Shown: one piece after another, positions 1 through 64,000 of the stretch
Layout: the number at the start of each line of letters is the position of its first letter
Position numbering within the stretch: position 1 is the first letter of the stretch
Origin: Ezakiella peruensis
GTDB lineage: Bacteria; Bacillota; Clostridia; Tissierellales; Peptoniphilaceae
DNA: 64,000 nt
Direction of reading: 5' to 3'
Assembly: GCF_900215725.1 (NCBI RefSeq)
Contig: NZ_LT962469.1
Location: 597,365 to 661,364 of the forward strand
Program-made: the position numbers and the translations under genes
Notes under the pieces: generated by a model
What the model saw: only the letters and a program-made list of their open reading frames with translations
The model's database searches: none
Told to the model about the DNA's origin: nothing

Positions 1-506
1 TTAAGGAACTCGAAATTAATGAACAAATAAGGGATAGCAAAGTAAGACTCATCGATCAAAACGGTGATCAAATTGGTGTTTGTGATATTGAAAAGGCGTT
101 AGACTTAGCTCACGACCAAGATTTAGACCTTGTAAAAGTATCACCCAATGCTAAACCACCTGTATGCAGAATTTTAGATTATGGAAAGTACAGATATGAA
201 ATGCAAAAACGCGAAAAAGAAGCCAAGAAAAATCAAAAGGTTATCAAAGTTCGCGAAATGAAGATGACACCAAACATCGAAGAACATGATATGTCTGTCA
301 AGGCAGATAAAGTCAAGGAGTTTCTAAACGATGGAGACAAGGTAAAAATCTCTGTTAGATTTAGAGGCAGAGAAATGGGTCACACCGAAAAAGGTGTAGA
401 TGTACTTGAGCAATTCTTTGAAAAAATCGAGGACTTGGCAGTTGTCGACAAACCTGCAAAACTAGAAGGACGCAATATGGTTATGTACGTATTGCCGAAG
501 AGTTAA
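1..506 (+). CDS. infC: Translation initiation factor IF-3 (5' end cut by window)
   Basis: The open frame enters from the window edge (codons begin at base 3) and runs 167 codons to TAA at 504. It begins within [10 protein letters not shown] and contains the IF-3 N-domain, the [18 protein letters not shown] linker signature around residues 45-62, and the IF-3 C-domain with MTPNIEEHD and [12 protein letters not shown]-3 binds the 30S subunit and proofreads start-codon selection. Only a few N-terminal residues should be missing. It leads the conserved infC-rpmI-rplT operon; its promoter and any L20-type leader lie outside the window. Confidence 0.97.
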
Positions 507-525
507 ATACCAGAAGGAGGAAATT

Positions 526-717
526 ATGGCAAAATTAAAAACACACCGCGGAAGTGCAAAGAGATTTAAAAGAACCGCAAGCGGTGAATTAAAAAGATTT
601 AAGGCTTACAAGAGCCACATTACAGGAAAGAAATCTCCTAAGAGAATTCGTAGTTTAAGAAAAGGCACATTAGTTAGCAAAAGTGATATGAGAAGAATTT
701 CTCATATGATTCCATAA
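526..717 (+). CDS. rpmI: 50S ribosomal protein L35
   Basis: This 63-aa, strongly basic protein starts [20 protein letters not shown], the classic L35 N-terminus, and has the expected length. The start follows an AGGAGG ribosome binding site with good spacing. L35 is a small 23S-binding protein of the large subunit. It sits 19 bp after infC and 16 bp before rplT, the invariant bacterial order, so it is co-transcribed and probably subject to the operon's L20 feedback control. Confidence 0.98.
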
Positions 718-733
718 AGTTAGGAGGTTTAAA

Positions 734-1078
734 ATGGCTAGAGTAAAAAGATCTGTTTCAGGACGTAAAAAGAAGAACAAAGTAATGAAGCAAGCCAAAG
801 GTTACTATGGTGGGAAATCGAAATTATATAGAACTTCGATGGAAGCTGTACTAAAGAGCCAAAGCTATGCTTATGAAGGAAGAAAACAAAGGAAAAGAGA
901 CTTTAGAAAACTTTGGATTACTCGTATTAACGCAGCTGTAAGACCATACGGTCTATCATATTCAAAATTCATTGCAGCTCTTAAAGAAAACAATATCGAA
1001 GTTAACAGAAAGATTCTGTCTGAAATGGCAATTAATGACCCAGCAGGCTTCGAAAAACTTGTTGAATCTGTAAAATAA
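734..1078 (+). CDS. rplT: 50S ribosomal protein L20
   Basis: This 114-aa basic protein begins [20 protein letters not shown] and carries the L20 motifs [15 protein letters not shown] and [15 protein letters not shown]20 is an early 23S rRNA-binding assembly protein, and in many bacteria it represses its own operon by binding the infC leader. A strong AGGAGG precedes the start. It is the last gene of the operon; a weak hairpin with a T run follows at once. Confidence 0.98.
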
Positions 1079-1104
1079 GCTTTACAAATTCTTGCTTGAT
1101 TTTT
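1072..1104 (+). terminator. Weak intrinsic terminator after rplT
   Basis: AAAATAAGC (1072-1080, including the stop codon) can pair with GCTTGATTTT (1094-1104) with one bulged G and a 13-nt loop. The stem is AT-rich, so termination may be partial. Confidence 0.4.
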
Positions 1105-1127
1105 AAAAGCATATAAGATAATATAAT
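1096..1127 (+). promoter_or_regulatory. Candidate ackA promoter
   Basis: TTGATT (1096-1101) lies 17 bp before TAATAT (1119-1124); a perfect TATAAT overlaps at 1122-1127 but with a 20-bp spacer. It is upstream of ackA and partly shared with the preceding hairpin. Confidence 0.4.
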
Positions 1128-1160
1128 ATATAAGTGATAATTTATTGAAAGGAACAGAAT

Positions 1161-2354
1161 ATGAATATACTTGTAATTAACTGTGGAAGTTCTTCACTAA
1201 AATATCAATTAATTGATATGACCAATGAAGATGTTTTATGCAAAGGTTTGGTAGAAAGAATTGGAATTGAAGGTTCAGTTTTAACTCACAAAATCAACGG
1301 AGAAAAATTTGTTGTTGAAGAAGAAATGAAAGACCATAAAAAGGCTCTTGAACTTGTTTTAGAACAACTTCTTCACAAAGATCACGGCGCTATTAAGAGC
1401 TTGGATGAAATTTCAGCTGTTGGACATAGAGTTGTTCACGGCGGAGAAAAATTCAATGACTCAGTTGTAGTAAATGATGAAGTTCTTTCAGAAATCAGAG
1501 CTTGCATAGAGTTAGCTCCACTTCACAACCCAGCAAATATCATGGGAATTGAAGCTATTCAAGAATTGATGAAAGAAACACCAAACGTTGTAGTATTTGA
1601 TACAGCTTTCCACCAAACAATGCCAATGGAAAACTATTTATATGCATTGCCATATGAATACTACGAAAAGTATGCTGTACGTAGATATGGCTTCCACGGA
1701 ACAAGTCATAACTTTGTATCTAAAAGAGCAGCAGAAATTTTAGGTAAAAAACGTGAAGATTTAAGAATTATTACTTGTCACCTTGGAAATGGTAGCTCAA
1801 TGGCAGCTATTGACCATGGCAAGGTTATCGATACATCAATGGGACTTACTCCACTTGAAGGTGTATGCATGGGTACAAGATCAGGTGATATTGACCCTGC
1901 AATTATTCCTTTCATTATGGATAAGGAAAATTTAAACGCTCAAGAAATTAGCGATATGCTAAATAAGAAGAGTGGGGTTCTTGCAATTTCAGGTGTAAGC
2001 TCAGACTTTAGAGATATAGAAGCAGAAGCTGAAAAAGGAAACAAGAGAGCTAAGGTTGCCTTAGACCAATTTGCAAACCGCGTAAGGAAGTACATTGGTG
2101 CTTACGCAACTCAAATGGGCGGCGTCGATGTAATCGTATTTACAGCTGGCGTTGGTGAAAACTCTATTGAAATGAGAGAAGACATCATGTCCAAGCTAGA
2201 ATTTTTGGGAACAAAAATTGACAAAGAAAAGAACAATGTTCGTGGAAAAGAAGCAATTATCAGCACAGATGATTCAAAGGTAGTAGCTATTACTGTTCCT
2301 ACTAACGAAGAATTGATGATTGCAAGAGATACATTAAGATTAACTACAAAATAA
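1161..2354 (+). CDS. ackA: Acetate kinase
   Basis: This 397-aa protein matches acetate kinase in full length. It has the N-terminal phosphate-binding [11 protein letters not shown], the catalytic-arginine region GHRVVHGG, the HGTSH motif near residue 180, and the ATP-site FTAGVGENS near residue 327. It interconverts acetyl phosphate plus ADP with acetate plus ATP, giving substrate-level ATP in fermentation. pta is not adjacent. rpmF follows 31 bp downstream; a yceD/DUF177 gene often found at ackA-rpmF junctions is absent. The start follows GAAAGGAAC. Confidence 0.98.
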
Positions 2355-2385
2355 TTAATCTTTAAAATAATTATGGAGGTGTAAT

Positions 2386-2565
2386 ATGGCAGTACCTAAG
2401 AGAAAAACTGGTAAAGCTAGAACAGCTAAGAGAAGAGCTTCTTCTTATACTCTTCCTAGAGTAACAGTTATAAATTGCCCTGAATGTGGAGAACCAAAGA
2501 GACCACACAGAGTATGCCCACACTGTGGATATTATAATAAACAAGAAGTAATTACAGTTGAGTAA
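2386..2565 (+). CDS. rpmF: 50S ribosomal protein L32
   Basis: This 59-aa protein begins MAVPKRKTGKARTAKRRASS and has the L32 zinc-ribbon cysteines in the pattern CPECG...CPHCG, so it is the zinc-binding (C+) form. A GGAGGTG ribosome binding site precedes the ATG. It lies directly behind ackA and is closed by a strong hairpin. L32 belongs to the large ribosomal subunit near the exit tunnel. Confidence 0.97.
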   Translation: MAVPKRKTGKARTAKRRASSYTLPRVTVINCPECGEPKRPHRVCPHCGYYNKQEVITVE

Positions 2566-2569
2566 TATT

Positions 2570-2608
2570 AATATGGATGGTATTTTTCTATGCCATCCAT
2601 ATTCTTTT
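2570..2608 (+). terminator. Intrinsic terminator after rpmF
   Basis: A perfect 11-bp stem, AATATGGATGG (2570-2580) with CCATCCATATT (2593-2603), is followed by a short T-rich tract (CTTTT). Confidence 0.8.
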
Positions 2609-2629
2609 AATAAAATAAGAGAGGTATAA

Positions 2630-3607
2630 ATGAAGTTTCTATTAGATGCAAATGGACTAGATGATGGCAGTTCAGTTGTAATTGATGCAGGTAGAATGGC
2701 AAAAGAAAAACTCGGTATAGACATTACCATAATAGGTAAGGCAGATATTGAAGATGCAGTTATTAAAAGTGGCTGTAAATTTTTGCTTGCAAGTGAAGAA
2801 ATTAGCACAGATGAACATAACCCTGCATTTGCTATTAGAAACAAAAAAGATTCGTCAATAACTAAGGGCTTATACGCATTAAAAAAAGGTGAATATGACG
2901 CATTTGTTTCCGGTGGAAGTACGGGAGCAGTTTTTGCTGGAGCTTCTTTAATAGTTGGTAGAATTCCAGGTGTTGATAGAGCTGCGCTTATGGTTCCTGT
3001 ACCAACAGTTAAAGGTTTTTCATATATGATAGATGCTGGAGCTAATGTTGATTGCACACCTGAAATGCTCAAGAATTTTGCAATTATTGCTAGTAACTAT
3101 GTTAACCTTACTCAAAAGATAGAAAATCCTTCAGTTATGCTAATAAATAATGGCATAGAAGAAAGCAAAGGAACAGTTTTGACAAGAGAAACATATCAGC
3201 TTCTCAAAGAATCTGATCTTAATTTTAAAGGCAATCTTGAAGCAAGGTATCTTTTTGATGGAGAGGCCGATGTAATAGTAACAGATGGTTTTTCTGGAAA
3301 TCTTTTGCTAAAAGGATTTGAAGGGGAATTTAGATTTGTATTAAGGTTGTTAAAAGAGACAGCTTACACAAATATTTTTACTAAGCTTGGCATGCTACTT
3401 TTGAAAAAACATTTGAAAAATAATTTTAAAAAGCTTGATGCAAACCAATATGGTGGCGTTCCAATCATGGGTCTAAAAAAAGTAGTTGTGAAAGCTCATG
3501 GAAATTCCAACGCTGAGGCTTTTTATAATTCAATAAAAGTTGCAAAAGAAACGTATGAGTCGAATCTAATAGAGTATTTAACTAACTTATTTAAAACGGA
3601 GGTATAA
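2630..3607 (+). CDS. plsX: Phosphate acyltransferase PlsX (divergent)
   Basis: At 325 aa it has PlsX length and landmarks: KKDSS, TGA, IVGRIPGVDRAAL, DAGANVDC, DVIVTDGFSGN, the YGGVP region and KAHGNSNAEA. PlsX converts acyl-ACP and phosphate to acyl phosphate for PlsY in phospholipid synthesis. Usually strict motifs are altered: the N-terminal DAMGGD reads DANGLDD, SAGNTGA reads SGGSTGA, and NIGEE reads NNGIEE. It directly precedes acpP with no fabD or fabG between, unlike the common Firmicute cluster. The start follows GAGAGGT. Identity is firm; activity with the altered motifs is inferred. Confidence 0.9.
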   Translation: MKFLLDANGLDDGSSVVIDAGRMAKEKLGIDITIIGKADIEDAVIKSGCKFLLASEEISTDEHNPAFAIRNKKDSSITKGLYALKKGEYDAFVSGGSTGAVFAGASLIVGRIPGVDRAALMVPVPTVKGFSYMIDAGANVDCTPEMLKNFAIIASNYVNLTQKIENPSVMLINNGIEESKGTVLTRETYQLLKESDLNFKGNLEARYLFDGEADVIVTDGFSGNLLLKGFEGEFRFVLRLLKETAYTNIFTKLGMLLLKKHLKNNFKKLDANQYGGVPIMGLKKVVVKAHGNSNAEAFYNSIKVAKETYESNLIEYLTNLFKTEV

Positions 3608-3608
3608 A

Positions 3609-3848
3609 ATGAGCAATCTGGATAACAAAATTTTAGAGTTAATAAGTGAGCAATTTGGTACTCCAATCGAAAAGCTAACTAGAGAGGTTTCATTTAAGGA
3701 TGACTTAAATGCAGATTCATTGGATTTAGTTGAACTTATCATGGCTATCGAACTAGAACTTGGCCTTGAAGCTGAAGATGGTGATCTAGAGTCTATAGCT
3801 ACAATTGGAGATTGCTTAGATTACGTGAATAAAGTGCAAAATGCATAA
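3609..3848 (+). CDS. acpP: Acyl carrier protein
   Basis: This 79-aa acidic protein has the phosphopantetheine site LNADSLDLVELIMAIE, with Ser37 as the expected attachment residue. It carries acyl chains for PlsX and other acyl transferases. The start lies 1 bp after plsX behind GGAGG, so the two are co-transcribed and likely translationally coupled. A hairpin follows the stop. Confidence 0.97.
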   Translation: MSNLDNKILELISEQFGTPIEKLTREVSFKDDLNADSLDLVELIMAIELELGLEAEDGDLESIATIGDCLDYVNKVQNA

Positions 3849-3851
3849 GTG

Positions 3852-3877
3852 AAATCCAGATATTATATCTGGATTTT
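3852..3877 (+). terminator. Hairpin between acpP and smc
   Basis: AAATCCAGATA (3852-3862) pairs perfectly with TATCTGGATTT (3866-3876) over a 3-nt loop, ending in Ts. It is likely a terminator or attenuator before smc, whose start is only 19 bp downstream. Confidence 0.65.
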
Positions 3878-3895
3878 GTTAAAGTTGGAGGAAAA

Positions 3896-6800
3896 TTGTT
3901 ACTTAAAGAGTTACAGATTAGGGGCTTTAAGAGCTTCTTAAACAATACAATTATAAAATTTCCACCAGGTGTTACTGCAATAGTTGGTCCTAATGGCTCA
4001 GGTAAGAGCAATATTTCTGATGCAATTAGATGGGTCTTAGGTGAATCTAGCGTCAAAAGTCTTAGAGGAGCAAAGATGGAAGATATTATCTTTAAAGGAA
4101 CAGATAATATCAAACCAGTTAGCTTTGCTGAAGTTTCTATAACATTTTCTGATTGCAAGATCGAAGATATTCCATATGATGAAATTGTTGTTACTAGAAG
4201 ACTTTTTAGGGATGGGACTAGTGAGTATCTTATAAATAAAAATAAGGTTCGCCTGCGCGACATAAGAGAACTATTTATGGATACAGGTATTGGTAGAGAT
4301 GGTTATTCACTTATAGGTCAAGGGCAAATCGATAATGTTCTTTCAAATAGACCTGAGGATAGAAGAGATATTTTTGAAGAAGCATCTGGCATTTCTCTTT
4401 ACAAATATAAAAAAGAAGAAGCCTTAAGAAAAATTGAACGCTCAAATGATGATCTAGATCGTTTGTGCGATATTTTTGATGAGATAAATAGGCAATATAC
4501 TTACTTAGAAGCCGAAAGTATAAAGACAGAAAAGTATAATAATGTAATTTTAGAAAAAAACACTCTAGAGCTTGATCTTTTATACTACGGCATAAAAAAG
4601 AATTTAGAAGATTTTGAAAACATTTCCAAAGACAAAGAACTTATCCAATCTGATTTAAATTCCACCAAAGTTGAGATTGAGAAACTTGAATCCAACAAAG
4701 GTGATATGAATAAAGAAATTGAGGATTTAGACCTTAAGATTCAGGCCTTAAATGATGTTAAAATGTCTAAATTTAGGGAATTTTCTGAAATAAAATCTTC
4801 ACATAACATAAATATTGAAAGAAAAAAACACATTCAAGACTCTATACAAGAGTTGAATGATAGCATTGAAAGTGCCTATAAAAATATAGATACAATATCC
4901 AATGAAAATTTATCTCTTAAAGATTCACTAGAAAATTGGCAGGCGAAAGATTCGAGTTCTTTTGATTTAGAAATAAATAAGAAGAGGTCAAGACTTAAAG
5001 AAGTTGAGAGTGAACTAAATACAATTAGGGAAGAAGACCATAAAAATGAACTACTTAAGCTGGAAAGTCAAGCCAACACACAGATTAGGGATGAAAAGAT
5101 TAAGCTCTATGAAGGTGAATTTGATAAATTATCAAATGAATTAAATGATTTAAATGTAAAAATCCAAGAGTTTACAGCAGATTTGAAGGAAAAGAATATT
5201 CAAAATACAAGCTTAATTGATGAAGTGAAGAGTTTAAGTGATAAGCTTGCGGACTATAATGATTTATTGAGGTCTAAATCTTTAGAAAATGAAGATATTT
5301 CTGTTAATATTTCTAATATTTCAAATCAATACAATAATGCCAAGCTCAATTTAGATTTTAATAAGAATATTTTGGATAAAAATGAATTATTTTATCAGCC
5401 GATTAAGTTCTTAGAGAAAAACTACAATGAAAATGATGGTTATTTAGGGACTTTAGTTAGCAGAATAAATACTGACTCAAGCTATGTAAAAGCAATTGAA
5501 ACTGCTTTGGGTTCAAGATTGCAATATGTTTTTGCCAAATCAGTAAGAGATGCCAAGGCTATGATCGCTGAGTTAAATTCTAAAAAAGCTGGTAGAGCTA
5601 CATTTTTACCATTGGACACAACAAACAAGTCAAAGACACAAGTTATGCAAAACAAGTCGGATGGTGTTTTGGGCTATGCAATTGAGTTTGTGGTAGCAGA
5701 AGAGCCATATAAATCAATTATCTCATACTTGTTAAAGGATATTGTGGTTGTTGATAATATTGACACAGGAATTAAGTATCAAAAGAAATATAAAATGATA
5801 GTTACTCAAAATGGTGAGCAGTTTAACCAATATGGAGCCATCACTGGAGGTACATCATACAGGGAGAAACAAACTCCTTTGTCAATTAAAGCTAAGATAA
5901 GCCAACTTGAAGAAGATATTAAAAAATATAGTGAAGAACTAATTGTACTAGAAAAAAGCAGAGCGGATTATCAAGGTCAAATCGAGGCTCTAAAAGAAAA
6001 TATTGAATCGACCAATAATCTTCTTTTGGATAAAACATCTCAAACAAAAATCCTAAGAGACACAATTCTTCAAAGAGAAAATGAAATGGCTAGCATGAAA
6101 AATCTTTTAGAAGAGAAACAAATTACTAAGGATAGGATAAAATCGAATCTTGAAGACTTATCTAATATAGACTCAACTGTTGAGTTTAAAGAGATTGACA
6201 CATTAAGATTGAATCAACTAGTAGAGGAACAAAAAATCTTGATTAACTCTATTGATGATTTAGAAAGCAAGAGGCAGGACTCGGTTGATAAGATATTAGA
6301 GCGGTCAAATATTAAATATAAGATTGAAAGCAATGAAATTAAGTTAGAAGAAATCAAGAATGATATTATCCTAAAAAAAGAAAGATTATCAGAAAGAGAA
6401 AAAGAACTTGATGAGCTTAAAGACTTAGCTGACCAAAGTTTAAAAGAACTCTCTAGGATAGAAGATCTTCAAAAACATGATGACGATGAAATTTTGCTTA
6501 TGCAAAATAAAAAGCAAGATGTAAAAAATAAAATTTTAGACTTAGATCGTCTCTTGAAGATTAAGCAAGAAGATACTATTAAATTAGAAAACAAGCTTAA
6601 CCAACAAGACCTTAAAGAAGTTCGCCTGGACGAAAGCATAGAAAACTTTAAAGTGGATATCTCAAATAGGGGCTATGCTTACGAGGAATTTATTAACGAA
6701 GCTAGAGATACAAAAAATCTAAGAGAGAAAAGAGATACTATTGCAAAAATTGATAAAATTATAGAAAATTTAGGAATGGTTAATCTAAACGCTATCAATG

Positions 6801-7384
6801 AATTTAAAGAACTAAGCGAAAGAAAAGTTTTTTATGAGAAACAAATTTCAGATATAGAAAAGACTATAAGTGATTTAAATTCTATAATTGCAGGAATCAA
6901 CCAAGATATGAAAGTTCAATTTAAGGATAATATGGAAAAAATCCGCCTTAACTTCCAAAAGGTCTTCAAAAAGTTATTTAATGGTGGTGAAGCAGATTTA
7001 TATTTAGTAGATGAATCAGATCCATTAAACTCAGGTATTACAATTGTTGCAAAGCCACCAGGAAAAAAACTTCAAGCTTTGAGTTTGCTATCAGGTGGAG
7101 AAAAAACGCTAACTGCAATGGCTCTTTTATTTGCAATACTAGAGTTAAAACCTGCACCATTTTGCATACTTGACGAAATTGATGCGGCCCTTGACGATAT
7201 CAATATCTCAAGGTATACCAAATTTTTAAATGAACTAGCAAGAGACTCACAATTCTTAATTATTACTCATAGAAAAACTACTTTAGAAGTTGCAGATACT
7301 ATTTACGGTGTTTGCATGAGAGATAAGGGTGTAAGTGAAATAATTAGCGTTAGAGTAGAAGATTATATTGAGGAGGCAATATAG
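3896..7384 (+). CDS. smc: Chromosome segregation protein SMC
   Basis: This 1162-aa protein has the full SMC plan. Walker A GPNGSGKS is at residues 31-38, followed by two long Glu/Lys-rich coiled coils around a hinge near residues 500-660 (ending AITGG). The ABC signature LSGGE is at 1065-1069 and Walker B ILDEIDAALDD near 1091. SMC dimers with ScpA/ScpB compact and segregate the chromosome. Translation starts at TTG behind TTGGAGG. rnc, commonly just upstream, is absent; ftsY follows directly, as usual. Confidence 0.98.
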   Translation: MLLKELQIRGFKSFLNNTIIKFPPGVTAIVGPNGSGKSNISDAIRWVLGESSVKSLRGAKMEDIIFKGTDNIKPVSFAEVSITFSDCKIEDIPYDEIVVTRRLFRDGTSEYLINKNKVRLRDIRELFMDTGIGRDGYSLIGQGQIDNVLSNRPEDRRDIFEEASGISLYKYKKEEALRKIERSNDDLDRLCDIFDEINRQYTYLEAESIKTEKYNNVILEKNTLELDLLYYGIKKNLEDFENISKDKELIQSDLNSTKVEIEKLESNKGDMNKEIEDLDLKIQALNDVKMSKFREFSEIKSSHNINIERKKHIQDSIQELNDSIESAYKNIDTISNENLSLKDSLENWQAKDSSSFDLEINKKRSRLKEVESELNTIREEDHKNELLKLESQANTQIRDEKIKLYEGEFDKLSNELNDLNVKIQEFTADLKEKNIQNTSLIDEVKSLSDKLADYNDLLRSKSLENEDISVNISNISNQYNNAKLNLDFNKNILDKNELFYQPIKFLEKNYNENDGYLGTLVSRINTDSSYVKAIETALGSRLQYVFAKSVRDAKAMIAELNSKKAGRATFLPLDTTNKSKTQVMQNKSDGVLGYAIEFVVAEEPYKSIISYLLKDIVVVDNIDTGIKYQKKYKMIVTQNGEQFNQYGAITGGTSYREKQTPLSIKAKISQLEEDIKKYSEELIVLEKSRADYQGQIEALKENIESTNNLLLDKTSQTKILRDTILQRENEMASMKNLLEEKQITKDRIKSNLEDLSNIDSTVEFKEIDTLRLNQLVEEQKILINSIDDLESKRQDSVDKILERSNIKYKIESNEIKLEEIKNDIILKKERLSEREKELDELKDLADQSLKELSRIEDLQKHDDDEILLMQNKKQDVKNKILDLDRLLKIKQEDTIKLENKLNQQDLKEVRLDESIENFKVDISNRGYAYEEFINEARDTKNLREKRDTIAKIDKIIENLGMVNLNAINEFKELSERKVFYEKQISDIEKTISDLNSIIAGINQDMKVQFKDNMEKIRLNFQKVFKKLFNGGEADLYLVDESDPLNSGITIVAKPPGKKLQALSLLSGGEKTLTAMALLFAILELKPAPFCILDEIDAALDDINISRYTKFLNELARDSQFLIITHRKTTLEVADTIYGVCMRDKGVSEIISVRVEDYIEEAI

Positions 7385-8719
7385 ATGTTTAATTGGTTTA
7401 AGGATAAATTTAAGAAAAAAGATAAAGAAATAGTTGAAGCATCCAAGGATGTCGAAGAAAAATTAGAAGATCTTTCAGATAATTTTGCTGAAGACATGGA
7501 GAATTTATCAGAAAATATTTCGGAAAAAGCTGATGACATTAAAGTAAAAACTCAAGAATTATCTGAAAAAATAACTGAAGTCCAAGAGGATGTGGCTGAA
7601 AAAACTGAAGAATTTATAGATAAGGCAGATGATGCTTTTGATAAAAATGTAAATGATGTTAAAGATAATATAAAGGCAGCAGAAGAAAATATAGATGAAA
7701 AGACTGAAAAAATAGAAGCTAAAGTTAATAAAGAAAAAAAGTTAATTAAAGAAGAAGTAAAGGAAGTTTCTGAAAAGATTAAAGAGGACAAACCTGAGCA
7801 AAAAGGTATGTTTAAAAAGCTTTTTGATGGATTAAATAAGACTAGGAAAAATCTTGTCTATCAAATGAATTCTGTTTTCCAAGCCAATGAAATAAATGAT
7901 GATTTCTATGATGAGCTTGAGGAAATTTTAGTTATGAGCGACATTGGTGCTATGACTACCATGACCATAATTGATGAACTCAAAGATAGAATTATTGATA
8001 AAAATATTCACAATGCTGCAGACGCAAAAGATCTTTTAAAAGAGGTTATGTTAGATACCCTAAACGAAAATATTGAGTCAAACGATTTAAAACTTTTGCC
8101 AACCCCATCAATTGTTATGTTGGTTGGTGTTAATGGTGTAGGTAAGACAACTACAGTTGGAAAACTTGCCTACCAGTTTAAACAAGAGGGTATGAGCGTT
8201 GCAATTATAGCGGCTGATACATTTAGGGCAGCGGCTATAGAACAACTAGAGGTCTGGGGTGAAAGGGCTGATGTAAAAGTTATTAGCCAAGCAGAAGGTG
8301 CTGATCCAGCAAGTGTTGTTTTTGATGGACTTGATTACTCAATTAAGAATAATATCGACATTACAATAATTGATACAGCAGGACGCTTGCACAACAAAGT
8401 TAATTTAATGAATGAGCTTAACAAAATCAGAAGAATAATTGATAAAAAGATGCCAAATGCAACACTTGAAGTTATTATGGCTTTGGATGCAACTACTGGA
8501 CAAAATGCTCTTCTGCAACTCAAAGAGTTTAAAGAGGTTTCTGAAGTAACAGGTGTTGCTCTTACAAAGTTAGATGGAACGGCTAAAGGCGGTGTAATTA
8601 TCCCTATTCAACATGAAATTGGCATTCCTGTAAAGATTATTGGAGTGGGCGAAAGCATTTATGACTTACAACCTTTTGATCCGAAATTATTTGTAGATGC
8701 AATTTTTGAAGAAAATTAA
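7385..8719 (+). CDS. ftsY: Signal recognition particle receptor FtsY
   Basis: This 444-aa protein has a C-terminal SRP-GTPase NG domain from about residue 141: G1 GVNGVGKTT at 248-256, DTFRAAA, DTAGR and TKLDGTAKGG. It receives ribosome-SRP complexes at the membrane. The first 140 residues form a charged, acidic, helical extension of degenerate about 11-residue units rich in E, K and D, giving a protein about 100 residues longer than short Firmicute FtsY forms. The start abuts the smc stop behind GAGGAGG. A new promoter follows the gene. Confidence 0.97.
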   Translation: MFNWFKDKFKKKDKEIVEASKDVEEKLEDLSDNFAEDMENLSENISEKADDIKVKTQELSEKITEVQEDVAEKTEEFIDKADDAFDKNVNDVKDNIKAAEENIDEKTEKIEAKVNKEKKLIKEEVKEVSEKIKEDKPEQKGMFKKLFDGLNKTRKNLVYQMNSVFQANEINDDFYDELEEILVMSDIGAMTTMTIIDELKDRIIDKNIHNAADAKDLLKEVMLDTLNENIESNDLKLLPTPSIVMLVGVNGVGKTTTVGKLAYQFKQEGMSVAIIAADTFRAAAIEQLEVWGERADVKVISQAEGADPASVVFDGLDYSIKNNIDITIIDTAGRLHNKVNLMNELNKIRRIIDKKMPNATLEVIMALDATTGQNALLQLKEFKEVSEVTGVALTKLDGTAKGGVIIPIQHEIGIPVKIIGVGESIYDLQPFDPKLFVDAIFEEN

Positions 8720-8738
8720 AATTATTAGCCAAAAGGGG

Positions 8739-8767
8739 TTGACAACAAGTAAAATGCATGGTAAAAT
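8739..8767 (+). promoter_or_regulatory. Sigma-A type promoter for ylxM-ffh
   Basis: Perfect -35 TTGACA (8739-8744), 17-bp spacer, -10 TAAAAT (8762-8767). The expected start lies near 8774. Confidence 0.82.
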
Positions 8768-8773
8768 AAACAA

Positions 8774-8792
8774 GTCAACAAAAAAAGTTGAC
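8774..8792 (+). promoter_or_regulatory. GTCAAC/GTTGAC hairpin or operator in ylxM leader
   Basis: GTCAAC (8774-8779) and GTTGAC (8787-8792) flank seven As, right at the start of the predicted transcript. GTTGAC also occurs at the -35 region (8738-8743), so three half-sites of one hexamer lie within 55 bp. Confidence 0.45.
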
Positions 8793-8802
8793 AGGTGGTA
8801 AG

Positions 8803-9156
8803 ATGATTTATCATTTTGAAGCAAGTGTTTTGTATGATTTCTATAGTACTCTTTTAACTGACAAACAAAAAGATGCTATTGATTTGTATTACAACGATGA
8901 TTTGACTATGACAGAGATCGCCGACAATTTAGGCGTATCTAAACAGGCAGTTAGCAATTTGATCAAAAGTGCTAATGAGAAGTTACAGGCCTTTGAAGAA
9001 GACCTTCACTTGGCTGATATGTTTTATAAGAGTCAAAAAATTAAAGAGGATTTAATTTCCTTACACGAAAAGGGAAAGAAAACAGAAGATTTTCCTAAAG
9101 ACATCCTCTTGAAAATCGAAAACATAATAGATGAATTTAAAAGTATTGAAAGGTGA
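8803..9156 (+). CDS. ylxM: YlxM/p13 family helix-turn-helix protein
   Basis: This 117-aa protein resembles YlxM (UPF0122). Its N-terminal half is a sigma-70 region-4-like helix-turn-helix with DKQKDAIDLYYNDDLTMTEI and GVSKQAVSN. YlxM genes usually sit just upstream of ffh, and the product is reported to associate with SRP; its precise role is not settled. I choose ATG 8803 behind AGGTGG rather than the in-frame TTG at 8788, which lies in the leader hairpin. It ends 3 bp before ffh. Confidence 0.92.
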   Translation: MIYHFEASVLYDFYSTLLTDKQKDAIDLYYNDDLTMTEIADNLGVSKQAVSNLIKSANEKLQAFEEDLHLADMFYKSQKIKEDLISLHEKGKKTEDFPKDILLKIENIIDEFKSIER

Positions 9157-9159
9157 AAT

Positions 9160-10488
9160 ATGTTTGAGAGTTTAAGTGAAAGAATACAATCGTCCCTTGC
9201 TAAAATTACCGGAAAAGGAAAATTAAGCGAAAAAGACGTCGATATGGTTATGCGGGAAGTCAAGATGGCTCTTTTGGAGGCAGACGTAAACTTTAAGGTT
9301 GTTAAAGACTTTACAAAAACCGTTAAAGAACGCTGCGTAGGCAAAGAAGTCATGGAAAGCTTAACTCCTGCCCAACAAGTAATAAAAATTGTAAATGAAG
9401 AGCTGACTGCACTTATGGGTGGTAAAGAAGAAAAAATTGATTTTTCTAAAAAGCCGACTATAATCCTGATGTGTGGTTTGCAAGGTGCTGGTAAGACAAC
9501 GACAAGTGCAAAGCTGGGTGGCCTTATGAAAAAAGAAGGCAAAAATCCAATGCTAGTTGGTGTTGATATTTATCGTCCGGCTGCTATTAAGCAACTTCAG
9601 GTTGTTGGTGAAAAGGTTAAGGTTCCAGTATTTGAAAAAGGGACTCAAGTGCCTGCAAAAACAGCAAGTGAAGCTGTAGAATACGCAAAGCAAAATAATC
9701 ACGATGTAATAATCATAGACACGGCCGGTAGACTCCACATTGATGAAGATTTAATGAATGAGTTAAGAGATATTAAATCTGCAGTTGATGTAAGTGAGAT
9801 ATTACTCGTCCTTGACTCTATGACAGGTCAAGATGCAGTAAATGTAGCTAAGTCTTTTAATGATACACTAGAGCTCACTGGAGTTGTCTTAACAAAACTT
9901 GACGGTGACGCACGTGGTGGTGCAGCTTTAAGTATTAGATCAGTTGTAGATAAGCCTATAAAGTTTATTACCACAGGTGAAAAGCTAGACAAGATTGAAA
10001 GTTTTAAGCCAGATAGACTTGCAAGTAGAATACTTGGCATGGGCGACGTACTAACCTTAATCGAAAAGGCAGAAGCGGCCTATGATGAAAAGAAGGCCAA
10101 AGAACTTGAACAAAAGATGCGTGAGATGACCTTTACTCTTGATGACTTCCTAGATCAAATGGAACAAGTCAGAAAGATGGGGCCGATAAATGAGCTGCTG
10201 GGAATGCTTCCTGGTGTTGGCAACAATAAGGCGCTTAAAAATATTCAAGTTGATGAAAAGCAAATGAGCAGAATAGAAGCTATTATTAAGAGTATGACCA
10301 AGGAAGAAAGGTTTAAACCTGAAATAATTGATCAATCTCGAAAAGACAGGATTGCATCTGGTGCTGGCGTGAAACCAAATGAGGTTTCAAAGCTTCTAAA
10401 ACAGTTTAAGGATACAAAAAAAATGATGAAAAAATTCAATCAGATGTCAAAAAAATCCAAGGGAAGAATGGGAATGCCATTCTTTTAA
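9160..10488 (+). CDS. ffh: Signal recognition particle protein Ffh
   Basis: This 442-aa SRP54 protein has the N domain, then a GTPase domain with G1 GLQGAGKTT near 106, DIYRPAA, DTAGR, TKLDGDARGG, and a C-terminal M domain. The M domain contains RKMGPINELLGMLPG and a Met/Lys-rich tail (MMKKFNQMSKKSKGRMGMPF) for signal-peptide and 4.5S RNA binding. It works with FtsY, encoded just upstream. It starts at ATG after GAAAGGTG, 3 bp behind ylxM, and is followed 17 bp later by rpsP. Confidence 0.98.
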   Translation: MFESLSERIQSSLAKITGKGKLSEKDVDMVMREVKMALLEADVNFKVVKDFTKTVKERCVGKEVMESLTPAQQVIKIVNEELTALMGGKEEKIDFSKKPTIILMCGLQGAGKTTTSAKLGGLMKKEGKNPMLVGVDIYRPAAIKQLQVVGEKVKVPVFEKGTQVPAKTASEAVEYAKQNNHDVIIIDTAGRLHIDEDLMNELRDIKSAVDVSEILLVLDSMTGQDAVNVAKSFNDTLELTGVVLTKLDGDARGGAALSIRSVVDKPIKFITTGEKLDKIESFKPDRLASRILGMGDVLTLIEKAEAAYDEKKAKELEQKMREMTFTLDDFLDQMEQVRKMGPINELLGMLPGVGNNKALKNIQVDEKQMSRIEAIIKSMTKEERFKPEIIDQSRKDRIASGAGVKPNEVSKLLKQFKDTKKMMKKFNQMSKKSKGRMGMPFF

Positions 10489-10505
10489 TAAAGGAGGTGT
10501 AGGAC

Positions 10506-10814
10506 ATGGCAGTAAAAATTAGATTAAGAAGAATGGGATCAAAGAAGAATCCATTCTATCGTGTAGTTGTTGCAGACTCAAGAGCTCCAAGAAACGGAAG
10601 ATTCATTGAAGAAATTGGATATTATAATCCTGTAAGCAATCCAAAGGTTTGCAAGATCGATGGTGACAGAGCAGAATACTGGATTGGCGTTGGCGCTAAA
10701 CCAACAGATACAGTTAACTACTTATTAAAACAATACAATGTTTTAGATGTTAAAGCTAAAGGTGTTGAAAAAGAAGTAGAAGTTGCTGAAGAAGAAAAAG
10801 AAACAGAGGTATAA
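10506..10814 (+). CDS. rpsP: 30S ribosomal protein S16
   Basis: This 102-aa protein begins [22 protein letters not shown] and has [20 protein letters not shown], diagnostic of S16. The C-terminus is extended by an acidic Glu/Lys tail. A strong AAAGGAGGTG ribosome binding site precedes it. It opens the rpsP-khpA-rimM-trmD-rplS run, the standard Firmicute order following ffh. Confidence 0.98.
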
Positions 10815-10815
10815 G

Positions 10816-11052
10816 ATGCAAGCAAAAGAATTACTTGCCTACTTGGTAGACAACTTAGTAGTTAATAAGGAAGATGTTGTAATCGATGTAGATGAAACAG
10901 ATAGTTCTATTAATTTAACCCTTCGTGTTAATCCAGACGATATGGGAAGGGTTATAGGTAGAAAGGGCAGAATTGCAAATAGTATTAGAACTATTTTAAA
11001 GGCTGCTAACTTTGAATCTACAAAGAATGTTAACTTGGAGATTGCTGATTAG
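10816..11052 (+). CDS. khpA: RNA-binding protein KhpA (single KH domain)
   Basis: This 78-aa protein is one KH domain with the RNA-binding GXXG loop in VIGRKGRIANSIRTIL. KhpA pairs with KhpB/Jag in Firmicutes to bind many transcripts and influence cell division and elongation. I place the start at ATG 10816 behind AGAGGT, one base after the rpsP stop; the longer in-frame reading from 10783 would run back into rpsP with an implausible poly-lysine start. The stop overlaps the rimM GTG start by one base. Confidence 0.94.
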   Translation: MQAKELLAYLVDNLVVNKEDVVIDVDETDSSINLTLRVNPDDMGRVIGRKGRIANSIRTILKAANFESTKNVNLEIAD

Positions 11053-11552
11053 TGAACCTAGTTGAAATTGGAAAAATATCATCGAGTCATGGACTCAAAG
11101 GTGCCTTTAAAATTGAAAGATACATTGATGATATAGATGAATTCTTTCAGTTTAAAGAAATTTATGTCTTTGGCTATAGTGAACCTTTTGAAGTAGCTGA
11201 TGTATATACAAAAAAACAATCGGTATATTTAAAACTAAAGGGCATAGATGATATAGGAACAATTGAAAGACTCATAGGTGATTCTATTTATGTAGATGAA
11301 GCTGATTTTTCAGAACTCAAGGATGGAGAATTTTTTCATAGAGATCTAATAGGTTTAGATGTATATGAAGAAAATAAATGTATTGGCAAGGTCTCCAATG
11401 TAATCAATGGGACCAGCCAAGATATAATAGTTATTTCTCACAATGATGATGAAGCTATGATTCCTTTTGTAAAAGAATTTTTTTCAAATGTTGATATAGA
11501 AAATAATAAAATTGAAATAAATTCGATAGAGGGTTTGATACCATGGTTATAA
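11052..11552 (+). CDS. rimM: Ribosome maturation factor RimM
   Basis: This 166-aa protein starts at GTG, sharing one base with the khpA stop. It has the RimM N-terminal beta-barrel (VEIGKISSSHGLKGAFKI) and a PRC-barrel with FFHRDLIGLDVYEE and MIPFVKEFF near the C-terminus. RimM helps mature the 30S head and binds S19. It overlaps trmD by 10 bp, the usual coupling. Confidence 0.96.
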   Translation: MNLVEIGKISSSHGLKGAFKIERYIDDIDEFFQFKEIYVFGYSEPFEVADVYTKKQSVYLKLKGIDDIGTIERLIGDSIYVDEADFSELKDGEFFHRDLIGLDVYEENKCIGKVSNVINGTSQDIIVISHNDDEAMIPFVKEFFSNVDIENNKIEINSIEGLIPWL

Positions 11553-12274
11553 ATTGTCTGACTACTTTTCCTGAATTTATTGAAAATATGAAATCTTATT
11601 CTATTATAAAAAGAGCAATAGAAGATGGTAGAGTAGAGTTAAATACTGTTAATATTAGAGAATTCTCCGATGATCCCAATAGGAGAACTGATGATTATCC
11701 TTATGGCGGAGGGCTAGGCATGTTAATGACTTGTCAACCAATCGTAGATGCAATGCATTCTATAAAAAATCCAGGCAAGAGAATTTACCTGGGGCCAGCT
11801 GGAAAGAAGTTAGATCAAGATTTACTAAATGAATTATCAAAAGAAGAAAATTTAACTTTTCTATGTGGACATTATGAGGGCGTTGACCAACGCGTAATTG
11901 ACAATTATATTGATATGGAAATATCTGTTGGAGACTATGTCCTAACAGGTGGAGAAATTCCTTTTATGGTTGTTATGGATGGTATTACAAGGTTGATACC
12001 TGGCGTATTAAAAGAAGATGCAAGCTTTGAAATTGAATCTTTTTATAATGGTTTATTAGAACACCCACAGTACACAAGACCCTATGAATTTGAAGGGAAA
12101 AAAGTTCCAGATATATTATTATCTGGTGACCATGAGAAAGTTAGGTTATATAACTTAAAAGAGTCTCTAAGACTAACAAAAGAAAAAAGACCAGAATTGT
12201 ATGAACAATTTATGGAAAATAATAAAGAAAATAAAGATATAAAAAAATTATTAAAAGAGGAAGGAGGTAACTAG
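11543..12274 (+). CDS. trmD: tRNA (guanine-37-N1)-methyltransferase
   Basis: This 243-aa SPOUT methyltransferase has the TrmD motifs [13 protein letters not shown] near 53, [12 protein letters not shown] near 114, and the knot segment [12 protein letters not shown] near 134. It makes m1G37 in tRNAs, preventing +1 frameshifting. It starts inside rimM and ends 1 bp before rplS, whose ribosome binding site lies within its last codons. Confidence 0.97.
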
Positions 12275-12275
12275 G

Positions 12276-12617
12276 ATGAATGTACTAGATGCTTTAAATA
12301 AAGAACAACTAAAATCTGATATTCCAAACTTTAGAGTAGGGGATACAGTACAAGTACACTACAAGGTCGTAGAAGGTACAAGGGAAAGAATTCAAGTTTA
12401 TGAAGGAACTGTTATTAAACGCCAAGGAGGCGCTGTTCAAGAAACATTTACAGTTAGAAGACTTTCATACGGTGTAGGTGTTGAAAGAACATTCCCACTT
12501 CACTCACCAAGAATTGACAAAATTGTAGTTACAAGAAAAGGCCGTGTTCGTCGTGCTAAACTTTACTACTTAAGAGATCGTCAAGGTAAGGCCGCAAAGG
12601 TTAAAGAAGTTAAATAA
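12276..12617 (+). CDS. rplS: 50S ribosomal protein L19
   Basis: This 113-aa protein has the L19 signatures [30 protein letters not shown] and [21 protein letters not shown]19 lies at the 30S-50S interface. GGAGGTAACTAGG precedes the ATG. A strong terminator follows, closing the operon. Confidence 0.98.
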
Positions 12618-12629
12618 GTATAATTAATC

Positions 12630-12656
12630 AAAGGGGCATGCATGCTCCTTTTTTTA
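12630..12656 (+). terminator. Intrinsic terminator after rplS
   Basis: AAGGGGCAT/ATGCTCCTT hairpin (12631-12650) followed by a run of seven Ts. Confidence 0.85.
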
Positions 12657-12673
12657 TAATAAAGGAGAATAAT

Positions 12674-13528
12674 ATGAGTTGGTATCCAGGCCACATGAAA
12701 AAAGCTATAGAAGAAATTGAAAGCAAATTAAAGCTAGTAGATATGGTTATTGAGGTTGTCGATGCCAGAGTTCCAGTTGCTACGCTTAATCCGATCTTCG
12801 ATCGATTATTTGCTAACAAAGAAAGACTTTTACTCCTCAGCAAGAGCGACCTTGCTGACCCAAAGGCAACTGAGGAATTTATTAATAAATTTAATGAAGA
12901 TAGGACAAGTTTTGCAGTTAATTTATCCAATAGAAATGATATTAATAGAATTTTAAAAGAAACAAGTAATATAAAAAATAAAATGCTGGAAGAAAAAGAT
13001 GGCCGAGTTGAAGATTTTAATTTAAAGCTGATTGTAGTCGGCATGCCTAATGTGGGCAAATCTACACTTTTAAATGCGCTAAAAGGCAAAAAATCTGCTC
13101 GCGTAGGAAACACACCGGGGCTTACAAAAAATCAGCAGTGGGTTAAAACAGACTACGGATTTATGATTTTGGATACACCGGGAATTCTTTCAACATCACG
13201 CAAAAATCAAACTTTGGTTAATAATTTAAAACTTGTAAATGGCATTGAAAATATAGAAGATGATCCTGCAGAGCTTGCAATTATTTTAATAGATATTTTA
13301 AAGGACTTGTATCCTGGTGTTTTAAAAGATAGATATGATGTGAATGAAGACGCAGATAGGGTTGCAATACTTGAGGATATAGGTAGAGCTCGTGGCACGC
13401 TTTTGCGTGGAGGAGAAATTGATTATTCAAGGGCAGGACAAATACTATTGCAAGATTTTAGGTCAGGAAAATTGGGTAGAATTTCCTTGGAGAGAGTAGA
13501 TGACTTGGATAGAACAGACGAGGAATGA
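12674..13528 (+). CDS. rbgA: Ribosome biogenesis GTPase RbgA (YlqF)
   Basis: This 284-aa circularly permuted GTPase begins MSWYPGHMKKAIEEIE. The G4 motif LLSKSDL (near 50) precedes G1 GMPNVGKST (near 121) and G3 DTPG. RbgA acts late in 50S assembly in Gram-positives. I start at ATG 12674 behind AAAGGAG; an earlier in-frame start at 12638 would fall inside the rplS terminator. It overlaps rnhB by 29 bp, matching the Firmicute ylqF-rnhB order. Confidence 0.96.
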   Translation: MSWYPGHMKKAIEEIESKLKLVDMVIEVVDARVPVATLNPIFDRLFANKERLLLLSKSDLADPKATEEFINKFNEDRTSFAVNLSNRNDINRILKETSNIKNKMLEEKDGRVEDFNLKLIVVGMPNVGKSTLLNALKGKKSARVGNTPGLTKNQQWVKTDYGFMILDTPGILSTSRKNQTLVNNLKLVNGIENIEDDPAELAIILIDILKDLYPGVLKDRYDVNEDADRVAILEDIGRARGTLLRGGEIDYSRAGQILLQDFRSGKLGRISLERVDDLDRTDEE

Positions 13529-14090
13529 AGAATATATTATGGGCGTGGATGAAGTTGGCAGGGGGCCTCTATTTGGTGGGGTTGCTGCAGCTGCTCTTAT
13601 CATGCCCAAAAATATTTTTATTATGGGAATAAATGACTCTAAAAAACTTTCGGAGAAAAAGCGTAATTTATTTTTTAATGAGATTTGGAAGAGATCGCTT
13701 GCAATTGGACTTGGCTATATGGATGAGAAAGTAATTGACCAGGTAAATATTTTGGAAGCTACGAAGCTCGCCATGGATCAAGCCATAAAAAATGCAAGCA
13801 AAATCCTTAAGCCAGACTTGATAATAATTGACTCAGTTAAGCTCAGTGGATATGATAATTTACTTTCAATAGATCATGGGGACGAGATTAGCTATAATGT
13901 TGCGGCAGCGTCTATTATTGCAAAAGTTTCTAGGGATAACTTATGCTATGGATGGGATAAAATATATCCAGGATATGATTTAAAAAATAACAAAGGGTAC
14001 GGAACCAAAAACCACTACTTAGGCTTAGACCAAGAGGGCATATCCGACTTGCACAGGAGGAGTTTTTTAAAAAAATATGAAGGCAGATAA
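13500..14090 (+). CDS. rnhB: Ribonuclease HII
   Basis: This 196-aa protein has the RNase HII start GVDEVGRGPLFGGVAAAAL with the catalytic Asp-Glu pair, LSEKKR, and the later acidic motif (IIIDSVKL) plus SIIAKVSRD. It removes ribonucleotides and RNA from RNA-DNA hybrids. It starts within the 3' end of rbgA and overlaps yraN by 14 bp, suggesting coupled translation. Confidence 0.97.
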   Translation: MTWIEQTRNEEYIMGVDEVGRGPLFGGVAAAALIMPKNIFIMGINDSKKLSEKKRNLFFNEIWKRSLAIGLGYMDEKVIDQVNILEATKLAMDQAIKNASKILKPDLIIIDSVKLSGYDNLLSIDHGDEISYNVAAASIIAKVSRDNLCYGWDKIYPGYDLKNNKGYGTKNHYLGLDQEGISDLHRRSFLKKYEGR

Positions 14091-14442
14091 TAAGATAGTA
14101 GGAAATCTTGGGGAAGACATGGCCTGTAAGTATTTGCAGGAGAAAAACTACTATATACTTGAAAGAAATTACAGAAACAAGCAGGGAGAAATTGATATAA
14201 TCGCAATGGACCGAGGCGTCCTTGTCTTTGTCGAAGTAAAGGCTAGAAAAAATAGGAGATTTGGTCTACCTCAGGATGCTGTAAATGATATAAAGAGGCA
14301 TAAAATAGATAAAACAGCCAATATTTTTGTTGCTGAGAAAAATTGGTATAAATTAAGAAGGAGATATGATATAATAGAAATAATATTTGAGGAAAAGTAT
14401 ATTAATCATATAGTAAACGCTTTTCAAATATCAGAATTTTAG
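14077..14442 (+). CDS. yraN: YraN family endonuclease-like protein (UPF0102)
   Basis: This 121-aa protein has the family pattern GNLGEDMACKYLQEKNY, NYRNKQGEIDIIAMD and LVFVEVKAR. The E..D..EVK residues form a restriction-endonuclease-like active site. The function is not firmly known; linkage to rnhB, comM/yifB and dprA is common and suggests DNA processing. The start overlaps rnhB by 14 bp. Confidence 0.94.
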   Translation: MKADNKIVGNLGEDMACKYLQEKNYYILERNYRNKQGEIDIIAMDRGVLVFVEVKARKNRRFGLPQDAVNDIKRHKIDKTANIFVAEKNWYKLRRRYDIIEIIFEEKYINHIVNAFQISEF

Positions 14443-14469
14443 TTTTTAATAGCAGGTAAGGAGACAAGA

Positions 14470-15231
14470 ATGATATTATATTTTTCGGGAACTGGGAACA
14501 GTCAGTACTTAGCAGAATCACTGGCAAAAGAAATAGATGATATAGCTGTAGACCTTTTTTCTTATATAAAAAGCAATAAAAAAGAAAGATTTGAATCTGA
14601 CAAAGCTTTTGTTTTGCTTACACCTACATATTCTTGGCAGGTGCCAAGGTTTATAACTGAATACTTAAATAAATGCGAGTTTATAGGAAACAAAGATATG
14701 TATGTCATTCTTAATTATGGATCATCATCTGGTAATGCCTACAAATATATAAAAGAAGATGTGAGTTCATGGGGCTTAAACTTTATGGGTCTTTATGGTA
14801 TTAAAATGCCTGAAAATTATATAATGCTATTTAATCTTGATGATGCAGAAACAAATAAAAATATAGTTTTAGATGCTAACAAAGAATTAAGAAAGATCGC
14901 AGATATTATTAATAATAAAAAGAATTTTAAAAAAGCCAAGATAAGTTTAATCGACCGTTTTATATCTGGACCAGTAAACAGTTTTTTCTTTAAGTTTATG
15001 GTTAAGGATAAGAAATTTTACTATACAGAAAAATGTATAAAATGTGGTAAATGCTCACAAGTATGCGTTTTAAACAATATAGATTATGTCGATGGATATC
15101 CTAGATGGAATGGCAATTGCACCCACTGTGCTGCCTGCATTTCAAAATGTCCTACAGGTGCTATTGAATATGGCAAAAAAACCGTCGGCAAGGATAGATA
15201 CTTACTTAAGAAAATAATAAAAAACAATTAA
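14470..15231 (+). CDS. EFR1-type flavodoxin/ferredoxin protein
   Basis: This 253-aa protein joins an N-terminal flavodoxin-like domain (YFSGTGNSQYLAESLAKEI, residues 3-21) to a C-terminal two-cluster ferredoxin: CIKCGKCSQVC near 192 and CTHCAACISKCPTGAIEYG near 217. EFR1 proteins are putative soluble electron carriers of anaerobes; the partner is unknown. It has its own AAGGAG site and sits between yraN and yifB, an unusual place. The first cluster ends CVLN rather than CP, but all eight cysteines are present. Confidence 0.9.
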   Translation: MILYFSGTGNSQYLAESLAKEIDDIAVDLFSYIKSNKKERFESDKAFVLLTPTYSWQVPRFITEYLNKCEFIGNKDMYVILNYGSSSGNAYKYIKEDVSSWGLNFMGLYGIKMPENYIMLFNLDDAETNKNIVLDANKELRKIADIINNKKNFKKAKISLIDRFISGPVNSFFFKFMVKDKKFYYTEKCIKCGKCSQVCVLNNIDYVDGYPRWNGNCTHCAACISKCPTGAIEYGKKTVGKDRYLLKKIIKNN

Positions 15232-15242
15232 TAGGAGGAGAT

Positions 15243-16769
15243 ATGTATTCAAGCGTAAAGAGTGCTGCACTTACTGGACTTATAGGAAGCATGATTGAAG
15301 TTGAATGTGACGTTTCTGGAGGTGGACAAGCTGCTTTTAATATAGTTGGTCTACCTGATGCTGCAATTAGAGAATCAAAAGAGCGGGTAACAAGGGCTGT
15401 TATAAATTCTGGAATCAGATTTCCTTTGGATAAGAGAATTACAATTAACCTTGCTCCTGCAAGTATAAAAAAAGAAGGATCGCACACTGACCTAGCAATT
15501 GCAGTTGCTGTATTAACTGCTAATGGAAACTTGGTCGAGGGGAGTTCAGACCCTTATATTTTTATTGGAGAGCTGAGCTTAGAGGGCAAATTAAATGCAG
15601 TTGAAGGCGTATTACCGATGGTAATTTCTATGAGAGACTTGGGTTACCGTAAATTTGTTGTGCCTTTTGCCAATAGAAAAGAGTGTTCTATTTTAAAAGA
15701 TGTTGATGTTTATGCTTTTGAATATATCAGAGATGTATTTGCGTTTTTAAATAATGAAAGAGAGTTCAAACCATTTAAATCAGATGCTGATATAAATAAA
15801 GAAGTTCATTACGATGTTGATTTTTCTGAAATAAAATCTCAAGAGACCCTTAAGAGGGCTCTTGAAATTGCAGCTGCAGGAAACCATAATATTTTAATTA
15901 TTGGTCCTCCGGGAGCTGGCAAAACAATGGCAGCCCGTAGACTTCCAACTATACTGCCAGATATGACTGAAGAAGAGGCCATAGAAGTAACAAAAATTTA
16001 TTCAGTTGCAGGACTTACAACTGACGATGGATTAATAAGAACCAGACCCTTTAGGTCGCCCCATCAAAGCTCAAGTTCAGTTGCTGTAGTTGGCGGTGGC
16101 AGGATACCTAAACCAGGTGAGGTTAGTCTTGCCCACAACGGCGTTTTGTTCTTAGATGAGCTGCCTGAATTTAATCGCAGTACACTTGAAGTCTTGAGGC
16201 AACCTTTGGAAGATGGGGTTGTAAATATCTCGCGTGTAAATGCACAAATAACTTATCCCGCAAATTTTATGTTTGTTGCATCGATGAATCCATGTCCTTG
16301 TGGCTACTATGGAGACCCAAATCATGAGTGCACCTGCACGCAAAATCAAATCGACAGATATCTTGGAAAAATTTCAAACCCACTTCTGGATAGGATTGAT
16401 ATGCATATTGAGGTTTCTGCTGTAAACTATGATGATTTGAAGGGTAAAGCTGAAGGCGAAAAGTCTAAGGACATACGCCAGAGGGTTAATAATGCAAGAA
16501 ACTTGCAAATCGAAAGGTACAAGGATATAAATATCACCAACAATTCACAGCTTTCTGGCAAACACTTACATGAATACATCCACTTGATGGACAGTTCTGA
16601 AAAGATTTTAGATATGGCTTACAGGAAATATTCTTTCTCTGCTAGGGCCTATAATAAAATATTAAAATTGGCTAGGACAATTGCAGATCTAGACTCTTCA
16701 GAAAATATAAAAGACGAACACTTGCTAGAGGCCTTGAGATATAGGTCCTTTGATTCAAAGTATTTTTAG
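15243..16769 (+). CDS. comM: YifB/ComM family Mg-chelatase-like AAA ATPase
   Basis: This 508-aa protein starts with a Lon-protease-like S5 fold domain (residues about 1-170) and continues with an AAA+ chelatase-type module: Walker A GPPGAGKT at 221-228, LFLDELPEF, and SMNPCPCGYYGDP with four-cysteine zinc features. ComM homologues are hexameric helicases that promote branch migration in natural transformation. A strong AGGAGG precedes it. dprA follows 2 bp later, supporting a DNA-uptake or recombination role. Confidence 0.94.
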   Translation: MYSSVKSAALTGLIGSMIEVECDVSGGGQAAFNIVGLPDAAIRESKERVTRAVINSGIRFPLDKRITINLAPASIKKEGSHTDLAIAVAVLTANGNLVEGSSDPYIFIGELSLEGKLNAVEGVLPMVISMRDLGYRKFVVPFANRKECSILKDVDVYAFEYIRDVFAFLNNEREFKPFKSDADINKEVHYDVDFSEIKSQETLKRALEIAAAGNHNILIIGPPGAGKTMAARRLPTILPDMTEEEAIEVTKIYSVAGLTTDDGLIRTRPFRSPHQSSSSVAVVGGGRIPKPGEVSLAHNGVLFLDELPEFNRSTLEVLRQPLEDGVVNISRVNAQITYPANFMFVASMNPCPCGYYGDPNHECTCTQNQIDRYLGKISNPLLDRIDMHIEVSAVNYDDLKGKAEGEKSKDIRQRVNNARNLQIERYKDINITNNSQLSGKHLHEYIHLMDSSEKILDMAYRKYSFSARAYNKILKLARTIADLDSSENIKDEHLLEALRYRSFDSKYF

Positions 16770-16771
16770 AT

Positions 16772-17872
16772 ATGATTAATAACAGAGAAGCACTTGTTTG
16801 GTTAAATTATTTATTTGTCCAAAACAAGCAAATATTAAAGTTAATTGAATACTTTGGGGATATTAAGGAAATTTTTTCCTGCGATAGAAAAGAAATAGAG
16901 AATTCTGCTATCTTAAGTGAGGAAAAAATTGATTTTATAATGTCTTCTAGAGACGAGGATAAAATAAAAAAGATTTTTAAAGAATACGAGAATTTTGGTG
17001 CCCATATTATTACAATTTTTGATGATGAATATCCCAAAAGACTTAGCAATGTAGATGATGCACCTGCAGTTTTGTATGTAAAGGGTGAAATTCTTCCTCA
17101 AGATGAGCTTGCATTTTCTATCGTCGGCAGCAGAAAGATTACTGAATACGGCAAAGAAAGCTGCAGGTATATTGCAAGTGACTTAGCTAAGAATGGGATT
17201 ACAATTGTTTCTGGCATGGCAAACGGGGCTGATACAGTTGCCCATAAAGCAGCTTTAGAAGTTGGTGGTAGAACGATTGCTGTCTTAGGTACGGGTTTAA
17301 ATGTTATTTATCCAAAGAGAAATGAAAAGCTTTATCATGAAATTTCTCAAAACGGAGCCGTAATAAGCGAGTTTCCCGCAAACACAAAGGGGGCTCCATA
17401 TAATTTTCCTCGTAGAAATCGTATAGTGAGTGGACTAGGCCTCGGCGTTTTAGTTGTAGAAGCTAAGGAGAAAAGCGGATCACTAATAACCGCGGGAATA
17501 GCTGGAGAACAAGGCAGAGATGTGTTTGCAATTCCTGGAAATATAAACAGTGTTTACTCGAGGGGAGCCAATAGATTAATTCAAGATGGAGCAAAACTTG
17601 TAATTTCGCCTCAAGATATATATAATGAAGTTCGTGAATTTGAAGAATTTACTGACGACTATAAATCAAAAGAAGTTTCAACAGATAATTTGGACTTATC
17701 TGACCAAGAAAAATCCATAGTTGATGTCCTCCAATTGGGAGAATTTTCTATGGATGAGATTATGGATAAGATTGAACTGGATGTTCAAACCACGCAGATG
17801 CTTATAACTAAACTTGAATTACTCGATATTGTAAAGAGCACAGCTGCTGGAAAGTATATGTTAAAACTTTAG
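16772..17872 (+). CDS. dprA: DNA processing protein DprA
   Basis: This 366-aa protein has an N-terminal helical region, the extended Rossmann fold with VGSRKITEYG near 117 and SGMANGADTVAH near 149, then NRIVSGL, GSLITAG and QGRDVFAIPGN, and a C-terminal winged-helix (residues about 300-366). DprA loads RecA on incoming single-stranded DNA. The start is 2 bp after comM and has little Shine-Dalgarno sequence, so it is probably translationally coupled. Confidence 0.96.
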   Translation: MINNREALVWLNYLFVQNKQILKLIEYFGDIKEIFSCDRKEIENSAILSEEKIDFIMSSRDEDKIKKIFKEYENFGAHIITIFDDEYPKRLSNVDDAPAVLYVKGEILPQDELAFSIVGSRKITEYGKESCRYIASDLAKNGITIVSGMANGADTVAHKAALEVGGRTIAVLGTGLNVIYPKRNEKLYHEISQNGAVISEFPANTKGAPYNFPRRNRIVSGLGLGVLVVEAKEKSGSLITAGIAGEQGRDVFAIPGNINSVYSRGANRLIQDGAKLVISPQDIYNEVREFEEFTDDYKSKEVSTDNLDLSDQEKSIVDVLQLGEFSMDEIMDKIELDVQTTQMLITKLELLDIVKSTAAGKYMLKL

Positions 17873-17887
17873 AAAGGAAGTTATATT

Positions 17888-19951
17888 TTGAATTTAATTA
17901 TTGTAGAATCTCCTACTAAGGCTAGGACAATTTCAAGATTTTTAGGAAAAAATAACAAGGTCTTAGCCACCAAAGGACACGTAAGAGATTTACCAAAATC
18001 AAGACTGGGTGTTGACCTTGAAACTTTCGAACCCGAATATATAAATATTAGGGGCAAGGCACCTGTTATAAATGAAATAAAAAGCGCTGCCAAAAAGTCC
18101 GACAAAGTTTATATCGCAACAGATAATGATAGAGAAGGTGAGGCAATAGCCTGGCATGTTGCATACCTGTTGGGCCTTGAAGGCGAAAAAAATCGGATTG
18201 AGTTTAATGAAATAACCAAAAAATCAATTTTAAAAGCAATGGAAGACCCAAGGACCATAGATGAAAATTTAGTAGATTCTCAACAAGCTAGGAGAGTTTT
18301 GGACAGGGTTGTTGGTTACAATCTTTCACCAGTCCTTTGGAAAAAGGTAAAGGGAAAACTCAGTGCGGGTAGAGTTCAATCAGTTGCCCTCATGCTTATA
18401 TGCGATAGAGAAGAAGAAATTAGAAATTTCAAGCCAGATGAATATTGGACTATAAAAGCTCTATTTAAAGACAAGGCTGATGAAATAATTTTTGATCTAA
18501 AGCAATTTAAAGACGGAAGTTCATATAAGAAAATTGAAATTCCAAATAAGAAAGCTAGCGACAAAATCATTGCAGATCTAAAGAAAAACGATTATATTGT
18601 AGTTGCTAACAAAGAAACAAAGAGATCAAAAAATCCTTTTCCTCCATATACCACATCCTTATTGCAGCAAGATGCCAATAGACGCTTAGGATTTAAATCA
18701 TCTAGGACCATGCAAATTGCCCAAAGGCTATATGAAGGTAAAAAAGTTGGTGCAGGCTCAGAAGTTGGGCTTATCACTTATATGAGAACGGACTCTTACC
18801 GTCTAAGTGAAGAGGCAATTAGTGAGGCTGGTAAATTTATCAATAAAAATTTTGGTAAGGAATATTATTCTGGCCCAAAGCACTATCACAACAAAAAGAA
18901 GGGTACTCAAGATGCCCACGAAGCAATTAGGCCTACAGATGTAAATCGTACTCCTGAATCCATTAGGGAATATTTGTCTGCTGATGAATACAAGCTATAT
19001 TCTTTGATTTGGAATAGATTTGTAAGCTCGCAGATGGCAAGTGCAAAGATTTTAAAGAAAACTATTGATCTAGAAAATGGAATTTATTTATTTAAGACAG
19101 AAGCAGAGGCCATTATATTTGATGGATATATGCGTGTAAATGGAATTGAGTCTGGCTTTAAAGAAGTTGATTTTAATAAATTTAAAATCGGTTCAAAGGT
19201 TAATCCTAATAAAATTATTCCAGAACAAAATTTCACCAAACCGCCTGCAAGATTTACAGAAGCAAGTTTGATAAAGACCCTTGAAGACGAAGGCATTGGT
19301 AGGCCGAGCACATACGCTCCTACAATTTCAACATTGGTAAATAGAGTTTATATAAAATTTGACAAGAAAACTATAGTCCCAACAGAATTAGGGGAGATAG
19401 TAAATGAAATTTTAAAAGAAAATTTCCCATCTGTTATCAATGTTAAGTTTACAGCAGAGATGGAAGAGGTCTTGGATGATGTTAGTGATGGAGACTTAGC
19501 TTGGCAAAAAGTCTTAAAAGATTTTTATAAGACATTCGAAAAAGATGTTGAAAAAGCAAATAAAAATATAGAAGAAGTCAAGATCGAAGACGAAGTCTCG
19601 GATGTAAAGTGCGACAAGTGTGGCCGCATGATGGTTTATAAATATAGCAAGTACGGCAAGTTCTTGGCTTGCCCAGGCTTTCCTGAGTGCAAAAACACAA
19701 TGAGCATAGAAGAAAAGGTTGGAGTAAAGTGTCCTAAGTGTAAGGATGGAGAAATAGTCAAGAAAAAAAGCAAGTACGGAAGGGTTTTCTACGGTTGCAA
19801 TAAATATCCAGAATGTGACTTTGCAACTTACGACTTGCCTATAAAAGAAAAATGTCCAGAGTGCGGAGGCTTGCTCACAGAAAAAAATTACTCCAAATAC
19901 AAACAAATTAAATGCACAAATTGTGATTATACAGAAAAAAGAGAGAAATAA
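17888..19951 (+). CDS. topA: DNA topoisomerase I
   Basis: This 687-aa type IA topoisomerase starts LIIVESPTKARTISRFLG (Toprim), carries DNDREGEAIAWH near 79, and the active-site region LITYMRTDS near 295. Three C-terminal zinc ribbons follow (CDKCGRMM..CPGFPEC, CPKC..CNKYPEC, CPECGG..CTNC). It relaxes negative supercoils. Translation starts at TTG behind AAAGGAAG. The dprA-topA order is standard in Firmicutes; the usual downstream gid/trmFO or xerC is replaced by a two-component system. Confidence 0.98.
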   Translation: MNLIIVESPTKARTISRFLGKNNKVLATKGHVRDLPKSRLGVDLETFEPEYINIRGKAPVINEIKSAAKKSDKVYIATDNDREGEAIAWHVAYLLGLEGEKNRIEFNEITKKSILKAMEDPRTIDENLVDSQQARRVLDRVVGYNLSPVLWKKVKGKLSAGRVQSVALMLICDREEEIRNFKPDEYWTIKALFKDKADEIIFDLKQFKDGSSYKKIEIPNKKASDKIIADLKKNDYIVVANKETKRSKNPFPPYTTSLLQQDANRRLGFKSSRTMQIAQRLYEGKKVGAGSEVGLITYMRTDSYRLSEEAISEAGKFINKNFGKEYYSGPKHYHNKKKGTQDAHEAIRPTDVNRTPESIREYLSADEYKLYSLIWNRFVSSQMASAKILKKTIDLENGIYLFKTEAEAIIFDGYMRVNGIESGFKEVDFNKFKIGSKVNPNKIIPEQNFTKPPARFTEASLIKTLEDEGIGRPSTYAPTISTLVNRVYIKFDKKTIVPTELGEIVNEILKENFPSVINVKFTAEMEEVLDDVSDGDLAWQKVLKDFYKTFEKDVEKANKNIEEVKIEDEVSDVKCDKCGRMMVYKYSKYGKFLACPGFPECKNTMSIEEKVGVKCPKCKDGEIVKKKSKYGRVFYGCNKYPECDFATYDLPIKEKCPECGGLLTEKNYSKYKQIKCTNCDYTEKREK

Positions 19952-19955
19952 TTTT

Positions 19956-19985
19956 AATGCAGCTCAAAAAGGCTGCATTTTTCTT
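19956..19985 (+). terminator. Intrinsic terminator after topA
   Basis: AATGCAGC (19956-19963) pairs with GCTGCATT (19972-19979), then TTTTCTTT. Confidence 0.85.
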
Positions 19986-20007
19986 TACTATTAATTGATT
20001 TTTCTTA

Positions 20008-20016
20008 TGTTATAAT
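20008..20016 (+). promoter_or_regulatory. Extended -10 promoter of two-component operon
   Basis: TG-T-TATAAT (20008-20016) is a consensus extended -10; no good -35 is present at the right distance. The start codon is about 20 bp downstream behind GGTGGTGG. Confidence 0.55.
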
Positions 20017-20036
20017 ATCTTTAAGGTGGTGGTGGG

Positions 20037-20696
20037 ATGAGAATATTACTTATTGAAGACAACAGGTCATTGGTTGAAACACTGAAGGATTTATTGGTAT
20101 CTAAAGGGTATGAAGTTGATTCTTATTATGATATAGATGATATTGAAGATTATATGATCCTTAATAAGTATAACTTAATAATTTTGGACTTAATGCTTGG
20201 TAAGAGGGATGGTTTAGATTTTTTAAAAACTATTCGTAATGATATAAATAGGCCGATTTTAATTTTAACAGCAAAATCTTCAAAAGATGACCAAATAAAA
20301 GGTTTGAATCTTGGAGCAGATGATTACATTACAAAACCCTTTGATGCAGATATTTTACTTGCAAGAATAAATACGCAATTAAGAAATCAAAATAAAGAAA
20401 AAGTTGTATTTAAGGAAACTGAATTTGATTTAAATATAGGGACCATTAGCAAGAAGGGCGAAATTTCTAGACTGACAAATTTTGAATTAGAAGTTTTAAA
20501 ATTACTCTACACAAATAAAAACAAAATTTTATCAAAAGCACAGATGATTTCAATGTTGCCAACACAAAGTGAAGAGGTTACAGAGCGTACAATTGTGTCT
20601 CATATATATAATATTAGAAAAAAGATTTTGGAGATAAATGCAGATGATCCAATAGAAAATAAATGGGGAGTGGGATATAGATGGAAAGAAAGATAA
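20037..20696 (+). CDS. OmpR-family response regulator
   Basis: This 219-aa regulator has a receiver domain with acidic pocket E7-D8, phospho-acceptor Asp51 (IILDLMLG), and Lys100 (ITKPF), and a C-terminal winged helix with FELEVLKLLYTNKNKILSKAQMI and the wing GVGYRW. It should bind direct repeats near its targets. It overlaps the kinase gene by 16 bp. Its partner genes (membrane ORF, secreted protein) suggest it controls the accessory island, but that is inference. Confidence 0.93.
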   Translation: MRILLIEDNRSLVETLKDLLVSKGYEVDSYYDIDDIEDYMILNKYNLIILDLMLGKRDGLDFLKTIRNDINRPILILTAKSSKDDQIKGLNLGADDYITKPFDADILLARINTQLRNQNKEKVVFKETEFDLNIGTISKKGEISRLTNFELEVLKLLYTNKNKILSKAQMISMLPTQSEEVTERTIVSHIYNIRKKILEINADDPIENKWGVGYRWKER

Positions 20697-21712
20697 GGCA
20701 GATAATATCTAGCTATATATTGGGTTATTTATTAAAAATATTCTTTACAACAATTATATCGTTAATAATCATTAATATATATCAAAAATATGGATTTAGA
20801 CTTATCAATATTAAATTCAAAACCTCGATTGAGCTTACATTTGGAGTTTTTGTATTAGCATTTATATTTTTTTCTTATAAGTTTTATGAAAAAATAGATA
20901 GTCTTATAATGAAAGATTTAGGCAATATAATTAATGGCATAAACCATAATTATTTTAAAAATGATATGAACTCTGTAGAATTTAAAAAGATTCAAGATGC
21001 ATTAATTGATAAAAATAAAAAAATTGTAGAAAAGGAAAATTTTGTTTACTCAAGCCTATCCTATATAAGCCATGATATGAAAACGCCAATTACTGTAATA
21101 AATACAAATGTGAATTTAATAAAAAATACAAAAATGCTTGAAGGAAAGAATATAGAAAGATTAAATAGGATAGAAGCTGAAGCAGATAAAGTATCGGATT
21201 ATATAGAAAAATTAATGGATGTAAGTCAAAGTTTTTATGAAATAGAGGAAAGGGAAAAAATAAAAATTGTTGATTTGTTAGCAAATTTAAAAAAGAATGT
21301 AGAGATATATTCTGACTTAAGAGAAGAAGAGATTATTTTTGAGAGTAGTGTGGGTGAAGATTTTTATGTTTTAGCTAATATGAATAAGCTACAAAAATCC
21401 TTTGTTCATCTTCTAAACAATGCTTACGAGCATAGAAGAGAGTATATTAAAATAAAAACAAGTATTAAAGATGAAAAACTATTAATTGATGTAATAGATG
21501 ATGGATTGGGATTTAATAAAGAATCGATAAACAGAGCAAAGGAAATATTTTATACAGATAATTATGGTAGGACTTCTGGAAAGGGTTATGGGATTGGACT
21601 CTATTATGTAGATTCCTATATGGAAAGTTTATCGGGTGAGTTAATTTTACAAAATAACAATGATGGCGGGGCATTGCAGAGAATGCGAATCCCATTTAGC
21701 AGGGGTGAATAA
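20681..21712 (+). CDS. Sensor histidine kinase, intramembrane-sensing type
   Basis: This 343-aa kinase has two predicted membrane helices (about residues 12-33 and 50-68) joined by a loop of only about 16 residues, so it lacks a real extracellular sensor domain. H-box SYISHDMKTPIT puts the phospho-His at 131; the N box is HLLNNAYEH, G boxes DDGLGF and GKGYGIGL. Short-loop kinases in Firmicutes often read membrane or ABC-transporter partners. It overlaps the regulator gene and is followed at once by a small membrane ORF. Its AT content looks higher than its neighbours'. Confidence 0.92.
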   Translation: MERKIRQIISSYILGYLLKIFFTTIISLIIINIYQKYGFRLINIKFKTSIELTFGVFVLAFIFFSYKFYEKIDSLIMKDLGNIINGINHNYFKNDMNSVEFKKIQDALIDKNKKIVEKENFVYSSLSYISHDMKTPITVINTNVNLIKNTKMLEGKNIERLNRIEAEADKVSDYIEKLMDVSQSFYEIEEREKIKIVDLLANLKKNVEIYSDLREEEIIFESSVGEDFYVLANMNKLQKSFVHLLNNAYEHRREYIKIKTSIKDEKLLIDVIDDGLGFNKESINRAKEIFYTDNYGRTSGKGYGIGLYYVDSYMESLSGELILQNNNDGGALQRMRIPFSRGE

Positions 21713-21713
21713 T

Positions 21714-21950
21714 ATGGAAAACATTTTATTTATAATAGTGCTTGCATTATTTATACTGATTGATTCATATAGAATACTTAGAGGTAGAATTGACTTTTAT
21801 AATTTTTATAGGCCGCTATCGCTGGTTATAATTTACAGGTATATTTTGGATAATATAAGGATTCAAGCATTGTATGTTGCTTTAGTATACATGCTTATAT
21901 GCTATCTGTTTATATTAAGAAGTTTAAATCGGAAAGATTATGAATGCTAA
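21714..21950 (+). CDS. Small hypothetical membrane protein (78 aa)
   Basis: The ATG lies one base after the kinase stop behind AGGGGTG, and the frame runs to TAA at 21950. The product has hydrophobic stretches at about residues 3-20, 33-47 and 52-68, and basic ends, so it is probably an integral membrane protein with two or three helices. I do not recognise the family. Coupling to the kinase suggests a sensor accessory or immunity role; this is inference. Confidence 0.7.
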   Translation: MENILFIIVLALFILIDSYRILRGRIDFYNFYRPLSLVIIYRYILDNIRIQALYVALVYMLICYLFILRSLNRKDYEC

Positions 21951-22232
21951 TAATTTTTAACAGTTAAGAAACAAATATAAGTTATTGTATTCAATTATAT
22001 AAGCTCAAAGAATAGGAATCTTTAAATAATTTTATGACTTAAGTTAGAATAAAAGTAATTTAAAAGAGAATCTTTACTTTTACTTGATTATATTGATATA
22101 TAATAAACAAAATAGGAGCTAAAGAGCTAATAAAATTTTTATTAAAAATCAAAATACAAATAGGAGGTTAAAAAATAAAGTTATGATTATTGATAAAAAT
22201 TATATAATAAAATATTAAAGGAGGAAGAAATA
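21951..22232 (+). promoter_or_regulatory. AT-rich intergenic region with repeats upstream of secreted protein
   Basis: This 282-bp gap contains two copies of GAATCTTTA (22016-22024 and 22068-22076, 52 bp apart), a candidate -10 TATAAT (22099-22104) without a clear -35, and an AGGAGGT (22162-22168) followed too distantly by an 11-codon ORF (22183-22218). The true ribosome binding site of the next gene is AAAGGAGGAA near 22218-22227. The repeats are candidate response-regulator sites. Confidence 0.4.
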
Positions 22233-22688
22233 ATGAAAAAATTAATATCAATATTATTGGTAGTATTTATTGCAACAAACTTCACAGTTTTAAGTGCTAA
22301 AAAAATGGAAAGTGTCGATACCGCAGAGACAAAATTAAATAATGAGTTAAAAGAGAAAATCCATAAAATAAATAATGCCAATAATGGGAATGTTAAAATA
22401 AGTGAATTTACTGATTATGAAATTGAATTACTGGGCGCAACAGCTGTATTAATTTTTGTTGCTGGTATTCTTGTGGGATATTTAGTAGATGGGGTTATTA
22501 TTTATGAAACAGGACAATCAGCAGGGTACTGGGTATCTGAAGTAATACGATGGGTTTCTTCAGATAGCAGAATATCTAAAATATATGTAGATTCAAATGA
22601 CGAAGTAATCAGAGCAGAGGATAACCAAAGATGTTATAAGAGCTCCTATAGTGGAAAGTGGCATTGCCAAGTAGGTCCAGTATGGTAA
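22233..22688 (+). CDS. Secreted hypothetical protein with C-terminal cysteine pair
   Basis: This 151-aa protein has an N-terminal signal peptide (MKK then hydrophobic 4-20, probable cleavage after SA near 22), a charged helical spacer (25-60), a Gly-rich hydrophobic segment 65-91 containing FVAGILVG, and a polar aromatic tail with only two cysteines, Cys134 and Cys145, ending in Trp. I do not recognise the family. Size, signal peptide, glycine-rich hydrophobic segment and probable disulfide resemble bacteriocin-like or cell-surface toxin precursors, but no known motif supports that. A strong ribosome binding site suggests high expression. It overlaps the next 33-codon ORF by 7 bp. Confidence 0.75.
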   Translation: MKKLISILLVVFIATNFTVLSAKKMESVDTAETKLNNELKEKIHKINNANNGNVKISEFTDYEIELLGATAVLIFVAGILVGYLVDGVIIYETGQSAGYWVSEVIRWVSSDSRISKIYVDSNDEVIRAEDNQRCYKSSYSGKWHCQVGPVW

Positions 22689-22783
22689 GAGATAATAACG
22701 AGAAAAAATATATTAAATATATATTTTTATTTGTAGCAGGTATTGTCGTTGGTATGATTTTAAGAACTGTACTCAAAATATAA
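22682..22783 (+). CDS. 33-aa membrane peptide coupled to the secreted protein
   Basis: ATG 22682 lies within the preceding gene's end (ATGGTAA overlap) and the frame runs to TAA at 22781-22783. The peptide is a charged head (MVRDNNEKKY) plus one hydrophobic helix with FVAGIVVG at 17-24, nearly identical to FVAGILVG in the upstream protein, and a basic end. No strong ribosome binding site is visible, so translation is probably coupled to the upstream gene. It could be an immunity or partner peptide; function unknown. Confidence 0.6.
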   Translation: MVRDNNEKKYIKYIFLFVAGIVVGMILRTVLKI

Positions 22784-22823
22784 ATTTAATATAAAAGATA
22801 AAGGAAATTAATAAAAAATTAAA

Positions 22824-22866
22824 AATACTGCTAAAGATAAGACCATAATCTTTGGCAGTATTTTTA
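22824..22866 (+). terminator. Intrinsic terminator closing the accessory island
   Basis: AATACTGC-T-AAAGAT (22824-22838) pairs with ATCTTTGGCAGTATT (22848-22862), followed by a T run. Confidence 0.85.
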
Positions 22867-22900
22867 TGTCTTTTTAATCACAATAAATCTACTAAATCGC

Positions 22901-22929
22901 TTGCTTTAATCCTATTTTTATGGTACAAT
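22901..22929 (+). promoter_or_regulatory. rpsB operon promoter
   Basis: -35 TTGCTT (22901-22906), 17-bp spacer, -10 TACAAT (22924-22929). Start expected near 22936, giving a leader of about 93 nt. Confidence 0.8.
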
Positions 22930-22935
22930 ACGTCT

Positions 22936-23028
22936 GTGATTACTCACGCACTTTGATGCAGGTACGGTTGCCTTTAAGGTCTCACTTGCAGAAGATGAGT
23001 GCGGAAGAATATAAACCGGAGGTGTAAA
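22936..23028 (+). promoter_or_regulatory. Structured rpsB leader (candidate ribosomal protein leader)
   Basis: The leader is noticeably richer in GC than the DNA around it. CGCACT (22947-22952) can pair with AGTGCG (22998-23003), enclosing a small CCTT-T-AAGG palindrome; GTGA (22936-22939) can pair with TCAC (22944-22947) in an alternative fold. Autogenous leaders before rpsB are known in other bacteria; membership in a known family is untested. Confidence 0.45.
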
Positions 23029-23805
23029 ATGAGTGTAATTACTATGAAAGGCTTATTAGAAGCAGGTGTTCATTTCGGACACCAAACAAGAAGATGGAAC
23101 CCAAAGATGGCAGAGTTCATCTTTACAGAAAGAAATGGAATCTACATTATCGACCTACAAAAAACTGTTAAGCAAATTGAAAAGGCTTACAAGTTTGTAA
23201 AAGAAGTTGTAGAAGATGGCGGCAAAGTTATGTTCGTAGGAACAAAGACTCAAGCCCAAGAAGCTATCGAATCAGAAGCTAAGAGATGCGAAATGCCATT
23301 TGTTAACCAAAGATGGTTAGGCGGCATGATGACAAACTATCAAACAATTAAAAAATCAATTGATAGGTTAGAAGAACTAGAACAAATGGAAGAAGATGGA
23401 ACTTTTGAAGCTCTTCCTAAGAAAGAGGTTATCGAACTTCGTCACGAAATCGAAAGATTACAAAAATTCTTAGGCGGAATTAAGGATTTCCCAGGTCTAC
23501 CACAATGCTTATTTGTAATTGACCCAAGCAAAGAATACATTGCTGTTAATGAAGCAAGAATTCTTGGAATTCCTGTAGTTGGTGTTGTAGATACAAACTG
23601 TGACCCAGATCAAGTTGACATCCCAATTCCTGCAAATGACGATGCTATCAGAAGCGTTAAACTTATTACAGAAACAATCGCTAATGCAGTTATCGAAGCT
23701 AAACAAGGTGAACAATATTCTGTTGAAGAAGATGACGCTGAAGAAGAAGTAGATCAAGATACAATGGAAGCTGAAATCAACAGCTCCAAAGAAGATCAAG
23801 AATAA
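23029..23805 (+). CDS. rpsB: 30S ribosomal protein S2
   Basis: This 258-aa protein begins [27 protein letters not shown] and has the S2 signatures [27 protein letters not shown] and [16 protein letters not shown] choose ATG 23029 behind GGAGGTG rather than the in-frame GTG 10 codons upstream, which has no ribosome binding site. The C-terminus has an acidic tail. It heads rpsB-tsf-pyrH-frr. Confidence 0.98.
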
Positions 23806-23833
23806 ATATTATTAAGAATAGGAGTGGTAAATT

Positions 23834-24481
23834 ATGGAAATTACAGCAAGCATGGTTAAAGAACTAAGAGATAAAACTGGCGTAGGCATGATGGACTGCA
23901 GAAAAGCTCTTCAAGAAACAAATGGAGATGTTGAAAAAGCTATTGATTATTTAAGAGAAAAAGGACTTTCAAAAGCTGCTAAAAAAGCATCCAGAATTGC
24001 TGCTGAAGGTATTGTTGAAAGCTACATTCACGGCGGAAGAATCGGAGTTTTGGTTGAAGTAAATACTGAAACTGACTTCGTTGCAAAGAACGAAGACTTC
24101 AAAGCTTTTGTTAAAGACTTAGCAATGCAAGTTGCAGCAAGCAATCCTCAATATGTTTCAAGAGAAGAAGTTCCAGCTGAAGTTATTGAACACGAAAAAG
24201 AAGTTCTAAAACAACAAGCAGTTAATGAAGGAAAACCTGAAGAAATTGCTCACAAAATGGTTGAAGGCAGAATCAACAAATACTACACAGAAGTTTGCTT
24301 GCTAGAACAACCATTCATCAAAGATCCAGACAAGTCAGTTCAAGATCTCTTAAATGATTTGATTACAAAAATTGGAGAAAACATTAAAGTTAGACGCTTT
24401 ACAAGATATGAAGTTGGTGAAGGACTAGAAAAAAGAGAAGAAAACTTCGCTGATGAAGTTGCAAAGCAAATGAACGTTTAA
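23834..24481 (+). CDS. tsf: Elongation factor Ts
   Basis: This 215-aa protein has the EF-Ts N-terminal UBA-like domain with [16 protein letters not shown], then [24 protein letters not shown] and a single compact core domain; the length matches the short Gram-positive form. It recycles EF-Tu-GDP to EF-Tu-GTP. It follows rpsB by 28 bp, behind AGGAGTGG. Confidence 0.98.
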
Positions 24482-24492
24482 TAGGAGCTTTT

Positions 24493-25209
24493 ATGTCAAC
24501 GAAGAATAGAGTAGTATTAAAACTATCTGGCGAATCAATGGCTGGAGGAAAAGGTACTGGAATTGATATGGATTTTGTTTATGAATTAGCAAAATCTATC
24601 AAAGAAGGTAAGACAGCGGACAATGAAATTGCAATTGTTGTTGGTGGAGGCAATTTTTGGAGGGGCAGAGATGCCAAGATTATTGAAAGGGCAACCTCAG
24701 ATTATATGGGTATGCTTGGAACAGTAATGAATGCTTTGGCGCTTCAATCTTCTCTGGAAAAAATTGGTGTAGAAACCAGAGTTCAAACCTCTATACAAAT
24801 GCAAGAAGTCGCAGAGCCTTATATTATGAGAAGGGCTATTCGTCATTTAGAAAAAGGAAGAGTAGTTATCTTCGCAGCTGGTACTGGTAATCCGTACTTC
24901 TCGACTGATACTACTGCTGCTTTGAGAGCTGCTGAAATTGGCGCCTCATCAATACTTGTTGCAAAAAAAGGTGTTGATGGTGTTTATTCAGCTGATCCAA
25001 AGATTGACCCCAATGCTACTAAATTTGATAATTTGACATACTCCGATATTTTAAGATTAAACTTAAAAATATTAGATTCCACTGCTACAAGCCTATGTAT
25101 GGATAACAACATTCCTTTGCTTGTCTTTGGAATTGACGAAACAGAAAATATAACTAGAGCTTTAAAAGGCGAAAAAATTGGAACTATCATAAGGAGGAAC
25201 AATGATTAA
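24493..25209 (+). CDS. pyrH: UMP kinase
   Basis: This 238-aa amino-acid-kinase fold protein has [15 protein letters not shown] near 7, [12 protein letters not shown] near 51, [14 protein letters not shown]-type segment [17 protein letters not shown], and [17 protein letters not shown]. It phosphorylates UMP to UDP and is the usual third gene after tsf. It overlaps frr by 8 bp, with the frr ribosome binding site AAGGAGG inside its last codons. Confidence 0.98.
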
Positions 25210-25759
25210 CGAAATTTTCAAAGATGCTGAAGACAGAATGTCAAAATCAGTATCTGTTTATAAAGAAGATCTTGCAGCAATTAGAGCTGGAAGAGCAAAT
25301 CCTGCTTTGTTAGATAGAATTGATGTTGATTACTATGGTGTAATGACTCCAATTAAACAACTTTCAAATATATCTGCTCCAGAACCAAGGCTGATTGTAA
25401 TTCAACCTTTCGATGCAAATGTTATCCCTGAAATTGAAAAGGCAATATTGGCATCTGATTTGGGACTAAACCCTGCTAATGATGGAAAGGTTGTTAGACT
25501 TGCAATCCCACAACTCACTGAGGAAAGACGTAAAGACTTAACAAAGCTTGTAGGAAAGTCAAGTGAAGAAGCTAAGGTTAATATTAGAAATATTCGTCGT
25601 GACCTGATTGATGGAATTAAAAAACTCGAAAAAGATAAAGAAATCACAGAAGACGATAGAAAGAGATCAGAAACTGAAGCTCAAGAGCTAACAGATAAAT
25701 TTATTGAAAGTATTGATAAGCTTACAAAAGAAAAAGAAGCTGAACTGATGGAAATTTAA
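25202..25759 (+). CDS. frr: Ribosome recycling factor
   Basis: This 185-aa protein has the RRF signatures [19 protein letters not shown] and [18 protein letters not shown] and ends in the long helical domain. It splits post-termination ribosomes with EF-G. It is the last gene of the operon; a terminator follows. Confidence 0.98.
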
Positions 25760-25770
25760 TTTTCATGTCA

Positions 25771-25802
25771 AAGCACTTTGCTTTATGCAAGGTGCTTTTT
25801 TT
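25771..25802 (+). terminator. Intrinsic terminator after frr
   Basis: AAGCACTTTGC (25771-25781) pairs with GCAAGGTGCTT (25787-25797, with a G-T wobble) over a 5-nt loop and is followed by a T run. Confidence 0.88.
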
Positions 25803-25912
25803 GTGGGTATTTTATTTTAATTTTTCTTAATAATAAACTTAAATTAAATTCACAATTCATTAAGTCTTTGTTATCATGAGTTTTTGAATACTTCTACAGA
25901 ATAAAGTGAATT

Positions 25913-25941
25913 TTGTATTTTTTTATTTTATATGATATTCT
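25913..25941 (+). promoter_or_regulatory. Candidate uppS operon promoter
   Basis: TTGTAT (25913-25918), 17 bp, TATTCT (25936-25941). Neither box is perfect, but a promoter is expected between the frr terminator and uppS. Confidence 0.35.
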
Positions 25942-25964
25942 ATATCTATTAAAGAGGTGATATT

Positions 25965-26642
25965 TTGCACATAGCAATAATTATGGATGGCAATGGTAGG
26001 TGGGCTACAAAACGTGGTTTGCCAAGAGCCTTTGGCCATAGAAAAGGAATGCAAAAGGTAATCGAATCCATAGAGTGGGCTGATGAAAATGATATTAAAT
26101 ACTTAACCCTCTATGCTTTTTCAACAGAGAACTGGAAGAGGCCACAAAATGAAGTTTCTTTTTTGATGAACCTTTTGATTGAATATATAGATAAGGAGCT
26201 TAGAACTCTTCACGAAAAGAATGCCAAGGTAAATATTTTTGGAAGTTTAAAAGAGCTTCCAGAAAAGTGTCGCGAGAAACTTGAGTATGCTGTTGATTTG
26301 ACAAAAAATAATACTGGCCTAGTAGTAAACTTTGCAATAAATTATTCTGCCTGGCAAGATGTAGTTTTTGCCACACAAAAGATTGTAGAGTCAGGTATTT
26401 GTGCAGAAAAAGTTGATGAAGATTTGATTAGGAAAAATTTATTTACCGCTGGAATGCCTGATCCAGATTTTATTTTAAGGACTGGAGGAGAACTGCGTCT
26501 ATCTAATTTCATGTTGATGCAAGCGGCTTATTCAGAATTTATTTTTAGGGACTTGTATTGGCCAGATATTACATGGGATGATTTGGACGACTGCCTTGAA
26601 GAATTTAATCATAGGAAGAGAAACTTTGGAGGACTTAAGTAA
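25965..26642 (+). CDS. uppS: Undecaprenyl diphosphate synthase
   Basis: This 225-aa cis-prenyltransferase starts HIAIIMDGNGRWATKRGLPRAFGHRKG, whose Asp8 is the catalytic Mg-binding residue, and has LYAFSTENWKRP and the C-terminal RTGGELRLSNFM signature. It makes C55-PP, the carrier lipid for peptidoglycan. The start is TTG behind AAAGAGGTGA, trimming the usual N-terminus slightly. The stop shares one base with the cdsA ATG. Confidence 0.97.
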   Translation: MHIAIIMDGNGRWATKRGLPRAFGHRKGMQKVIESIEWADENDIKYLTLYAFSTENWKRPQNEVSFLMNLLIEYIDKELRTLHEKNAKVNIFGSLKELPEKCREKLEYAVDLTKNNTGLVVNFAINYSAWQDVVFATQKIVESGICAEKVDEDLIRKNLFTAGMPDPDFILRTGGELRLSNFMLMQAAYSEFIFRDLYWPDITWDDLDDCLEEFNHRKRNFGGLK

Positions 26643-27418
26643 TGAGCACATTTAAAACTAGGTTGATTACATCGATTGGAATAGCGATTTTTTATATAGG
26701 TATGTATTTACTAGGGAGTACTGTTGCAACAATAGCAACTAGTCTTATTATATTGGGCATTATCTATGAGCTTGATAAGTGCTTTAAAACAAAGGACATA
26801 AGGCCTTATAGTATTTTTTTGATGGGAATAGTGATCTTTAGATCAATAAATTCATTCCTGCTTTTTAAATACAGCTATATTCATATAGATAATATTTTAA
26901 TCATAGCCATGCTGATTTATTTTATTTTTGATGATAGTCAAAATAAGCTTATGAATGTATGTGCAAGTGCCTTTATCTATGTATATATTCTCATTTTGGG
27001 CAGAACTTTCTATACTTATCAAGTATTTAATTCTGACAGATTTTTGTTAATTATAGCGATTACAACTGGCGCCGATGTCTTTGCCTACCTTGGCGGCAGC
27101 CTGCTTGGCAAACATAAACTCATGCCAAAAATCAGTCCTAAAAAGACAATTGAAGGTGCAGTTTTCGGCCTATTGGGTGGTATTGGACTTGGGTTACTTG
27201 CAGGTTCATTAGTATTAAACTTATCTGTTAATTTTAAAAGCATTTTAGTTTTATTGTTTGCATCAATTATGGCTGAATTTGGAGACTTATTCGCTTCATC
27301 TGTAAAAAGGGCCTTGGGAGTTAAGGACTTTAGTAATCTTCTACCAGGCCACGGAGGACTTTTGGATAGGTTTGATAGCATTTTATTTGTGGCATTTGCA
27401 TTGGAGTTATTTTTATAA
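26642..27418 (+). CDS. cdsA: Phosphatidate cytidylyltransferase
   Basis: This 258-aa membrane protein has about seven hydrophobic segments and the CDP-alcohol signature near its C-terminus: KISPKKTIEGAVFGLLGG, EFGDLFASSVKRALGVKDFSNLLPGHGGLLDRFDS. It makes CDP-diacylglycerol from phosphatidate and CTP. It shares single-base overlaps with uppS and rseP. dxr, usually between cdsA and rseP, is absent. Confidence 0.97.
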   Translation: MSTFKTRLITSIGIAIFYIGMYLLGSTVATIATSLIILGIIYELDKCFKTKDIRPYSIFLMGIVIFRSINSFLLFKYSYIHIDNILIIAMLIYFIFDDSQNKLMNVCASAFIYVYILILGRTFYTYQVFNSDRFLLIIAITTGADVFAYLGGSLLGKHKLMPKISPKKTIEGAVFGLLGGIGLGLLAGSLVLNLSVNFKSILVLLFASIMAEFGDLFASSVKRALGVKDFSNLLPGHGGLLDRFDSILFVAFALELFL

Positions 27419-28410
27419 TGAAATTTATCTACGCATTTTTAATTTTACTTGGCGTAATTACCATCCATGAGTTTGGGCATTTTATTGCAGCCAGAATTGT
27501 CGGAGTAAGGGTCAAGGAGTTTTCTATAGGAATTGGACCAAAATTATATCAAAAGCAGGGAGTGGAAACTTTATTTAGCATAAGAGCTCTGCCACTTGGT
27601 GGCTATTGCAGATTTGACGATGAGGGGGACGAAGAGAACCTTGGATTTTCTTATAAATCTTCTGACAAAGTTGATTATGAGGATGCATCAAATGGCAAAA
27701 AGCTAATTATTTTAATAAGTGGTATTCTTATGAATATGTTTACTGCTTTATTAATTTTATTTTTGATGTTTTCTTTTTATGGATATCCTTCAACCTATGT
27801 TGAAAAAATTGTCCCAGGATCTGTGGCAGAGGAAGTGGGAATCCAAGAAGGGGACCATATTGTAAAGATTGACGATATAAAAGTTAATACGGCAAGTGAA
27901 CTGATGGCAACAGAAGTTTATAAAAATAAAAAATATACTCTGACTGTGATTAGGAGTGGGGAAGAGCTTTTAATCCCAATAGACTCTAAGGATGGCAAGA
28001 TTGGAGTTTATTTTGCAGTGAGAAAAAATCCTGGAATTGCCATTAAACAGAGTTTTACTACAGCGGGCATGTTTATAAGTGAAATTTTTAAGGCTCTCAA
28101 AGAGATTTTTGTCGGCAAGGCTGATAATTTGATGGGCATAGTCGGTTTTGTTGCCACAGTTGGCACAATGCAAGGGGTTAATTTAAACGTAATACTGATG
28201 ATTATAGTCAATATCTCTATATCCTTAGCAGTATTTAATATACTTCCTATTGCGCCGCTCGACGGTGGACAGATTTTAATTGTATTAATTGAGAGCATAA
28301 TCGGTAGAGAGCTTAGTGACAAAGCCAAAACTATTATTATGAGTATTGGCATTGTTTTTATACTTTATATTTTTATAAGGAGTTTAATGAATGACTTTTC
28401 AAGATTTTAG
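27418..28410 (+). CDS. rseP: Site-2 protease RseP (RasP)
   Basis: This 330-aa membrane metalloprotease has the zinc motif HEFGH in TM1 (TIHEFGHFIAARIVGV), a PDZ domain around residues 120-190 (GSVAEEVGIQEGDHIVKIDD), and the C-terminal NILPIAPLDGG motif. It cuts membrane-embedded substrates such as anti-sigma factors and signal-peptide remnants. It overlaps cdsA by 1 bp and ispG by 20 bp. Confidence 0.97.
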   Translation: MKFIYAFLILLGVITIHEFGHFIAARIVGVRVKEFSIGIGPKLYQKQGVETLFSIRALPLGGYCRFDDEGDEENLGFSYKSSDKVDYEDASNGKKLIILISGILMNMFTALLILFLMFSFYGYPSTYVEKIVPGSVAEEVGIQEGDHIVKIDDIKVNTASELMATEVYKNKKYTLTVIRSGEELLIPIDSKDGKIGVYFAVRKNPGIAIKQSFTTAGMFISEIFKALKEIFVGKADNLMGIVGFVATVGTMQGVNLNVILMIIVNISISLAVFNILPIAPLDGGQILIVLIESIIGRELSDKAKTIIMSIGIVFILYIFIRSLMNDFSRF

Positions 28411-29473
28411 CGAATACAAGAGAAGGCCTACTAAAAAAATTAAAGTTGGTCATTTATTTGTAGGGGGAGACGCTCCTATAAGCGTTCAAACTATGACTAA
28501 TACTATAACATCTGATATTGATGCTACTGTTAAGCAAATTTTAGAATGTGAAAGCTATGGTTTGGACTTGGTTAGGGCTGCTATTAACACAAAAGAGGAT
28601 GCTCTTGCCATTAAAAAAATTAAAGAAAAGATTAATGTACCCTTTATTGCAGATATTCAGTACGATTATCAGCTTGCCATGTGGGCCGCTGAAAATGGGG
28701 CTGATTGCATTAGGATAAATCCAGGCAACATGAAAGATAAAGAGGGTTTAAAATCTTTAGTTAGCTTGCTAAATGAAATGGATATTCCTATTAGAATTGG
28801 GGTTAATTCTGGATCTATTGACACAAAAATAATAGATAAATTTGGTGGAGTTAATGCAGAAAGCCTTGTTGAAAGTGCTTTTTCTGAGGTTAAGACCCTA
28901 GAAGACTTAAACTTTACAAATATTAAAGTTTCCATTAAATCATCGGATATATATGTGGCTGTTGCAGCCTATGAAAATTTTTCAAAAGCCATGGATTATC
29001 CACTTCATTTGGGGATAACAGAAGCTGGCCCATACGAAGAGGGAATGGTAAAGTCAGCTATAGGCATGGGAATATTACTACACGAAGGTATTGGCGACAC
29101 TATTAGAGTTAGTTTGACAGACGATCCATATAAAGAGGTTATAGCTGGTCAAAATATTTTAAAATCTCTAAATTTAAATGCCAAGGGGATTAATCTTATA
29201 TCATGCCCAACTTGCGCAAGAACAAATGGACAGATGATTGAGATGGTTAAAGAATTTAAAGATCAAATGCCAAATATTAATGGCAAATTAAATGTTGCCA
29301 TTATGGGTTGCAGCGTAAATGGCCCTGGAGAGGCCAGGGAGGCTGACATAGGAATTGCTCTTATGAAAAACAAGGTAAATCTTTTTAAGAAAGGAAAAAT
29401 TATTAGGACACTTGACAAGGATATGGCTGTTAGTGAGTTGATAGATGAGATAAAAATTATGGATGGTGAGTAA
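28391..29473 (+). CDS. ispG: 4-hydroxy-3-methylbut-2-enyl diphosphate synthase (IspG)
   Basis: This 360-aa protein begins with VGHLFVGGDAPISVQTMTNT and ends with the cluster-binding SCPTCARTNG and MGCSVNGPGEAREADIG, supplying the three cysteines and Glu for a [4Fe-4S] cluster. It carries out the penultimate MEP-pathway step. Its presence without dxr nearby means dxr must be elsewhere if the pathway is complete. It overlaps rseP by 20 bp and polC by 11 bp. Confidence 0.97.
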   Translation: MTFQDFSEYKRRPTKKIKVGHLFVGGDAPISVQTMTNTITSDIDATVKQILECESYGLDLVRAAINTKEDALAIKKIKEKINVPFIADIQYDYQLAMWAAENGADCIRINPGNMKDKEGLKSLVSLLNEMDIPIRIGVNSGSIDTKIIDKFGGVNAESLVESAFSEVKTLEDLNFTNIKVSIKSSDIYVAVAAYENFSKAMDYPLHLGITEAGPYEEGMVKSAIGMGILLHEGIGDTIRVSLTDDPYKEVIAGQNILKSLNLNAKGINLISCPTCARTNGQMIEMVKEFKDQMPNINGKLNVAIMGCSVNGPGEAREADIGIALMKNKVNLFKKGKIIRTLDKDMAVSELIDEIKIMDGE

Positions 29474-32400
29474 ATTGGATAATTCGATTTTAGAACTGAT
29501 ATTAAGTGCTGATGATATTGAACATTTTAACAGCTTGAACTTTAAAGTTGAAAGGGTTGATTTAGACACAAAAACCAATTCCATAAAGGTCAGCTCTTGT
29601 TCTAATCAAAACATTAATCAAATTGATTTGGATTTTATCAAGAAGGCCTTTGAAAAATACTTGTCTTCTCTGGAAGTTATAGTCAACAACAAAATTATAA
29701 AAACTGATGCTGAAGAGGAAAAAGATGCTGACGCTCAGAACTTGCTTGACAATGCCGAAAGTTTAGTAGATGAATATAAATTTGATAATGATGTAGAAAA
29801 AGAGGACTTAGCTTTTACAAATAAAGTTTTAACTGAAGAAGTGGATCCACCAAAAGAAAATAAAAAAAGTGAAAAGAAAAAGAGTTTTTATAAATTCTCA
29901 AAAAAAGATCTTAAGAATATTATAAAAATAAAAGACCTTACTCAAGACGATGTATTTCCAACTGTAGAAGGAGAAATTTTCGATTTAAGCTTTAGAGACA
30001 CCAGGCGTGAAGACCTAAAGATTCTTGGTTTTTATGTATATGACGAGACGGAATCTCTAATGGTTAGGGCTTTTATAAATTCAGATAAATTGGACGATGT
30101 TAAAAACGATTTGTATGATGGTCAATATATAAGATTAAATGGTGATTACGCTTACAACAATTTTGATAAAGCCATGGCTCTTACCATGCGCAATTATGAG
30201 ATTGTAAAGAAGGAAACTCGTCAAGACAATGCAGATGTCAAGAGAGTGGAAATTCATGCCCATACAAAGATGAGTACCTTGGCTGGATCAATTGATGCAG
30301 GTGACTTGGTCAAGCAATTAAAGGCATGGGGACATAGGGGTTTTTGTCTTACGGATTTATCTAACGTTCAAAGCTATCCTGACGTAATGGATGCTTCTGA
30401 TGAAAATTTTAAAATTGTATATGGTATTGAAGGCGTTTTAATTGATGATAATGAAAGGCTTATAATTGATTATAAAGATGGCTTCAAAGACTTTGTTGTT
30501 TTTGATATTGAATCTACTGGTCTTAATCCCTATAGTGACGATGTAATTGAAATTGGTGCTGTAAAGATTAGAAATGGAGAAATTGTTGATAGGTATAACC
30601 AACTAATAAATCCAGGCAGGCCTATATCAGCTTTTACAACTCAATTAACTAGCATTACTAACGAAGACTTAGCTGACAAACCAAGTTTTGAAGAAATAAA
30701 AGATGACTTTTATGATTTCATCAAGGGGACGATTTTGGTTGCCCACAATGCTGAGTTCGATATTGGTTTCATGAAAAGAAAATACAGCCAATATGGAATT
30801 TATTTAGATAATCCATATGCCGATACACTTAAAATAAGTAGATATACTTTAACGGACTTAAAGAGACACAAGCTTGATATTGTCGCTGAAAGACTTGGGG
30901 TAAGTCTACAGAACCATCATAGGGCTGTAGATGACGCTAATGCTACAGCAGAAATTTTTATAGCTCTTGTAAATATTTTAATTAGGCAGGGAGATATAAG
31001 TGATTATTATGGCCTAAAGGATATTAAATATATTAATGAGTTTTCTAGTTTTAATGCCCTTATCTATGCAAAAAACTATACAGGTTTGACAAATCTCTAT
31101 CACTTGGTTTCAGATTCTCATACGGATAGCTTTATGCATGGTCCAAAGATTATGCTAAGTGATTTGGAAAAATTTCAAGAAGGTTTAATTGTTGGTGCAG
31201 AGGCAATAAAAGGTGATATATTTAATAAAATTCAATCAGGATTTTTAAAAGAAGATCTGAAAGATATGATTAGCAAATATGATTTTGTTGAAATTCAACC
31301 TTTTGATAACTACTCAGGCCTTTTGATGTCTAACAGATATAATTCAGTTGATGATTTAACATCTATTTTAAAAGAATATATTGGAACTGCTGATTTCTAT
31401 AATAAAAAAATAATTGCAGGCGGAAATGTATTTGAGATGGTTCCAAGCGATGTAATTATTAGAAGAATTCTAGCTAAAGGTCGCGGAGATTTCAGAGGAG
31501 AAAATGATCCACCTATGTTCTTGAAGACAACTGATGAAATGCTAGCTGGCTTTAATTTTATATCCGACAGGGCTTACGAATTTGCAGTTGAAAATACAAA
31601 TGAACTTTTGTATGCTTGCGAGCAGTTAAGGCCAATTCCTAAGGAAAAGTTTCCACCTATAGTCGAGGGCTCAGATGTGGAATTAAGAGAATCTTGTCTC
31701 AAAAAAGCCAGGTCTATATATGGGGATGACTTACCTGAGATAGTTGAGAAGAGGCTTGATAAGGAACTAAATTCTATTATTTCAAACGGTTATGCAGTAA
31801 TGTATATTATTGCAGAGAGACTCGTAAAAAAATCGGAAGCTGATGGATATATAGTTGGTTCTCGTGGAAGTGTTGGATCAAGCTTTGCTGCGACTATGAG
31901 TGGTATTACAGAAGTTAATCCACTGCCACCACATTATGTGTGCACCAAGTGTAAGTACAGCGAGTTTGATGAGAGCGGTAAGTATAACGTAGGCGTGGAT
32001 ATGCCAAATAAAAATTGCCCACATTGCGGGATTGAAATGAAAAAAGATGGCTACAATATTCCTTTTGAAACTTTCCTTGGATTTAATGGTGATAAGGAAC
32101 CTGATATCGACCTTAACTTTGCTGGTGAATACCAACCAAGGGCCCACGCTTATGTAGAAGAATTATTTGGCCACAATTATGTCTTTAGGGCTGGGACTAT
32201 TGGTACTATTCAATTTAAAGTTGGCTATGGATACGTCAAGAATTATTTCGAAGAGAAAGGCGAATATATATCCGATGCTGAAGTGTATAGATTAGTTAAC
32301 AAGATGATTGGTATAAAGAGAACAACAGGTCAACATCCAGGTGGTATTATGATTGTTCCAAAGAATAAGGATATCCATGATTTTTCACCTATTCAATATC

Positions 32401-33518
32401 CAGCAGATGATATTAATTCAGGCGTATTTACAACCCACTTTGCTTATAAGGCAATTCACTCAAATATATTAAAGCTAGATATACTTGGTCACGATGGTCC
32501 TACAATGATTAGAATGCTAGAAGATATGACTGGCGTAAGCCATAAAACCATAAAGTTTGATGATCCAGAAATTTTATCCATGTTTTCATCAACCAAGCCT
32601 TTGAAGCTAGATCCAATTACTCTAGAATGTAGCACAAGTACTCTTGCTATTCCAGAATTCGGCACGGACTTCGTTGTAAGTATGCTTGATGATACAAATC
32701 CTAAAAACTTTGCTGACCTTGTCAGGATTTCAGGTCTATCACATGGAACAGATGTTTATTTAAACAATGCTAAGGATTTGATTGAACAAGGAGTATGTGA
32801 ACTTAAGGATGTTATCGCAACCAGAGAAGATATTATGACTTATCTTTTACATGCTGGTATGGAAAATGATTTTTCCTTCTTTACTATGGAGAAAGTCAGA
32901 AAGGGAAAACCATTAACTGAAGATGATGAAGCCAGGATGAGAGAGCACGGTTTACCTGAATGGTATATAGATTCATGTAATAAAATTAAATACATGTTCC
33001 CAAAAGCCCACGCTGTTGCTTATGTAATGTTAAGTTACAGGCTTGCTTGGTACAAGCTTCATTATCCTGAAGCCTTTTATGCAACCTTCTTTACAACTAA
33101 AAAAATTGATTTTGACTACTCAGCAATTACAGGTGGTTTAGAAAAAATAAATGAAAAGATAAAGATGATAAAATCGCTTGAAAGACCTACACAAAAAGAA
33201 ATAAACGACTTGAAGTTATTAATTGTTGCAAGAGAAATGTATCTTAGAGGTATAACTTGCAAGCCAGCTGATATTTATAAGTCAGAGCCTTTTAAATTTT
33301 TAAAAGCAAATGCAGCAATAATTCCTCCTTTAACTGTAATTCCAAACTTGGGAGACGGGGTTGCAGAAAGTATAGTCGAAGAGAGAAAAAAATCTAAATT
33401 TTTAAGTCTGGATGACTTGATGAAGAGGACGAGATTAAACAAGACAAGCGTCGCGTATATGAAAGATCATGGAATATTAGAAGGCATGCAAGATACAAAT
33501 CAAATATCCATGTTTTAA
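29463..33518 (+). CDS. polC: DNA polymerase III PolC-type alpha subunit
   Basis: This protein of about 1351 aa has an N-terminal OB region (near 165-250), a PHP domain split by a DEDDh exonuclease (Asp348, Glu350, Asp433, His486, Asp491), and a polymerase core with SRGSVGSSF, a zinc site (CTKC..CPHC), catalytic PDIDLNF, and MFPKAHAVAYV. It is the leading-strand replicase of low-GC Gram-positives. It is shorter than the usual 1430-1450 aa. Several PHP metal ligands are replaced (TDH to TDL299, NVH to NVF657). The start is uncertain: ATG 29463, or TTG 29475 behind GGATGGTGAG. Confidence 0.97.
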   Translation: MVSKLDNSILELILSADDIEHFNSLNFKVERVDLDTKTNSIKVSSCSNQNINQIDLDFIKKAFEKYLSSLEVIVNNKIIKTDAEEEKDADAQNLLDNAESLVDEYKFDNDVEKEDLAFTNKVLTEEVDPPKENKKSEKKKSFYKFSKKDLKNIIKIKDLTQDDVFPTVEGEIFDLSFRDTRREDLKILGFYVYDETESLMVRAFINSDKLDDVKNDLYDGQYIRLNGDYAYNNFDKAMALTMRNYEIVKKETRQDNADVKRVEIHAHTKMSTLAGSIDAGDLVKQLKAWGHRGFCLTDLSNVQSYPDVMDASDENFKIVYGIEGVLIDDNERLIIDYKDGFKDFVVFDIESTGLNPYSDDVIEIGAVKIRNGEIVDRYNQLINPGRPISAFTTQLTSITNEDLADKPSFEEIKDDFYDFIKGTILVAHNAEFDIGFMKRKYSQYGIYLDNPYADTLKISRYTLTDLKRHKLDIVAERLGVSLQNHHRAVDDANATAEIFIALVNILIRQGDISDYYGLKDIKYINEFSSFNALIYAKNYTGLTNLYHLVSDSHTDSFMHGPKIMLSDLEKFQEGLIVGAEAIKGDIFNKIQSGFLKEDLKDMISKYDFVEIQPFDNYSGLLMSNRYNSVDDLTSILKEYIGTADFYNKKIIAGGNVFEMVPSDVIIRRILAKGRGDFRGENDPPMFLKTTDEMLAGFNFISDRAYEFAVENTNELLYACEQLRPIPKEKFPPIVEGSDVELRESCLKKARSIYGDDLPEIVEKRLDKELNSIISNGYAVMYIIAERLVKKSEADGYIVGSRGSVGSSFAATMSGITEVNPLPPHYVCTKCKYSEFDESGKYNVGVDMPNKNCPHCGIEMKKDGYNIPFETFLGFNGDKEPDIDLNFAGEYQPRAHAYVEELFGHNYVFRAGTIGTIQFKVGYGYVKNYFEEKGEYISDAEVYRLVNKMIGIKRTTGQHPGGIMIVPKNKDIHDFSPIQYPADDINSGVFTTHFAYKAIHSNILKLDILGHDGPTMIRMLEDMTGVSHKTIKFDDPEILSMFSSTKPLKLDPITLECSTSTLAIPEFGTDFVVSMLDDTNPKNFADLVRISGLSHGTDVYLNNAKDLIEQGVCELKDVIATREDIMTYLLHAGMENDFSFFTMEKVRKGKPLTEDDEARMREHGLPEWYIDSCNKIKYMFPKAHAVAYVMLSYRLAWYKLHYPEAFYATFFTTKKIDFDYSAITGGLEKINEKIKMIKSLERPTQKEINDLKLLIVAREMYLRGITCKPADIYKSEPFKFLKANAAIIPPLTVIPNLGDGVAESIVEERKKSKFLSLDDLMKRTRLNKTSVAYMKDHGILEGMQDTNQISMF

Positions 33519-33531
33519 ACTTGATATAAAG

Positions 33532-33575
33532 AAATATCTATGTTATTATTAATTTAGTAATATAGATATTTTTTT
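33532..33575 (+). terminator. Intrinsic terminator after polC
   Basis: A perfect 10-bp stem, AAATATCTAT (33532-33541) with ATAGATATTT (33562-33571), encloses a 20-nt loop and is followed by Ts. Confidence 0.75.
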
Positions 33576-33585
33576 AGGAGGAATT

Positions 33586-34671
33586 ATGAAAAAGCTTCTT
33601 TGTATTATTTTATCTTTAATAATGCTTACAAGCATTTCTTTAGCTGGAGCGCCAACTTATGAATCTAAAACCGTTAGTGGTGTAAGAGCTAATGTTGTAA
33701 AAGTAAAGTTAGAAGAGGGCGTTAAGCTTAGGGTTGCCAAAAACAATGATAAATTAATTGGTGCTGAGTCTTTTCAATCGATGGTAAATAATTATGGAGC
33801 CAAGGCAGCTATTAATGCTAACTATTTTGATGCATATAAAACTCTGGAGCCAATGGCAACGATTATAAAAGGCAAGCAAGTTATCCACATGGTGGGAAAT
33901 ACTGCAAGCCTTATGGTATATGATGATTACAAGGTTCATTTTGATACTCTCACACTCTCTTACAAGGGATCTCTTGATGGTAAAACTAAAAATGAGTGGA
34001 ACAATAATACCCAGACTATGGATTTTAATACTTTTAGCGTTTGGTATGTAAATCAAAATCCTAATGACCAATCTGGTGTTTATATTTTTACAAAATACAG
34101 AAACAAAGATATAGTTTTAAATGGAGGTTGGATAGTTGAGGTCGTCAATAATGTTGTCGGCAAAACTTATTCGCCAGCAGGAAAGATTACGATTCCAGAA
34201 AATGGCTATGTGATTTATTATGGACCCCAAGCTGCAGATAAAAATTATGTTGACCAAAGATTTAAACCAGGCAGAACTGTTGGTTTAGAACTAGTGGACC
34301 AAACTGGCAGCTCAACCTTTAAAGCAGGGGATAAGGATATAAAATATTCGGATGTTTCCAATATGATTGCTGCAGGACCAATGGTTGTAAAGAATGGTAA
34401 AAATGTAGCAGCAGAAAATAAAAAAGCTTTTAAAGAAGCAAAGATAAATACAAATTCAGCTCAGCGGTCTGCAATAGGGGTTACTGCAAATAATGAACTT
34501 GTTATGGTAACATGTGTTGCAAATATGGAAAAGCTTGCTCAAGTTATGATAGCATTGGGTTGTACAGACGCTATGAACTTAGATGGAGGAGCATCGAGTG
34601 CCCTTTTTGTAAATGGAAAATTTGTAAAGCCTGCAGGAAGAAATTTAAATACAATATTTATGGTTCAATAA
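33586..34671 (+). CDS. Secreted phosphodiester glycosidase (NAGPA-domain) protein
   Basis: This 361-aa protein starts with a signal peptide (MKKLLCIILSLIMLTSISLAGA, cleavage near 20). It has the NAGPA/DUF2233 hallmarks: INANYFDA near 78, IAAGPMVV near 264, QRSAIGVTANNELVMV and the C-terminal CTDAMNLDGGASSALFVNG. The family hydrolyses phosphodiester-linked sugars; in bacteria it is thought to act on cell-wall or exopolysaccharide phosphodiesters. It stands alone between two terminators, behind AGGAGGA, and its promoter is not obvious. Confidence 0.88.
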   Translation: MKKLLCIILSLIMLTSISLAGAPTYESKTVSGVRANVVKVKLEEGVKLRVAKNNDKLIGAESFQSMVNNYGAKAAINANYFDAYKTLEPMATIIKGKQVIHMVGNTASLMVYDDYKVHFDTLTLSYKGSLDGKTKNEWNNNTQTMDFNTFSVWYVNQNPNDQSGVYIFTKYRNKDIVLNGGWIVEVVNNVVGKTYSPAGKITIPENGYVIYYGPQAADKNYVDQRFKPGRTVGLELVDQTGSSTFKAGDKDIKYSDVSNMIAAGPMVVKNGKNVAAENKKAFKEAKINTNSAQRSAIGVTANNELVMVTCVANMEKLAQVMIALGCTDAMNLDGGASSALFVNGKFVKPAGRNLNTIFMVQ

Positions 34672-34676
34672 AGTTT

Positions 34677-34701
34677 AGCATGCACTAGGCATGCTTTTTT
34701 T
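34677..34701 (+). terminator. Intrinsic terminator after the glycosidase gene
   Basis: AGCATGC (34677-34683) pairs with GCATGCT (34689-34695), then a run of Ts. Confidence 0.85.
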
Positions 34702-34724
34702 GTGTAGAAATGTTTATTTTTATA

Positions 34725-34733
34725 TGTTATAAT
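34725..34733 (+). promoter_or_regulatory. Extended -10 promoter of polA
   Basis: TG-T-TATAAT is a consensus extended -10 with no clear -35. The ATG follows 16 bp downstream, behind AGGTGAT. Confidence 0.55.
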
Positions 34734-34749
34734 TAATCTAGGTGATAAA

Positions 34750-37329
34750 ATGAATAATTTTTTAGTAATAGATGGATCGTCATTGGTTAACAGAGCTTTT
34801 TATGCCTTGCCACCTTTAACGAATAAAAAAGGCATACAGACAAATGCTATATATGGATTTATAAGAATGTACAAGAGGTTGGCTGAAGAATACAAACCAG
34901 AGCTTGTTGCTATTTTATTTGACCCAAAGGGACCAACCTTTAGGCACAAAATGTATGATGGTTATAAGTCTACCAGAAAGAAATTTCCACCAGAATTAAG
35001 TTATCAAATTTCAATTTTAAAAAATCTTTTGGATGAAATGGGAATTAGAACTTATGAAGTTCAAGGTTATGAAGCAGATGACTTGGCAGGAAGTTTATCA
35101 AAAAAATATTCTGATGACTACAATGTCATTTTAGTAACTGGCGATAGGGATTACTTACAACTTGTGGATGACAATGTAAAAGTTATTTATACAAAGAGAG
35201 GCATATCCGAAACAGTTGACTATGACAGGCAAATGATTATGGACGACTACGGACTTATACCAGAACAGCTTATTGATTTAAAGGCTCTCATGGGGGATAA
35301 GTCTGATGATATTCCTGGAATAGATGGGATTGGTGAAGTTACAGCCAAAAAGCTACTCCATGAATATAAAACTCTTGATGGTGTTTATGAAAATATCGAC
35401 AAGATGAAGAAAAACAAAACTACAGAAAGAATTGCAAATGGCAAGGAAGCGGCCTACCTTTCAAAAGAACTTGGTAGAATAAAGTGCGATGTTGAGGTTG
35501 AAGGTAAAGATTATTTCAAACTTAGAGATCCTAATACTGAAAGAGTTAATGAAATTTTTTCTGACCTTGAATTCCAAGATTTTACGAGCGGAGAAAGTAA
35601 GGATGACAAGATTGAAGTCGAGTATAAACTAGTCGATTCTTTTAAAGATATTAAATTTGCTTCAAAGACTCTTGCTATAAAACAATTTTTTAGAAACTCT
35701 TACCACAATGAAGAGCCTTTAGCTTATGGTGTTTATGATGGAGAAAGAGCTTATATTTCTGAGTCAGTTAATGATTTCTATGAAATTTTTGATGAAAAAT
35801 ATGAGCTTATAGGCGGAAATATCAAAGAGGACCTATACCATTTAATTAAGAATGGTATTAATAAAAATGTCTTTATATTTGATGTTGTTGTGGGTGATTA
35901 TCTTGTAGATCCTACTTCAAATGGAGAAACTATTTCTGCTGTTTATAGTAGATATTTTTCATCAGCTAAAAACTATGAAGATCTATTTTCTAAAAACAAG
36001 AAAACCAAAACAGAAGACTTTGATAAGGATAAACTCTTTAATTCATATGCTGTAGGCCTAGCGCAAATTTATAAGCTCTATCCTGTTTTAAAAGACAAGA
36101 TAGAATCTATGGATATGACTGATCTATTAAATGATATTGAGCTTCCACTAACCCATGTACTTGCAAATATGGAGTACGATGGAGTAGAGGTTAAAAAATT
36201 TATCCTTGAAGATTTGGGCAAGCAATTTCAAGCGGATTTAGACCATATGGAAGAGAAGATATTTGAACTGGCTGGAGAAGAATTCAATATTAATTCTCCT
36301 AAGCAGCTGGGCGAAATTTTATTTAACAAGCTTGATCTACCTGTTATAAAGAAAACAAAAACAGGATTTTCCACAGACCAAGAAGTCTTGGAAAAATTAA
36401 GTGACAAACACCCTCTTCCAAAGCTAATTCTTGAATATAGGCAGGATAGTAAATTAAAGAGCACATATGTAGATGGTATTGTCGATATAATTGATGAAGA
36501 TGGGAGGCTTAGGTCTACATTTAACCAAGTAAAAACAGCAACAGGTAGAATTTCCTCAACAGAACCTAACTTACAAAATATTCCTACAAGGACTGAAAAG
36601 GGGAGAATGCTAAGGAAGGCTTTTGTTGCAAAAGATGGCCACCAACTCCTTGACCTTGACTATTCACAAATTGAACTTAGGGTTTTGGCTGCGGTTAGCC
36701 AGGAAGAAAAAATGATTGAAGGCTTCCATGGTGATTTGGATATTCACAGGAAGACTGCAAGTGAAGTTTTTGACATTCCCTATGATGAAGTAACAGATAT
36801 GGAACGCTATCATGCCAAGGCTGTTAACTTTGGTATTGTTTACGGCATTAGTGACTATGGATTAAGTCGTAATCTGGATATTAGCAGAGATTCAGCTAAG
36901 GAATACATCGATAACTATTGGAAACAATTTCCTAATGTAAAAAAATATATGGACGATGTAGTTGAGGGCGCTAAAAAAGATGGTTATGTTACGACCTTGT
37001 TTAATCGCAGAAGGCCTATTCCTGAATTAAATAGCAAAAATTTTAACATTCGTAGTTTTGGTGAAAGAATTGCTCTTAATACTCCAATACAAGGGACAGC
37101 TGCAGATATAATTAAAATTGCTATGGTAAAAGTTTTTGATTATTTAAGGGAAAATAAAATGAAATCAAAACTTATTTTAACCATCCACGACGAATTGATT
37201 TTAGAAGCGGCTGATGATGAAGTGGATAAGCTTTCAAAAGATGTCAAGCATATTATGGAAACGGTAACTGATATGGGTGTTGATTTAAAAGTTGATTATA
37301 GCATTGCAAAGGATTGGTATGAAGCCTAA
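34750..37329 (+). CDS. polA: DNA polymerase I
   Basis: This 859-aa family A polymerase has an N-terminal 5' nuclease (DGSSLVNRAFYAL, EADDLAG, TGDRDYLQLV, GDKSDDIPGI), a central degenerate 3'-5' exonuclease domain lacking the DxE motif, and a complete polymerase: LDLDYSQIELRVLA, RYHAKAVNFGIVYGIS and IHDELILEA. It processes Okazaki fragments and fills repair gaps; proofreading is probably absent, as in Bacillus Pol I. The ATG follows AGGTGAT. It overlaps coaE by 11 bp. Confidence 0.98.
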   Translation: MNNFLVIDGSSLVNRAFYALPPLTNKKGIQTNAIYGFIRMYKRLAEEYKPELVAILFDPKGPTFRHKMYDGYKSTRKKFPPELSYQISILKNLLDEMGIRTYEVQGYEADDLAGSLSKKYSDDYNVILVTGDRDYLQLVDDNVKVIYTKRGISETVDYDRQMIMDDYGLIPEQLIDLKALMGDKSDDIPGIDGIGEVTAKKLLHEYKTLDGVYENIDKMKKNKTTERIANGKEAAYLSKELGRIKCDVEVEGKDYFKLRDPNTERVNEIFSDLEFQDFTSGESKDDKIEVEYKLVDSFKDIKFASKTLAIKQFFRNSYHNEEPLAYGVYDGERAYISESVNDFYEIFDEKYELIGGNIKEDLYHLIKNGINKNVFIFDVVVGDYLVDPTSNGETISAVYSRYFSSAKNYEDLFSKNKKTKTEDFDKDKLFNSYAVGLAQIYKLYPVLKDKIESMDMTDLLNDIELPLTHVLANMEYDGVEVKKFILEDLGKQFQADLDHMEEKIFELAGEEFNINSPKQLGEILFNKLDLPVIKKTKTGFSTDQEVLEKLSDKHPLPKLILEYRQDSKLKSTYVDGIVDIIDEDGRLRSTFNQVKTATGRISSTEPNLQNIPTRTEKGRMLRKAFVAKDGHQLLDLDYSQIELRVLAAVSQEEKMIEGFHGDLDIHRKTASEVFDIPYDEVTDMERYHAKAVNFGIVYGISDYGLSRNLDISRDSAKEYIDNYWKQFPNVKKYMDDVVEGAKKDGYVTTLFNRRRPIPELNSKNFNIRSFGERIALNTPIQGTAADIIKIAMVKVFDYLRENKMKSKLILTIHDELILEAADDEVDKLSKDVKHIMETVTDMGVDLKVDYSIAKDWYEA

Positions 37330-37900
37330 AAAAATCGTAATAACAGGTAAAATTGGATCTGGAAAAAGTAGTTTTATCAACATCTTAAAAGATAAAGGTC
37401 AATTTGAATTAAGATCTGCGGATGATGATGCTAAGGAAATAATCTCAAATAATATTAATGAAATACAGGAAATTACAAATAGAATTTGCGGCGAAGGCAT
37501 AAACTACAGGGAAGTTTTTTTCAAAAATAAAGAACTAAAAAGAGAAATCGAGGATCTCGTCTATCATAAGCTTTATAATTTTTATGCCAGTATCGAGTCC
37601 GACAAAGATATATTTTTTGAAATACCGCTTTATTTTGAATCTATAGAAATAGCGAATAAATGTGGCTTTATACCTGATGAAGTAATTTATATTAATGTTA
37701 ACAAGGACATCAGATATAAGCGTCTTAAAGATAGCAGGAAGATGACGGACCAAGATATTATTGACAGGGACAAATACTTTGTTTCAGATGAATTTGCAAG
37801 AGAAAATGCTCATACTATAATTGATAACAACGAAAGTCTAGAAAGATTTCAAGAAAGGATAATAGAATATCTTGATAAAAAATATAAAATTCTTAATTAA
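37319..37900 (+). CDS. coaE: Dephospho-CoA kinase
   Basis: This 193-aa P-loop kinase begins MKPKKIVITGKIGSGKSSF, with Walker A GKIGSGKS, and has the CoaE substrate segments SADDDAKEII, EIPLYFES and VIYINVNKDIRYKRLKDSRKMTDQDI. It makes CoA in the last step of the pathway. I start at ATG 37319, 3 bp behind AAAGGATT, not at the longer frame inside polA. The polA-coaE-lytic transglycosylase order is common in Clostridia. Confidence 0.93.
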   Translation: MKPKKIVITGKIGSGKSSFINILKDKGQFELRSADDDAKEIISNNINEIQEITNRICGEGINYREVFFKNKELKREIEDLVYHKLYNFYASIESDKDIFFEIPLYFESIEIANKCGFIPDEVIYINVNKDIRYKRLKDSRKMTDQDIIDRDKYFVSDEFARENAHTIIDNNESLERFQERIIEYLDKKYKILN

Positions 37901-38522
37901 ACTAATGCTTACGCTGGCAGTTTTATATGTTGGCGTAAACTTTTATTTATCATACAATTACCCAATAAAATATGAAAAGGTAGCTGATCAAGTTTGTGCA
38001 GAAGTTGGAGTGGACAAATCATTGGTCCTAGCAATTATAAAAACAGAAAGCGGATTTGATCCAAATGCAGTCTCAAAGAAAAATGCCCTTGGACTCATGC
38101 AGGTAATACCTGAAACAATCCAATACACATCACAAAAGTATGGGATTGAAGTCGGCATAAATGATATTTTTACTCCAGAAAAAAATATGGAGATTGGGGC
38201 CTATTATCTAAAGAATTTAATTGAAAGGTTTGGCAGTACTGACAGGGCAATCCTTGCTTATAATGCTGGACCAAGTGTGGTTAAAAGATGGGTTGACGAA
38301 GGCCTTGAAGATGTAAATGACGATACTTATTCTTGGGTGCCTTATGAGGAGACTAGGAATTATATAAAAAGAGTGAAGAAAGCAAGGAAGGGATATGAAT
38401 TTTTAATTAGCAAGGACTATAGGGTTCCACAGACTATGCAAGAATATTTTATGAAGCTGACTAAGGCAGAAGATGGCATAGTTCCAGCTATAAAAAAATT
38501 TATTAAGGGGTTTGTAAAATGA
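37872..38522 (+). CDS. Membrane-anchored lytic transglycosylase (Slt-type)
   Basis: This 216-aa protein has an N-terminal signal-anchor (residues 7-28) and an SLT domain: LAIIKTESGFDPNAVS with the catalytic Glu, GLMQVIPET, and ILAYNAGPSVV. It cleaves peptidoglycan between MurNAc and GlcNAc from outside the membrane. The start is likely TTG 37872 inside coaE, with AAAGGA about 12 bp upstream; ATG 37905 would shorten the anchor. It shares an ATGA overlap with the next gene. Confidence 0.9.
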   Translation: MIKNIKFLIKLMLTLAVLYVGVNFYLSYNYPIKYEKVADQVCAEVGVDKSLVLAIIKTESGFDPNAVSKKNALGLMQVIPETIQYTSQKYGIEVGINDIFTPEKNMEIGAYYLKNLIERFGSTDRAILAYNAGPSVVKRWVDEGLEDVNDDTYSWVPYEETRNYIKRVKKARKGYEFLISKDYRVPQTMQEYFMKLTKAEDGIVPAIKKFIKGFVK

Positions 38523-40048
38523 AAAGGATAAATATATTTATACTTTGCATATTGATGTTATTTTTATCTTCTTGCACCGAGAAAGAGGTCTCTGTTGAGG
38601 ATGAAAAGCTGAATTATTTACTTGCAGAGACAGGGGAGATAAGTATTCCACTGACACCTTTTGAATCATTGGATCCTCTTACAACTGAAAATATGTCCTA
38701 CTTTTATATGTCTAGTTTAATTTTTGAAGGGCTATTTACTTTGGATGATAATTTAAGGCCACAAACTCTACTTGCTAGTTCATATAATTTGGATGATAAC
38801 AAGATGACCATTAGCATCAAAGATGGCATAACTTTTCATGATGGATCAGCCTTGACAGTAAAAGATGTCCTATATTCTCTAGACCATCTCAGAAACACTA
38901 TGAAAGGGCCCTATTATAATCTTGTAGTCAATAATATTTCTAGAGAATTTCCTTTGACTGGGAAAATAATTGATAATACAACCATTGAGATAAGTTACAA
39001 TGGAGTAGGACCATTTTTAAAGGAGTATTTGATTTTTCCAATAGTAAAAGAGGGAACTCTAAGTAAAAAAATCCCTTTGGGAACCGGACCATACATGGTT
39101 GATACTTATGAAAATAAAAAAGAAATAATTTTGACTGCATACGAAAACTATCATGATGAAATGCCAAGTATTTCTAGGATTAGAGGTGTTTATCATGATG
39201 ACAAAGATTTGATTTACACGTCACTTGAAACTGGTAGGATTCATGTATCTACATCATGGGGACAAAACTTTTATAGGTTTTTTAACAATGAACATTTTAA
39301 TGCTCAAACTTATCCTTCCAATGAAATGTATTTTTTATTTTTAAATCCTGAGGGAGAATTAGCCAAGGCAAATTACAGGGAGGCAATTAAGAGTTCTATT
39401 GATAAGGAAAGAATTATTAAAATTGCCTTAGATGATCAAGGAATTAAAACAACAGGATTTATTAATCCTAACAGTTATTTTTGCAGGGTAGGCCAGGATC
39501 TTACCAATGTTGAAAAAGCAAAAGAACTACTCGCTGGTGATAAGCCAACTCTGAAATTTTACTTTTATTGGAAAAATGAATACCAGCTTAAAATTGCAAC
39601 TCTAATTGCTGAATCTCTATACAATTTGGGGATAAAAGTTGAATTTGTTGGAAATTCTGATGAGGACTTTAATACTTATTTAGAAAATTTAAAAACGGGT
39701 GATTATGATATTGCCTTGTCATCAATGGCTGTAAATATAATTCCAGATTATAGTTATAATTTAAATTCAGGTATATTCCCTTATCAATCAGAAACTATCA
39801 GTAAATTGAATGAAGATATCAAATCTACGCACAACGAATCAGATTTAATCTTAGTTACCAACAGCATAGATGAGACTATTAACAGAGAGAATATATTTAT
39901 TCCCCTTGTTTATAAGATGAATGCCCTTATATATTCAAATGCTATAGTGGGTGATATAAAACCAAATATTATTTTCCCTTATAAGTCACTCTACACTGCA
40001 TATTTTACAACTAAAGAAAATGAAACTATTGATGAAGACGCAAACTAA
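38519..40048 (+). CDS. Peptide/nickel-type ABC substrate-binding lipoprotein
   Basis: This 509-aa protein has a lipoprotein signal MKRINIFILCILMLFLSSC, with Cys19 as the lipidation site, and the family-5 solute-binding fold: FESLDPLTTENMSYFYMSSLIFEGLF, LTVKDVLYSLDHL and LAKANYREAIKSSIDKERI. Such proteins capture oligopeptides or similar ligands for Opp/Dpp-type importers. No permease or ATPase gene is nearby. It is translationally coupled (ATGA) to the transglycosylase, so it may bind cell-wall peptides; that is inference. Confidence 0.9.
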   Translation: MKRINIFILCILMLFLSSCTEKEVSVEDEKLNYLLAETGEISIPLTPFESLDPLTTENMSYFYMSSLIFEGLFTLDDNLRPQTLLASSYNLDDNKMTISIKDGITFHDGSALTVKDVLYSLDHLRNTMKGPYYNLVVNNISREFPLTGKIIDNTTIEISYNGVGPFLKEYLIFPIVKEGTLSKKIPLGTGPYMVDTYENKKEIILTAYENYHDEMPSISRIRGVYHDDKDLIYTSLETGRIHVSTSWGQNFYRFFNNEHFNAQTYPSNEMYFLFLNPEGELAKANYREAIKSSIDKERIIKIALDDQGIKTTGFINPNSYFCRVGQDLTNVEKAKELLAGDKPTLKFYFYWKNEYQLKIATLIAESLYNLGIKVEFVGNSDEDFNTYLENLKTGDYDIALSSMAVNIIPDYSYNLNSGIFPYQSETISKLNEDIKSTHNESDLILVTNSIDETINRENIFIPLVYKMNALIYSNAIVGDIKPNIIFPYKSLYTAYFTTKENETIDEDAN

Positions 40049-40067
40049 ATCGTAGTTTGCGTTTTTT
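40038..40067 (+). terminator. Intrinsic terminator after the binding lipoprotein
   Basis: ACGCAAACTA (40038-40047) pairs with TAGTTTGCGT (40053-40062) over a 5-nt loop and is followed by Ts. The stop codon lies in the stem. Confidence 0.88.
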
Positions 40068-40068
40068 G

Positions 40069-40082
40069 GTGATTCAAATCAC
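40069..40082 (+). promoter_or_regulatory. Palindrome upstream of rnf (candidate operator)
   Basis: GTGATT-CA-AATCAC is a perfect inverted repeat about 47 bp upstream of the rnf -35. It resembles Crp/Fnr-type half-sites and only weakly a Rex site. Confidence 0.45.
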
Positions 40083-40128
40083 AAATTTAACAAAATTTTA
40101 CACAAGCCCTATAAATGCCGTTTTTTCC

Positions 40129-40157
40129 TTGAATTTGACCAGGTCTTATGCTATAAT
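40129..40157 (+). promoter_or_regulatory. rnf operon promoter
   Basis: -35 TTGAAT (40129-40134), 17-bp spacer ending TG-C, -10 TATAAT (40152-40157). The spacer holds a GACC-A-GGTC palindrome (40137-40145) that could be a repressor site. Confidence 0.82.
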
Positions 40158-40183
40158 TTTTATGAAAGGCGAAGGTGATAAAT

Positions 40184-41509
40184 ATGAATTTAAAACATCT
40201 TACCTTCAAGGGCGGTATACATATACCAGAGTTTAAAGAACTTTCCGAGCACGCTCCAATTGAAAAGGCAAAAGCTGTTGCTGAAGTGATAATTCCACTT
40301 ACACAACACGTTGGTGCTCCTTGTGAGCCAACAGTAAAAGTTGGTGACGAGGTAAAGATTGGTACGGTTATTGGAGATGTGGAAGCGTCATTGTACGCAC
40401 CTGTTCACTCCAGCGTATCGGGGGTTGTTAAAAAAATTGAAAAAAGATTTACCCTTGATGGTTCTAGTGCAACTTGTGTTACTATTGAAAACAACTTCAA
40501 AGATGAATTTGAATTTCAAGAATGTGACAAAAAAATTGAAGATTTTTCTATTGATGAAATAATCGAAGCTGTCAAAAAAGCTGGTGTAATCGGTATGGGT
40601 GGGGCAGCATTTCCCGCACATAACAAACTTTCCGGCGCACTTAAGGGCATCGACTCTATCATTTTAAATGGGGCAGAATGTGAGCCATATTTAACTTGTG
40701 ACCATAGGATGATGCTTGAATGGGGCGACAAAATTATTGAAGGCTTAAAGATTATTATGAAGGTTACTAACGCAAGCAACGGTTACATAGGGATAGAAGA
40801 TAATAAAAAAGATGCTATAGAGTCTTTAGAAGCTAAATTAAGCTCTTCGGCAAATCTTCATGTAGCTGATTTAATTACAAAGTTTCCTCAAGGTGACTCA
40901 TACAGAATGGTTGACTCTATTTTAAATCGTAAAGTTCCTCTAGGCGGAAGAACAGGCAATGTAAACACATTGGTAACCAACGTTGGTACTTCTGCAGCTA
41001 TTGCAGATGCTGTTTTAAGAGGAATTCCTTCTTATGAAAGAGTTGTAACAGTAACTGGTGATGGCATAAAGACTCCAAAGAATATTTTGGCTAGAGTTGG
41101 AACTAAAATTTCTGCTTTAATAGAAATGGCAGGAGGCTTTAATGGTAATCCAAAAGCTATCGTAGCTGGCGGACCAATGACAGGATTCTCACAATTTGAT
41201 GTGTCTACTCCAATTCAAAAAAATACATCAGGTCTTCTTGTACTTGCAGAAAATGATGCTGCAAAATATGAGATGAGCCCATGTATTAGATGTGGTAAAT
41301 GTATTCACGGATGTCCTGTACATTTAATGCCTTTAAATATTGCTGCTCTTGCACTTCATAACAGGTTTGAAGATACAGCAAAATATAATGCTCAGGCATG
41401 TATAGCATGCGGTTCATGCTCTTACATTTGCCCAGCACATAGACCACTTACAGAAATGGTTGTTGCAGCAAAACGCGAACTAAGAGCTGCATCAAGAAAG
41501 GCTAGATAG
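40184..41509 (+). CDS. rnfC: Rnf complex subunit RnfC
   Basis: This 441-aa protein has the RnfC barrel start (GGIHIPEFKELSEHAPIE), a Complex I 51-kDa-like NADH/FMN domain with GMGGAAFPAHNKL near 137 and LNGAECEPYLTCDHR, and two [4Fe-4S] sites CIRCGKCIHGCP and CIACGSCSYICP. RnfC is the NADH-side subunit of the ferredoxin:NAD oxidoreductase ion pump. I use ATG 40184 behind GAAGGTGA rather than GTG 40175, which overlaps that site. Confidence 0.97.
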   Translation: MNLKHLTFKGGIHIPEFKELSEHAPIEKAKAVAEVIIPLTQHVGAPCEPTVKVGDEVKIGTVIGDVEASLYAPVHSSVSGVVKKIEKRFTLDGSSATCVTIENNFKDEFEFQECDKKIEDFSIDEIIEAVKKAGVIGMGGAAFPAHNKLSGALKGIDSIILNGAECEPYLTCDHRMMLEWGDKIIEGLKIIMKVTNASNGYIGIEDNKKDAIESLEAKLSSSANLHVADLITKFPQGDSYRMVDSILNRKVPLGGRTGNVNTLVTNVGTSAAIADAVLRGIPSYERVVTVTGDGIKTPKNILARVGTKISALIEMAGGFNGNPKAIVAGGPMTGFSQFDVSTPIQKNTSGLLVLAENDAAKYEMSPCIRCGKCIHGCPVHLMPLNIAALALHNRFEDTAKYNAQACIACGSCSYICPAHRPLTEMVVAAKRELRAASRKAR

Positions 41510-41518
41510 GAGGTAGTT

Positions 41519-42595
41519 ATGACTGAAAAAGATATTAATAAAGTAAATGTAGAGTCAGCTGCTCCTAAAGAAACTAATGTAGTTAAAAAGGAAGACTCAA
41601 ACATAAAAGCAGAAATTACAGACGCTGAATTTGATAAAATGTCTTTAGCTGAACAATTTGAAGCGAAAGATGGCAGCTGGACTGTTGCCTTGGCTCCACA
41701 CTTGAGGACAACTAGAACAACTAGAAAGATGATGTTGGATGTTATTATTGCTTTAACTCCACAACTCTTGTTCTCAGTATATAAATTTGGCCTTCACGCA
41801 GCTATGATTATACTTATTTCAGTACTCAGTGCTGTTTGTTTCGAAGCATTAATGCAAAAGGCATTCCACAAGAAAGTTTTGATCGGCGACTTATCAGCAG
41901 TGGTAACAGGTTTACTACTTGCTTTTAACTTACCAGCTAATGTTCCTTATTGGATTCCAATTGTAGGATCAGCTTTTGCAATTATAATTGCTAAAGAACT
42001 CTTTGGAGGAATTGGTTCAAACTTTATGAACCCAGCTTTAGCTGGTCGTGCAGCCCTTATGATGAGCTGGCCAGCAATAATGACCAATTATATTGGACCA
42101 GATGGGATTACAGGTGCAACTACACTTCAAATTATGAAGGCAGGAGAAGGACAACTTCCAGCCTTAAGAGATGTAATAGTTGGTAATATTAGTGGTGTTT
42201 TAGGTGAAACTGCAAGTATCTGCATTCTAATTGGATTTATTTATTTAGTTATTAGAAAGGTCTTAGACTATAAAATTACCCTCATATATATTGCAACAAC
42301 TATGTTAGTATTATTTGCAATGGGAGTAAGGGGAGAATTTTTACTCTACCATTTATTCGGTGGCGGATTGTTACTAGGTGCATGCTTTATGGCTACAGAC
42401 TTTGTAACAGCACCAACAACTCCGATAGGAAAGATTATTTTTGCAGTGGGCTGCGGTCTATTAACTGCCTTAATTAGATTAAAAGGTGGCATGGCTGAGG
42501 GCGTTAGCTATTCTATTTTAATTATGAATACTGCAGTACCTCTAATCGATAGACTTACTGTTCCTAAGGTATTTGGGGAGGTAAAAACAAAATGA
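41519..42595 (+). CDS. rnfD: Rnf complex subunit RnfD
   Basis: This 358-aa membrane protein has about nine hydrophobic helices after an unusually long charged N-terminus of about 50 residues. The covalent FMN site is in DGITGATTLQ (residues about 196-205), and FGGIGSNFMNPALAGRA is the family hallmark. It forms the ion-translocating membrane core with RnfA and RnfE. It follows rnfC by 9 bp behind AGGAGG and overlaps rnfG by 4 bp. Confidence 0.97.
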   Translation: MTEKDINKVNVESAAPKETNVVKKEDSNIKAEITDAEFDKMSLAEQFEAKDGSWTVALAPHLRTTRTTRKMMLDVIIALTPQLLFSVYKFGLHAAMIILISVLSAVCFEALMQKAFHKKVLIGDLSAVVTGLLLAFNLPANVPYWIPIVGSAFAIIIAKELFGGIGSNFMNPALAGRAALMMSWPAIMTNYIGPDGITGATTLQIMKAGEGQLPALRDVIVGNISGVLGETASICILIGFIYLVIRKVLDYKITLIYIATTMLVLFAMGVRGEFLLYHLFGGGLLLGACFMATDFVTAPTTPIGKIIFAVGCGLLTALIRLKGGMAEGVSYSILIMNTAVPLIDRLTVPKVFGEVKTK

Positions 42596-43167
42596 AAGAA
42601 ACAATAAAACTTGGTATTATACTTCTTGTTTTTGCTTTGGTGGCAGCTGGTGTTTTAGGCTATGTAAATAGCGTAACAGAACCAATTATTGCCGAAAGAG
42701 AAGCTAGAGAAGCTAATGAAGCTTATCAAGAATTGATTCCAGAAGCTGATGAATTTGTTGAATTTACTAGTGAAGAATTAAATAAATATAAGGCAATTAA
42801 CTCAAAGGTCACAAGCATTGTAAAGGCGACTAAAGGCGGAGATGAAATTGGATATCTACTTACAACAAATGGCGGCGGCTACGGTGGAGATATTACAGTA
42901 ATCACTGCTCTTATAGGCGATGAAATTAAAGCTATTAAAATTTTAAAGCACAAGGAAACTCCTGAAATTGGAACTAAAGTTGATAATCCAGATTTCCAAG
43001 CTCAATACTCAGGCAAATCCGTTAGAGAGCCAATAGCTGTTAAGAAAGAAAATCCTGGTGCTAGTGAAATTCAAGCAATTACAGGTTCAACTGTAAGCTC
43101 TAGAGGTGTTACAGATGCTGTAAATATAGCTTTAGATATTTATAAGGAGTTGAATAATGGACTATAA
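42592..43167 (+). CDS. rnfG: Rnf complex subunit RnfG
   Basis: This 191-aa protein has one N-terminal membrane helix and an extracellular FMN-binding domain with GYGGDITVITALIGDEIKAIKILKHKETPEIG and the flavinylation motif AITGSTVSSRGV near its C-terminus. It passes electrons outside the membrane. The ATGA start overlaps rnfD, and the end overlaps rnfE by 11 bp. Confidence 0.96.
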   Translation: MKETIKLGIILLVFALVAAGVLGYVNSVTEPIIAEREAREANEAYQELIPEADEFVEFTSEELNKYKAINSKVTSIVKATKGGDEIGYLLTTNGGGYGGDITVITALIGDEIKAIKILKHKETPEIGTKVDNPDFQAQYSGKSVREPIAVKKENPGASEIQAITGSTVSSRGVTDAVNIALDIYKELNNGL

Positions 43168-43771
43168 AAAAATTATAAAAGATGCATTATTTAATAATAA
43201 TCCAGTCTTGGTTCAATTGATAGGACTTTGCTCTGTATTAGCTGTTTCAATTAATGTTGAAAACGCTCTTGCCATGACAGCAGCGGTTGTATTTGTTACT
43301 ACACTAAGCAATATTTCAATATCACTACTTAGAAATGTTATTCCTGATAAGATCAGGATTCCTATTTATATTGTTGTAATTGCAACATTTGTTACTATTG
43401 TAGATATGTTTTTAAATGCTTTTGTTCAAGATGTGTATGCTTCACTAGGATTATTTATTCCACTAATTGTTGTAAACTGTTTGATCCTTGCCAGAGCAGA
43501 AAGCTTTGCTAGCAAGAATACGTTATTGCCATCAATTGTTGATGGATTCTTTAGTGGACTTGGATATGGTGTTGCTATTATAATATTAGCTGCAATAAGA
43601 GAAATTATTGGTTCAGGTAAAATTTTTGGATATACAATTTTTGAAGGCTTTAATCCAATGGGATTATTCGTTATGCCAGCTGGTGCGTTCATTATTCTTG
43701 GATTAATGATTTTTGCCCTTAATAGCATAAGGGATAGAAAAAAGAAGACAAGTGATAAGGAGGCTGAATAA
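43157..43771 (+). CDS. rnfE: Rnf complex subunit RnfE
   Basis: This 204-aa protein with about six membrane helices has NNPVLVQLIGLCSVLAVS, NVIPDKIRIPIYIVVIATFVTIVDM and YASLGLFIPLIVVNCLI, the RnfE/NqrD pattern with a cluster cysteine on each inverted half. It overlaps rnfG by 11 bp and touches rnfA by one base. Confidence 0.96.
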   Translation: MDYKKIIKDALFNNNPVLVQLIGLCSVLAVSINVENALAMTAAVVFVTTLSNISISLLRNVIPDKIRIPIYIVVIATFVTIVDMFLNAFVQDVYASLGLFIPLIVVNCLILARAESFASKNTLLPSIVDGFFSGLGYGVAIIILAAIREIIGSGKIFGYTIFEGFNPMGLFVMPAGAFIILGLMIFALNSIRDRKKKTSDKEAE

Positions 43772-44343
43772 TGAATATTTTTCAAATAATTATTTCGACT
43801 ATTTTTGTAAATAACTACGTATTTAGTCAGTTCCTTGGCATATGTCCTTTCCTTGGAGTTTCAGGTAAGGTAGAAACTGCAGGAGGTATGGGCTTGGCTG
43901 TAACATTCGTTATGACAATTAGCTCTGCACTTACTTGGGTAATACAAAGATTTATCCTAGATCCATTTGGGCTTGGATACTTACAAACAATTGTATTTAT
44001 TTTGGTTATTGCCAGCTTAGTACAATTTGTTGAAATGGTAATTAAAAAACTCAGTCCTTCACTATATCAAGCGATGGGCGTTTTCTTACCACTAATTACA
44101 ACAAACTGCGTCGTACTTGGTGTTGCAATTGTTAATATTCAAAATGAATACAACATTTTCCAAACTATTGCAAGTGCTCTAGGCGCTTCAATTGGATTTG
44201 CATTAGCACTATTATTATTAAGTGCTCTCAGAGAAAGACTTGAACTTGCAAATGTACCTGAAGCATTGAAGGGATTTCCAATGGCTCTAATAGCCGCTGG
44301 ACTAATGAGTATTGCTTTCACAGGTTTTGCAGGTTTAATATAG
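43771..44343 (+). CDS. rnfA: Rnf complex subunit RnfA
   Basis: This 190-aa six-helix membrane protein begins FVNNYVFSQFLGICPFLGVS and carries MGVFLPLITTNCVVLGVAI, the two pseudo-repeats that hold the intramembrane [2Fe-2S] cluster shared with RnfE. It is homologous to RnfE, in opposite topology. It ends 6 bp before rnfB. Confidence 0.97.
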   Translation: MNIFQIIISTIFVNNYVFSQFLGICPFLGVSGKVETAGGMGLAVTFVMTISSALTWVIQRFILDPFGLGYLQTIVFILVIASLVQFVEMVIKKLSPSLYQAMGVFLPLITTNCVVLGVAIVNIQNEYNIFQTIASALGASIGFALALLLLSALRERLELANVPEALKGFPMALIAAGLMSIAFTGFAGLI

Positions 44344-44349
44344 GAGGTA

Positions 44350-45231
44350 ATGATGTTTACAGAAATTTTAAAAGCAATTGCCGTCCTTGGAATTTTAGGT
44401 TTTATTTTTGGCGCACTACTTAGCGTCGCTTCAAAAATATTTGCAGTTGAAATGGATCCATTGGTTGGAAATATTTTAGGAGTTCTACCTGGAGCCAACT
44501 GCGGTGCATGCGGATTTCCTGGTTGTGAAGGATTGGCAAATGCTATTGCAAACGGTACAGCTCCATCCAATGCATGTACAATTGGCGGACCAAGTGTTGC
44601 CGCAAAAGTTGCAGAAGTTCTTGGATCAGAAGCTCTTGATGTTGAAAGACAAGTTGCTGTTGTTAGATGCAATGGAACTTGCAATAACGCTGTTGATAAA
44701 TATAATTATCACGGTGTTAAGGATTGCAGATATATGGCTCAAATTGGTGGCGGAAATAAGAAATGTTCTTATGGCTGCTTAGGATGCGGAACATGTAAAG
44801 ATGTGTGTCCATTTGATGCTATAGAAATGGTAGATGGCGTTGCAGTTATTATAAAAGATAAGTGCGTAGCATGTAAAAAATGTATTGAAATATGTCCTAA
44901 ACATATTATTGAACTTATGCCTTATAATAAGCACACAGTTGTTAAGTGCGCTTCAAATGATAAGGGTAAATTTGTTAAAGAAGCATGTAAGGTTGGATGC
45001 ATTGGATGCACACTATGTGTTAAAAAGTGTCCTAAAGAAGCAATTACATTTGAAAACTCTTTGGCTCACATTGACTATGAAAAATGTGTAAGTTGTAAGA
45101 TTTGTGTAAAAACATGTCCTACAAAAGCTATTCAAGACGACAGACCAGAAAGACCACGCCCAGTTGTTAAACCTGTTGAAGCCAAGGCTGAAACAGCTGA
45201 AAAAGTTGAAACTGCTGAAACAGTAGAATAG
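44350..45231 (+). CDS. rnfB: Rnf complex subunit RnfB
   Basis: This 293-aa protein has an N-terminal membrane helix, the Fe-S domain CGACGFPGCEGLANAIA, and four ferredoxin-type clusters: CLGCGTCKDVCP, CVACKKCIEICP, CIGCTLCVKKCP and CVSCKICVKTCP. It accepts electrons from reduced ferredoxin. The C-terminus adds a flexible Pro/Glu/Thr/Val tail from about residue 265. It is the last Rnf gene, as in Clostridia. Confidence 0.97.
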   Translation: MMFTEILKAIAVLGILGFIFGALLSVASKIFAVEMDPLVGNILGVLPGANCGACGFPGCEGLANAIANGTAPSNACTIGGPSVAAKVAEVLGSEALDVERQVAVVRCNGTCNNAVDKYNYHGVKDCRYMAQIGGGNKKCSYGCLGCGTCKDVCPFDAIEMVDGVAVIIKDKCVACKKCIEICPKHIIELMPYNKHTVVKCASNDKGKFVKEACKVGCIGCTLCVKKCPKEAITFENSLAHIDYEKCVSCKICVKTCPTKAIQDDRPERPRPVVKPVEAKAETAEKVETAETVE

Positions 45232-45255
45232 ACTTTTAAATAATTTAAATTTTAG

Positions 45256-45282
45256 AACTCAGGAGCTTTTCCTGAGTTTTTT
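45256..45282 (+). terminator. Intrinsic terminator after rnfB
   Basis: AACTCAGG (45256-45263) pairs with CCTGAGTT (45271-45278) and is followed by a T run. Confidence 0.87.
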
Positions 45283-45375
45283 GTTACTTAAAATTTTTTA
45301 GTGATATTTTATTATATAACCATAAAATAGTATACATCCTTAATAATAATATTTTTAGCATGAAGCAACAAGCAG

Positions 45376-45404
45376 TTGAAAAGAAGTTTAAAATCGTATA
45401 TAAT
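45376..45404 (+). promoter_or_regulatory. Promoter of the Y-family polymerase operon
   Basis: -35 TTGAAA (45376-45381), 17-bp spacer, perfect -10 TATAAT (45399-45404). No Firmicute LexA box (CGAAC-N4-GTTCG type) is visible around it. Confidence 0.8.
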
Positions 45405-45422
45405 ATATGCGGAGGTAGTTTT

Positions 45423-46925
45423 ATGGGCGACAAAAAAACATACATAGCTATTGATTTAAAATCTTTTTACGCATCCTGCGAATGCATTGAAAGGGGGTTG
45501 GACCCTTTAAAATATAATTTACTTGTTGCTGACAATTCTAGGACTGATAAGACGATATGTCTTGCTGTATCTCCGCCTTTAAAATCTTTGGGCGTCCCTG
45601 GAAGGCCGCGCCTATTTGAAGCTATCCAGATAATAAGAAATTTAAATATTGATAGGCTAGAAAAATCTGGTCTAAAAGACTTTGAACATATGTCATACAA
45701 TATTGATGAAATAAATAAATCTCAGAAGGTTGGAGTAGACTATATAGTTGCCCCTCCTCGTATGGCTAAGTATATTGAGGCTAGCAAGTCCATATATAAG
45801 ATATACTTAAAATGGATATCAGCTGAGGATATACATGTATATTCTATTGATGAAGTATTTATTGACGCGACAAATTATTTGAAATTATATGGTATGGATG
45901 GGGAAGACTTAGCATCCCATATTGTAAATGATGTTTTAAAGGAAACTGGTATAACGGCAACTGCAGGTGTGGGATCTAATATGTATTTGTGCAAGGTTGC
46001 TATGGATATACTTGCAAAGCATACCAAGCCAAATTCTCACGGAGTTAGAGTTAAGGTTTTGGATGTTAATAGTTATAGAGAACATTTGTGGGATCACAGA
46101 CCGCTTACAGATTTTTGGAGAGTAGGAAGCGGTTATCAAAAGAGGCTTGCAAAGTATGGGCTTTTTACTATGGGAGATATAGCTGAGTTTTCTGTCAATT
46201 ATGAGGATGTGTTATATAAGGAATTTGGAATAAATGCTGAGCTCTTAATAGACCATGCTTGGGGCTATGAGCCGTGTACGATTTCTGATGTAAAAAAGTA
46301 TAGACCACAAAACACAAGTAGGAGCAGTGGACAAGTTTTACATGAACCATATAAATATGACCAAGCTAAGGTTGTTATTGGGGAGATGGCTGATAGTTTA
46401 GCACTTGATCTATATTCAAAAGGTCTAGTCAGCAATCAAATCGATATTACTATTGGCTATGACAGGACTAGTCTAGAAGACAAAGAAATTAATTATCATG
46501 GAGAAATTAAGATGGACCACTATGGAAGGAAAATACCCAAAAAATCTCATGGTATAAAAAATTTAAATATGTACACTTCATCGTCTAAAGTTTTTGTTGA
46601 ATCTGCTAAGGAACTTTTTGATGGAATAGTAAACAAGGAGCTTTATATTAGAAAATTAAATATTGTAGCTAATAACACTTGCTATAAGGATGAACTTGAA
46701 AAAACAACTCATGGCAGACAGATTGATATATTTAGCTTAGATACTAGCAGGATAGAAAATAGTACAAGAAATAAATTTAGTATAAATAAGGAAGAAAAAA
46801 TACAGAAAGCTGTTCTGGAAATTAAAAATAAGTACGGGAAAAATGCTATTTTAAAGGGCATTAACTTTAGAGAGGGGGCCACTGGCATAGAAAGGAACAG
46901 ACAGATAGGAGGGCATAAGTCATGA
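45423..46925 (+). CDS. Y-family DNA polymerase (UmuC/DinB-like)
   Basis: This 500-aa protein has the Y-family palm: YIAIDLKSFYASCECIERGLDP, and the catalytic YSIDEVFIDATNYL near residues 140-153, plus TATAGVGSNMYLCKVAMDI. It is a translesion polymerase of the group paired with YolD in Firmicutes. I start at ATG 45423 behind GGAGG; the earlier in-frame ATG (45360) lies upstream of the promoter. It overlaps the YolD gene by ATGA. Confidence 0.94.
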   Translation: MGDKKTYIAIDLKSFYASCECIERGLDPLKYNLLVADNSRTDKTICLAVSPPLKSLGVPGRPRLFEAIQIIRNLNIDRLEKSGLKDFEHMSYNIDEINKSQKVGVDYIVAPPRMAKYIEASKSIYKIYLKWISAEDIHVYSIDEVFIDATNYLKLYGMDGEDLASHIVNDVLKETGITATAGVGSNMYLCKVAMDILAKHTKPNSHGVRVKVLDVNSYREHLWDHRPLTDFWRVGSGYQKRLAKYGLFTMGDIAEFSVNYEDVLYKEFGINAELLIDHAWGYEPCTISDVKKYRPQNTSRSSGQVLHEPYKYDQAKVVIGEMADSLALDLYSKGLVSNQIDITIGYDRTSLEDKEINYHGEIKMDHYGRKIPKKSHGIKNLNMYTSSSKVFVESAKELFDGIVNKELYIRKLNIVANNTCYKDELEKTTHGRQIDIFSLDTSRIENSTRNKFSINKEEKIQKAVLEIKNKYGKNAILKGINFREGATGIERNRQIGGHKS

Positions 46926-47335
46926 ATCTTAAGTACGAGAATATAATTGATATGGATCGGCCTATATCAAAGGCTCATATGAAAATGCCTCTTATAAACA
47001 GGGCAGCACAATTTGCTCCATTTGCGGCCCTTACTGGTTATGAAGAGGCCATAGCCGAAACTGCAAGATACACTAAAAATAAAATTGATTTGACTGAAGC
47101 TGAGCTAGATAGATTAGATTGGAAGCTCAATGAGTGTTTAAGAAATATAAATACACCTATAAGATTGACTTATTTTGAAGCAGACAAGTTAAAGGATGGT
47201 GGCAAATATTTATCTATAAGTGGAAAAATTAAAAATATTGACGATTACGAGAGAACTATAAGCTTAGAATCTGGGCCTTGTATAAGGATAGATAACATAT
47301 ATGATATTGAATTAGAGACTTTGACAAATGAATAA
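46922..47335 (+). CDS. YolD-like family protein
   Basis: This 137-aa protein has the YolD-like hallmark MKMPLINRAAQFAPFAALTGYEEA (residues about 20-43 here). YolD-like proteins are encoded next to UmuC-like polymerases and are thought to serve as their UmuD-like partners, though evidence is limited. It is translationally coupled to the polymerase gene, which supports a shared job in mutagenic repair. A strong terminator follows. Confidence 0.9.
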   Translation: MNLKYENIIDMDRPISKAHMKMPLINRAAQFAPFAALTGYEEAIAETARYTKNKIDLTEAELDRLDWKLNECLRNINTPIRLTYFEADKLKDGGKYLSISGKIKNIDDYERTISLESGPCIRIDNIYDIELETLTNE

Positions 47336-47344
47336 AATTAAAGG

Positions 47345-47387
47345 AACTACCTTTATAAGTGAATGAAATTTATAAAGGTAGTTTTTA
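47345..47387 (+). terminator. Intrinsic terminator after the YolD-like gene
   Basis: A perfect 14-bp stem, AACTACCTTTATAA (47345-47358) with TTATAAAGGTAGTT (47370-47383), is followed by Ts. Confidence 0.9.
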
Positions 47388-47401
47388 TTTACATAAAAGA
47401 G

Positions 47402-47448
47402 GCTGTATATTTTTTACAGCGGTTTGCTTCTAACAAATATTATACAGC
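47402..47448. repeat. Inverted repeat GCTGTATA between convergent operons
   Basis: GCTGTATA (47402-47409) and TATACAGC (47441-47448) form perfect arms around 31 bases; GCTGT can also pair with ACAGC at 47416-47420. Role unknown; possibly an extra terminator. Confidence 0.45.
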
Positions 47449-47452
47449 TAAT

Positions 47453-47485
47453 AAAAAAGTATGGCCTAATAATAAAGCCATACTT
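47453..47485 (-). terminator. Terminator of the ABC export operon (minus strand)
   Basis: On the minus strand AAGTATGGC (47485-47477) pairs with GCCATACTT (47465-47457), followed by a T run. Confidence 0.85.
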
Positions 47486-47509
47486 AAGTCTAAAATAAAA
47501 TTATTTATA

Positions 47510-48880
47510 TTATTGGGTTCTAATTGCTTCAAGTGGAGAAAGCCGAGTGGCTTTGGTAGCTGGATAGAAGCCACTTACTAGTCCAATTATAGATGAAAAA
47601 GCAAGGGCGGCCAAGACTAGCCATAGGGGAATGATAGAAATCTTGTTTGCTTCACCAGGCATGCCTCCCATCATGCCTCCCATCATACCAATACCAGAAC
47701 CATCAGAAGGTTTAGACGCGTAGCTGTTAATAATAGCACTTATAATATAACTAAAGCCAATCCCAACTCCACCGCCAAATAAACCGATAAGGGCAGCTTC
47801 TGTTAAGAATATTTTTTTAATATCTTGAACACTGGCACCAATAACTTTCATTATTCCAATTTCTTTTATACGCTCATAGATACTCATAACCATTGTGTTG
47901 GCAATACCGATTGCAGCAACCAATAAACTTACAGCACCAATGCCGCCGAGGATTTTTTGCTGGTTTTCAACAGATTTAATCATAGGTTCTACATATTTCA
48001 TTTTACTTTGAGCGTTAAAATTTAATTTTTCTAAAGAGTCATTAACATCTTTTACGTTTTTAATATCATCAACTTTTACTAGAATTTGTGAATACTTGCT
48101 GGTAGAAGATCCTCTGCTAAAACTATAGCCACCTTCAGCTTTGTTTTGGTCTTTCATGCGTTTAGCTTCACGATTAATCTTCTCTGCAAATTCCATATTA
48201 ATAAAGATATTGTACCCATATTCGTAGTCTTGCTCATCTAGTTCAGCTATAGGAATAATCTTAAAAGTCTTTTTAAAAGATGGTCTACCGTCTTCACTAA
48301 AATCATAACCTAGACCTATTTCAATCTTGTCTTTTTCGAGATTAACAGGAGAGTCATTATTCGAAATAATCCCGTTACTTCTAGAAGATGGGTTATACCA
48401 AGATCTTTTAATACCGCCACCAAAAACTGCAGCATTGGTATCATTTTCTGTTAATAACTTACCCCATACTGGCTTAATATCAAAATCACCCAGAACATTT
48501 GGATCAACTCCAACTATTTCTGCATAAGTCTGATATTTTTTTGAAAATATTTGAGCATCATCAACTCGAAGCATTGGCATAACAGAAACAACGTGGTCTA
48601 ATTGTTTGATAGTATTTAAGGCCTTGTCATTTAATGGAGCAGGGTCTTTGGCAGCTCCTGTTTCATCATTATAAATAGGATAGGGCATAATGTTGATAAC
48701 ATCCAAGGCACCCATTTCCTCAAGTTGTCTTTGAGTACTTGCTTTCATACCAAGACCAAGGCTGAGCATAACTACAATTGATGCACAACCAATTGTTACA
48801 CCCAAGATAGTTAAGATAGTTCTGAGCTTTCGCCTCCAAAGATTGCGAATACTCATTAAAAGTAAGTCAATATTACTCAT
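47510..48880 (-). CDS. MacB/FtsX-type ABC transporter permease
   Basis: This 456-aa protein begins SIRNLWRRKLRTILTILGVTIGCASIVVMLSLG (first helix), followed by a large extracellular MacB_PCD domain (about 45-300) and three C-terminal helices (about 315-450). It ends with the FtsX-family GFYPATKATRLSPLEAIR. Such permeases drive export or mechanotransmission rather than import. A Gly/Met-rich loop (GMMGGMMGGMPGEANK) lies between the last two helices. The start overlaps the adaptor gene by 8 bp. Confidence 0.93.
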   Translation of the reverse strand: MSNIDLLLMSIRNLWRRKLRTILTILGVTIGCASIVVMLSLGLGMKASTQRQLEEMGALDVINIMPYPIYNDETGAAKDPAPLNDKALNTIKQLDHVVSVMPMLRVDDAQIFSKKYQTYAEIVGVDPNVLGDFDIKPVWGKLLTENDTNAAVFGGGIKRSWYNPSSRSNGIISNNDSPVNLEKDKIEIGLGYDFSEDGRPSFKKTFKIIPIAELDEQDYEYGYNIFINMEFAEKINREAKRMKDQNKAEGGYSFSRGSSTSKYSQILVKVDDIKNVKDVNDSLEKLNFNAQSKMKYVEPMIKSVENQQKILGGIGAVSLLVAAIGIANTMVMSIYERIKEIGIMKVIGASVQDIKKIFLTEAALIGLFGGGVGIGFSYIISAIINSYASKPSDGSGIGMMGGMMGGMPGEANKISIIPLWLVLAALAFSSIIGLVSGFYPATKATRLSPLEAIRTQ

Positions 48881-51074
48881 CTAAGGTCAGCTCCTTATCA
48901 CGTTTTTTGTGATGGCTCCTCCTGATAATAACTATAACAGCAATTGCAATAGCTGCGAGAATTGTCCAAAAATACCATTTTTTAGCAAGATTTTTGACTT
49001 TTCCCATAAAGCCTTCTTCTTCCATGCCTGGGTCCATTCCATCGGGGTACATTCCGTCAGGTCCCATTTCGTTAGGGTCAAATTGTGGAGCTTCAGATAC
49101 TTCGTAGGTTATTTCTTTAACTTCTTCTTGCTTGGTACCAGTTGAATCTTCATAAGAGAAAATTAATTTTATTTTTTTTGTACCAGGTTCAAAAGAGTTG
49201 ATCTGACAGTCATGGCTTTCTGTTGATCCAGAAACAAAGTTACCAATGTAATAAGTTGGATTTTGAATTTCAACAGACGGATCATCAGATTCAGCTCTAA
49301 CCATCATATTATAGAGGGTTACTTTACCAGTATTATAAAATACAACACTTAGTGGGGCACCATCGCCTGCATTAAATGATTCTTGAGTTTGAACTTCTCC
49401 AATTTCAAGTCTAGATTTTTGAATAACAGGAATACCAATATTTTCTGAAGCCTTATATTCATTATTTTGCGTATCTTCATACTCGAAATTTGCAGTTACT
49501 TGGTAAGTTTTTGCCTTAGCATCAGGCACAGTATACATCTTTATTTTCTTTTCAACCATTTGACCAGGTTTGATGCTGTCAATAAAAAATGTGTTTGAAG
49601 AATCGACTGGAGTAAAGATATTTGAGCCAGCTGTGTTTGAATTATCGCTAGTTGTTTCCATACTTGAAAGGGTAATCTTGATATTTCTTATTTCGTGCTT
49701 GGAGTTTGTATTTTGGAAATTTAAAGTCATTTCAAATTCATTACCAGCTTCAGGTAAACGAGGTTCGAATGAATACTTTTCAATAATTAACTTTGGAGTG
49801 CTAGGTTTTTTATCTTTACCTTCATCATCTTTTTGAGGGTTAGATACAAATATACCTGCGACTTGCTCTGTAACTATTGGTTCTTCTTTATTAGAATAAG
49901 AATCATTGTATTCAACTTTAAAGCTGATAGGGTAGTTTTGAGTTGTACTTGCTGGTGTAGCAAAGTAGGTAAATTCATAGTGCTTGGATTCGCCAGGATT
50001 AATTTTTTCTTCAAAAAATTGTCCTACAGATCTTGAAACCAAACCGCTACCATCAACTGATGATTTTATATAAACTCTTTCTGCAACTGATTGCCCTTTA
50101 TTTCTAACATCAAAAGAAATTTTAGCTTGGTTGCCCGGATAAATTGTCTTTGAAGGCACATTTAAATTTTCAATGATAAGAGCAGATGCCTTATCAGGAT
50201 TTGAACCTACTGTTAGGAAGAAGCTTCTGGTGTTTGAGGCTTCGCCTTCTTTTGATGCGTTCGGATAGTTAAGAGTAACCTTGAACTCATAGTTACCAGG
50301 TTTAATATTTTTGGCACTTCCAAGTTCAAAGGCAAAGGATCTTTCTTGTCCGGGGTTTAAAGTTTCTATAGTGCGGGCGTTGAAATCTCTTAGAAGAGTA
50401 AAGCCGTCTTTGTCCATTCCTTCGAGTTTTACCTCTGCATTATAAACAGGGTATTCAGTATTATTTTTTACATTTACAGTAGCAACCACCATTTGTCCTG
50501 GGGAAACATCATGTGGGTTAGGGAAGACTGTCACTTCACTTAAATCTAGCTTAGAAAAAGCAGCTTTACCGTTGCTTTTTACTCTAACAGTTGAGGAAAA
50601 TTGACCAGCACTTGCTCCATCCACAAAAACATTAACAGTAACTGGGTAGCTACCAGCTCTTGCTGTATCAGGAACTTTAATTCTAAAAGTTAGACCAACT
50701 GTATCTTCCTTATAATTAGGGTTTTCAAATCTGTCACGGGGTCCATAATATCCATTATTTCTGTATGGTCCGTAAGTGTTTGCAGTCATTTCATCATAGG
50801 AGTTTTCTAAATAAATACTTGTTGTATCTGATGCAGTTGCATTACCGCTAACTATGATTGGCTGAGTGTTTTCTCTTTCTGTTGTTACAGTTACCAGGGC
50901 ACTTATGATTCCTGTTTGTCCAGGTTCAACTTCTATATAGCTGTCTCCATCAATCCTGGCCTTAGCTGAAAATTGCTGGGGTGGTAGTTCTTCTTTTCCA
51001 TCACCCTCAGCTACTGCTGTAATTGTACTAAATACTAATAAAATTGATAAAAATAATATAAATTTGTTTTTCAT
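48873..51074 (-). CDS. Large secreted, membrane-anchored adaptor with CARDB/NEW3-like repeats
   Basis: This 733-aa protein has a signal peptide (MKNKFILFLSILLVFSTITAVA), a long extracellular part made of several beta-sandwich repeats with Asn-Pro-Gly-x motifs typical of COG1361/CARDB/NEW3 domains (for example LNPGQERSFAFELG, IYPGNQAKISFDVRNKG, IKPGQMVEKKIKM), a PDGM-repeat Met-rich stretch near 675-690, one membrane helix (about 700-720) and a basic tail. It lies between the ATPase and permease genes and overlaps the latter, so it probably works as their extracellular partner in place of a MacA-type protein. Exact substrate unknown. Confidence 0.85.
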   Translation of the reverse strand: MKNKFILFLSILLVFSTITAVAEGDGKEELPPQQFSAKARIDGDSYIEVEPGQTGIISALVTVTTERENTQPIIVSGNATASDTTSIYLENSYDEMTANTYGPYRNNGYYGPRDRFENPNYKEDTVGLTFRIKVPDTARAGSYPVTVNVFVDGASAGQFSSTVRVKSNGKAAFSKLDLSEVTVFPNPHDVSPGQMVVATVNVKNNTEYPVYNAEVKLEGMDKDGFTLLRDFNARTIETLNPGQERSFAFELGSAKNIKPGNYEFKVTLNYPNASKEGEASNTRSFFLTVGSNPDKASALIIENLNVPSKTIYPGNQAKISFDVRNKGQSVAERVYIKSSVDGSGLVSRSVGQFFEEKINPGESKHYEFTYFATPASTTQNYPISFKVEYNDSYSNKEEPIVTEQVAGIFVSNPQKDDEGKDKKPSTPKLIIEKYSFEPRLPEAGNEFEMTLNFQNTNSKHEIRNIKITLSSMETTSDNSNTAGSNIFTPVDSSNTFFIDSIKPGQMVEKKIKMYTVPDAKAKTYQVTANFEYEDTQNNEYKASENIGIPVIQKSRLEIGEVQTQESFNAGDGAPLSVVFYNTGKVTLYNMMVRAESDDPSVEIQNPTYYIGNFVSGSTESHDCQINSFEPGTKKIKLIFSYEDSTGTKQEEVKEITYEVSEAPQFDPNEMGPDGMYPDGMDPGMEEEGFMGKVKNLAKKWYFWTILAAIAIAVIVIIRRSHHKKRDKELTLDE

Positions 51075-51100
51075 TTTCTTTTCTTCTCCTATTATAAAAT

Positions 51101-51856
51101 CTATACTTCACTGTCATTTGCATTTGTATTTGAATTAGAATCTGTATCCTCATCTGGTATTTCTTGAGGCTTTTGACTAATAATATTCTCAATCTTGCCA
51201 TCTTTAAAATGAACTATTCTGTCTGAGTAAATTGAAGTTTCTGGATCGTGAGTAACAACAATTAAGGTGCTACCAGCATCACGAACCATTTTTGTCATCA
51301 GCTGAATAACTTCCATACTTGTCTTAGAGTCAAGGTTACCAGTTGGTTCATCCGCAAAAATAATTTTCGGTTTATCAACAAATGCTCTTGCTATACTAAC
51401 TCTTTGTTGTTGGCCTCCACTCATTTCACTTGGCTTGTGAAAAAGGCGTTTTCCAAGTCCAACCTTTTTAAGTATATCAATGCTCATTTTATCTCTTTTG
51501 TGTTTGGGAATTCCTTTGAAAGTTAAGCCAAGTCCTACATTTTCAACCGCTGTTAATGTTGGAATTAAATTATATGCTTGGAATACAAAGCCAACATTAA
51601 GTTGTCTAAATTTCGTCATCTTGGATTCGCTTAAATTTTCCAAATGAATACCGCCTATTATGACTTGACCCTTTGTAGGTTTTTCAAGACCTGCACATAA
51701 ATTAAGCAGGGTGGACTTTCCGCTCCCAGAAGGACCGACTAAGCATATACATTCGCCCTTATTAATCTCGAGGTCAACACCTCTAAGAGCATAAATTTTT
51801 TCTTCACCCATCTTATATATCTTGTAAAGGTCATTTAATTTTATAAGTGGTTCCAT
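51101..51856 (-). CDS. MacB/LolD-type ABC transporter ATPase
   Basis: This 251-aa ATPase has Walker A GPSGSGKST, Q-loop VFQAYNLIPTLTA, signature MSGGQQQRVSIARAF, Walker B IIFADEPTGNLDS and the H-loop VTHDPE. GNLDS is typical of the MacB/LolD/FtsE group. The C-terminus is a low-complexity acidic tail of Asp, Ser and Asn. I start at 51856 behind GGAGGAG; a frame extending to 52024 would cover the promoter. First gene of the minus-strand operon. Confidence 0.95.
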   Translation of the reverse strand: MEPLIKLNDLYKIYKMGEEKIYALRGVDLEINKGECICLVGPSGSGKSTLLNLCAGLEKPTKGQVIIGGIHLENLSESKMTKFRQLNVGFVFQAYNLIPTLTAVENVGLGLTFKGIPKHKRDKMSIDILKKVGLGKRLFHKPSEMSGGQQQRVSIARAFVDKPKIIFADEPTGNLDSKTSMEVIQLMTKMVRDAGSTLIVVTHDPETSIYSDRIVHFKDGKIENIISQKPQEIPDEDTDSNSNTNANDSEV

Positions 51857-51874
51857 CTTCTCCTCCGTATGAGT

Positions 51875-51903
51875 ATTATAACACTCAAGTAAAGTTTTTA
51901 CAA
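51875..51903 (-). promoter_or_regulatory. Promoter of the ABC export operon, with palindrome
   Basis: On the minus strand: -35 TTGTAA (51903-51898), 17-bp spacer, -10 TATAAT (51880-51875). The -10 lies in a near-perfect inverted repeat, GAGTATTATAACACTC (51871-51886), and ATGAGTATTA recurs at 51869-51878 and 51908-51917, flanking the -35; a plausible operator. Confidence 0.8.
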
Positions 51904-51953
51904 GAAAATGAGTATTAAATTTTTTAATGGGTAAGATATTTTTAGGAGGAATT

Positions 51954-53624
51954 ATGAATATAAAATTAAGATTACCACATAATAAAAAAGTTAATTCTAT
52001 AGACATTACAAAGGAAATGTCCATAAAAGAATTAGTTAAAGAAAATAATATAAAAAATGAAAGTAATTTTATTTTTTTGGGAGCTATAGTAGATGGAAGA
52101 ATTAAAAATTTAAATTATAAGTTACATGGCGACGAAAATGTTATCTTAGTTGATATTGCAAACTCGCTTGGAACTAGGGTATACACATCTACATTAATAC
52201 TCGTGTATCATATGGCGCAGGTAAAACTTTTCCCGGAAAGGCAATCTATTATTGATAGCTTTATTGGATCTTCAATCTATGTTGAAGAGGAGTTTGGCAT
52301 TCCTTTTACACAAAGCGATTTAAGTAAGATAAGAGAAGAAATGCAAAATATTATTAATTCTGATATAGCTATTACAGAAGAAGTTTGGCCAAGGGAAAAA
52401 GCAATTAAATATTTTGAAAAGCAAAATAGATTGGACAAGGTTAAGCTAATCGAAACAAACAACTTAAATGAAGTAAAATTGCATAGATGTGGAGATTATG
52501 TCGACAGATTTGAGGGAATACTAGCACCATCTACAGGTTATATTAAAGACTTTGAATTGAAATACTATTATCCTGGCATGCTTATTGTATTTCCTGGAAA
52601 TAGCAACGGCTATGATGCAAAAAAAGAAAAAGAACAACCTAGCTTAGTAAAAGTTTTTTCGGATGAGACTAAGTTTGCCAAAATTCTAGGTGTTAATTAT
52701 GTTGGACAGATGAATGAGAAGATCCTTTCTGGCAAGGCTAGGGATTTAATTTTGATATCCGAAGCTCATATGGATAAAAAATATGACAATACAGTTAGCG
52801 AAGTTTTAAAAGATGAAGCTAAGAGGATTGTCTTAATCAGTGGGCCTTCGAGTTCAGGCAAGACAACAACAGCTCAAAAATTAAAAGTTTATTTTGCCAT
52901 GAGGGGAGTAAACACGGTTGAAATTTCGACCGATGATTATTTTGTTGAGAGGTCTTTAACACCTAAAAAAGAAAATGGAGAATACGATTTTGAATCCATA
53001 GATGCTGTTGATATCCATAAGTTAAATCAAGACATAATGCAATTGATTGAAGGAAAAGAAATCGATAGGATATCATTTGACTTTATAGAGGGAAGAGCAG
53101 AAAAAACTGGAGAAAAAATAAAATTAGGACCACGTGATATTATAATTATCGAAGGAATTCACGCTCTTAATCCAATATTAAGTAGGGAAATTCCAGAGAG
53201 AAATAAATTTAAAATTTATCTGTCAGCTCTTACAACTATGAACATTGATGCACTTAATAGATTATCAACTACAGATGTTAGATTTTTGAGAAGGATGGTA
53301 AGAGACGTCCGCACAAGGGGAAGAGATGTTTCTTCTGCTTTATCAGAGTGGAAAAATGTTAGGGAAGGCGAGGATATATATGTGTTCCCTTACCAAGAAG
53401 ATGCTGATATAGTTATTAACACAAGTTTAATTTACGAAATTGCAGCAATTAAAAAACACGCCTTGAGTTTACTTCAAAGCGTGCCGGAAGATGATAATAA
53501 CTTTGTAAGGGCCACTAGGTTGATAGAGACCCTAAGTTATTTCAATTCAATTGATGATGACGATTTAATCCCAAACACATCAATTTTAAGAGAATTTATT
53601 GATGGATCTGTTTTTGATAAATAA
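51954..53624 (+). CDS. Uridine kinase-like nucleoside kinase with ThrRS-like N-terminus
   Basis: This 556-aa protein has an N-terminal TGS-like region (1-66), a segment resembling the threonyl-tRNA synthetase editing/SAD part (HMAQVKLFP near 86), and a C-terminal P-loop kinase: Walker A GPSSSGKT at 297-304, STDDYFVER, IIIEGIHALNP and RFLRRMVRDVRTRGRD. It most likely phosphorylates uridine/cytidine. The fusion is a known Firmicute family. It starts at ATG 51954 behind AGGAGGA and converges with the helicase gene, with 1 bp between the stops. Confidence 0.9.
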   Translation: MNIKLRLPHNKKVNSIDITKEMSIKELVKENNIKNESNFIFLGAIVDGRIKNLNYKLHGDENVILVDIANSLGTRVYTSTLILVYHMAQVKLFPERQSIIDSFIGSSIYVEEEFGIPFTQSDLSKIREEMQNIINSDIAITEEVWPREKAIKYFEKQNRLDKVKLIETNNLNEVKLHRCGDYVDRFEGILAPSTGYIKDFELKYYYPGMLIVFPGNSNGYDAKKEKEQPSLVKVFSDETKFAKILGVNYVGQMNEKILSGKARDLILISEAHMDKKYDNTVSEVLKDEAKRIVLISGPSSSGKTTTAQKLKVYFAMRGVNTVEISTDDYFVERSLTPKKENGEYDFESIDAVDIHKLNQDIMQLIEGKEIDRISFDFIEGRAEKTGEKIKLGPRDIIIIEGIHALNPILSREIPERNKFKIYLSALTTMNIDALNRLSTTDVRFLRRMVRDVRTRGRDVSSALSEWKNVREGEDIYVFPYQEDADIVINTSLIYEIAAIKKHALSLLQSVPEDDNNFVRATRLIETLSYFNSIDDDDLIPNTSILREFIDGSVFDK

Positions 53625-53625
53625 T

Positions 53626-55437
53626 TTATCTTAGGTCTTCAAAAAAACGAGATATTTTGACTTTATTATTGGCGTCATTTTTATATGCGTACATGAATAG
53701 GTTTTCTTTTGCCCGAGTCATGCCCACATATAAGAGGCGCCTTTCTTCTTCTAAATCATTTGTCAAGATATTGGATCCTGGTATTTCACTTTCAATAAGG
53801 TCAATTATAAAAACATTGTCAAACTCTAGACCCTTGGACGAATGCATTGTTAAGAGCTCTATATCAGAAGAGTTTTCAATTAAGCAAAGTTTTTTAATTT
53901 GCTCAAGTCGTGGTAGGAATTCTTCTATACTCGTGTCCTTTGAAATGGAAATGAGAGTATTATAGACCCTAAGCAAGCTATCTAGACTACGAGCTTGCTC
54001 TCTTTTAGACTGTTTTAAAAAGTTTACATAACCACAATTATTTAAAATTATATCCAGGCCCCTCTTTTTAAAGTTTGCAGCCGCCATTCTTAAATGTAAT
54101 TTCAAATCATTCAAGAGCTCAGCTTTATATTCAGGCAGGTTTGGAATTGCTAGCACTTTATCTATTGCGTTTTCTTGCGAATTGTAGCGAGCTTCTTCTA
54201 TTTCTGCCCTTGAAACATATCCTTGAAGTTTATAGTAAATCTTTGAATAAAGATCAAAGTCAGTTGGATTTAAGATAAAAGAAATAATTTCACAAACATC
54301 CTTATAGACACTAGATTTAAAGAAATCGATATTGTGGTCTTTTAAGTTAAAAGATAATAGATTTTTATCAAGTGCATCAATAATGCCGATGCTTGAAAGA
54401 TTGTTGCGATAGATAATTGCTTTCTTACCCTTGGTAGCTTTAATATCTTTGACCACGCTCTCGTATTGGTCTTGGCGAGTTTTTAAAATATTTACCTTAA
54501 CTTTAGATTTTTTGCCGCGATTAGAGAGCAATTCTTTTTCGTACCTATATTTATTGTTTTTAATCAAACGATTGGCTGAATTTACAATTTCATAGTAGGA
54601 CCTGTAATTTGTTTCCAGATATATTATTTTAGCATTGGCAAACTCGTGCTCAAATCTCATAAGCATATAAGGGCTTGCACCTCTAAATTTATAGATGCTT
54701 TGATCATCGTCAGCAACTACAAAAAGATTATTGTGCTTATTGAGCAAGAGTTTAATAATATCCCATTGTATATCAGACGTGTCTTGAGCCTCATCTAGTA
54801 AAATATATTTAAATCTACTTTTAAATGAATTTTTGAATTTTTTATCATTTTCAAATATTTTTCTTGCTTCTAGTAAGAGGTCATCAAAATCATATAGATA
54901 GTTTTCTTTGAGAACTTTTTCATAATTATCATAAAACTTTTTTAAATTCTTAACACCCAATTCATCTTCAACTTGCAAGGTTATTTCTTTTAGGTTTTTG
55001 CATTTAATCGTTGAAATCGCTGATAATATTCTAAGATAAGATTCTATGTCAATGTTAGAAAAGTATATGTCTTTATAAGTGTCGTTTATTGCCTTATACC
55101 TAAAGGCCTTGAATCTATCATCTTCAATCATATTAAAGGGACTGTTTTTAGATTTATTGTAAGTGGCAACAATCTCAAAACAAAGAGAATGAATAGTCCT
55201 TATATTTTTAAAAGTCGTATATTTAGAAAATTGCTTTAAACGTTTTCGCATATCATTTGCACTTGCTCTGGAAAAGGTGAGGGCAAGTATTTCTGAAGGA
55301 GAAACTTTTTCCTCTTCTATGAGATTAAGTATTCTATTTATTATGATGGTTGTCTTGCCAGCGCCAGGAACTGCTAAAACTAGACAAGGTCCATTTTTGT
55401 GATTTATTGCTTCTAATTGTGATTTTGAAAATTCCAT
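53626..55437 (-). CDS. UvrD/Rep-family DNA helicase (short)
   Basis: This 603-aa SF1A helicase has the Q motif (FSKSQLEAIN), Walker A AVPGAGKTT (22-30), LTFSRASANDMRKR, LLDEAQDTSDIQWD, DDQSIYKFRGA, NYRS, MHSSKGLEFDNVFIIDL and RLLYVGMTRAKENLFMYA. It is shorter than PcrA (about 740 aa) and lacks the C-terminal tail that contacts RNA polymerase. It probably unwinds DNA in repair or replication restart. Its ATG sits exactly where transcription should begin. Confidence 0.94.
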   Translation of the reverse strand: MEFSKSQLEAINHKNGPCLVLAVPGAGKTTIIINRILNLIEEEKVSPSEILALTFSRASANDMRKRLKQFSKYTTFKNIRTIHSLCFEIVATYNKSKNSPFNMIEDDRFKAFRYKAINDTYKDIYFSNIDIESYLRILSAISTIKCKNLKEITLQVEDELGVKNLKKFYDNYEKVLKENYLYDFDDLLLEARKIFENDKKFKNSFKSRFKYILLDEAQDTSDIQWDIIKLLLNKHNNLFVVADDDQSIYKFRGASPYMLMRFEHEFANAKIIYLETNYRSYYEIVNSANRLIKNNKYRYEKELLSNRGKKSKVKVNILKTRQDQYESVVKDIKATKGKKAIIYRNNLSSIGIIDALDKNLLSFNLKDHNIDFFKSSVYKDVCEIISFILNPTDFDLYSKIYYKLQGYVSRAEIEEARYNSQENAIDKVLAIPNLPEYKAELLNDLKLHLRMAAANFKKRGLDIILNNCGYVNFLKQSKREQARSLDSLLRVYNTLISISKDTSIEEFLPRLEQIKKLCLIENSSDIELLTMHSSKGLEFDNVFIIDLIESEIPGSNILTNDLEEERRLLYVGMTRAKENLFMYAYKNDANNKVKISRFFEDLR

Positions 55438-55443
55438 AGCTAT

Positions 55444-55473
55444 ATTATAATTGATTCTTTTATATAAGTCTAA
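55444..55473 (-). promoter_or_regulatory. Helicase promoter giving a likely leaderless transcript
   Basis: Minus strand: -35 TTAGAC (55473-55468), 18-bp spacer, perfect -10 TATAAT (55449-55444), then ATAGCT and the ATG at 55437. The expected transcription start is the A of the ATG, and no Shine-Dalgarno sequence exists upstream. Confidence 0.6.
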
Positions 55474-55488
55474 TAATGGCGATTAATC

Positions 55489-55517
55489 TTGAAAATTAAT
55501 AGTAAAACCAGTATAAT
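55489..55517 (+). promoter_or_regulatory. Promoter of the MBL-hemZ-aspS unit
   Basis: -35 TTGAAA (55489-55494), 17-bp spacer, -10 TATAAT (55512-55517), diverging from the helicase promoter. Confidence 0.8.
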
Positions 55518-55534
55518 AAACTGTGGAGGAATAT

Positions 55535-56161
55535 ATGGAAGTAATAAGAAAAAATTTAGGTATTTACGGAGCTAACACTTATATTATTTTTGATGAAAAT
55601 AAAAAGGCAATCGTTATTGATTGTGGTGGTGATAGTGAAGATGTGGTTAAAATTTTAAATGAAAACGATCTAACGCTAGAAGCAATTGTATTAACTCATG
55701 GGCACTTTGATCATATAGGTGGGGTTAATAAGCTTAGGGAAGAGACTGGCGCCAAAGTTTATGGTGCTAGTGAAGAGAGGGATTTATTTGATGATCCTGA
55801 TCACAATCTTTCGACGGCAACTTTGCTTGGACCAATTACACTTGAGTGCGACCACTATTTTAAAGATGGGGATGAGCTTGAGTTTACTCCAATAACTTTG
55901 AAGGCAAAAAATACTCCTGGTCACACTGAAGGGAGCTTTGTACTATATGGCAATGGTTATTTGTTTACTGGCGATACATTATTTAAAATGGGCTGCGGCA
56001 GAACAGATTTATATTCTGGCAACCAAAGCAAGATAGAGGATTCACTGAAGTTTATTGCCACGAACTATCCAGACGATACAGTCGTTTGTCCGGGTCATGG
56101 TCCTCAAAGCGATATAAAATTCGAGAGAGACAACAATCCATATATTAAAAGTTTATTATGA
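55535..56161 (+). CDS. MBL-fold metallohydrolase (glyoxalase II-like)
   Basis: This 208-aa metallo-beta-lactamase-fold protein has THGHFDHIGG (metal motif) near 56, NTPGHTEGSF, FTGDTLFKMGCGRTDL and CPGHGP. It resembles the YcbL/GloB-like short hydrolases, which lack the glyoxalase II C-terminal domain; the substrate is unknown. ATG 55535 follows GGAGGA. It overlaps hemZ by ATGA. Confidence 0.9.
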   Translation: MEVIRKNLGIYGANTYIIFDENKKAIVIDCGGDSEDVVKILNENDLTLEAIVLTHGHFDHIGGVNKLREETGAKVYGASEERDLFDDPDHNLSTATLLGPITLECDHYFKDGDELEFTPITLKAKNTPGHTEGSFVLYGNGYLFTGDTLFKMGCGRTDLYSGNQSKIEDSLKFIATNYPDDTVVCPGHGPQSDIKFERDNNPYIKSLL

Positions 56162-57561
56162 TTGAAATCGTAACAAGTGGATTTGAGCTTAGGCCAACTC
56201 ATTTAAATATGTTACGATCTTCCATAGCTTTTGAAGATATAGACGCATACAAACCTGATACAAAATTATATTTAGAGCTTGATAATAATCTTGTTACTGG
56301 CAAGTGGATTAACGAAAATATATCCAAGGAAATCCAATTGCCAGTAGAAAATTTAGATAGTGAAACTACTATTAAGCTCGCCATATATAGATTGGTAAAA
56401 TCAATTACGAATGTAGACTTACCTTGGGGAATCTTAACAGGTATAAGACCGGTTAGATATTTGGAACAAATTAGAGACCAATATAAGGGTGCTGACATAA
56501 AAAAACTTTTTATTGATGACCTAATGGTAAAAGAAGATAAATATAATTTAATTGACGAAATATTGGAAACTCAAAAACCAATTTTAAAACTTAGGGATGA
56601 TTCTTTTATAGTGTATATCCATATACCTTTCTGCCCGACCAGGTGTAAGTACTGTTCGTTTTCAGTTATGAGTATGGAAGGTAGGCTGAGATATAGTCCG
56701 AGCGAATATGTAGATTATCTGTTAAAAGAAATTGAAGACTATAATGGCTATATGGATCCCAAAAAGCCTGTTTCATTGTATATAGGAGGCGGGACACCGT
56801 CTATACTAGGTAAAGAAGATATTGATAGAATTTTTTCTGCTGTAAGGGAAAAATTTGGAGATATCAAAGAAATTACTTTTGAAGCGGGTAGGCCAGATAC
56901 AATAAACGAAGATTTATTAAAAGCTTTGAGAGAAAATAATGTAAACAGAATTAGCGTTAATCCGCAGACTCTAAAGCAAGAGACCTTAGATAAAATCGGA
57001 AGAAGGCATAAGGTTGAAGATTTTTATTCGTCTTTTAAAATATGCAAAGATTTTGGTTTTAATATCAATACAGATATGATAATAGGTCTTGAAGAAGAGA
57101 CTATAGATGACATAGAAGAAACTATTGATAAACTAATCACCTTGCAGCCAGATGATATAACTATACACAGTTTGGCTTTGAAAAATGGATCTTACTATAT
57201 AAATCATGATCAAAAATTTGCAATTAACAATAAAATGGACCAATGTTTTGACTACTCTTATGATAGATTAAGAGAATCGGGATACAAACCATATTATTTA
57301 TATAGGCAAAAGCGTCAGGTTGGTAATAATGAAAATATAGGTTTTACTAAGAGCCAAAACCTTAATTTATACAATATTTTAAGCATGGATGATAAATGTG
57401 ATGTACTGGCATTTGGTATGGGTGCAGTCAGCAAGTTTACATCTGATGATGGGATTGTAAAAAGGGTATTTGGATTTAGGGATATAGATTATTATATAAA
57501 CCATTATAAGGAGCTTAATGAGTTAAAAGAAGAGGCCCGCAAGATGGTTAATAATATATAA
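56158..57561 (+). CDS. hemZ: Coproporphyrinogen dehydrogenase HemZ-type radical SAM protein
   Basis: This 467-aa radical SAM protein has a HemZ N-terminal domain with LTGIRPVRYL near 98, then YIHIPFCPTRCKYCSFSVMS near 152 with the CxxxCxxC cluster motif, YIGGGTPSIL and RISVNPQT. HemZ-like proteins may oxidise coproporphyrinogen III or act as heme chaperones; no other heme gene is here, so the role is uncertain. It is ATGA-coupled to the MBL hydrolase and precedes aspS by 17 bp. Confidence 0.88.
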   Translation: MIEIVTSGFELRPTHLNMLRSSIAFEDIDAYKPDTKLYLELDNNLVTGKWINENISKEIQLPVENLDSETTIKLAIYRLVKSITNVDLPWGILTGIRPVRYLEQIRDQYKGADIKKLFIDDLMVKEDKYNLIDEILETQKPILKLRDDSFIVYIHIPFCPTRCKYCSFSVMSMEGRLRYSPSEYVDYLLKEIEDYNGYMDPKKPVSLYIGGGTPSILGKEDIDRIFSAVREKFGDIKEITFEAGRPDTINEDLLKALRENNVNRISVNPQTLKQETLDKIGRRHKVEDFYSSFKICKDFGFNINTDMIIGLEEETIDDIEETIDKLITLQPDDITIHSLALKNGSYYINHDQKFAINNKMDQCFDYSYDRLRESGYKPYYLYRQKRQVGNNENIGFTKSQNLNLYNILSMDDKCDVLAFGMGAVSKFTSDDGIVKRVFGFRDIDYYINHYKELNELKEEARKMVNNI

Positions 57562-57578
57562 AAAATTAGGAGGATATA

Positions 57579-59354
57579 ATGGAAACAATGGGCAACTTGC
57601 GCCGCAGTAATTATGCAGGCACATTAAGACAAGAAGACATAGGAAAAGAAGTTGTACTTATGGGTTGGGTTCAACGCTCAAGAAATTTAGGTAAACTAAT
57701 TTTCACAGATGTGCGTGATATATCAGGGATATCACAAGTAGTATTTAATGATACAGATCAAGAACTCTTCCAAAAAGCGGGGGAATTAAAAAGCGAATAT
57801 GTAGTAGCTATTAGGGGCGAAGTTCGTGAAAGGTCTTCAAAAAATCCTGATATGCCAACAGGAGATATAGAAGTTGACGCTAAGGAATTAAGAATATTAG
57901 ATAGGGCTAACACTCCTCCAATTTATATTAAAGATGATGATAATGTCTCAGAAGAAATGAGATTAAAATATAAGTATTTGGATTTGAGAAAACCTCGTCT
58001 GCAAAACACATTAAAAGTTAGGTCAAAGATGTGTAATATTATACGTAACTTTTACAATGACCATGGCTTCAATGAAATTGAAACTCCTATCTTAGGTAAG
58101 AGCACACCAGAAGGTGCAAGAGACTATCTTGTACCAAGCCGTATTCATCCAGGTGAATTTTACGCTTTGCCACAAAGTCCACAAATTTATAAGCAGCTGC
58201 TCATGGTTGCAGGTATGGACAGGTATTATCAAATAGCGAAGTGCTTTAGAGACGAAGACTTGCGTGCTAATAGACAACCTGAGTTTACCCAAGTTGACGT
58301 TGAGATGAGCTTTGTGGATATGGATGATGTCATGGATGTACATGAAGAATTATTCCAAAAACTCTTTAAAGAAATTATAAATTATGACCTTGAGCTTCCA
58401 CTACAAAGGATGAAATATTCAGAAGCTATGGAGAGATTCGGTGTAGACAAACCAGATCTTCGTTTTGATATGGAACTCAAGAATGTAAATGAAGTTTTTT
58501 CCAAGAGTGAATTTCAAATTTTCCAATCAACAATTTCATCTGGAAATGTTATAAGGGCAATTAATGTTCCAAAGGGTGATGAACTTATTAGCAAAAAGAA
58601 ATTTAAGAAGTTAGAAGAGTTCGTTAAAGACTTTGGAGCAAAGGGCCTAATTTACTTTAGATATGACGATGAAAAATCATCTTCAATTGATAAGTTTGTA
58701 AATGAAGACGAAAAGAATGCACTATATGAATTTATGGGCTCTAACAAAGGCGATATGGTTTTATTAGTTGCTGATAAATATGAAGTTACATGTGCTGCCT
58801 TAGGAAATCTTAGAAACTTTATTGCCAAAGAAAACGGAATGATTGATAAAGATAAATATTCTATTCTTTGGGTTGTGGACTTCCCACTTTTAGAGTATGA
58901 TGAAGAAAGCGATAGATATGTGGCTGTTCACCATCCATTTACATCACCAAAAGATGAGGACATTGATAAGATGTTAACTGATCCTGCAAATTGCTCATCC
59001 AAGACCTATGATATTGTTATCAATGGTGAAGAGGCAGGTGGAGGAAGTATCAGAATTCACAACTCAGATGTTCAAGATAAAATGTTTGAAGCAATTGGAT
59101 TTACAAAAGAAGAAGCTTTAAAGCAATTTGGTTTCTTTATAGAGGCTCTAAGCTATGGTACACCACCTCATGGTGGAATTGCCCTTGGACTTGATAGATG
59201 GGTGCAAATATTCACAGACACATCTAACATTAGAGACGTAATTGCATTTCCAAAGACTCAATCAGCATCTGATTTAATGAGCATGGCTCCATCAGCAATT
59301 AGCGATAAACAATTAGAGGAAGTAAGCTTAAAGGTAAATGTCGAAAAGAAATAG
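57579..59354 (+). CDS. aspS: Aspartyl-tRNA synthetase
   Basis: This 591-aa class II synthetase has an N-terminal OB fold (VVLMGWVQRSRNLGKLIFTDVRD), motif 2 region CFRDEDLRANRQPEFTQVDVEMSF near 220, a GAD insert (near 280-420), and motif 3 GGIALGLDRW near 539. The length and the GAD insert indicate the bacterial type. The start follows TAGGAGGA. hisS, often upstream, is not here. It overlaps tcdA by 17 bp. Confidence 0.98.
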   Translation: METMGNLRRSNYAGTLRQEDIGKEVVLMGWVQRSRNLGKLIFTDVRDISGISQVVFNDTDQELFQKAGELKSEYVVAIRGEVRERSSKNPDMPTGDIEVDAKELRILDRANTPPIYIKDDDNVSEEMRLKYKYLDLRKPRLQNTLKVRSKMCNIIRNFYNDHGFNEIETPILGKSTPEGARDYLVPSRIHPGEFYALPQSPQIYKQLLMVAGMDRYYQIAKCFRDEDLRANRQPEFTQVDVEMSFVDMDDVMDVHEELFQKLFKEIINYDLELPLQRMKYSEAMERFGVDKPDLRFDMELKNVNEVFSKSEFQIFQSTISSGNVIRAINVPKGDELISKKKFKKLEEFVKDFGAKGLIYFRYDDEKSSSIDKFVNEDEKNALYEFMGSNKGDMVLLVADKYEVTCAALGNLRNFIAKENGMIDKDKYSILWVVDFPLLEYDEESDRYVAVHHPFTSPKDEDIDKMLTDPANCSSKTYDIVINGEEAGGGSIRIHNSDVQDKMFEAIGFTKEEALKQFGFFIEALSYGTPPHGGIALGLDRWVQIFTDTSNIRDVIAFPKTQSASDLMSMAPSAISDKQLEEVSLKVNVEKK

Positions 59355-60024
59355 TAGAACAATAAGTCTTGTAGGAGAAGAAAATTTTAATAAACTTGCC
59401 AATGCTAGAATAACAGTTGTTGGCGTTGGTGGAGTAGGGGGCATAGCTTGTGAAATGCTCGCCAGGTCAGGGGTTAAAAATCTAAAAATAATTGATTTTG
59501 ACAAGTACGAGGAGAGCAATTTGAATCGCCAGATTGGTTCAAGCTATAGTTCTATTGGAAAGTTAAAAGTAGATGTTTTAAAAGAAAGATTTAAAGATAT
59601 TAATCCTGATTTAAATCTTACTTGCATGCCTTATATGCTTGAAGAAAGTAATTATGAGGAACTTTTAGCAGATAGCGATTATATATTAGACTTATGCGAT
59701 GATATTAATGCCAAAAAATTAATTGCTGAGTATGCAATTAAAAATAAAATAAAATTTATTTCTGCCATGGGTGCAGGCAATAGGACTGATATATCATCAC
59801 TAAAATTTTCTACTCTAGATAAAACGACTTATTGTAATCTAGCAAAAAGATTTAGGAAGTATATAGATAAAAGCCTTCATAAAAAAATAAAATGTCTTTA
59901 TTATGAAGGTGAAACTATAAAAGTTGATGGTGTGGTGGGGACTATAGCTCCATCACCCAACTACATGGGAGTTAGAGCGGCAGCGGAACTTATGAATATA
60001 ATAATGGAGGAAGAATGCAAGTAA
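59338..60024 (+). CDS. tcdA: tRNA threonylcarbamoyladenosine dehydratase TcdA
   Basis: This 228-aa E1-like ThiF/HesA-fold protein has the ATP-binding VVGVGGVGG near 28, IDFDKYEESNLNRQIG near 52, and the late GTIAPSPNYMGV. TcdA converts t6A37 to the cyclic form in tRNAs. The catalytic-cysteine region is retained (YCNLAKRFRK). It starts 17 bp inside aspS, the frequent aspS-tcdA linkage. Confidence 0.93.
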   Translation: MSKRNSRTISLVGEENFNKLANARITVVGVGGVGGIACEMLARSGVKNLKIIDFDKYEESNLNRQIGSSYSSIGKLKVDVLKERFKDINPDLNLTCMPYMLEESNYEELLADSDYILDLCDDINAKKLIAEYAIKNKIKFISAMGAGNRTDISSLKFSTLDKTTYCNLAKRFRKYIDKSLHKKIKCLYYEGETIKVDGVVGTIAPSPNYMGVRAAAELMNIIMEEECK

Positions 60025-60413
60025 TAGGAAAAGTCTTATCAACTAGTGGCAATAAAGCTTTTGTATCTTTAGTTCGTACTTCTGCATGCGGTGGAAATTG
60101 CAAAGCCTGTGGAGGCGGATGCGAGACGGTAGCTCATACAATTGAAGTTATGAACTCTATAGATGCAAAGGCAGGAGAGATGGTTGAAGTTGTTATGGAT
60201 GATTCTTTGGGCCTAAAGGCGAGTGCAATTTTGTATGCAATACCATTTTTAGGTTTTGTAATTGGAATACTCTTAGGCTATGTACTAAAATTAAGTGAAC
60301 TAAAATCATTCTTTTTAGGAGTCTTGGGAATAGCCATTTCGTATCTATGTATATATTTTATAGATGCTAAAAACAAGCATACTAATAAAATTTCTATAAT
60401 TAAATTAAAATAG
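60015..60413 (+). CDS. RseC/MucC family protein
   Basis: This 132-aa protein has an N-terminal cysteine cluster (CGGNCKACGGGC, residues 25-36), a beta-rich segment, and two membrane helices (about 70-88 and 95-112). RseC/RsxC-type proteins in other bacteria accompany Rnf-type complexes in reducing SoxR. Here the Rnf operon is 15 kb upstream and no soxR is visible. It overlaps tcdA by 10 bp. Confidence 0.87.
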   Translation: MQVIGKVLSTSGNKAFVSLVRTSACGGNCKACGGGCETVAHTIEVMNSIDAKAGEMVEVVMDDSLGLKASAILYAIPFLGFVIGILLGYVLKLSELKSFFLGVLGIAISYLCIYFIDAKNKHTNKISIIKLK

Positions 60414-60426
60414 AGTAACAATTAAG

Positions 60427-60455
60427 TTGAAATACAAATTTCAATATGTTACAAT
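60427..60455 (+). promoter_or_regulatory. glyA promoter with overlapping palindrome
   Basis: -35 TTGAAA (60427-60432), 17-bp spacer ending TG-T, -10 TACAAT (60450-60455). A perfect inverted repeat, TTGAAAT-ACAA-ATTTCAA (60427-60444), covers the -35 and could be a repressor site. Confidence 0.82.
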
Positions 60456-60460
60456 TAGAG

Positions 60461-60491
60461 TGTAGGCAGTAAGATTTAACTGTCATCTACA
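60461..60491 (+). promoter_or_regulatory. Leader hairpin before glyA
   Basis: TGTAG-G-CAGT (60461-60470) can pair with ACTG-TCAT-CTACA (60479-60491) just before the AAAGGAGG. It could influence translation or mRNA stability. Confidence 0.45.
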
Positions 60492-60503
60492 AAGGAGGTT
60501 TAA

Positions 60504-61736
60504 ATGGATTTTTCACACTTAAAACAAACTGACGCTGAGATTTATGGCGTTGTAATGGACGAAAAAGTTCGTCAGCAATCACACATCGAATTAATTGCTA
60601 GCGAAAACTTTGTATCAGAAGCAGTTATGGAAGCCATGGGAAGCTACCTAACAAATAAATATGCAGAAGGATACCCAGGAAAAAGATATTACGGTGGTTG
60701 CGAAGTTGTTGACATTGCAGAAGATTTAGCTAGAGATAGATTATGCAAACTATTTGAAGCTGATCACGCAAATGTTCAACCACACTCAGGTGCAAACGCT
60801 AATATGGCTGTTTACTTCTCATGCATCGAACCTGGCGACAAGGTTATGGGTATGAATCTTTCCGAAGGTGGTCACTTAACACACGGTTCACCAGTTAATA
60901 TCAGCGGAAAATACTTTGATTTTGCAGCTTACGGTGTAGATAGCAAGACAGAACAAATCAACTATGATCAAGTTGCTGACATTGCTTCAAAAGAAAAACC
61001 AAAGCTAATTGTTGCAGGCGCAAGTGCATATCCAAGAATTATTGACTTTAAAAAGTTTAGAGAAATTGCTGATTCAGTAGGAGCTTTATTCATGGTTGAT
61101 ATGGCTCACATTGCTGGTCTAGTTGCAGCTGGCTTACATCCATCACCAGTACCATATGCTGATTATGTAACCACAACAACACACAAAACACTTCGTGGAC
61201 CAAGAGGTGGCGCTATTTTAACAAAAGCTGAAAATGCAAAAGCAATTGATAAGGCAGTGTTCCCAGGAACACAAGGTGGACCTTTAATGCACGTTATTGC
61301 TGCTAAGGCAGTTGCATTTGGCGAAGCATTGAAACCTGAATTCAAAACATATCAAGAACAAGTTCTAAAGAATGCAAAAGCTCTTGCAGATGCACTTACA
61401 GAAAAAGGATTTAGACTTGTTTCAGGTGGCACAGATAACCACTTAATCTTAATCGATGTTAAGGCAAAAGGCTTTACAGGTAAAGAAGCTGAAAAAATGC
61501 TTGGTGAAATTGGTATTGCTGTTAACAAGAACACAATTCCAAATGAAACAGAATCACCATTCGTTACAAGCGGTATCAGAATCGGTACACCAGCTATGAC
61601 AACTCGTGGATTCAATGAAGATGATATGAGAGAAGTTGGATATATTATCGCCGATACACTTGATACAAGCTATGATAGAGAAAAACTAAAGGCAAGAGTA
61701 AAAGATCTTTGCCAAGCTCATATTTTATACAAATAA
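60504..61736 (+). CDS. glyA: Serine hydroxymethyltransferase
   Basis: This 410-aa PLP enzyme has [19 protein letters not shown] near 29, [38 protein letters not shown] near 196, and the PLP-lysine motif [13 protein letters not shown] near 221. It interconverts serine and glycine with tetrahydrofolate. A perfect AAAGGAGG and near-optimal codons suggest strong expression. Confidence 0.98.
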
Positions 61737-61752
61737 GAATAAGTATAAAAAT

Positions 61753-61777
61753 AAAAAGTCCCGCTAGGGACTTTTTT
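61753..61777. terminator. Bidirectional terminator between glyA and rqcH
   Basis: AAAAGTCCC (61754-61762) pairs with GGGACTTTT (61767-61775) over a GCTA loop; A and T runs on both sides let it work in both directions for the converging genes. Confidence 0.9.
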
Positions 61778-61778
61778 C

Positions 61779-63503
61779 TTACATATTTTTCTCATCTGGA
61801 TCTATAGTTATTGTCTTGTAATTATAATAATTAACTAGGCCAGGATTTTGATTTTTTATTTTCTTTACATTTTTTACTTCAGTATAATCGATATCACATT
61901 TTACAGTTTTGCCTGATAAAACTCCGGCGACATTTGCCGCGTATACTATATCATCTTCACTATAATCTTTGTTATGACACTCTAGGATGACGTGGGTTCC
62001 GGGCTCATTGCGTAAGTGAAACCACAGGTCTTCTTTGTGGGAGACTTTAAAAGTTAATTGGTCATTTTGTATATTATTTCTGCCAGCTAGAACTCTAAAT
62101 CCACTTGGTGATACATATTCTCTAAAAGATATTTTTGGATTTCTGATTTTCTTTTTAGATGTACCTTTTTTTAAGAAACCGCTTTGTTTTAGTTCTTCTT
62201 TTATTTGGTTTATTTCGTCAGTTGTTTCGGCTTGGTCAAGATTTATTATAGCTGATTTTAAATAATAAATTTCGTTTTCAATTTTAGGCATGCGTTTTTT
62301 TAGGTTTAGTTCACGATTTTTCATCTTGTTATATCTATTATAAAGCTTATCGACATTTTGCTTAGGCGATAGGGTTTCATCAATTGGAATTTTAATTAGC
62401 TCATTATCTTCGCTATAAAAATTATTAACTTCTATAAATTTATCGCCTCTAGAAATTTTATATATGTTTGCAGCTAAAAGATCAGCTTTAATTTTTATAT
62501 CTTCGCGATCTTTAGATTTAAGGTAGTCTTTCTTTTGTATATTTAAGGTTTTTTCCAGGCTATTTATTTTGTGGTTAATTTTTTTCCTTAAATCATGAGT
62601 TCTGGATGATATAATTTTGTAAGTTGATTTTGTTTCGTAAAAATATCTTACTGCATCGTTCATTGTATCGAACTCTTTACCATTTGTAAAAGATGGACTT
62701 AAATCAAAGGCTGACAACTTGAAGGGGATATCGTTTTTCTTGTAAACAATGGCTTGCAAATTATATTCTACTATATCTTGAAAGACATTATAGATGATAA
62801 GAATCAAATTTTCCCTTTCGCTTTGATCGAGATTAGTGTAGTTAATGTCTTCGTTAATCTTTGCTGTGTGAAGGATATAAGAAGAGATATCAGGGTTTAA
62901 GCCTTCGAACGATTTAAAAATAGCAGTTTTTAAATTTTGAAGCTTGGATTCTTCGAGTTTGTTTCTTATATCATCTTGACTTGCACTTAGTGGGTTCAAG
63001 CCATTTGCTTCTGGTAATTTGTACTTTTCTTTTGGAAGCACAAGCCTAACACTACTCATATCTGGATAAACTCTTATTAACGAGTCTATTATTTGATTAT
63101 TATTTTCATCTACAACAATAAGGTTAGAATATTTTCCCATACTTTCAAACTGCATTTTAATGTGGTCTGTTGAGTATATGTCAGCAGATGTTGAGAAGGT
63201 TATTGATATTATTCTATCCATTCTTATTTGTTCAATTTTTAGGATACGAGCTCCTACTAGATATTTCCTAAGTAACATACAAAATGAAGGTGGCTCTTGT
63301 GGATAATCCTGTTTTTTATCAGTCAGATATACAGCAGGAGTATCAGAAGAAAAAGAAAAATATAAAATTTTATTTTCTCTACCTGCTCTAAGATGGATTG
63401 ATACATCTTTGTTTTCCTGATATATTTTATCGACCCTTGCTCCAAGCAAGCTATCGTTTAATTCTTTTGTTAAAAGTCTAATTGCTGGTCCGTTTAATGA
63501 CAT
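61779..63503 (-). CDS. rqcH: RqcH-type NFACT protein (Rqc2 homologue)
   Basis: This 574-aa protein has an N-terminal NFACT-N domain (GPAIRLLTKELNDSLLGARVDKIYQEN) with the MDR motif near residue 97 that is needed for tRNA-dependent tailing, a central coiled coil (about 300-420) and a C-terminal NFACT-R domain (FREYVSPSGFRVLAGRNN, HKEDLWFHLRNEPGTHVIL). RqcH adds alanine tails to stalled nascent chains on 50S subunits. Older annotations call it fibronectin-binding protein. GAGGTGA precedes ATG 63503. Confidence 0.95.
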   Translation of the reverse strand: MSLNGPAIRLLTKELNDSLLGARVDKIYQENKDVSIHLRAGRENKILYFSFSSDTPAVYLTDKKQDYPQEPPSFCMLLRKYLVGARILKIEQIRMDRIISITFSTSADIYSTDHIKMQFESMGKYSNLIVVDENNNQIIDSLIRVYPDMSSVRLVLPKEKYKLPEANGLNPLSASQDDIRNKLEESKLQNLKTAIFKSFEGLNPDISSYILHTAKINEDINYTNLDQSERENLILIIYNVFQDIVEYNLQAIVYKKNDIPFKLSAFDLSPSFTNGKEFDTMNDAVRYFYETKSTYKIISSRTHDLRKKINHKINSLEKTLNIQKKDYLKSKDREDIKIKADLLAANIYKISRGDKFIEVNNFYSEDNELIKIPIDETLSPKQNVDKLYNRYNKMKNRELNLKKRMPKIENEIYYLKSAIINLDQAETTDEINQIKEELKQSGFLKKGTSKKKIRNPKISFREYVSPSGFRVLAGRNNIQNDQLTFKVSHKEDLWFHLRNEPGTHVILECHNKDYSEDDIVYAANVAGVLSGKTVKCDIDYTEVKNVKKIKNQNPGLVNYYNYKTITIDPDEKNM

Positions 63504-63519
63504 AATTCACCTCAAGGCA

Positions 63520-63528
63520 ATTATATCA
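63520..63528 (-). promoter_or_regulatory. Extended -10 promoter of rqcH
   Basis: Minus-strand TG-A-TATAAT (63528-63520), with no good -35. The ATG lies 16 bp downstream of the -10. Confidence 0.45.
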
Positions 63529-63568
63529 TAGAATAAAAAGTATATTGTTAAGTTTTCGAAACATTCTA

Positions 63569-63597
63569 TTGTTTTATAAAATTCCTTCTTATATAAT
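63569..63597 (+). promoter_or_regulatory. gmk promoter
   Basis: -35 TTGTTT (63569-63574), 17-bp spacer, -10 TATAAT (63592-63597). Confidence 0.65.
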
Positions 63598-63642
63598 AGG
63601 CGTATAAAGTTTATTAGTTAAAAAGAAATGGTGGTGAAAGTT

Positions 63643-64000
63643 TTGAGTAATGGGCTTCTCGTCGTTTTGTCAGGTCCATCTGGTGCTGGCAAGGGAACGG
63701 TTTGTAAGGAATTATTAAAAAATAATAAAGAAATAGTTTTATCTATATCAGCAACCACAAGGCAGCCTAGAGAAGGTGAGGTTGACGGAAAAAGTTATTT
63801 TTTTATTAGCGAAGATGAATTTGAGGACCTAATTGCAAAGGATAAGATGCTTGAATATGCTCATGTGCATCAAAATATTTATGGAACGCCAAAGGATTTT
63901 GTCTTTGGTCAAATAGAAAAGGGTAACACAGTTTTACTTGAGATTGATGTGGCAGGAGCCATGCAAGTTAAAAAAGCATATGACGATGCAGTTTTAATGT
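63643..64000 (+). CDS. gmk: Guanylate kinase (3' end cut by window)
   Basis: The first 119 codons are present: LLVVLSGPSGAGKGTVCKEL with Walker A, SATTRQPREGEVDGKSYFF, EYAHVHQNIYGTPK and LLEIDVAGAMQVKK. Guanylate kinase phosphorylates GMP to GDP. I choose TTG 63643 behind GGTGGTGA; an in-frame ATG at 63628 has no ribosome binding site. The reading frame continues past the edge. Confidence 0.95.
   Translation, partial: MSNGLLVVLSGPSGAGKGTVCKELLKNNKEIVLSISATTRQPREGEVDGKSYFFISEDEFEDLIAKDKMLEYAHVHQNIYGTPKDFVFGQIEKGNTVLLEIDVAGAMQVKKAYDDAVLM

What the first reader, a model, noticed from the sequence alone, without database searches (positions are those of the whole stretch)
22233..22783. Secreted two-cysteine protein coupled to a 33-aa membrane peptide sharing FVAGI-x-VG
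Seen: a 151-aa protein with signal peptide, a Gly-rich hydrophobic segment and exactly two cysteines near its end (134, 145) overlaps by ATGGTAA with a 33-codon ORF encoding one charged-plus-hydrophobic helix. Both contain the same eight-residue motif, differing by one Leu/Val, encoded with different codons, so it is not simple recent duplication. Both are closed by a strong terminator. Inference: a precursor peptide and its membrane partner (immunity, exporter tether or pore subunit). I recognise no known family.
Basis: partly seen in the sequence, partly recalled or inferred. Interest (0 to 1): 0.78.

Follow-up and report, generated by a model that had tools for sequence, protein, structure and literature searches.

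The report
Secreted bacteriocin with helix-mimicking immunity peptide
Two overlapping genes look like a secreted antibacterial toxin and a tiny membrane peptide that resembles the toxin's own membrane helix and probably protects the producer from it.

Summary
In detail: a 151-aa Sec-type protein (22233-22688) overlaps, by ATGGTAA, a 33-codon membrane ORF (22682-22783), closed by a strong terminator. The pair belongs to a sparse family in Bacillota and on Enterococcus and Streptococcus plasmids: signal peptide, variable linker, glycine-rich hydrophobic core ending typically in D-G-V-x4-T-G-x5-W, and usually two cysteines near the C-terminus. Two relatives carry the core behind a double-glycine leader, one of them beside a C39-peptidase ABC exporter, so the core is bacteriocin-like. 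A small membrane ORF adjoins the large gene in 10 of 11 distinct loci; in 8 of 10 tested pairs it resembles the toxin core above shuffles, and in one genus it copies the motif almost whole. Sister species G005 lacks the 151-aa gene but keeps the 33-aa ORF; a second genome (G116) has a similar orphan where relatives hold the pair. Best explanation: a secreted, membrane-active bacteriocin with a single-helix immunity peptide, perhaps a decoy subunit. Killing, protection, disulphide and helix pairing are inferred; no cognate specificity was seen; no structure prediction was obtained.

The parts
22233..22688 (+). Bacteriocin-like precursor, 151 aa (signal peptide about 1-22 by eye, variable linker, hydrophobic core about 67-106, C-terminal tail with Cys134 and Cys145)
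   Evidence: family alignments
22431..22550 (+). Conserved core, residues 67-106; G87, T93, G94 and W100 invariant among 10 aligned members
22632..22667 (+). Cys134 to Cys145, possible disulphide loop; 9 of 10 Sec-type members have two Cys 5-13 positions apart near the C-terminus
22682..22783 (+). 33-aa single-helix membrane peptide, proposed immunity peptide; its start overlaps the toxin stop (ATGGTAA)
   Evidence: orphan copy in G005
22820..22866 (+). Intrinsic terminator hairpin closing the pair
22217..22224 (+). Shine-Dalgarno AAAGGAGG of the 151-aa gene
21919..22681 (.). Stretch without counterpart in sister species G005 (70 unaligned nt there): the last 32 nt of the 78-aa gene, the spacer and all of the 151-aa gene except its last 7 nt; similarity resumes at the ATG of the small ORF

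Best explanation
The 151-aa gene encodes a Sec-secreted bacteriocin precursor whose glycine-rich helix and DG-x5-TG-x5-W core act on the membrane of competing Gram-positive cells, with a C-terminal cysteine loop probably closed by a disulphide. The 33-aa ORF encodes its immunity peptide: one membrane helix, N-terminus inside by the positive-inside rule, resembling the toxin core helix. It probably protects by pairing with the incoming toxin helix (GxxxG-type contacts) and blocking a productive assembly. Shown: gene anatomy, the family, recurrence of the pair, similarity of partner to core, the core behind double-glycine leaders with an exporter in one case, orphan partners. Inferred: killing, protection, pairing, disulphide, processing.
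For: (1) Profiles built without double-glycine members find the core in G349 (E 7.4e-7) and G668 (E 2.5e-11); both prove to have double-glycine leaders. The G349 gene follows an ABC transporter with a C39 peptidase domain (E 8.9e-39) and an HlyD-family protein; the G668 peptide passes the NCBIfam lactobin A/cerein 7B cut-off (23.2 against 21.5 bits). (2) A small membrane ORF beside the large gene in 10 of 11 distinct loci; with one automated downstream rule 8 of 13 loci against 9 of 133 background ORFs, Fisher p = 5.5e-6 (caveats in the report). (3) Partner resembles the toxin core in 8 of 10 pairs at p <= 0.03, 7 of them at p <= 0.013, uncorrected. (4) Orphan partners: G005 keeps the 33-aa ORF (one residue different, own AAGGAGG) without the 151-aa gene; G116 has a 33-aa orphan beside the same two genes as the pair of G848 and G849, on one side. 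(5) Sparse, partly plasmid-borne distribution.
Against: No member has known activity. Cognate partners do not match their own toxin better than others (cross matrix: the window peptide scores 44 with its own toxin and 43 with that of G848; the G848 peptide scores 77 with its own and 91 with the window's). Two pairs (G454, Erysipelothrix) show no significant similarity (p 0.27, 0.38), and the G454 partner has two helices. Partner order and strand vary, and G349 has none. The shuffles do not keep hydrophobic order. Orphans could be relics, and the G005 copy lies in a stretch of 98-99% identity. No structure prediction was obtained.
Confidence: 0.72

Rival explanations
1. Two-component bacteriocin: both products leave the cell and form a joint pore through GxxxG helix contacts, as in class IIb peptides.
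For: Both products carry a GxxxG motif in the window, G012, Enterococcus and G668 pairs, and the partner resembles the core helix.
Against: By eye no partner has a signal peptide or double-glycine leader ahead of its helix; orphan partners persist without the larger component.
Confidence: 0.1
2. Regulatory pair: the small peptide or the large protein signals to the upstream two-component system (20037-21712).
For: Response regulator, kinase and a 78-aa membrane gene lie directly upstream, and in G005 the 33-aa ORF directly follows them.
Against: No two-component genes recognised by eye in the ORF lists beside the pair in G253, G454, G012 or the S. canis plasmid; no family search was made for this. 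In the genus the kinase has a close match only in G005 (91%; best matches in the other four genomes 20-29%).
Confidence: 0.08
3. Intracellular toxin-antitoxin or holin-antiholin pair of membrane proteins.
For: Two membrane-seeking products, overlapping genes, plasmid copies; a truncated mimic could inhibit.
Against: A signal-like N-terminal helix and a cysteine-bearing tail suit export; double-glycine leaders and a C39 exporter in relatives; P0001 finds nothing in 50,697 phage records and no PADLOC model.
Confidence: 0.05

Closest known systems
Class IIb two-peptide bacteriocins and CbnZ, immunity protein of carnobacteriocin XY (PMC6957408, passages)
   Same: GxxxG helices in the killer; a single-helix immunity protein (42 aa, N-terminus inside) encoded immediately downstream
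   Different: Here one larger Sec-type toxin; partners as short as 26 aa; the partner resembles the toxin helix. The CbnZ sequence was not compared
Class IIIb large bacteriocins: dysgalacticin with DysI, streptococcin A-M57 (PMC8308785 and PMC10086258, passages)
   Same: Plasmid-encoded in streptococci; dysgalacticin is Sec-exported and has an adjacent, membrane-associated immunity protein
Lactobin A/cerein 7B double-glycine bacteriocins (NCBIfam TIGR03949)
   Same: The G668 relative passes the model's cut-off
   Different: The match covers the leader and start of the core; the seven Sec-type members scanned do not match this model
Circular bacteriocins with small, cationic, hydrophobic immunity proteins (PMC6131525, passages)
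   Same: Tiny hydrophobic immunity protein
   Different: A Sec-type leader here; cyclisation was not tested
Caulobacter CdzC/D glycine-zipper bacteriocin with CdzI (PMC5380434, passages)
   Same: Glycine-zipper killers with a small inner-membrane immunity protein
   Different: Type I secretion, Gram-negative, two killer proteins

Membership tests
Class IIb two-peptide bacteriocin | Two secreted peptides, each with a leader | tested here: not met
   The small ORF is a single helix without signal peptide or double-glycine leader, judged by eye and hydropathy
Class IIb two-peptide bacteriocin | GxxxG motifs in both products | tested here: met
   GILVG and GIVVG in the window pair; not in all pairs
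Class II double-glycine bacteriocin (TIGR03949) | Match to the leader model | tested here: not met
   P0001 has no hit to this model; relative G668 passes, relative G349 is below cut-off (18.6 against 21.5)
Class IIIb (dysgalacticin, streptococcin A-M57) | Sequence homology to dysgalacticin or streptococcin A-M57 | not testable with these tools
   AY907345 not held; P0001 reaches no Pfam or NCBIfam cut-off
Bacteriocin, in the broad sense | Export route | tested here: inconclusive
   Signal-like helix in the window protein; C39 exporter beside relative G349; export itself not shown
Bacteriocin, in the broad sense | Antibacterial activity and producer immunity | not testable with these tools
   Needs a bench assay
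Anti-phage defence system | Match to a PADLOC model | tested here: not met
   No family for P0001 or P0002 at E <= 1; the G848 partner has one weak hit (2TM effector, E 0.019)

The most novel reading that the evidence does not exclude
Immunity by helix mimicry: a peptide of 26-48 residues derived from, or converged on, the toxin's own membrane core protects the producer by joining the toxin assembly as a dead-end subunit. It would be among the smallest bacteriocin immunity proteins and would offer a concrete mechanism where, for two-peptide bacteriocins, the mechanism of immunity was called a mystery (PMC6957408, passage).
Probability: 0.35. Interest if true: 0.78.

Novelty: new variant of a known kind. 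Interest (0 to 1): 0.64.

Why it matters
If right, it defines a bacteriocin family that is at most 'hypothetical protein' in the plasmid records seen, found in several lineages of Bacillota, with two export routes for one core and a minimal immunity peptide whose resemblance to the toxin makes a mechanism of self-protection directly testable. Orphan partners suggest protection kept without the weapon.

Tried and rejected
Rejected matches; 5 of 398 genomes, four accepted (G000, G253, G454, G349), G479 dropped (signal-peptide part only); 12 of 199 at E <= 0.01, three accepted (G000, G012, G062); nine dropped because they match only an N-terminal part or lie in long or interrupted frames; 2 of 5, both known; 5 of 245, two accepted (G000, G668), three dropped; 1 of 7, known; 1 of 37, known; 9 of 130, five accepted (G000, G012, G062, G848, G849), four dropped; 48 of 130 genomes at E <= 10 with the 33-aa peptide; G000, G005 and G116 accepted; of the rest only L076 was read, the others were dropped on E-value or long frames. 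The S. canis member entered on a weak hit (E 0.3) and was accepted on architecture: signal peptide, core, two Cys, adjacent 27-aa ORF.

Led nowhere. Phages, P0001 only: 0 of 50,697 records. IMG/VR: five scans, none confirmed. PDB: nothing meaningful. Rfam: none. P0001 has sub-cut-off hits only (best NCBIfam FliZ, 21.4 bits against 306; best Pfam Vps27 GAT-like, 17.8 against 27). PHROGs: nothing convincing. The JUQZ-1 model hit of G454 (13.2 bits, cut-off 40) was taken as chance; of the JUQZ-1 papers only the listing was seen. Perfrin (PMC3992141, passages) and EF1097 (PMC3667150, passages) were considered; their sequences were not compared. Structure prediction: no result, so no fold search.

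Caveats of the control. Background is ORFs of at least 150 aa (some may be spurious) in the window and seven fetched loci; four of these are the collinear stretch of G005, so background ORFs are not all independent. Of the 8 of 13 downstream hits, the G062 one (Shine-Dalgarno score 2) is not the ORF called its partner, so 7 of 13 are proposed partners. The rule misses S. canis (hydropathy below threshold), Erysipelothrix (convergent), Enterococcus and Vagococcus (upstream); G349 has none. Collapsing G848 with G849 and Enterococcus with Vagococcus, 7 of 11 against 9 of 133 gives p = 1.4e-5. The one background ORF with a strong Shine-Dalgarno hit is the HlyD gene ahead of the G349 family member itself.

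Full report
What is there. The 151-aa ORF at 22233-22688 has an AAAGGAGG ribosome site, hydrophobic stretches at 3-24 and 63-93 and cysteines only at 134 and 145. It overlaps by seven bases a 33-codon ORF at 22682-22783. A 19-bp hairpin at 22820-22866 closes the pair (-24.7 kcal/mol for 101 nt, z -5.9). FVAGILVG and FVAGIVVG stand in the two products, with five of eight codons different. P0001 and P0002 reach no Pfam or NCBIfam cut-off and have nothing convincing in PHROGs or PADLOC.

A family exists, and it is sparse. The protein alone found one relative besides itself in 199 genomes (G012) and 17 of 72,556 plasmid records, 16 Enterococcus and one Lactococcus. Profiles added G253, G454 and G349 (5 of 398 genomes, one dropped), G062, G668, and G848 and G849. 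A scan of the species-genome collection with one core pattern gave 79 stretches and 3 confirmed loci: G012 again, Vagococcus bubulae and an uncultured Erysipelothrix. A Streptococcus canis plasmid adds one more, on a weak first hit. The common part is a core of about 40 residues; G87, T93, G94 and W100 are invariant among ten aligned members. Nine of ten Sec-type members have two cysteines 5-13 positions apart near the C-terminus; the Enterococcus/Vagococcus version and the two double-glycine members do not.

Why bacteriocin. G349 and G668 were found with profiles that held no double-glycine sequence (E 7.4e-7 and 2.5e-11 for one genome each), and both carry the core behind a leader ending in VNGG. 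In G349 the gene follows an ABC transporter with a C39 peptidase domain and an HlyD-family protein, the usual exporter of double-glycine bacteriocins (established knowledge). The G668 peptide passes the NCBIfam lactobin A/cerein 7B cut-off; that of G349 does not. So the same core appears behind either kind of export signal, as known for class II bacteriocins (recalled). This supports export and a bacteriocin-like role; it does not show killing.

The partner recurs. A small membrane ORF adjoins the large gene in 10 of 11 distinct loci: overlapping downstream (window, G012, G253), downstream with a gap of 10-73 nt (G454, G848 and G849, S. canis across the record's origin, G668), upstream (Enterococcus/Vagococcus, G062) or convergent (Erysipelothrix); G349 has none by the rule. 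The G454 partner is a 70-aa protein with two helices. An automated downstream rule finds a small membrane ORF after 8 of 13 family genes against 9 of 133 background ORFs, p = 5.5e-6; its limits are listed under Tried and rejected. The upstream, convergent and S. canis cases were recognised by eye, which in AT-rich DNA deserves caution.

The partner resembles the toxin. Ungapped scores of partner against toxin, signal peptide removed, exceed composition shuffles in 8 of 10 pairs (p <= 0.03, uncorrected). In the window, G012, G253 and Enterococcus the partner's first GxxxG glycine falls on that of the core or its counterpart; in G848 and G062 the matching part is DG-x5-TG[HK] (one search is only a hand-laid display). 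In G848 and G849 the partner has IDGIILYATGHQAGWW against VDGAIISTTGHSAGWW in the G848 toxin, score 77 against a shuffled maximum of 40. G454 and Erysipelothrix are not significant. There is no cognate preference in the cross matrix. Among 53 window ORFs the 33-aa peptide matches P0001 best.

Orphan partners. Over about 60 kb the sister species G005 is collinear with the window, most aligned segments at 90-95% identity, yet it has no counterpart of 21919-22681. It keeps the 33-aa ORF with one amino-acid difference and its own AAGGAGG site, directly after its version of the 78-aa membrane gene. Identity right of the junction is 98-99% up to about 25.8 kb; a few other 1-kb windows are as high. 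The conservation of the ORF there is therefore not by itself proof of selection. G116 has a second 33-aa orphan (MNDDNKKKNYIGLFIIGIVVGLILSELIRKFLL, E 0.001) beside a crp-like and an hcp-like gene (names by eye), the two genes that flank the pair on one side in G848 and G849; the other side differs. G005 has no toxin match; G116 is not among the nine of 130 matching genomes there. Partners without toxin are what an immunity gene predicts. Between G848 and G849 the partner shows 1 nonsynonymous and 3 synonymous codon changes, the toxin 14 and 6: suggestive, too few to prove.

Mechanism. Most likely the core helix of the secreted protein inserts into the target membrane, and the producer is protected by a membrane-resident single helix of the same pattern that pairs with it. 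Published immunity proteins of two-peptide bacteriocins include CbnZ, a 42-aa single-helix protein encoded immediately downstream, and their mechanism was called a mystery (PMC6957408, passages). The decoy-subunit mechanism is my inference.

Degenerate copies. The four longer Enterococcus/Vagococcus copies looked at (L003, L004, L005, and L024 through its genome match) have an in-frame TAG in the signal peptide; the pVEF3 copy (L006) lacks the 5' part; in L003 the upstream partner is truncated. The other plasmid records were not read one by one. They look silenced.

Limits. No activity, localisation or structure data; signal peptide judged by hydropathy only; dysgalacticin, streptococcin A-M57, EF1097, perfrin and CbnZ sequences were not compared. 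Literature searches whose listings (capped at 8-20 papers) did not show this family or the mimicry idea; passages were read of PMC8308785, PMC10086258, PMC3667150, PMC6131525, PMC3992141, PMC6957408, PMC5380434 and PMC8538875. Most subscription papers are not in that library.

Noticed in passing
window 20037-21950: OmpR-type response regulator, sensor kinase and a 78-aa membrane protein directly upstream of the pair; in the genus the kinase has a close match only in G005 (91%; best matches in the other four genomes 20-29%). It may sense the bacteriocin.
   Followed up: partly
window 22183-22218: An 11-residue ORF (MIIDKNYIIKY) 15 nt after an AGGAGG, just ahead of the toxin ribosome site; G848 and G849 also show an AGGAGG with a tiny ORF upstream. 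The 5' stretch 22040-22260 folds better than most shuffles (z -2.4). Possible leader, possibly chance.
   Followed up: no
window 22682-25800 against L082 and L081: Identity between window and G005 rises from about 94% to 98-99% to the right of the toxin stretch, perhaps a recombination tract; some other 1-kb windows are as high.
   Followed up: partly
L003, L004, L005, L024: Plasmid-type copies in Enterococcus and Vagococcus have an in-frame TAG in the signal peptide; the upstream partner is truncated in L003.
   Followed up: partly
L037 8-2664: The G062 pair lies near a radical SAM/SPASM protein and an ABC-transporter-like ORF (by eye) on the opposite strand, perhaps a separate peptide-modifying system.
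   Followed up: partly
L034 7883-11306: In G253 an ABC ATPase and an ABC-2 permease precede the pair on the same strand; ABC-2 and ATPase genes also follow the G349 peptide. Possible extra immunity or export.
   Followed up: partly
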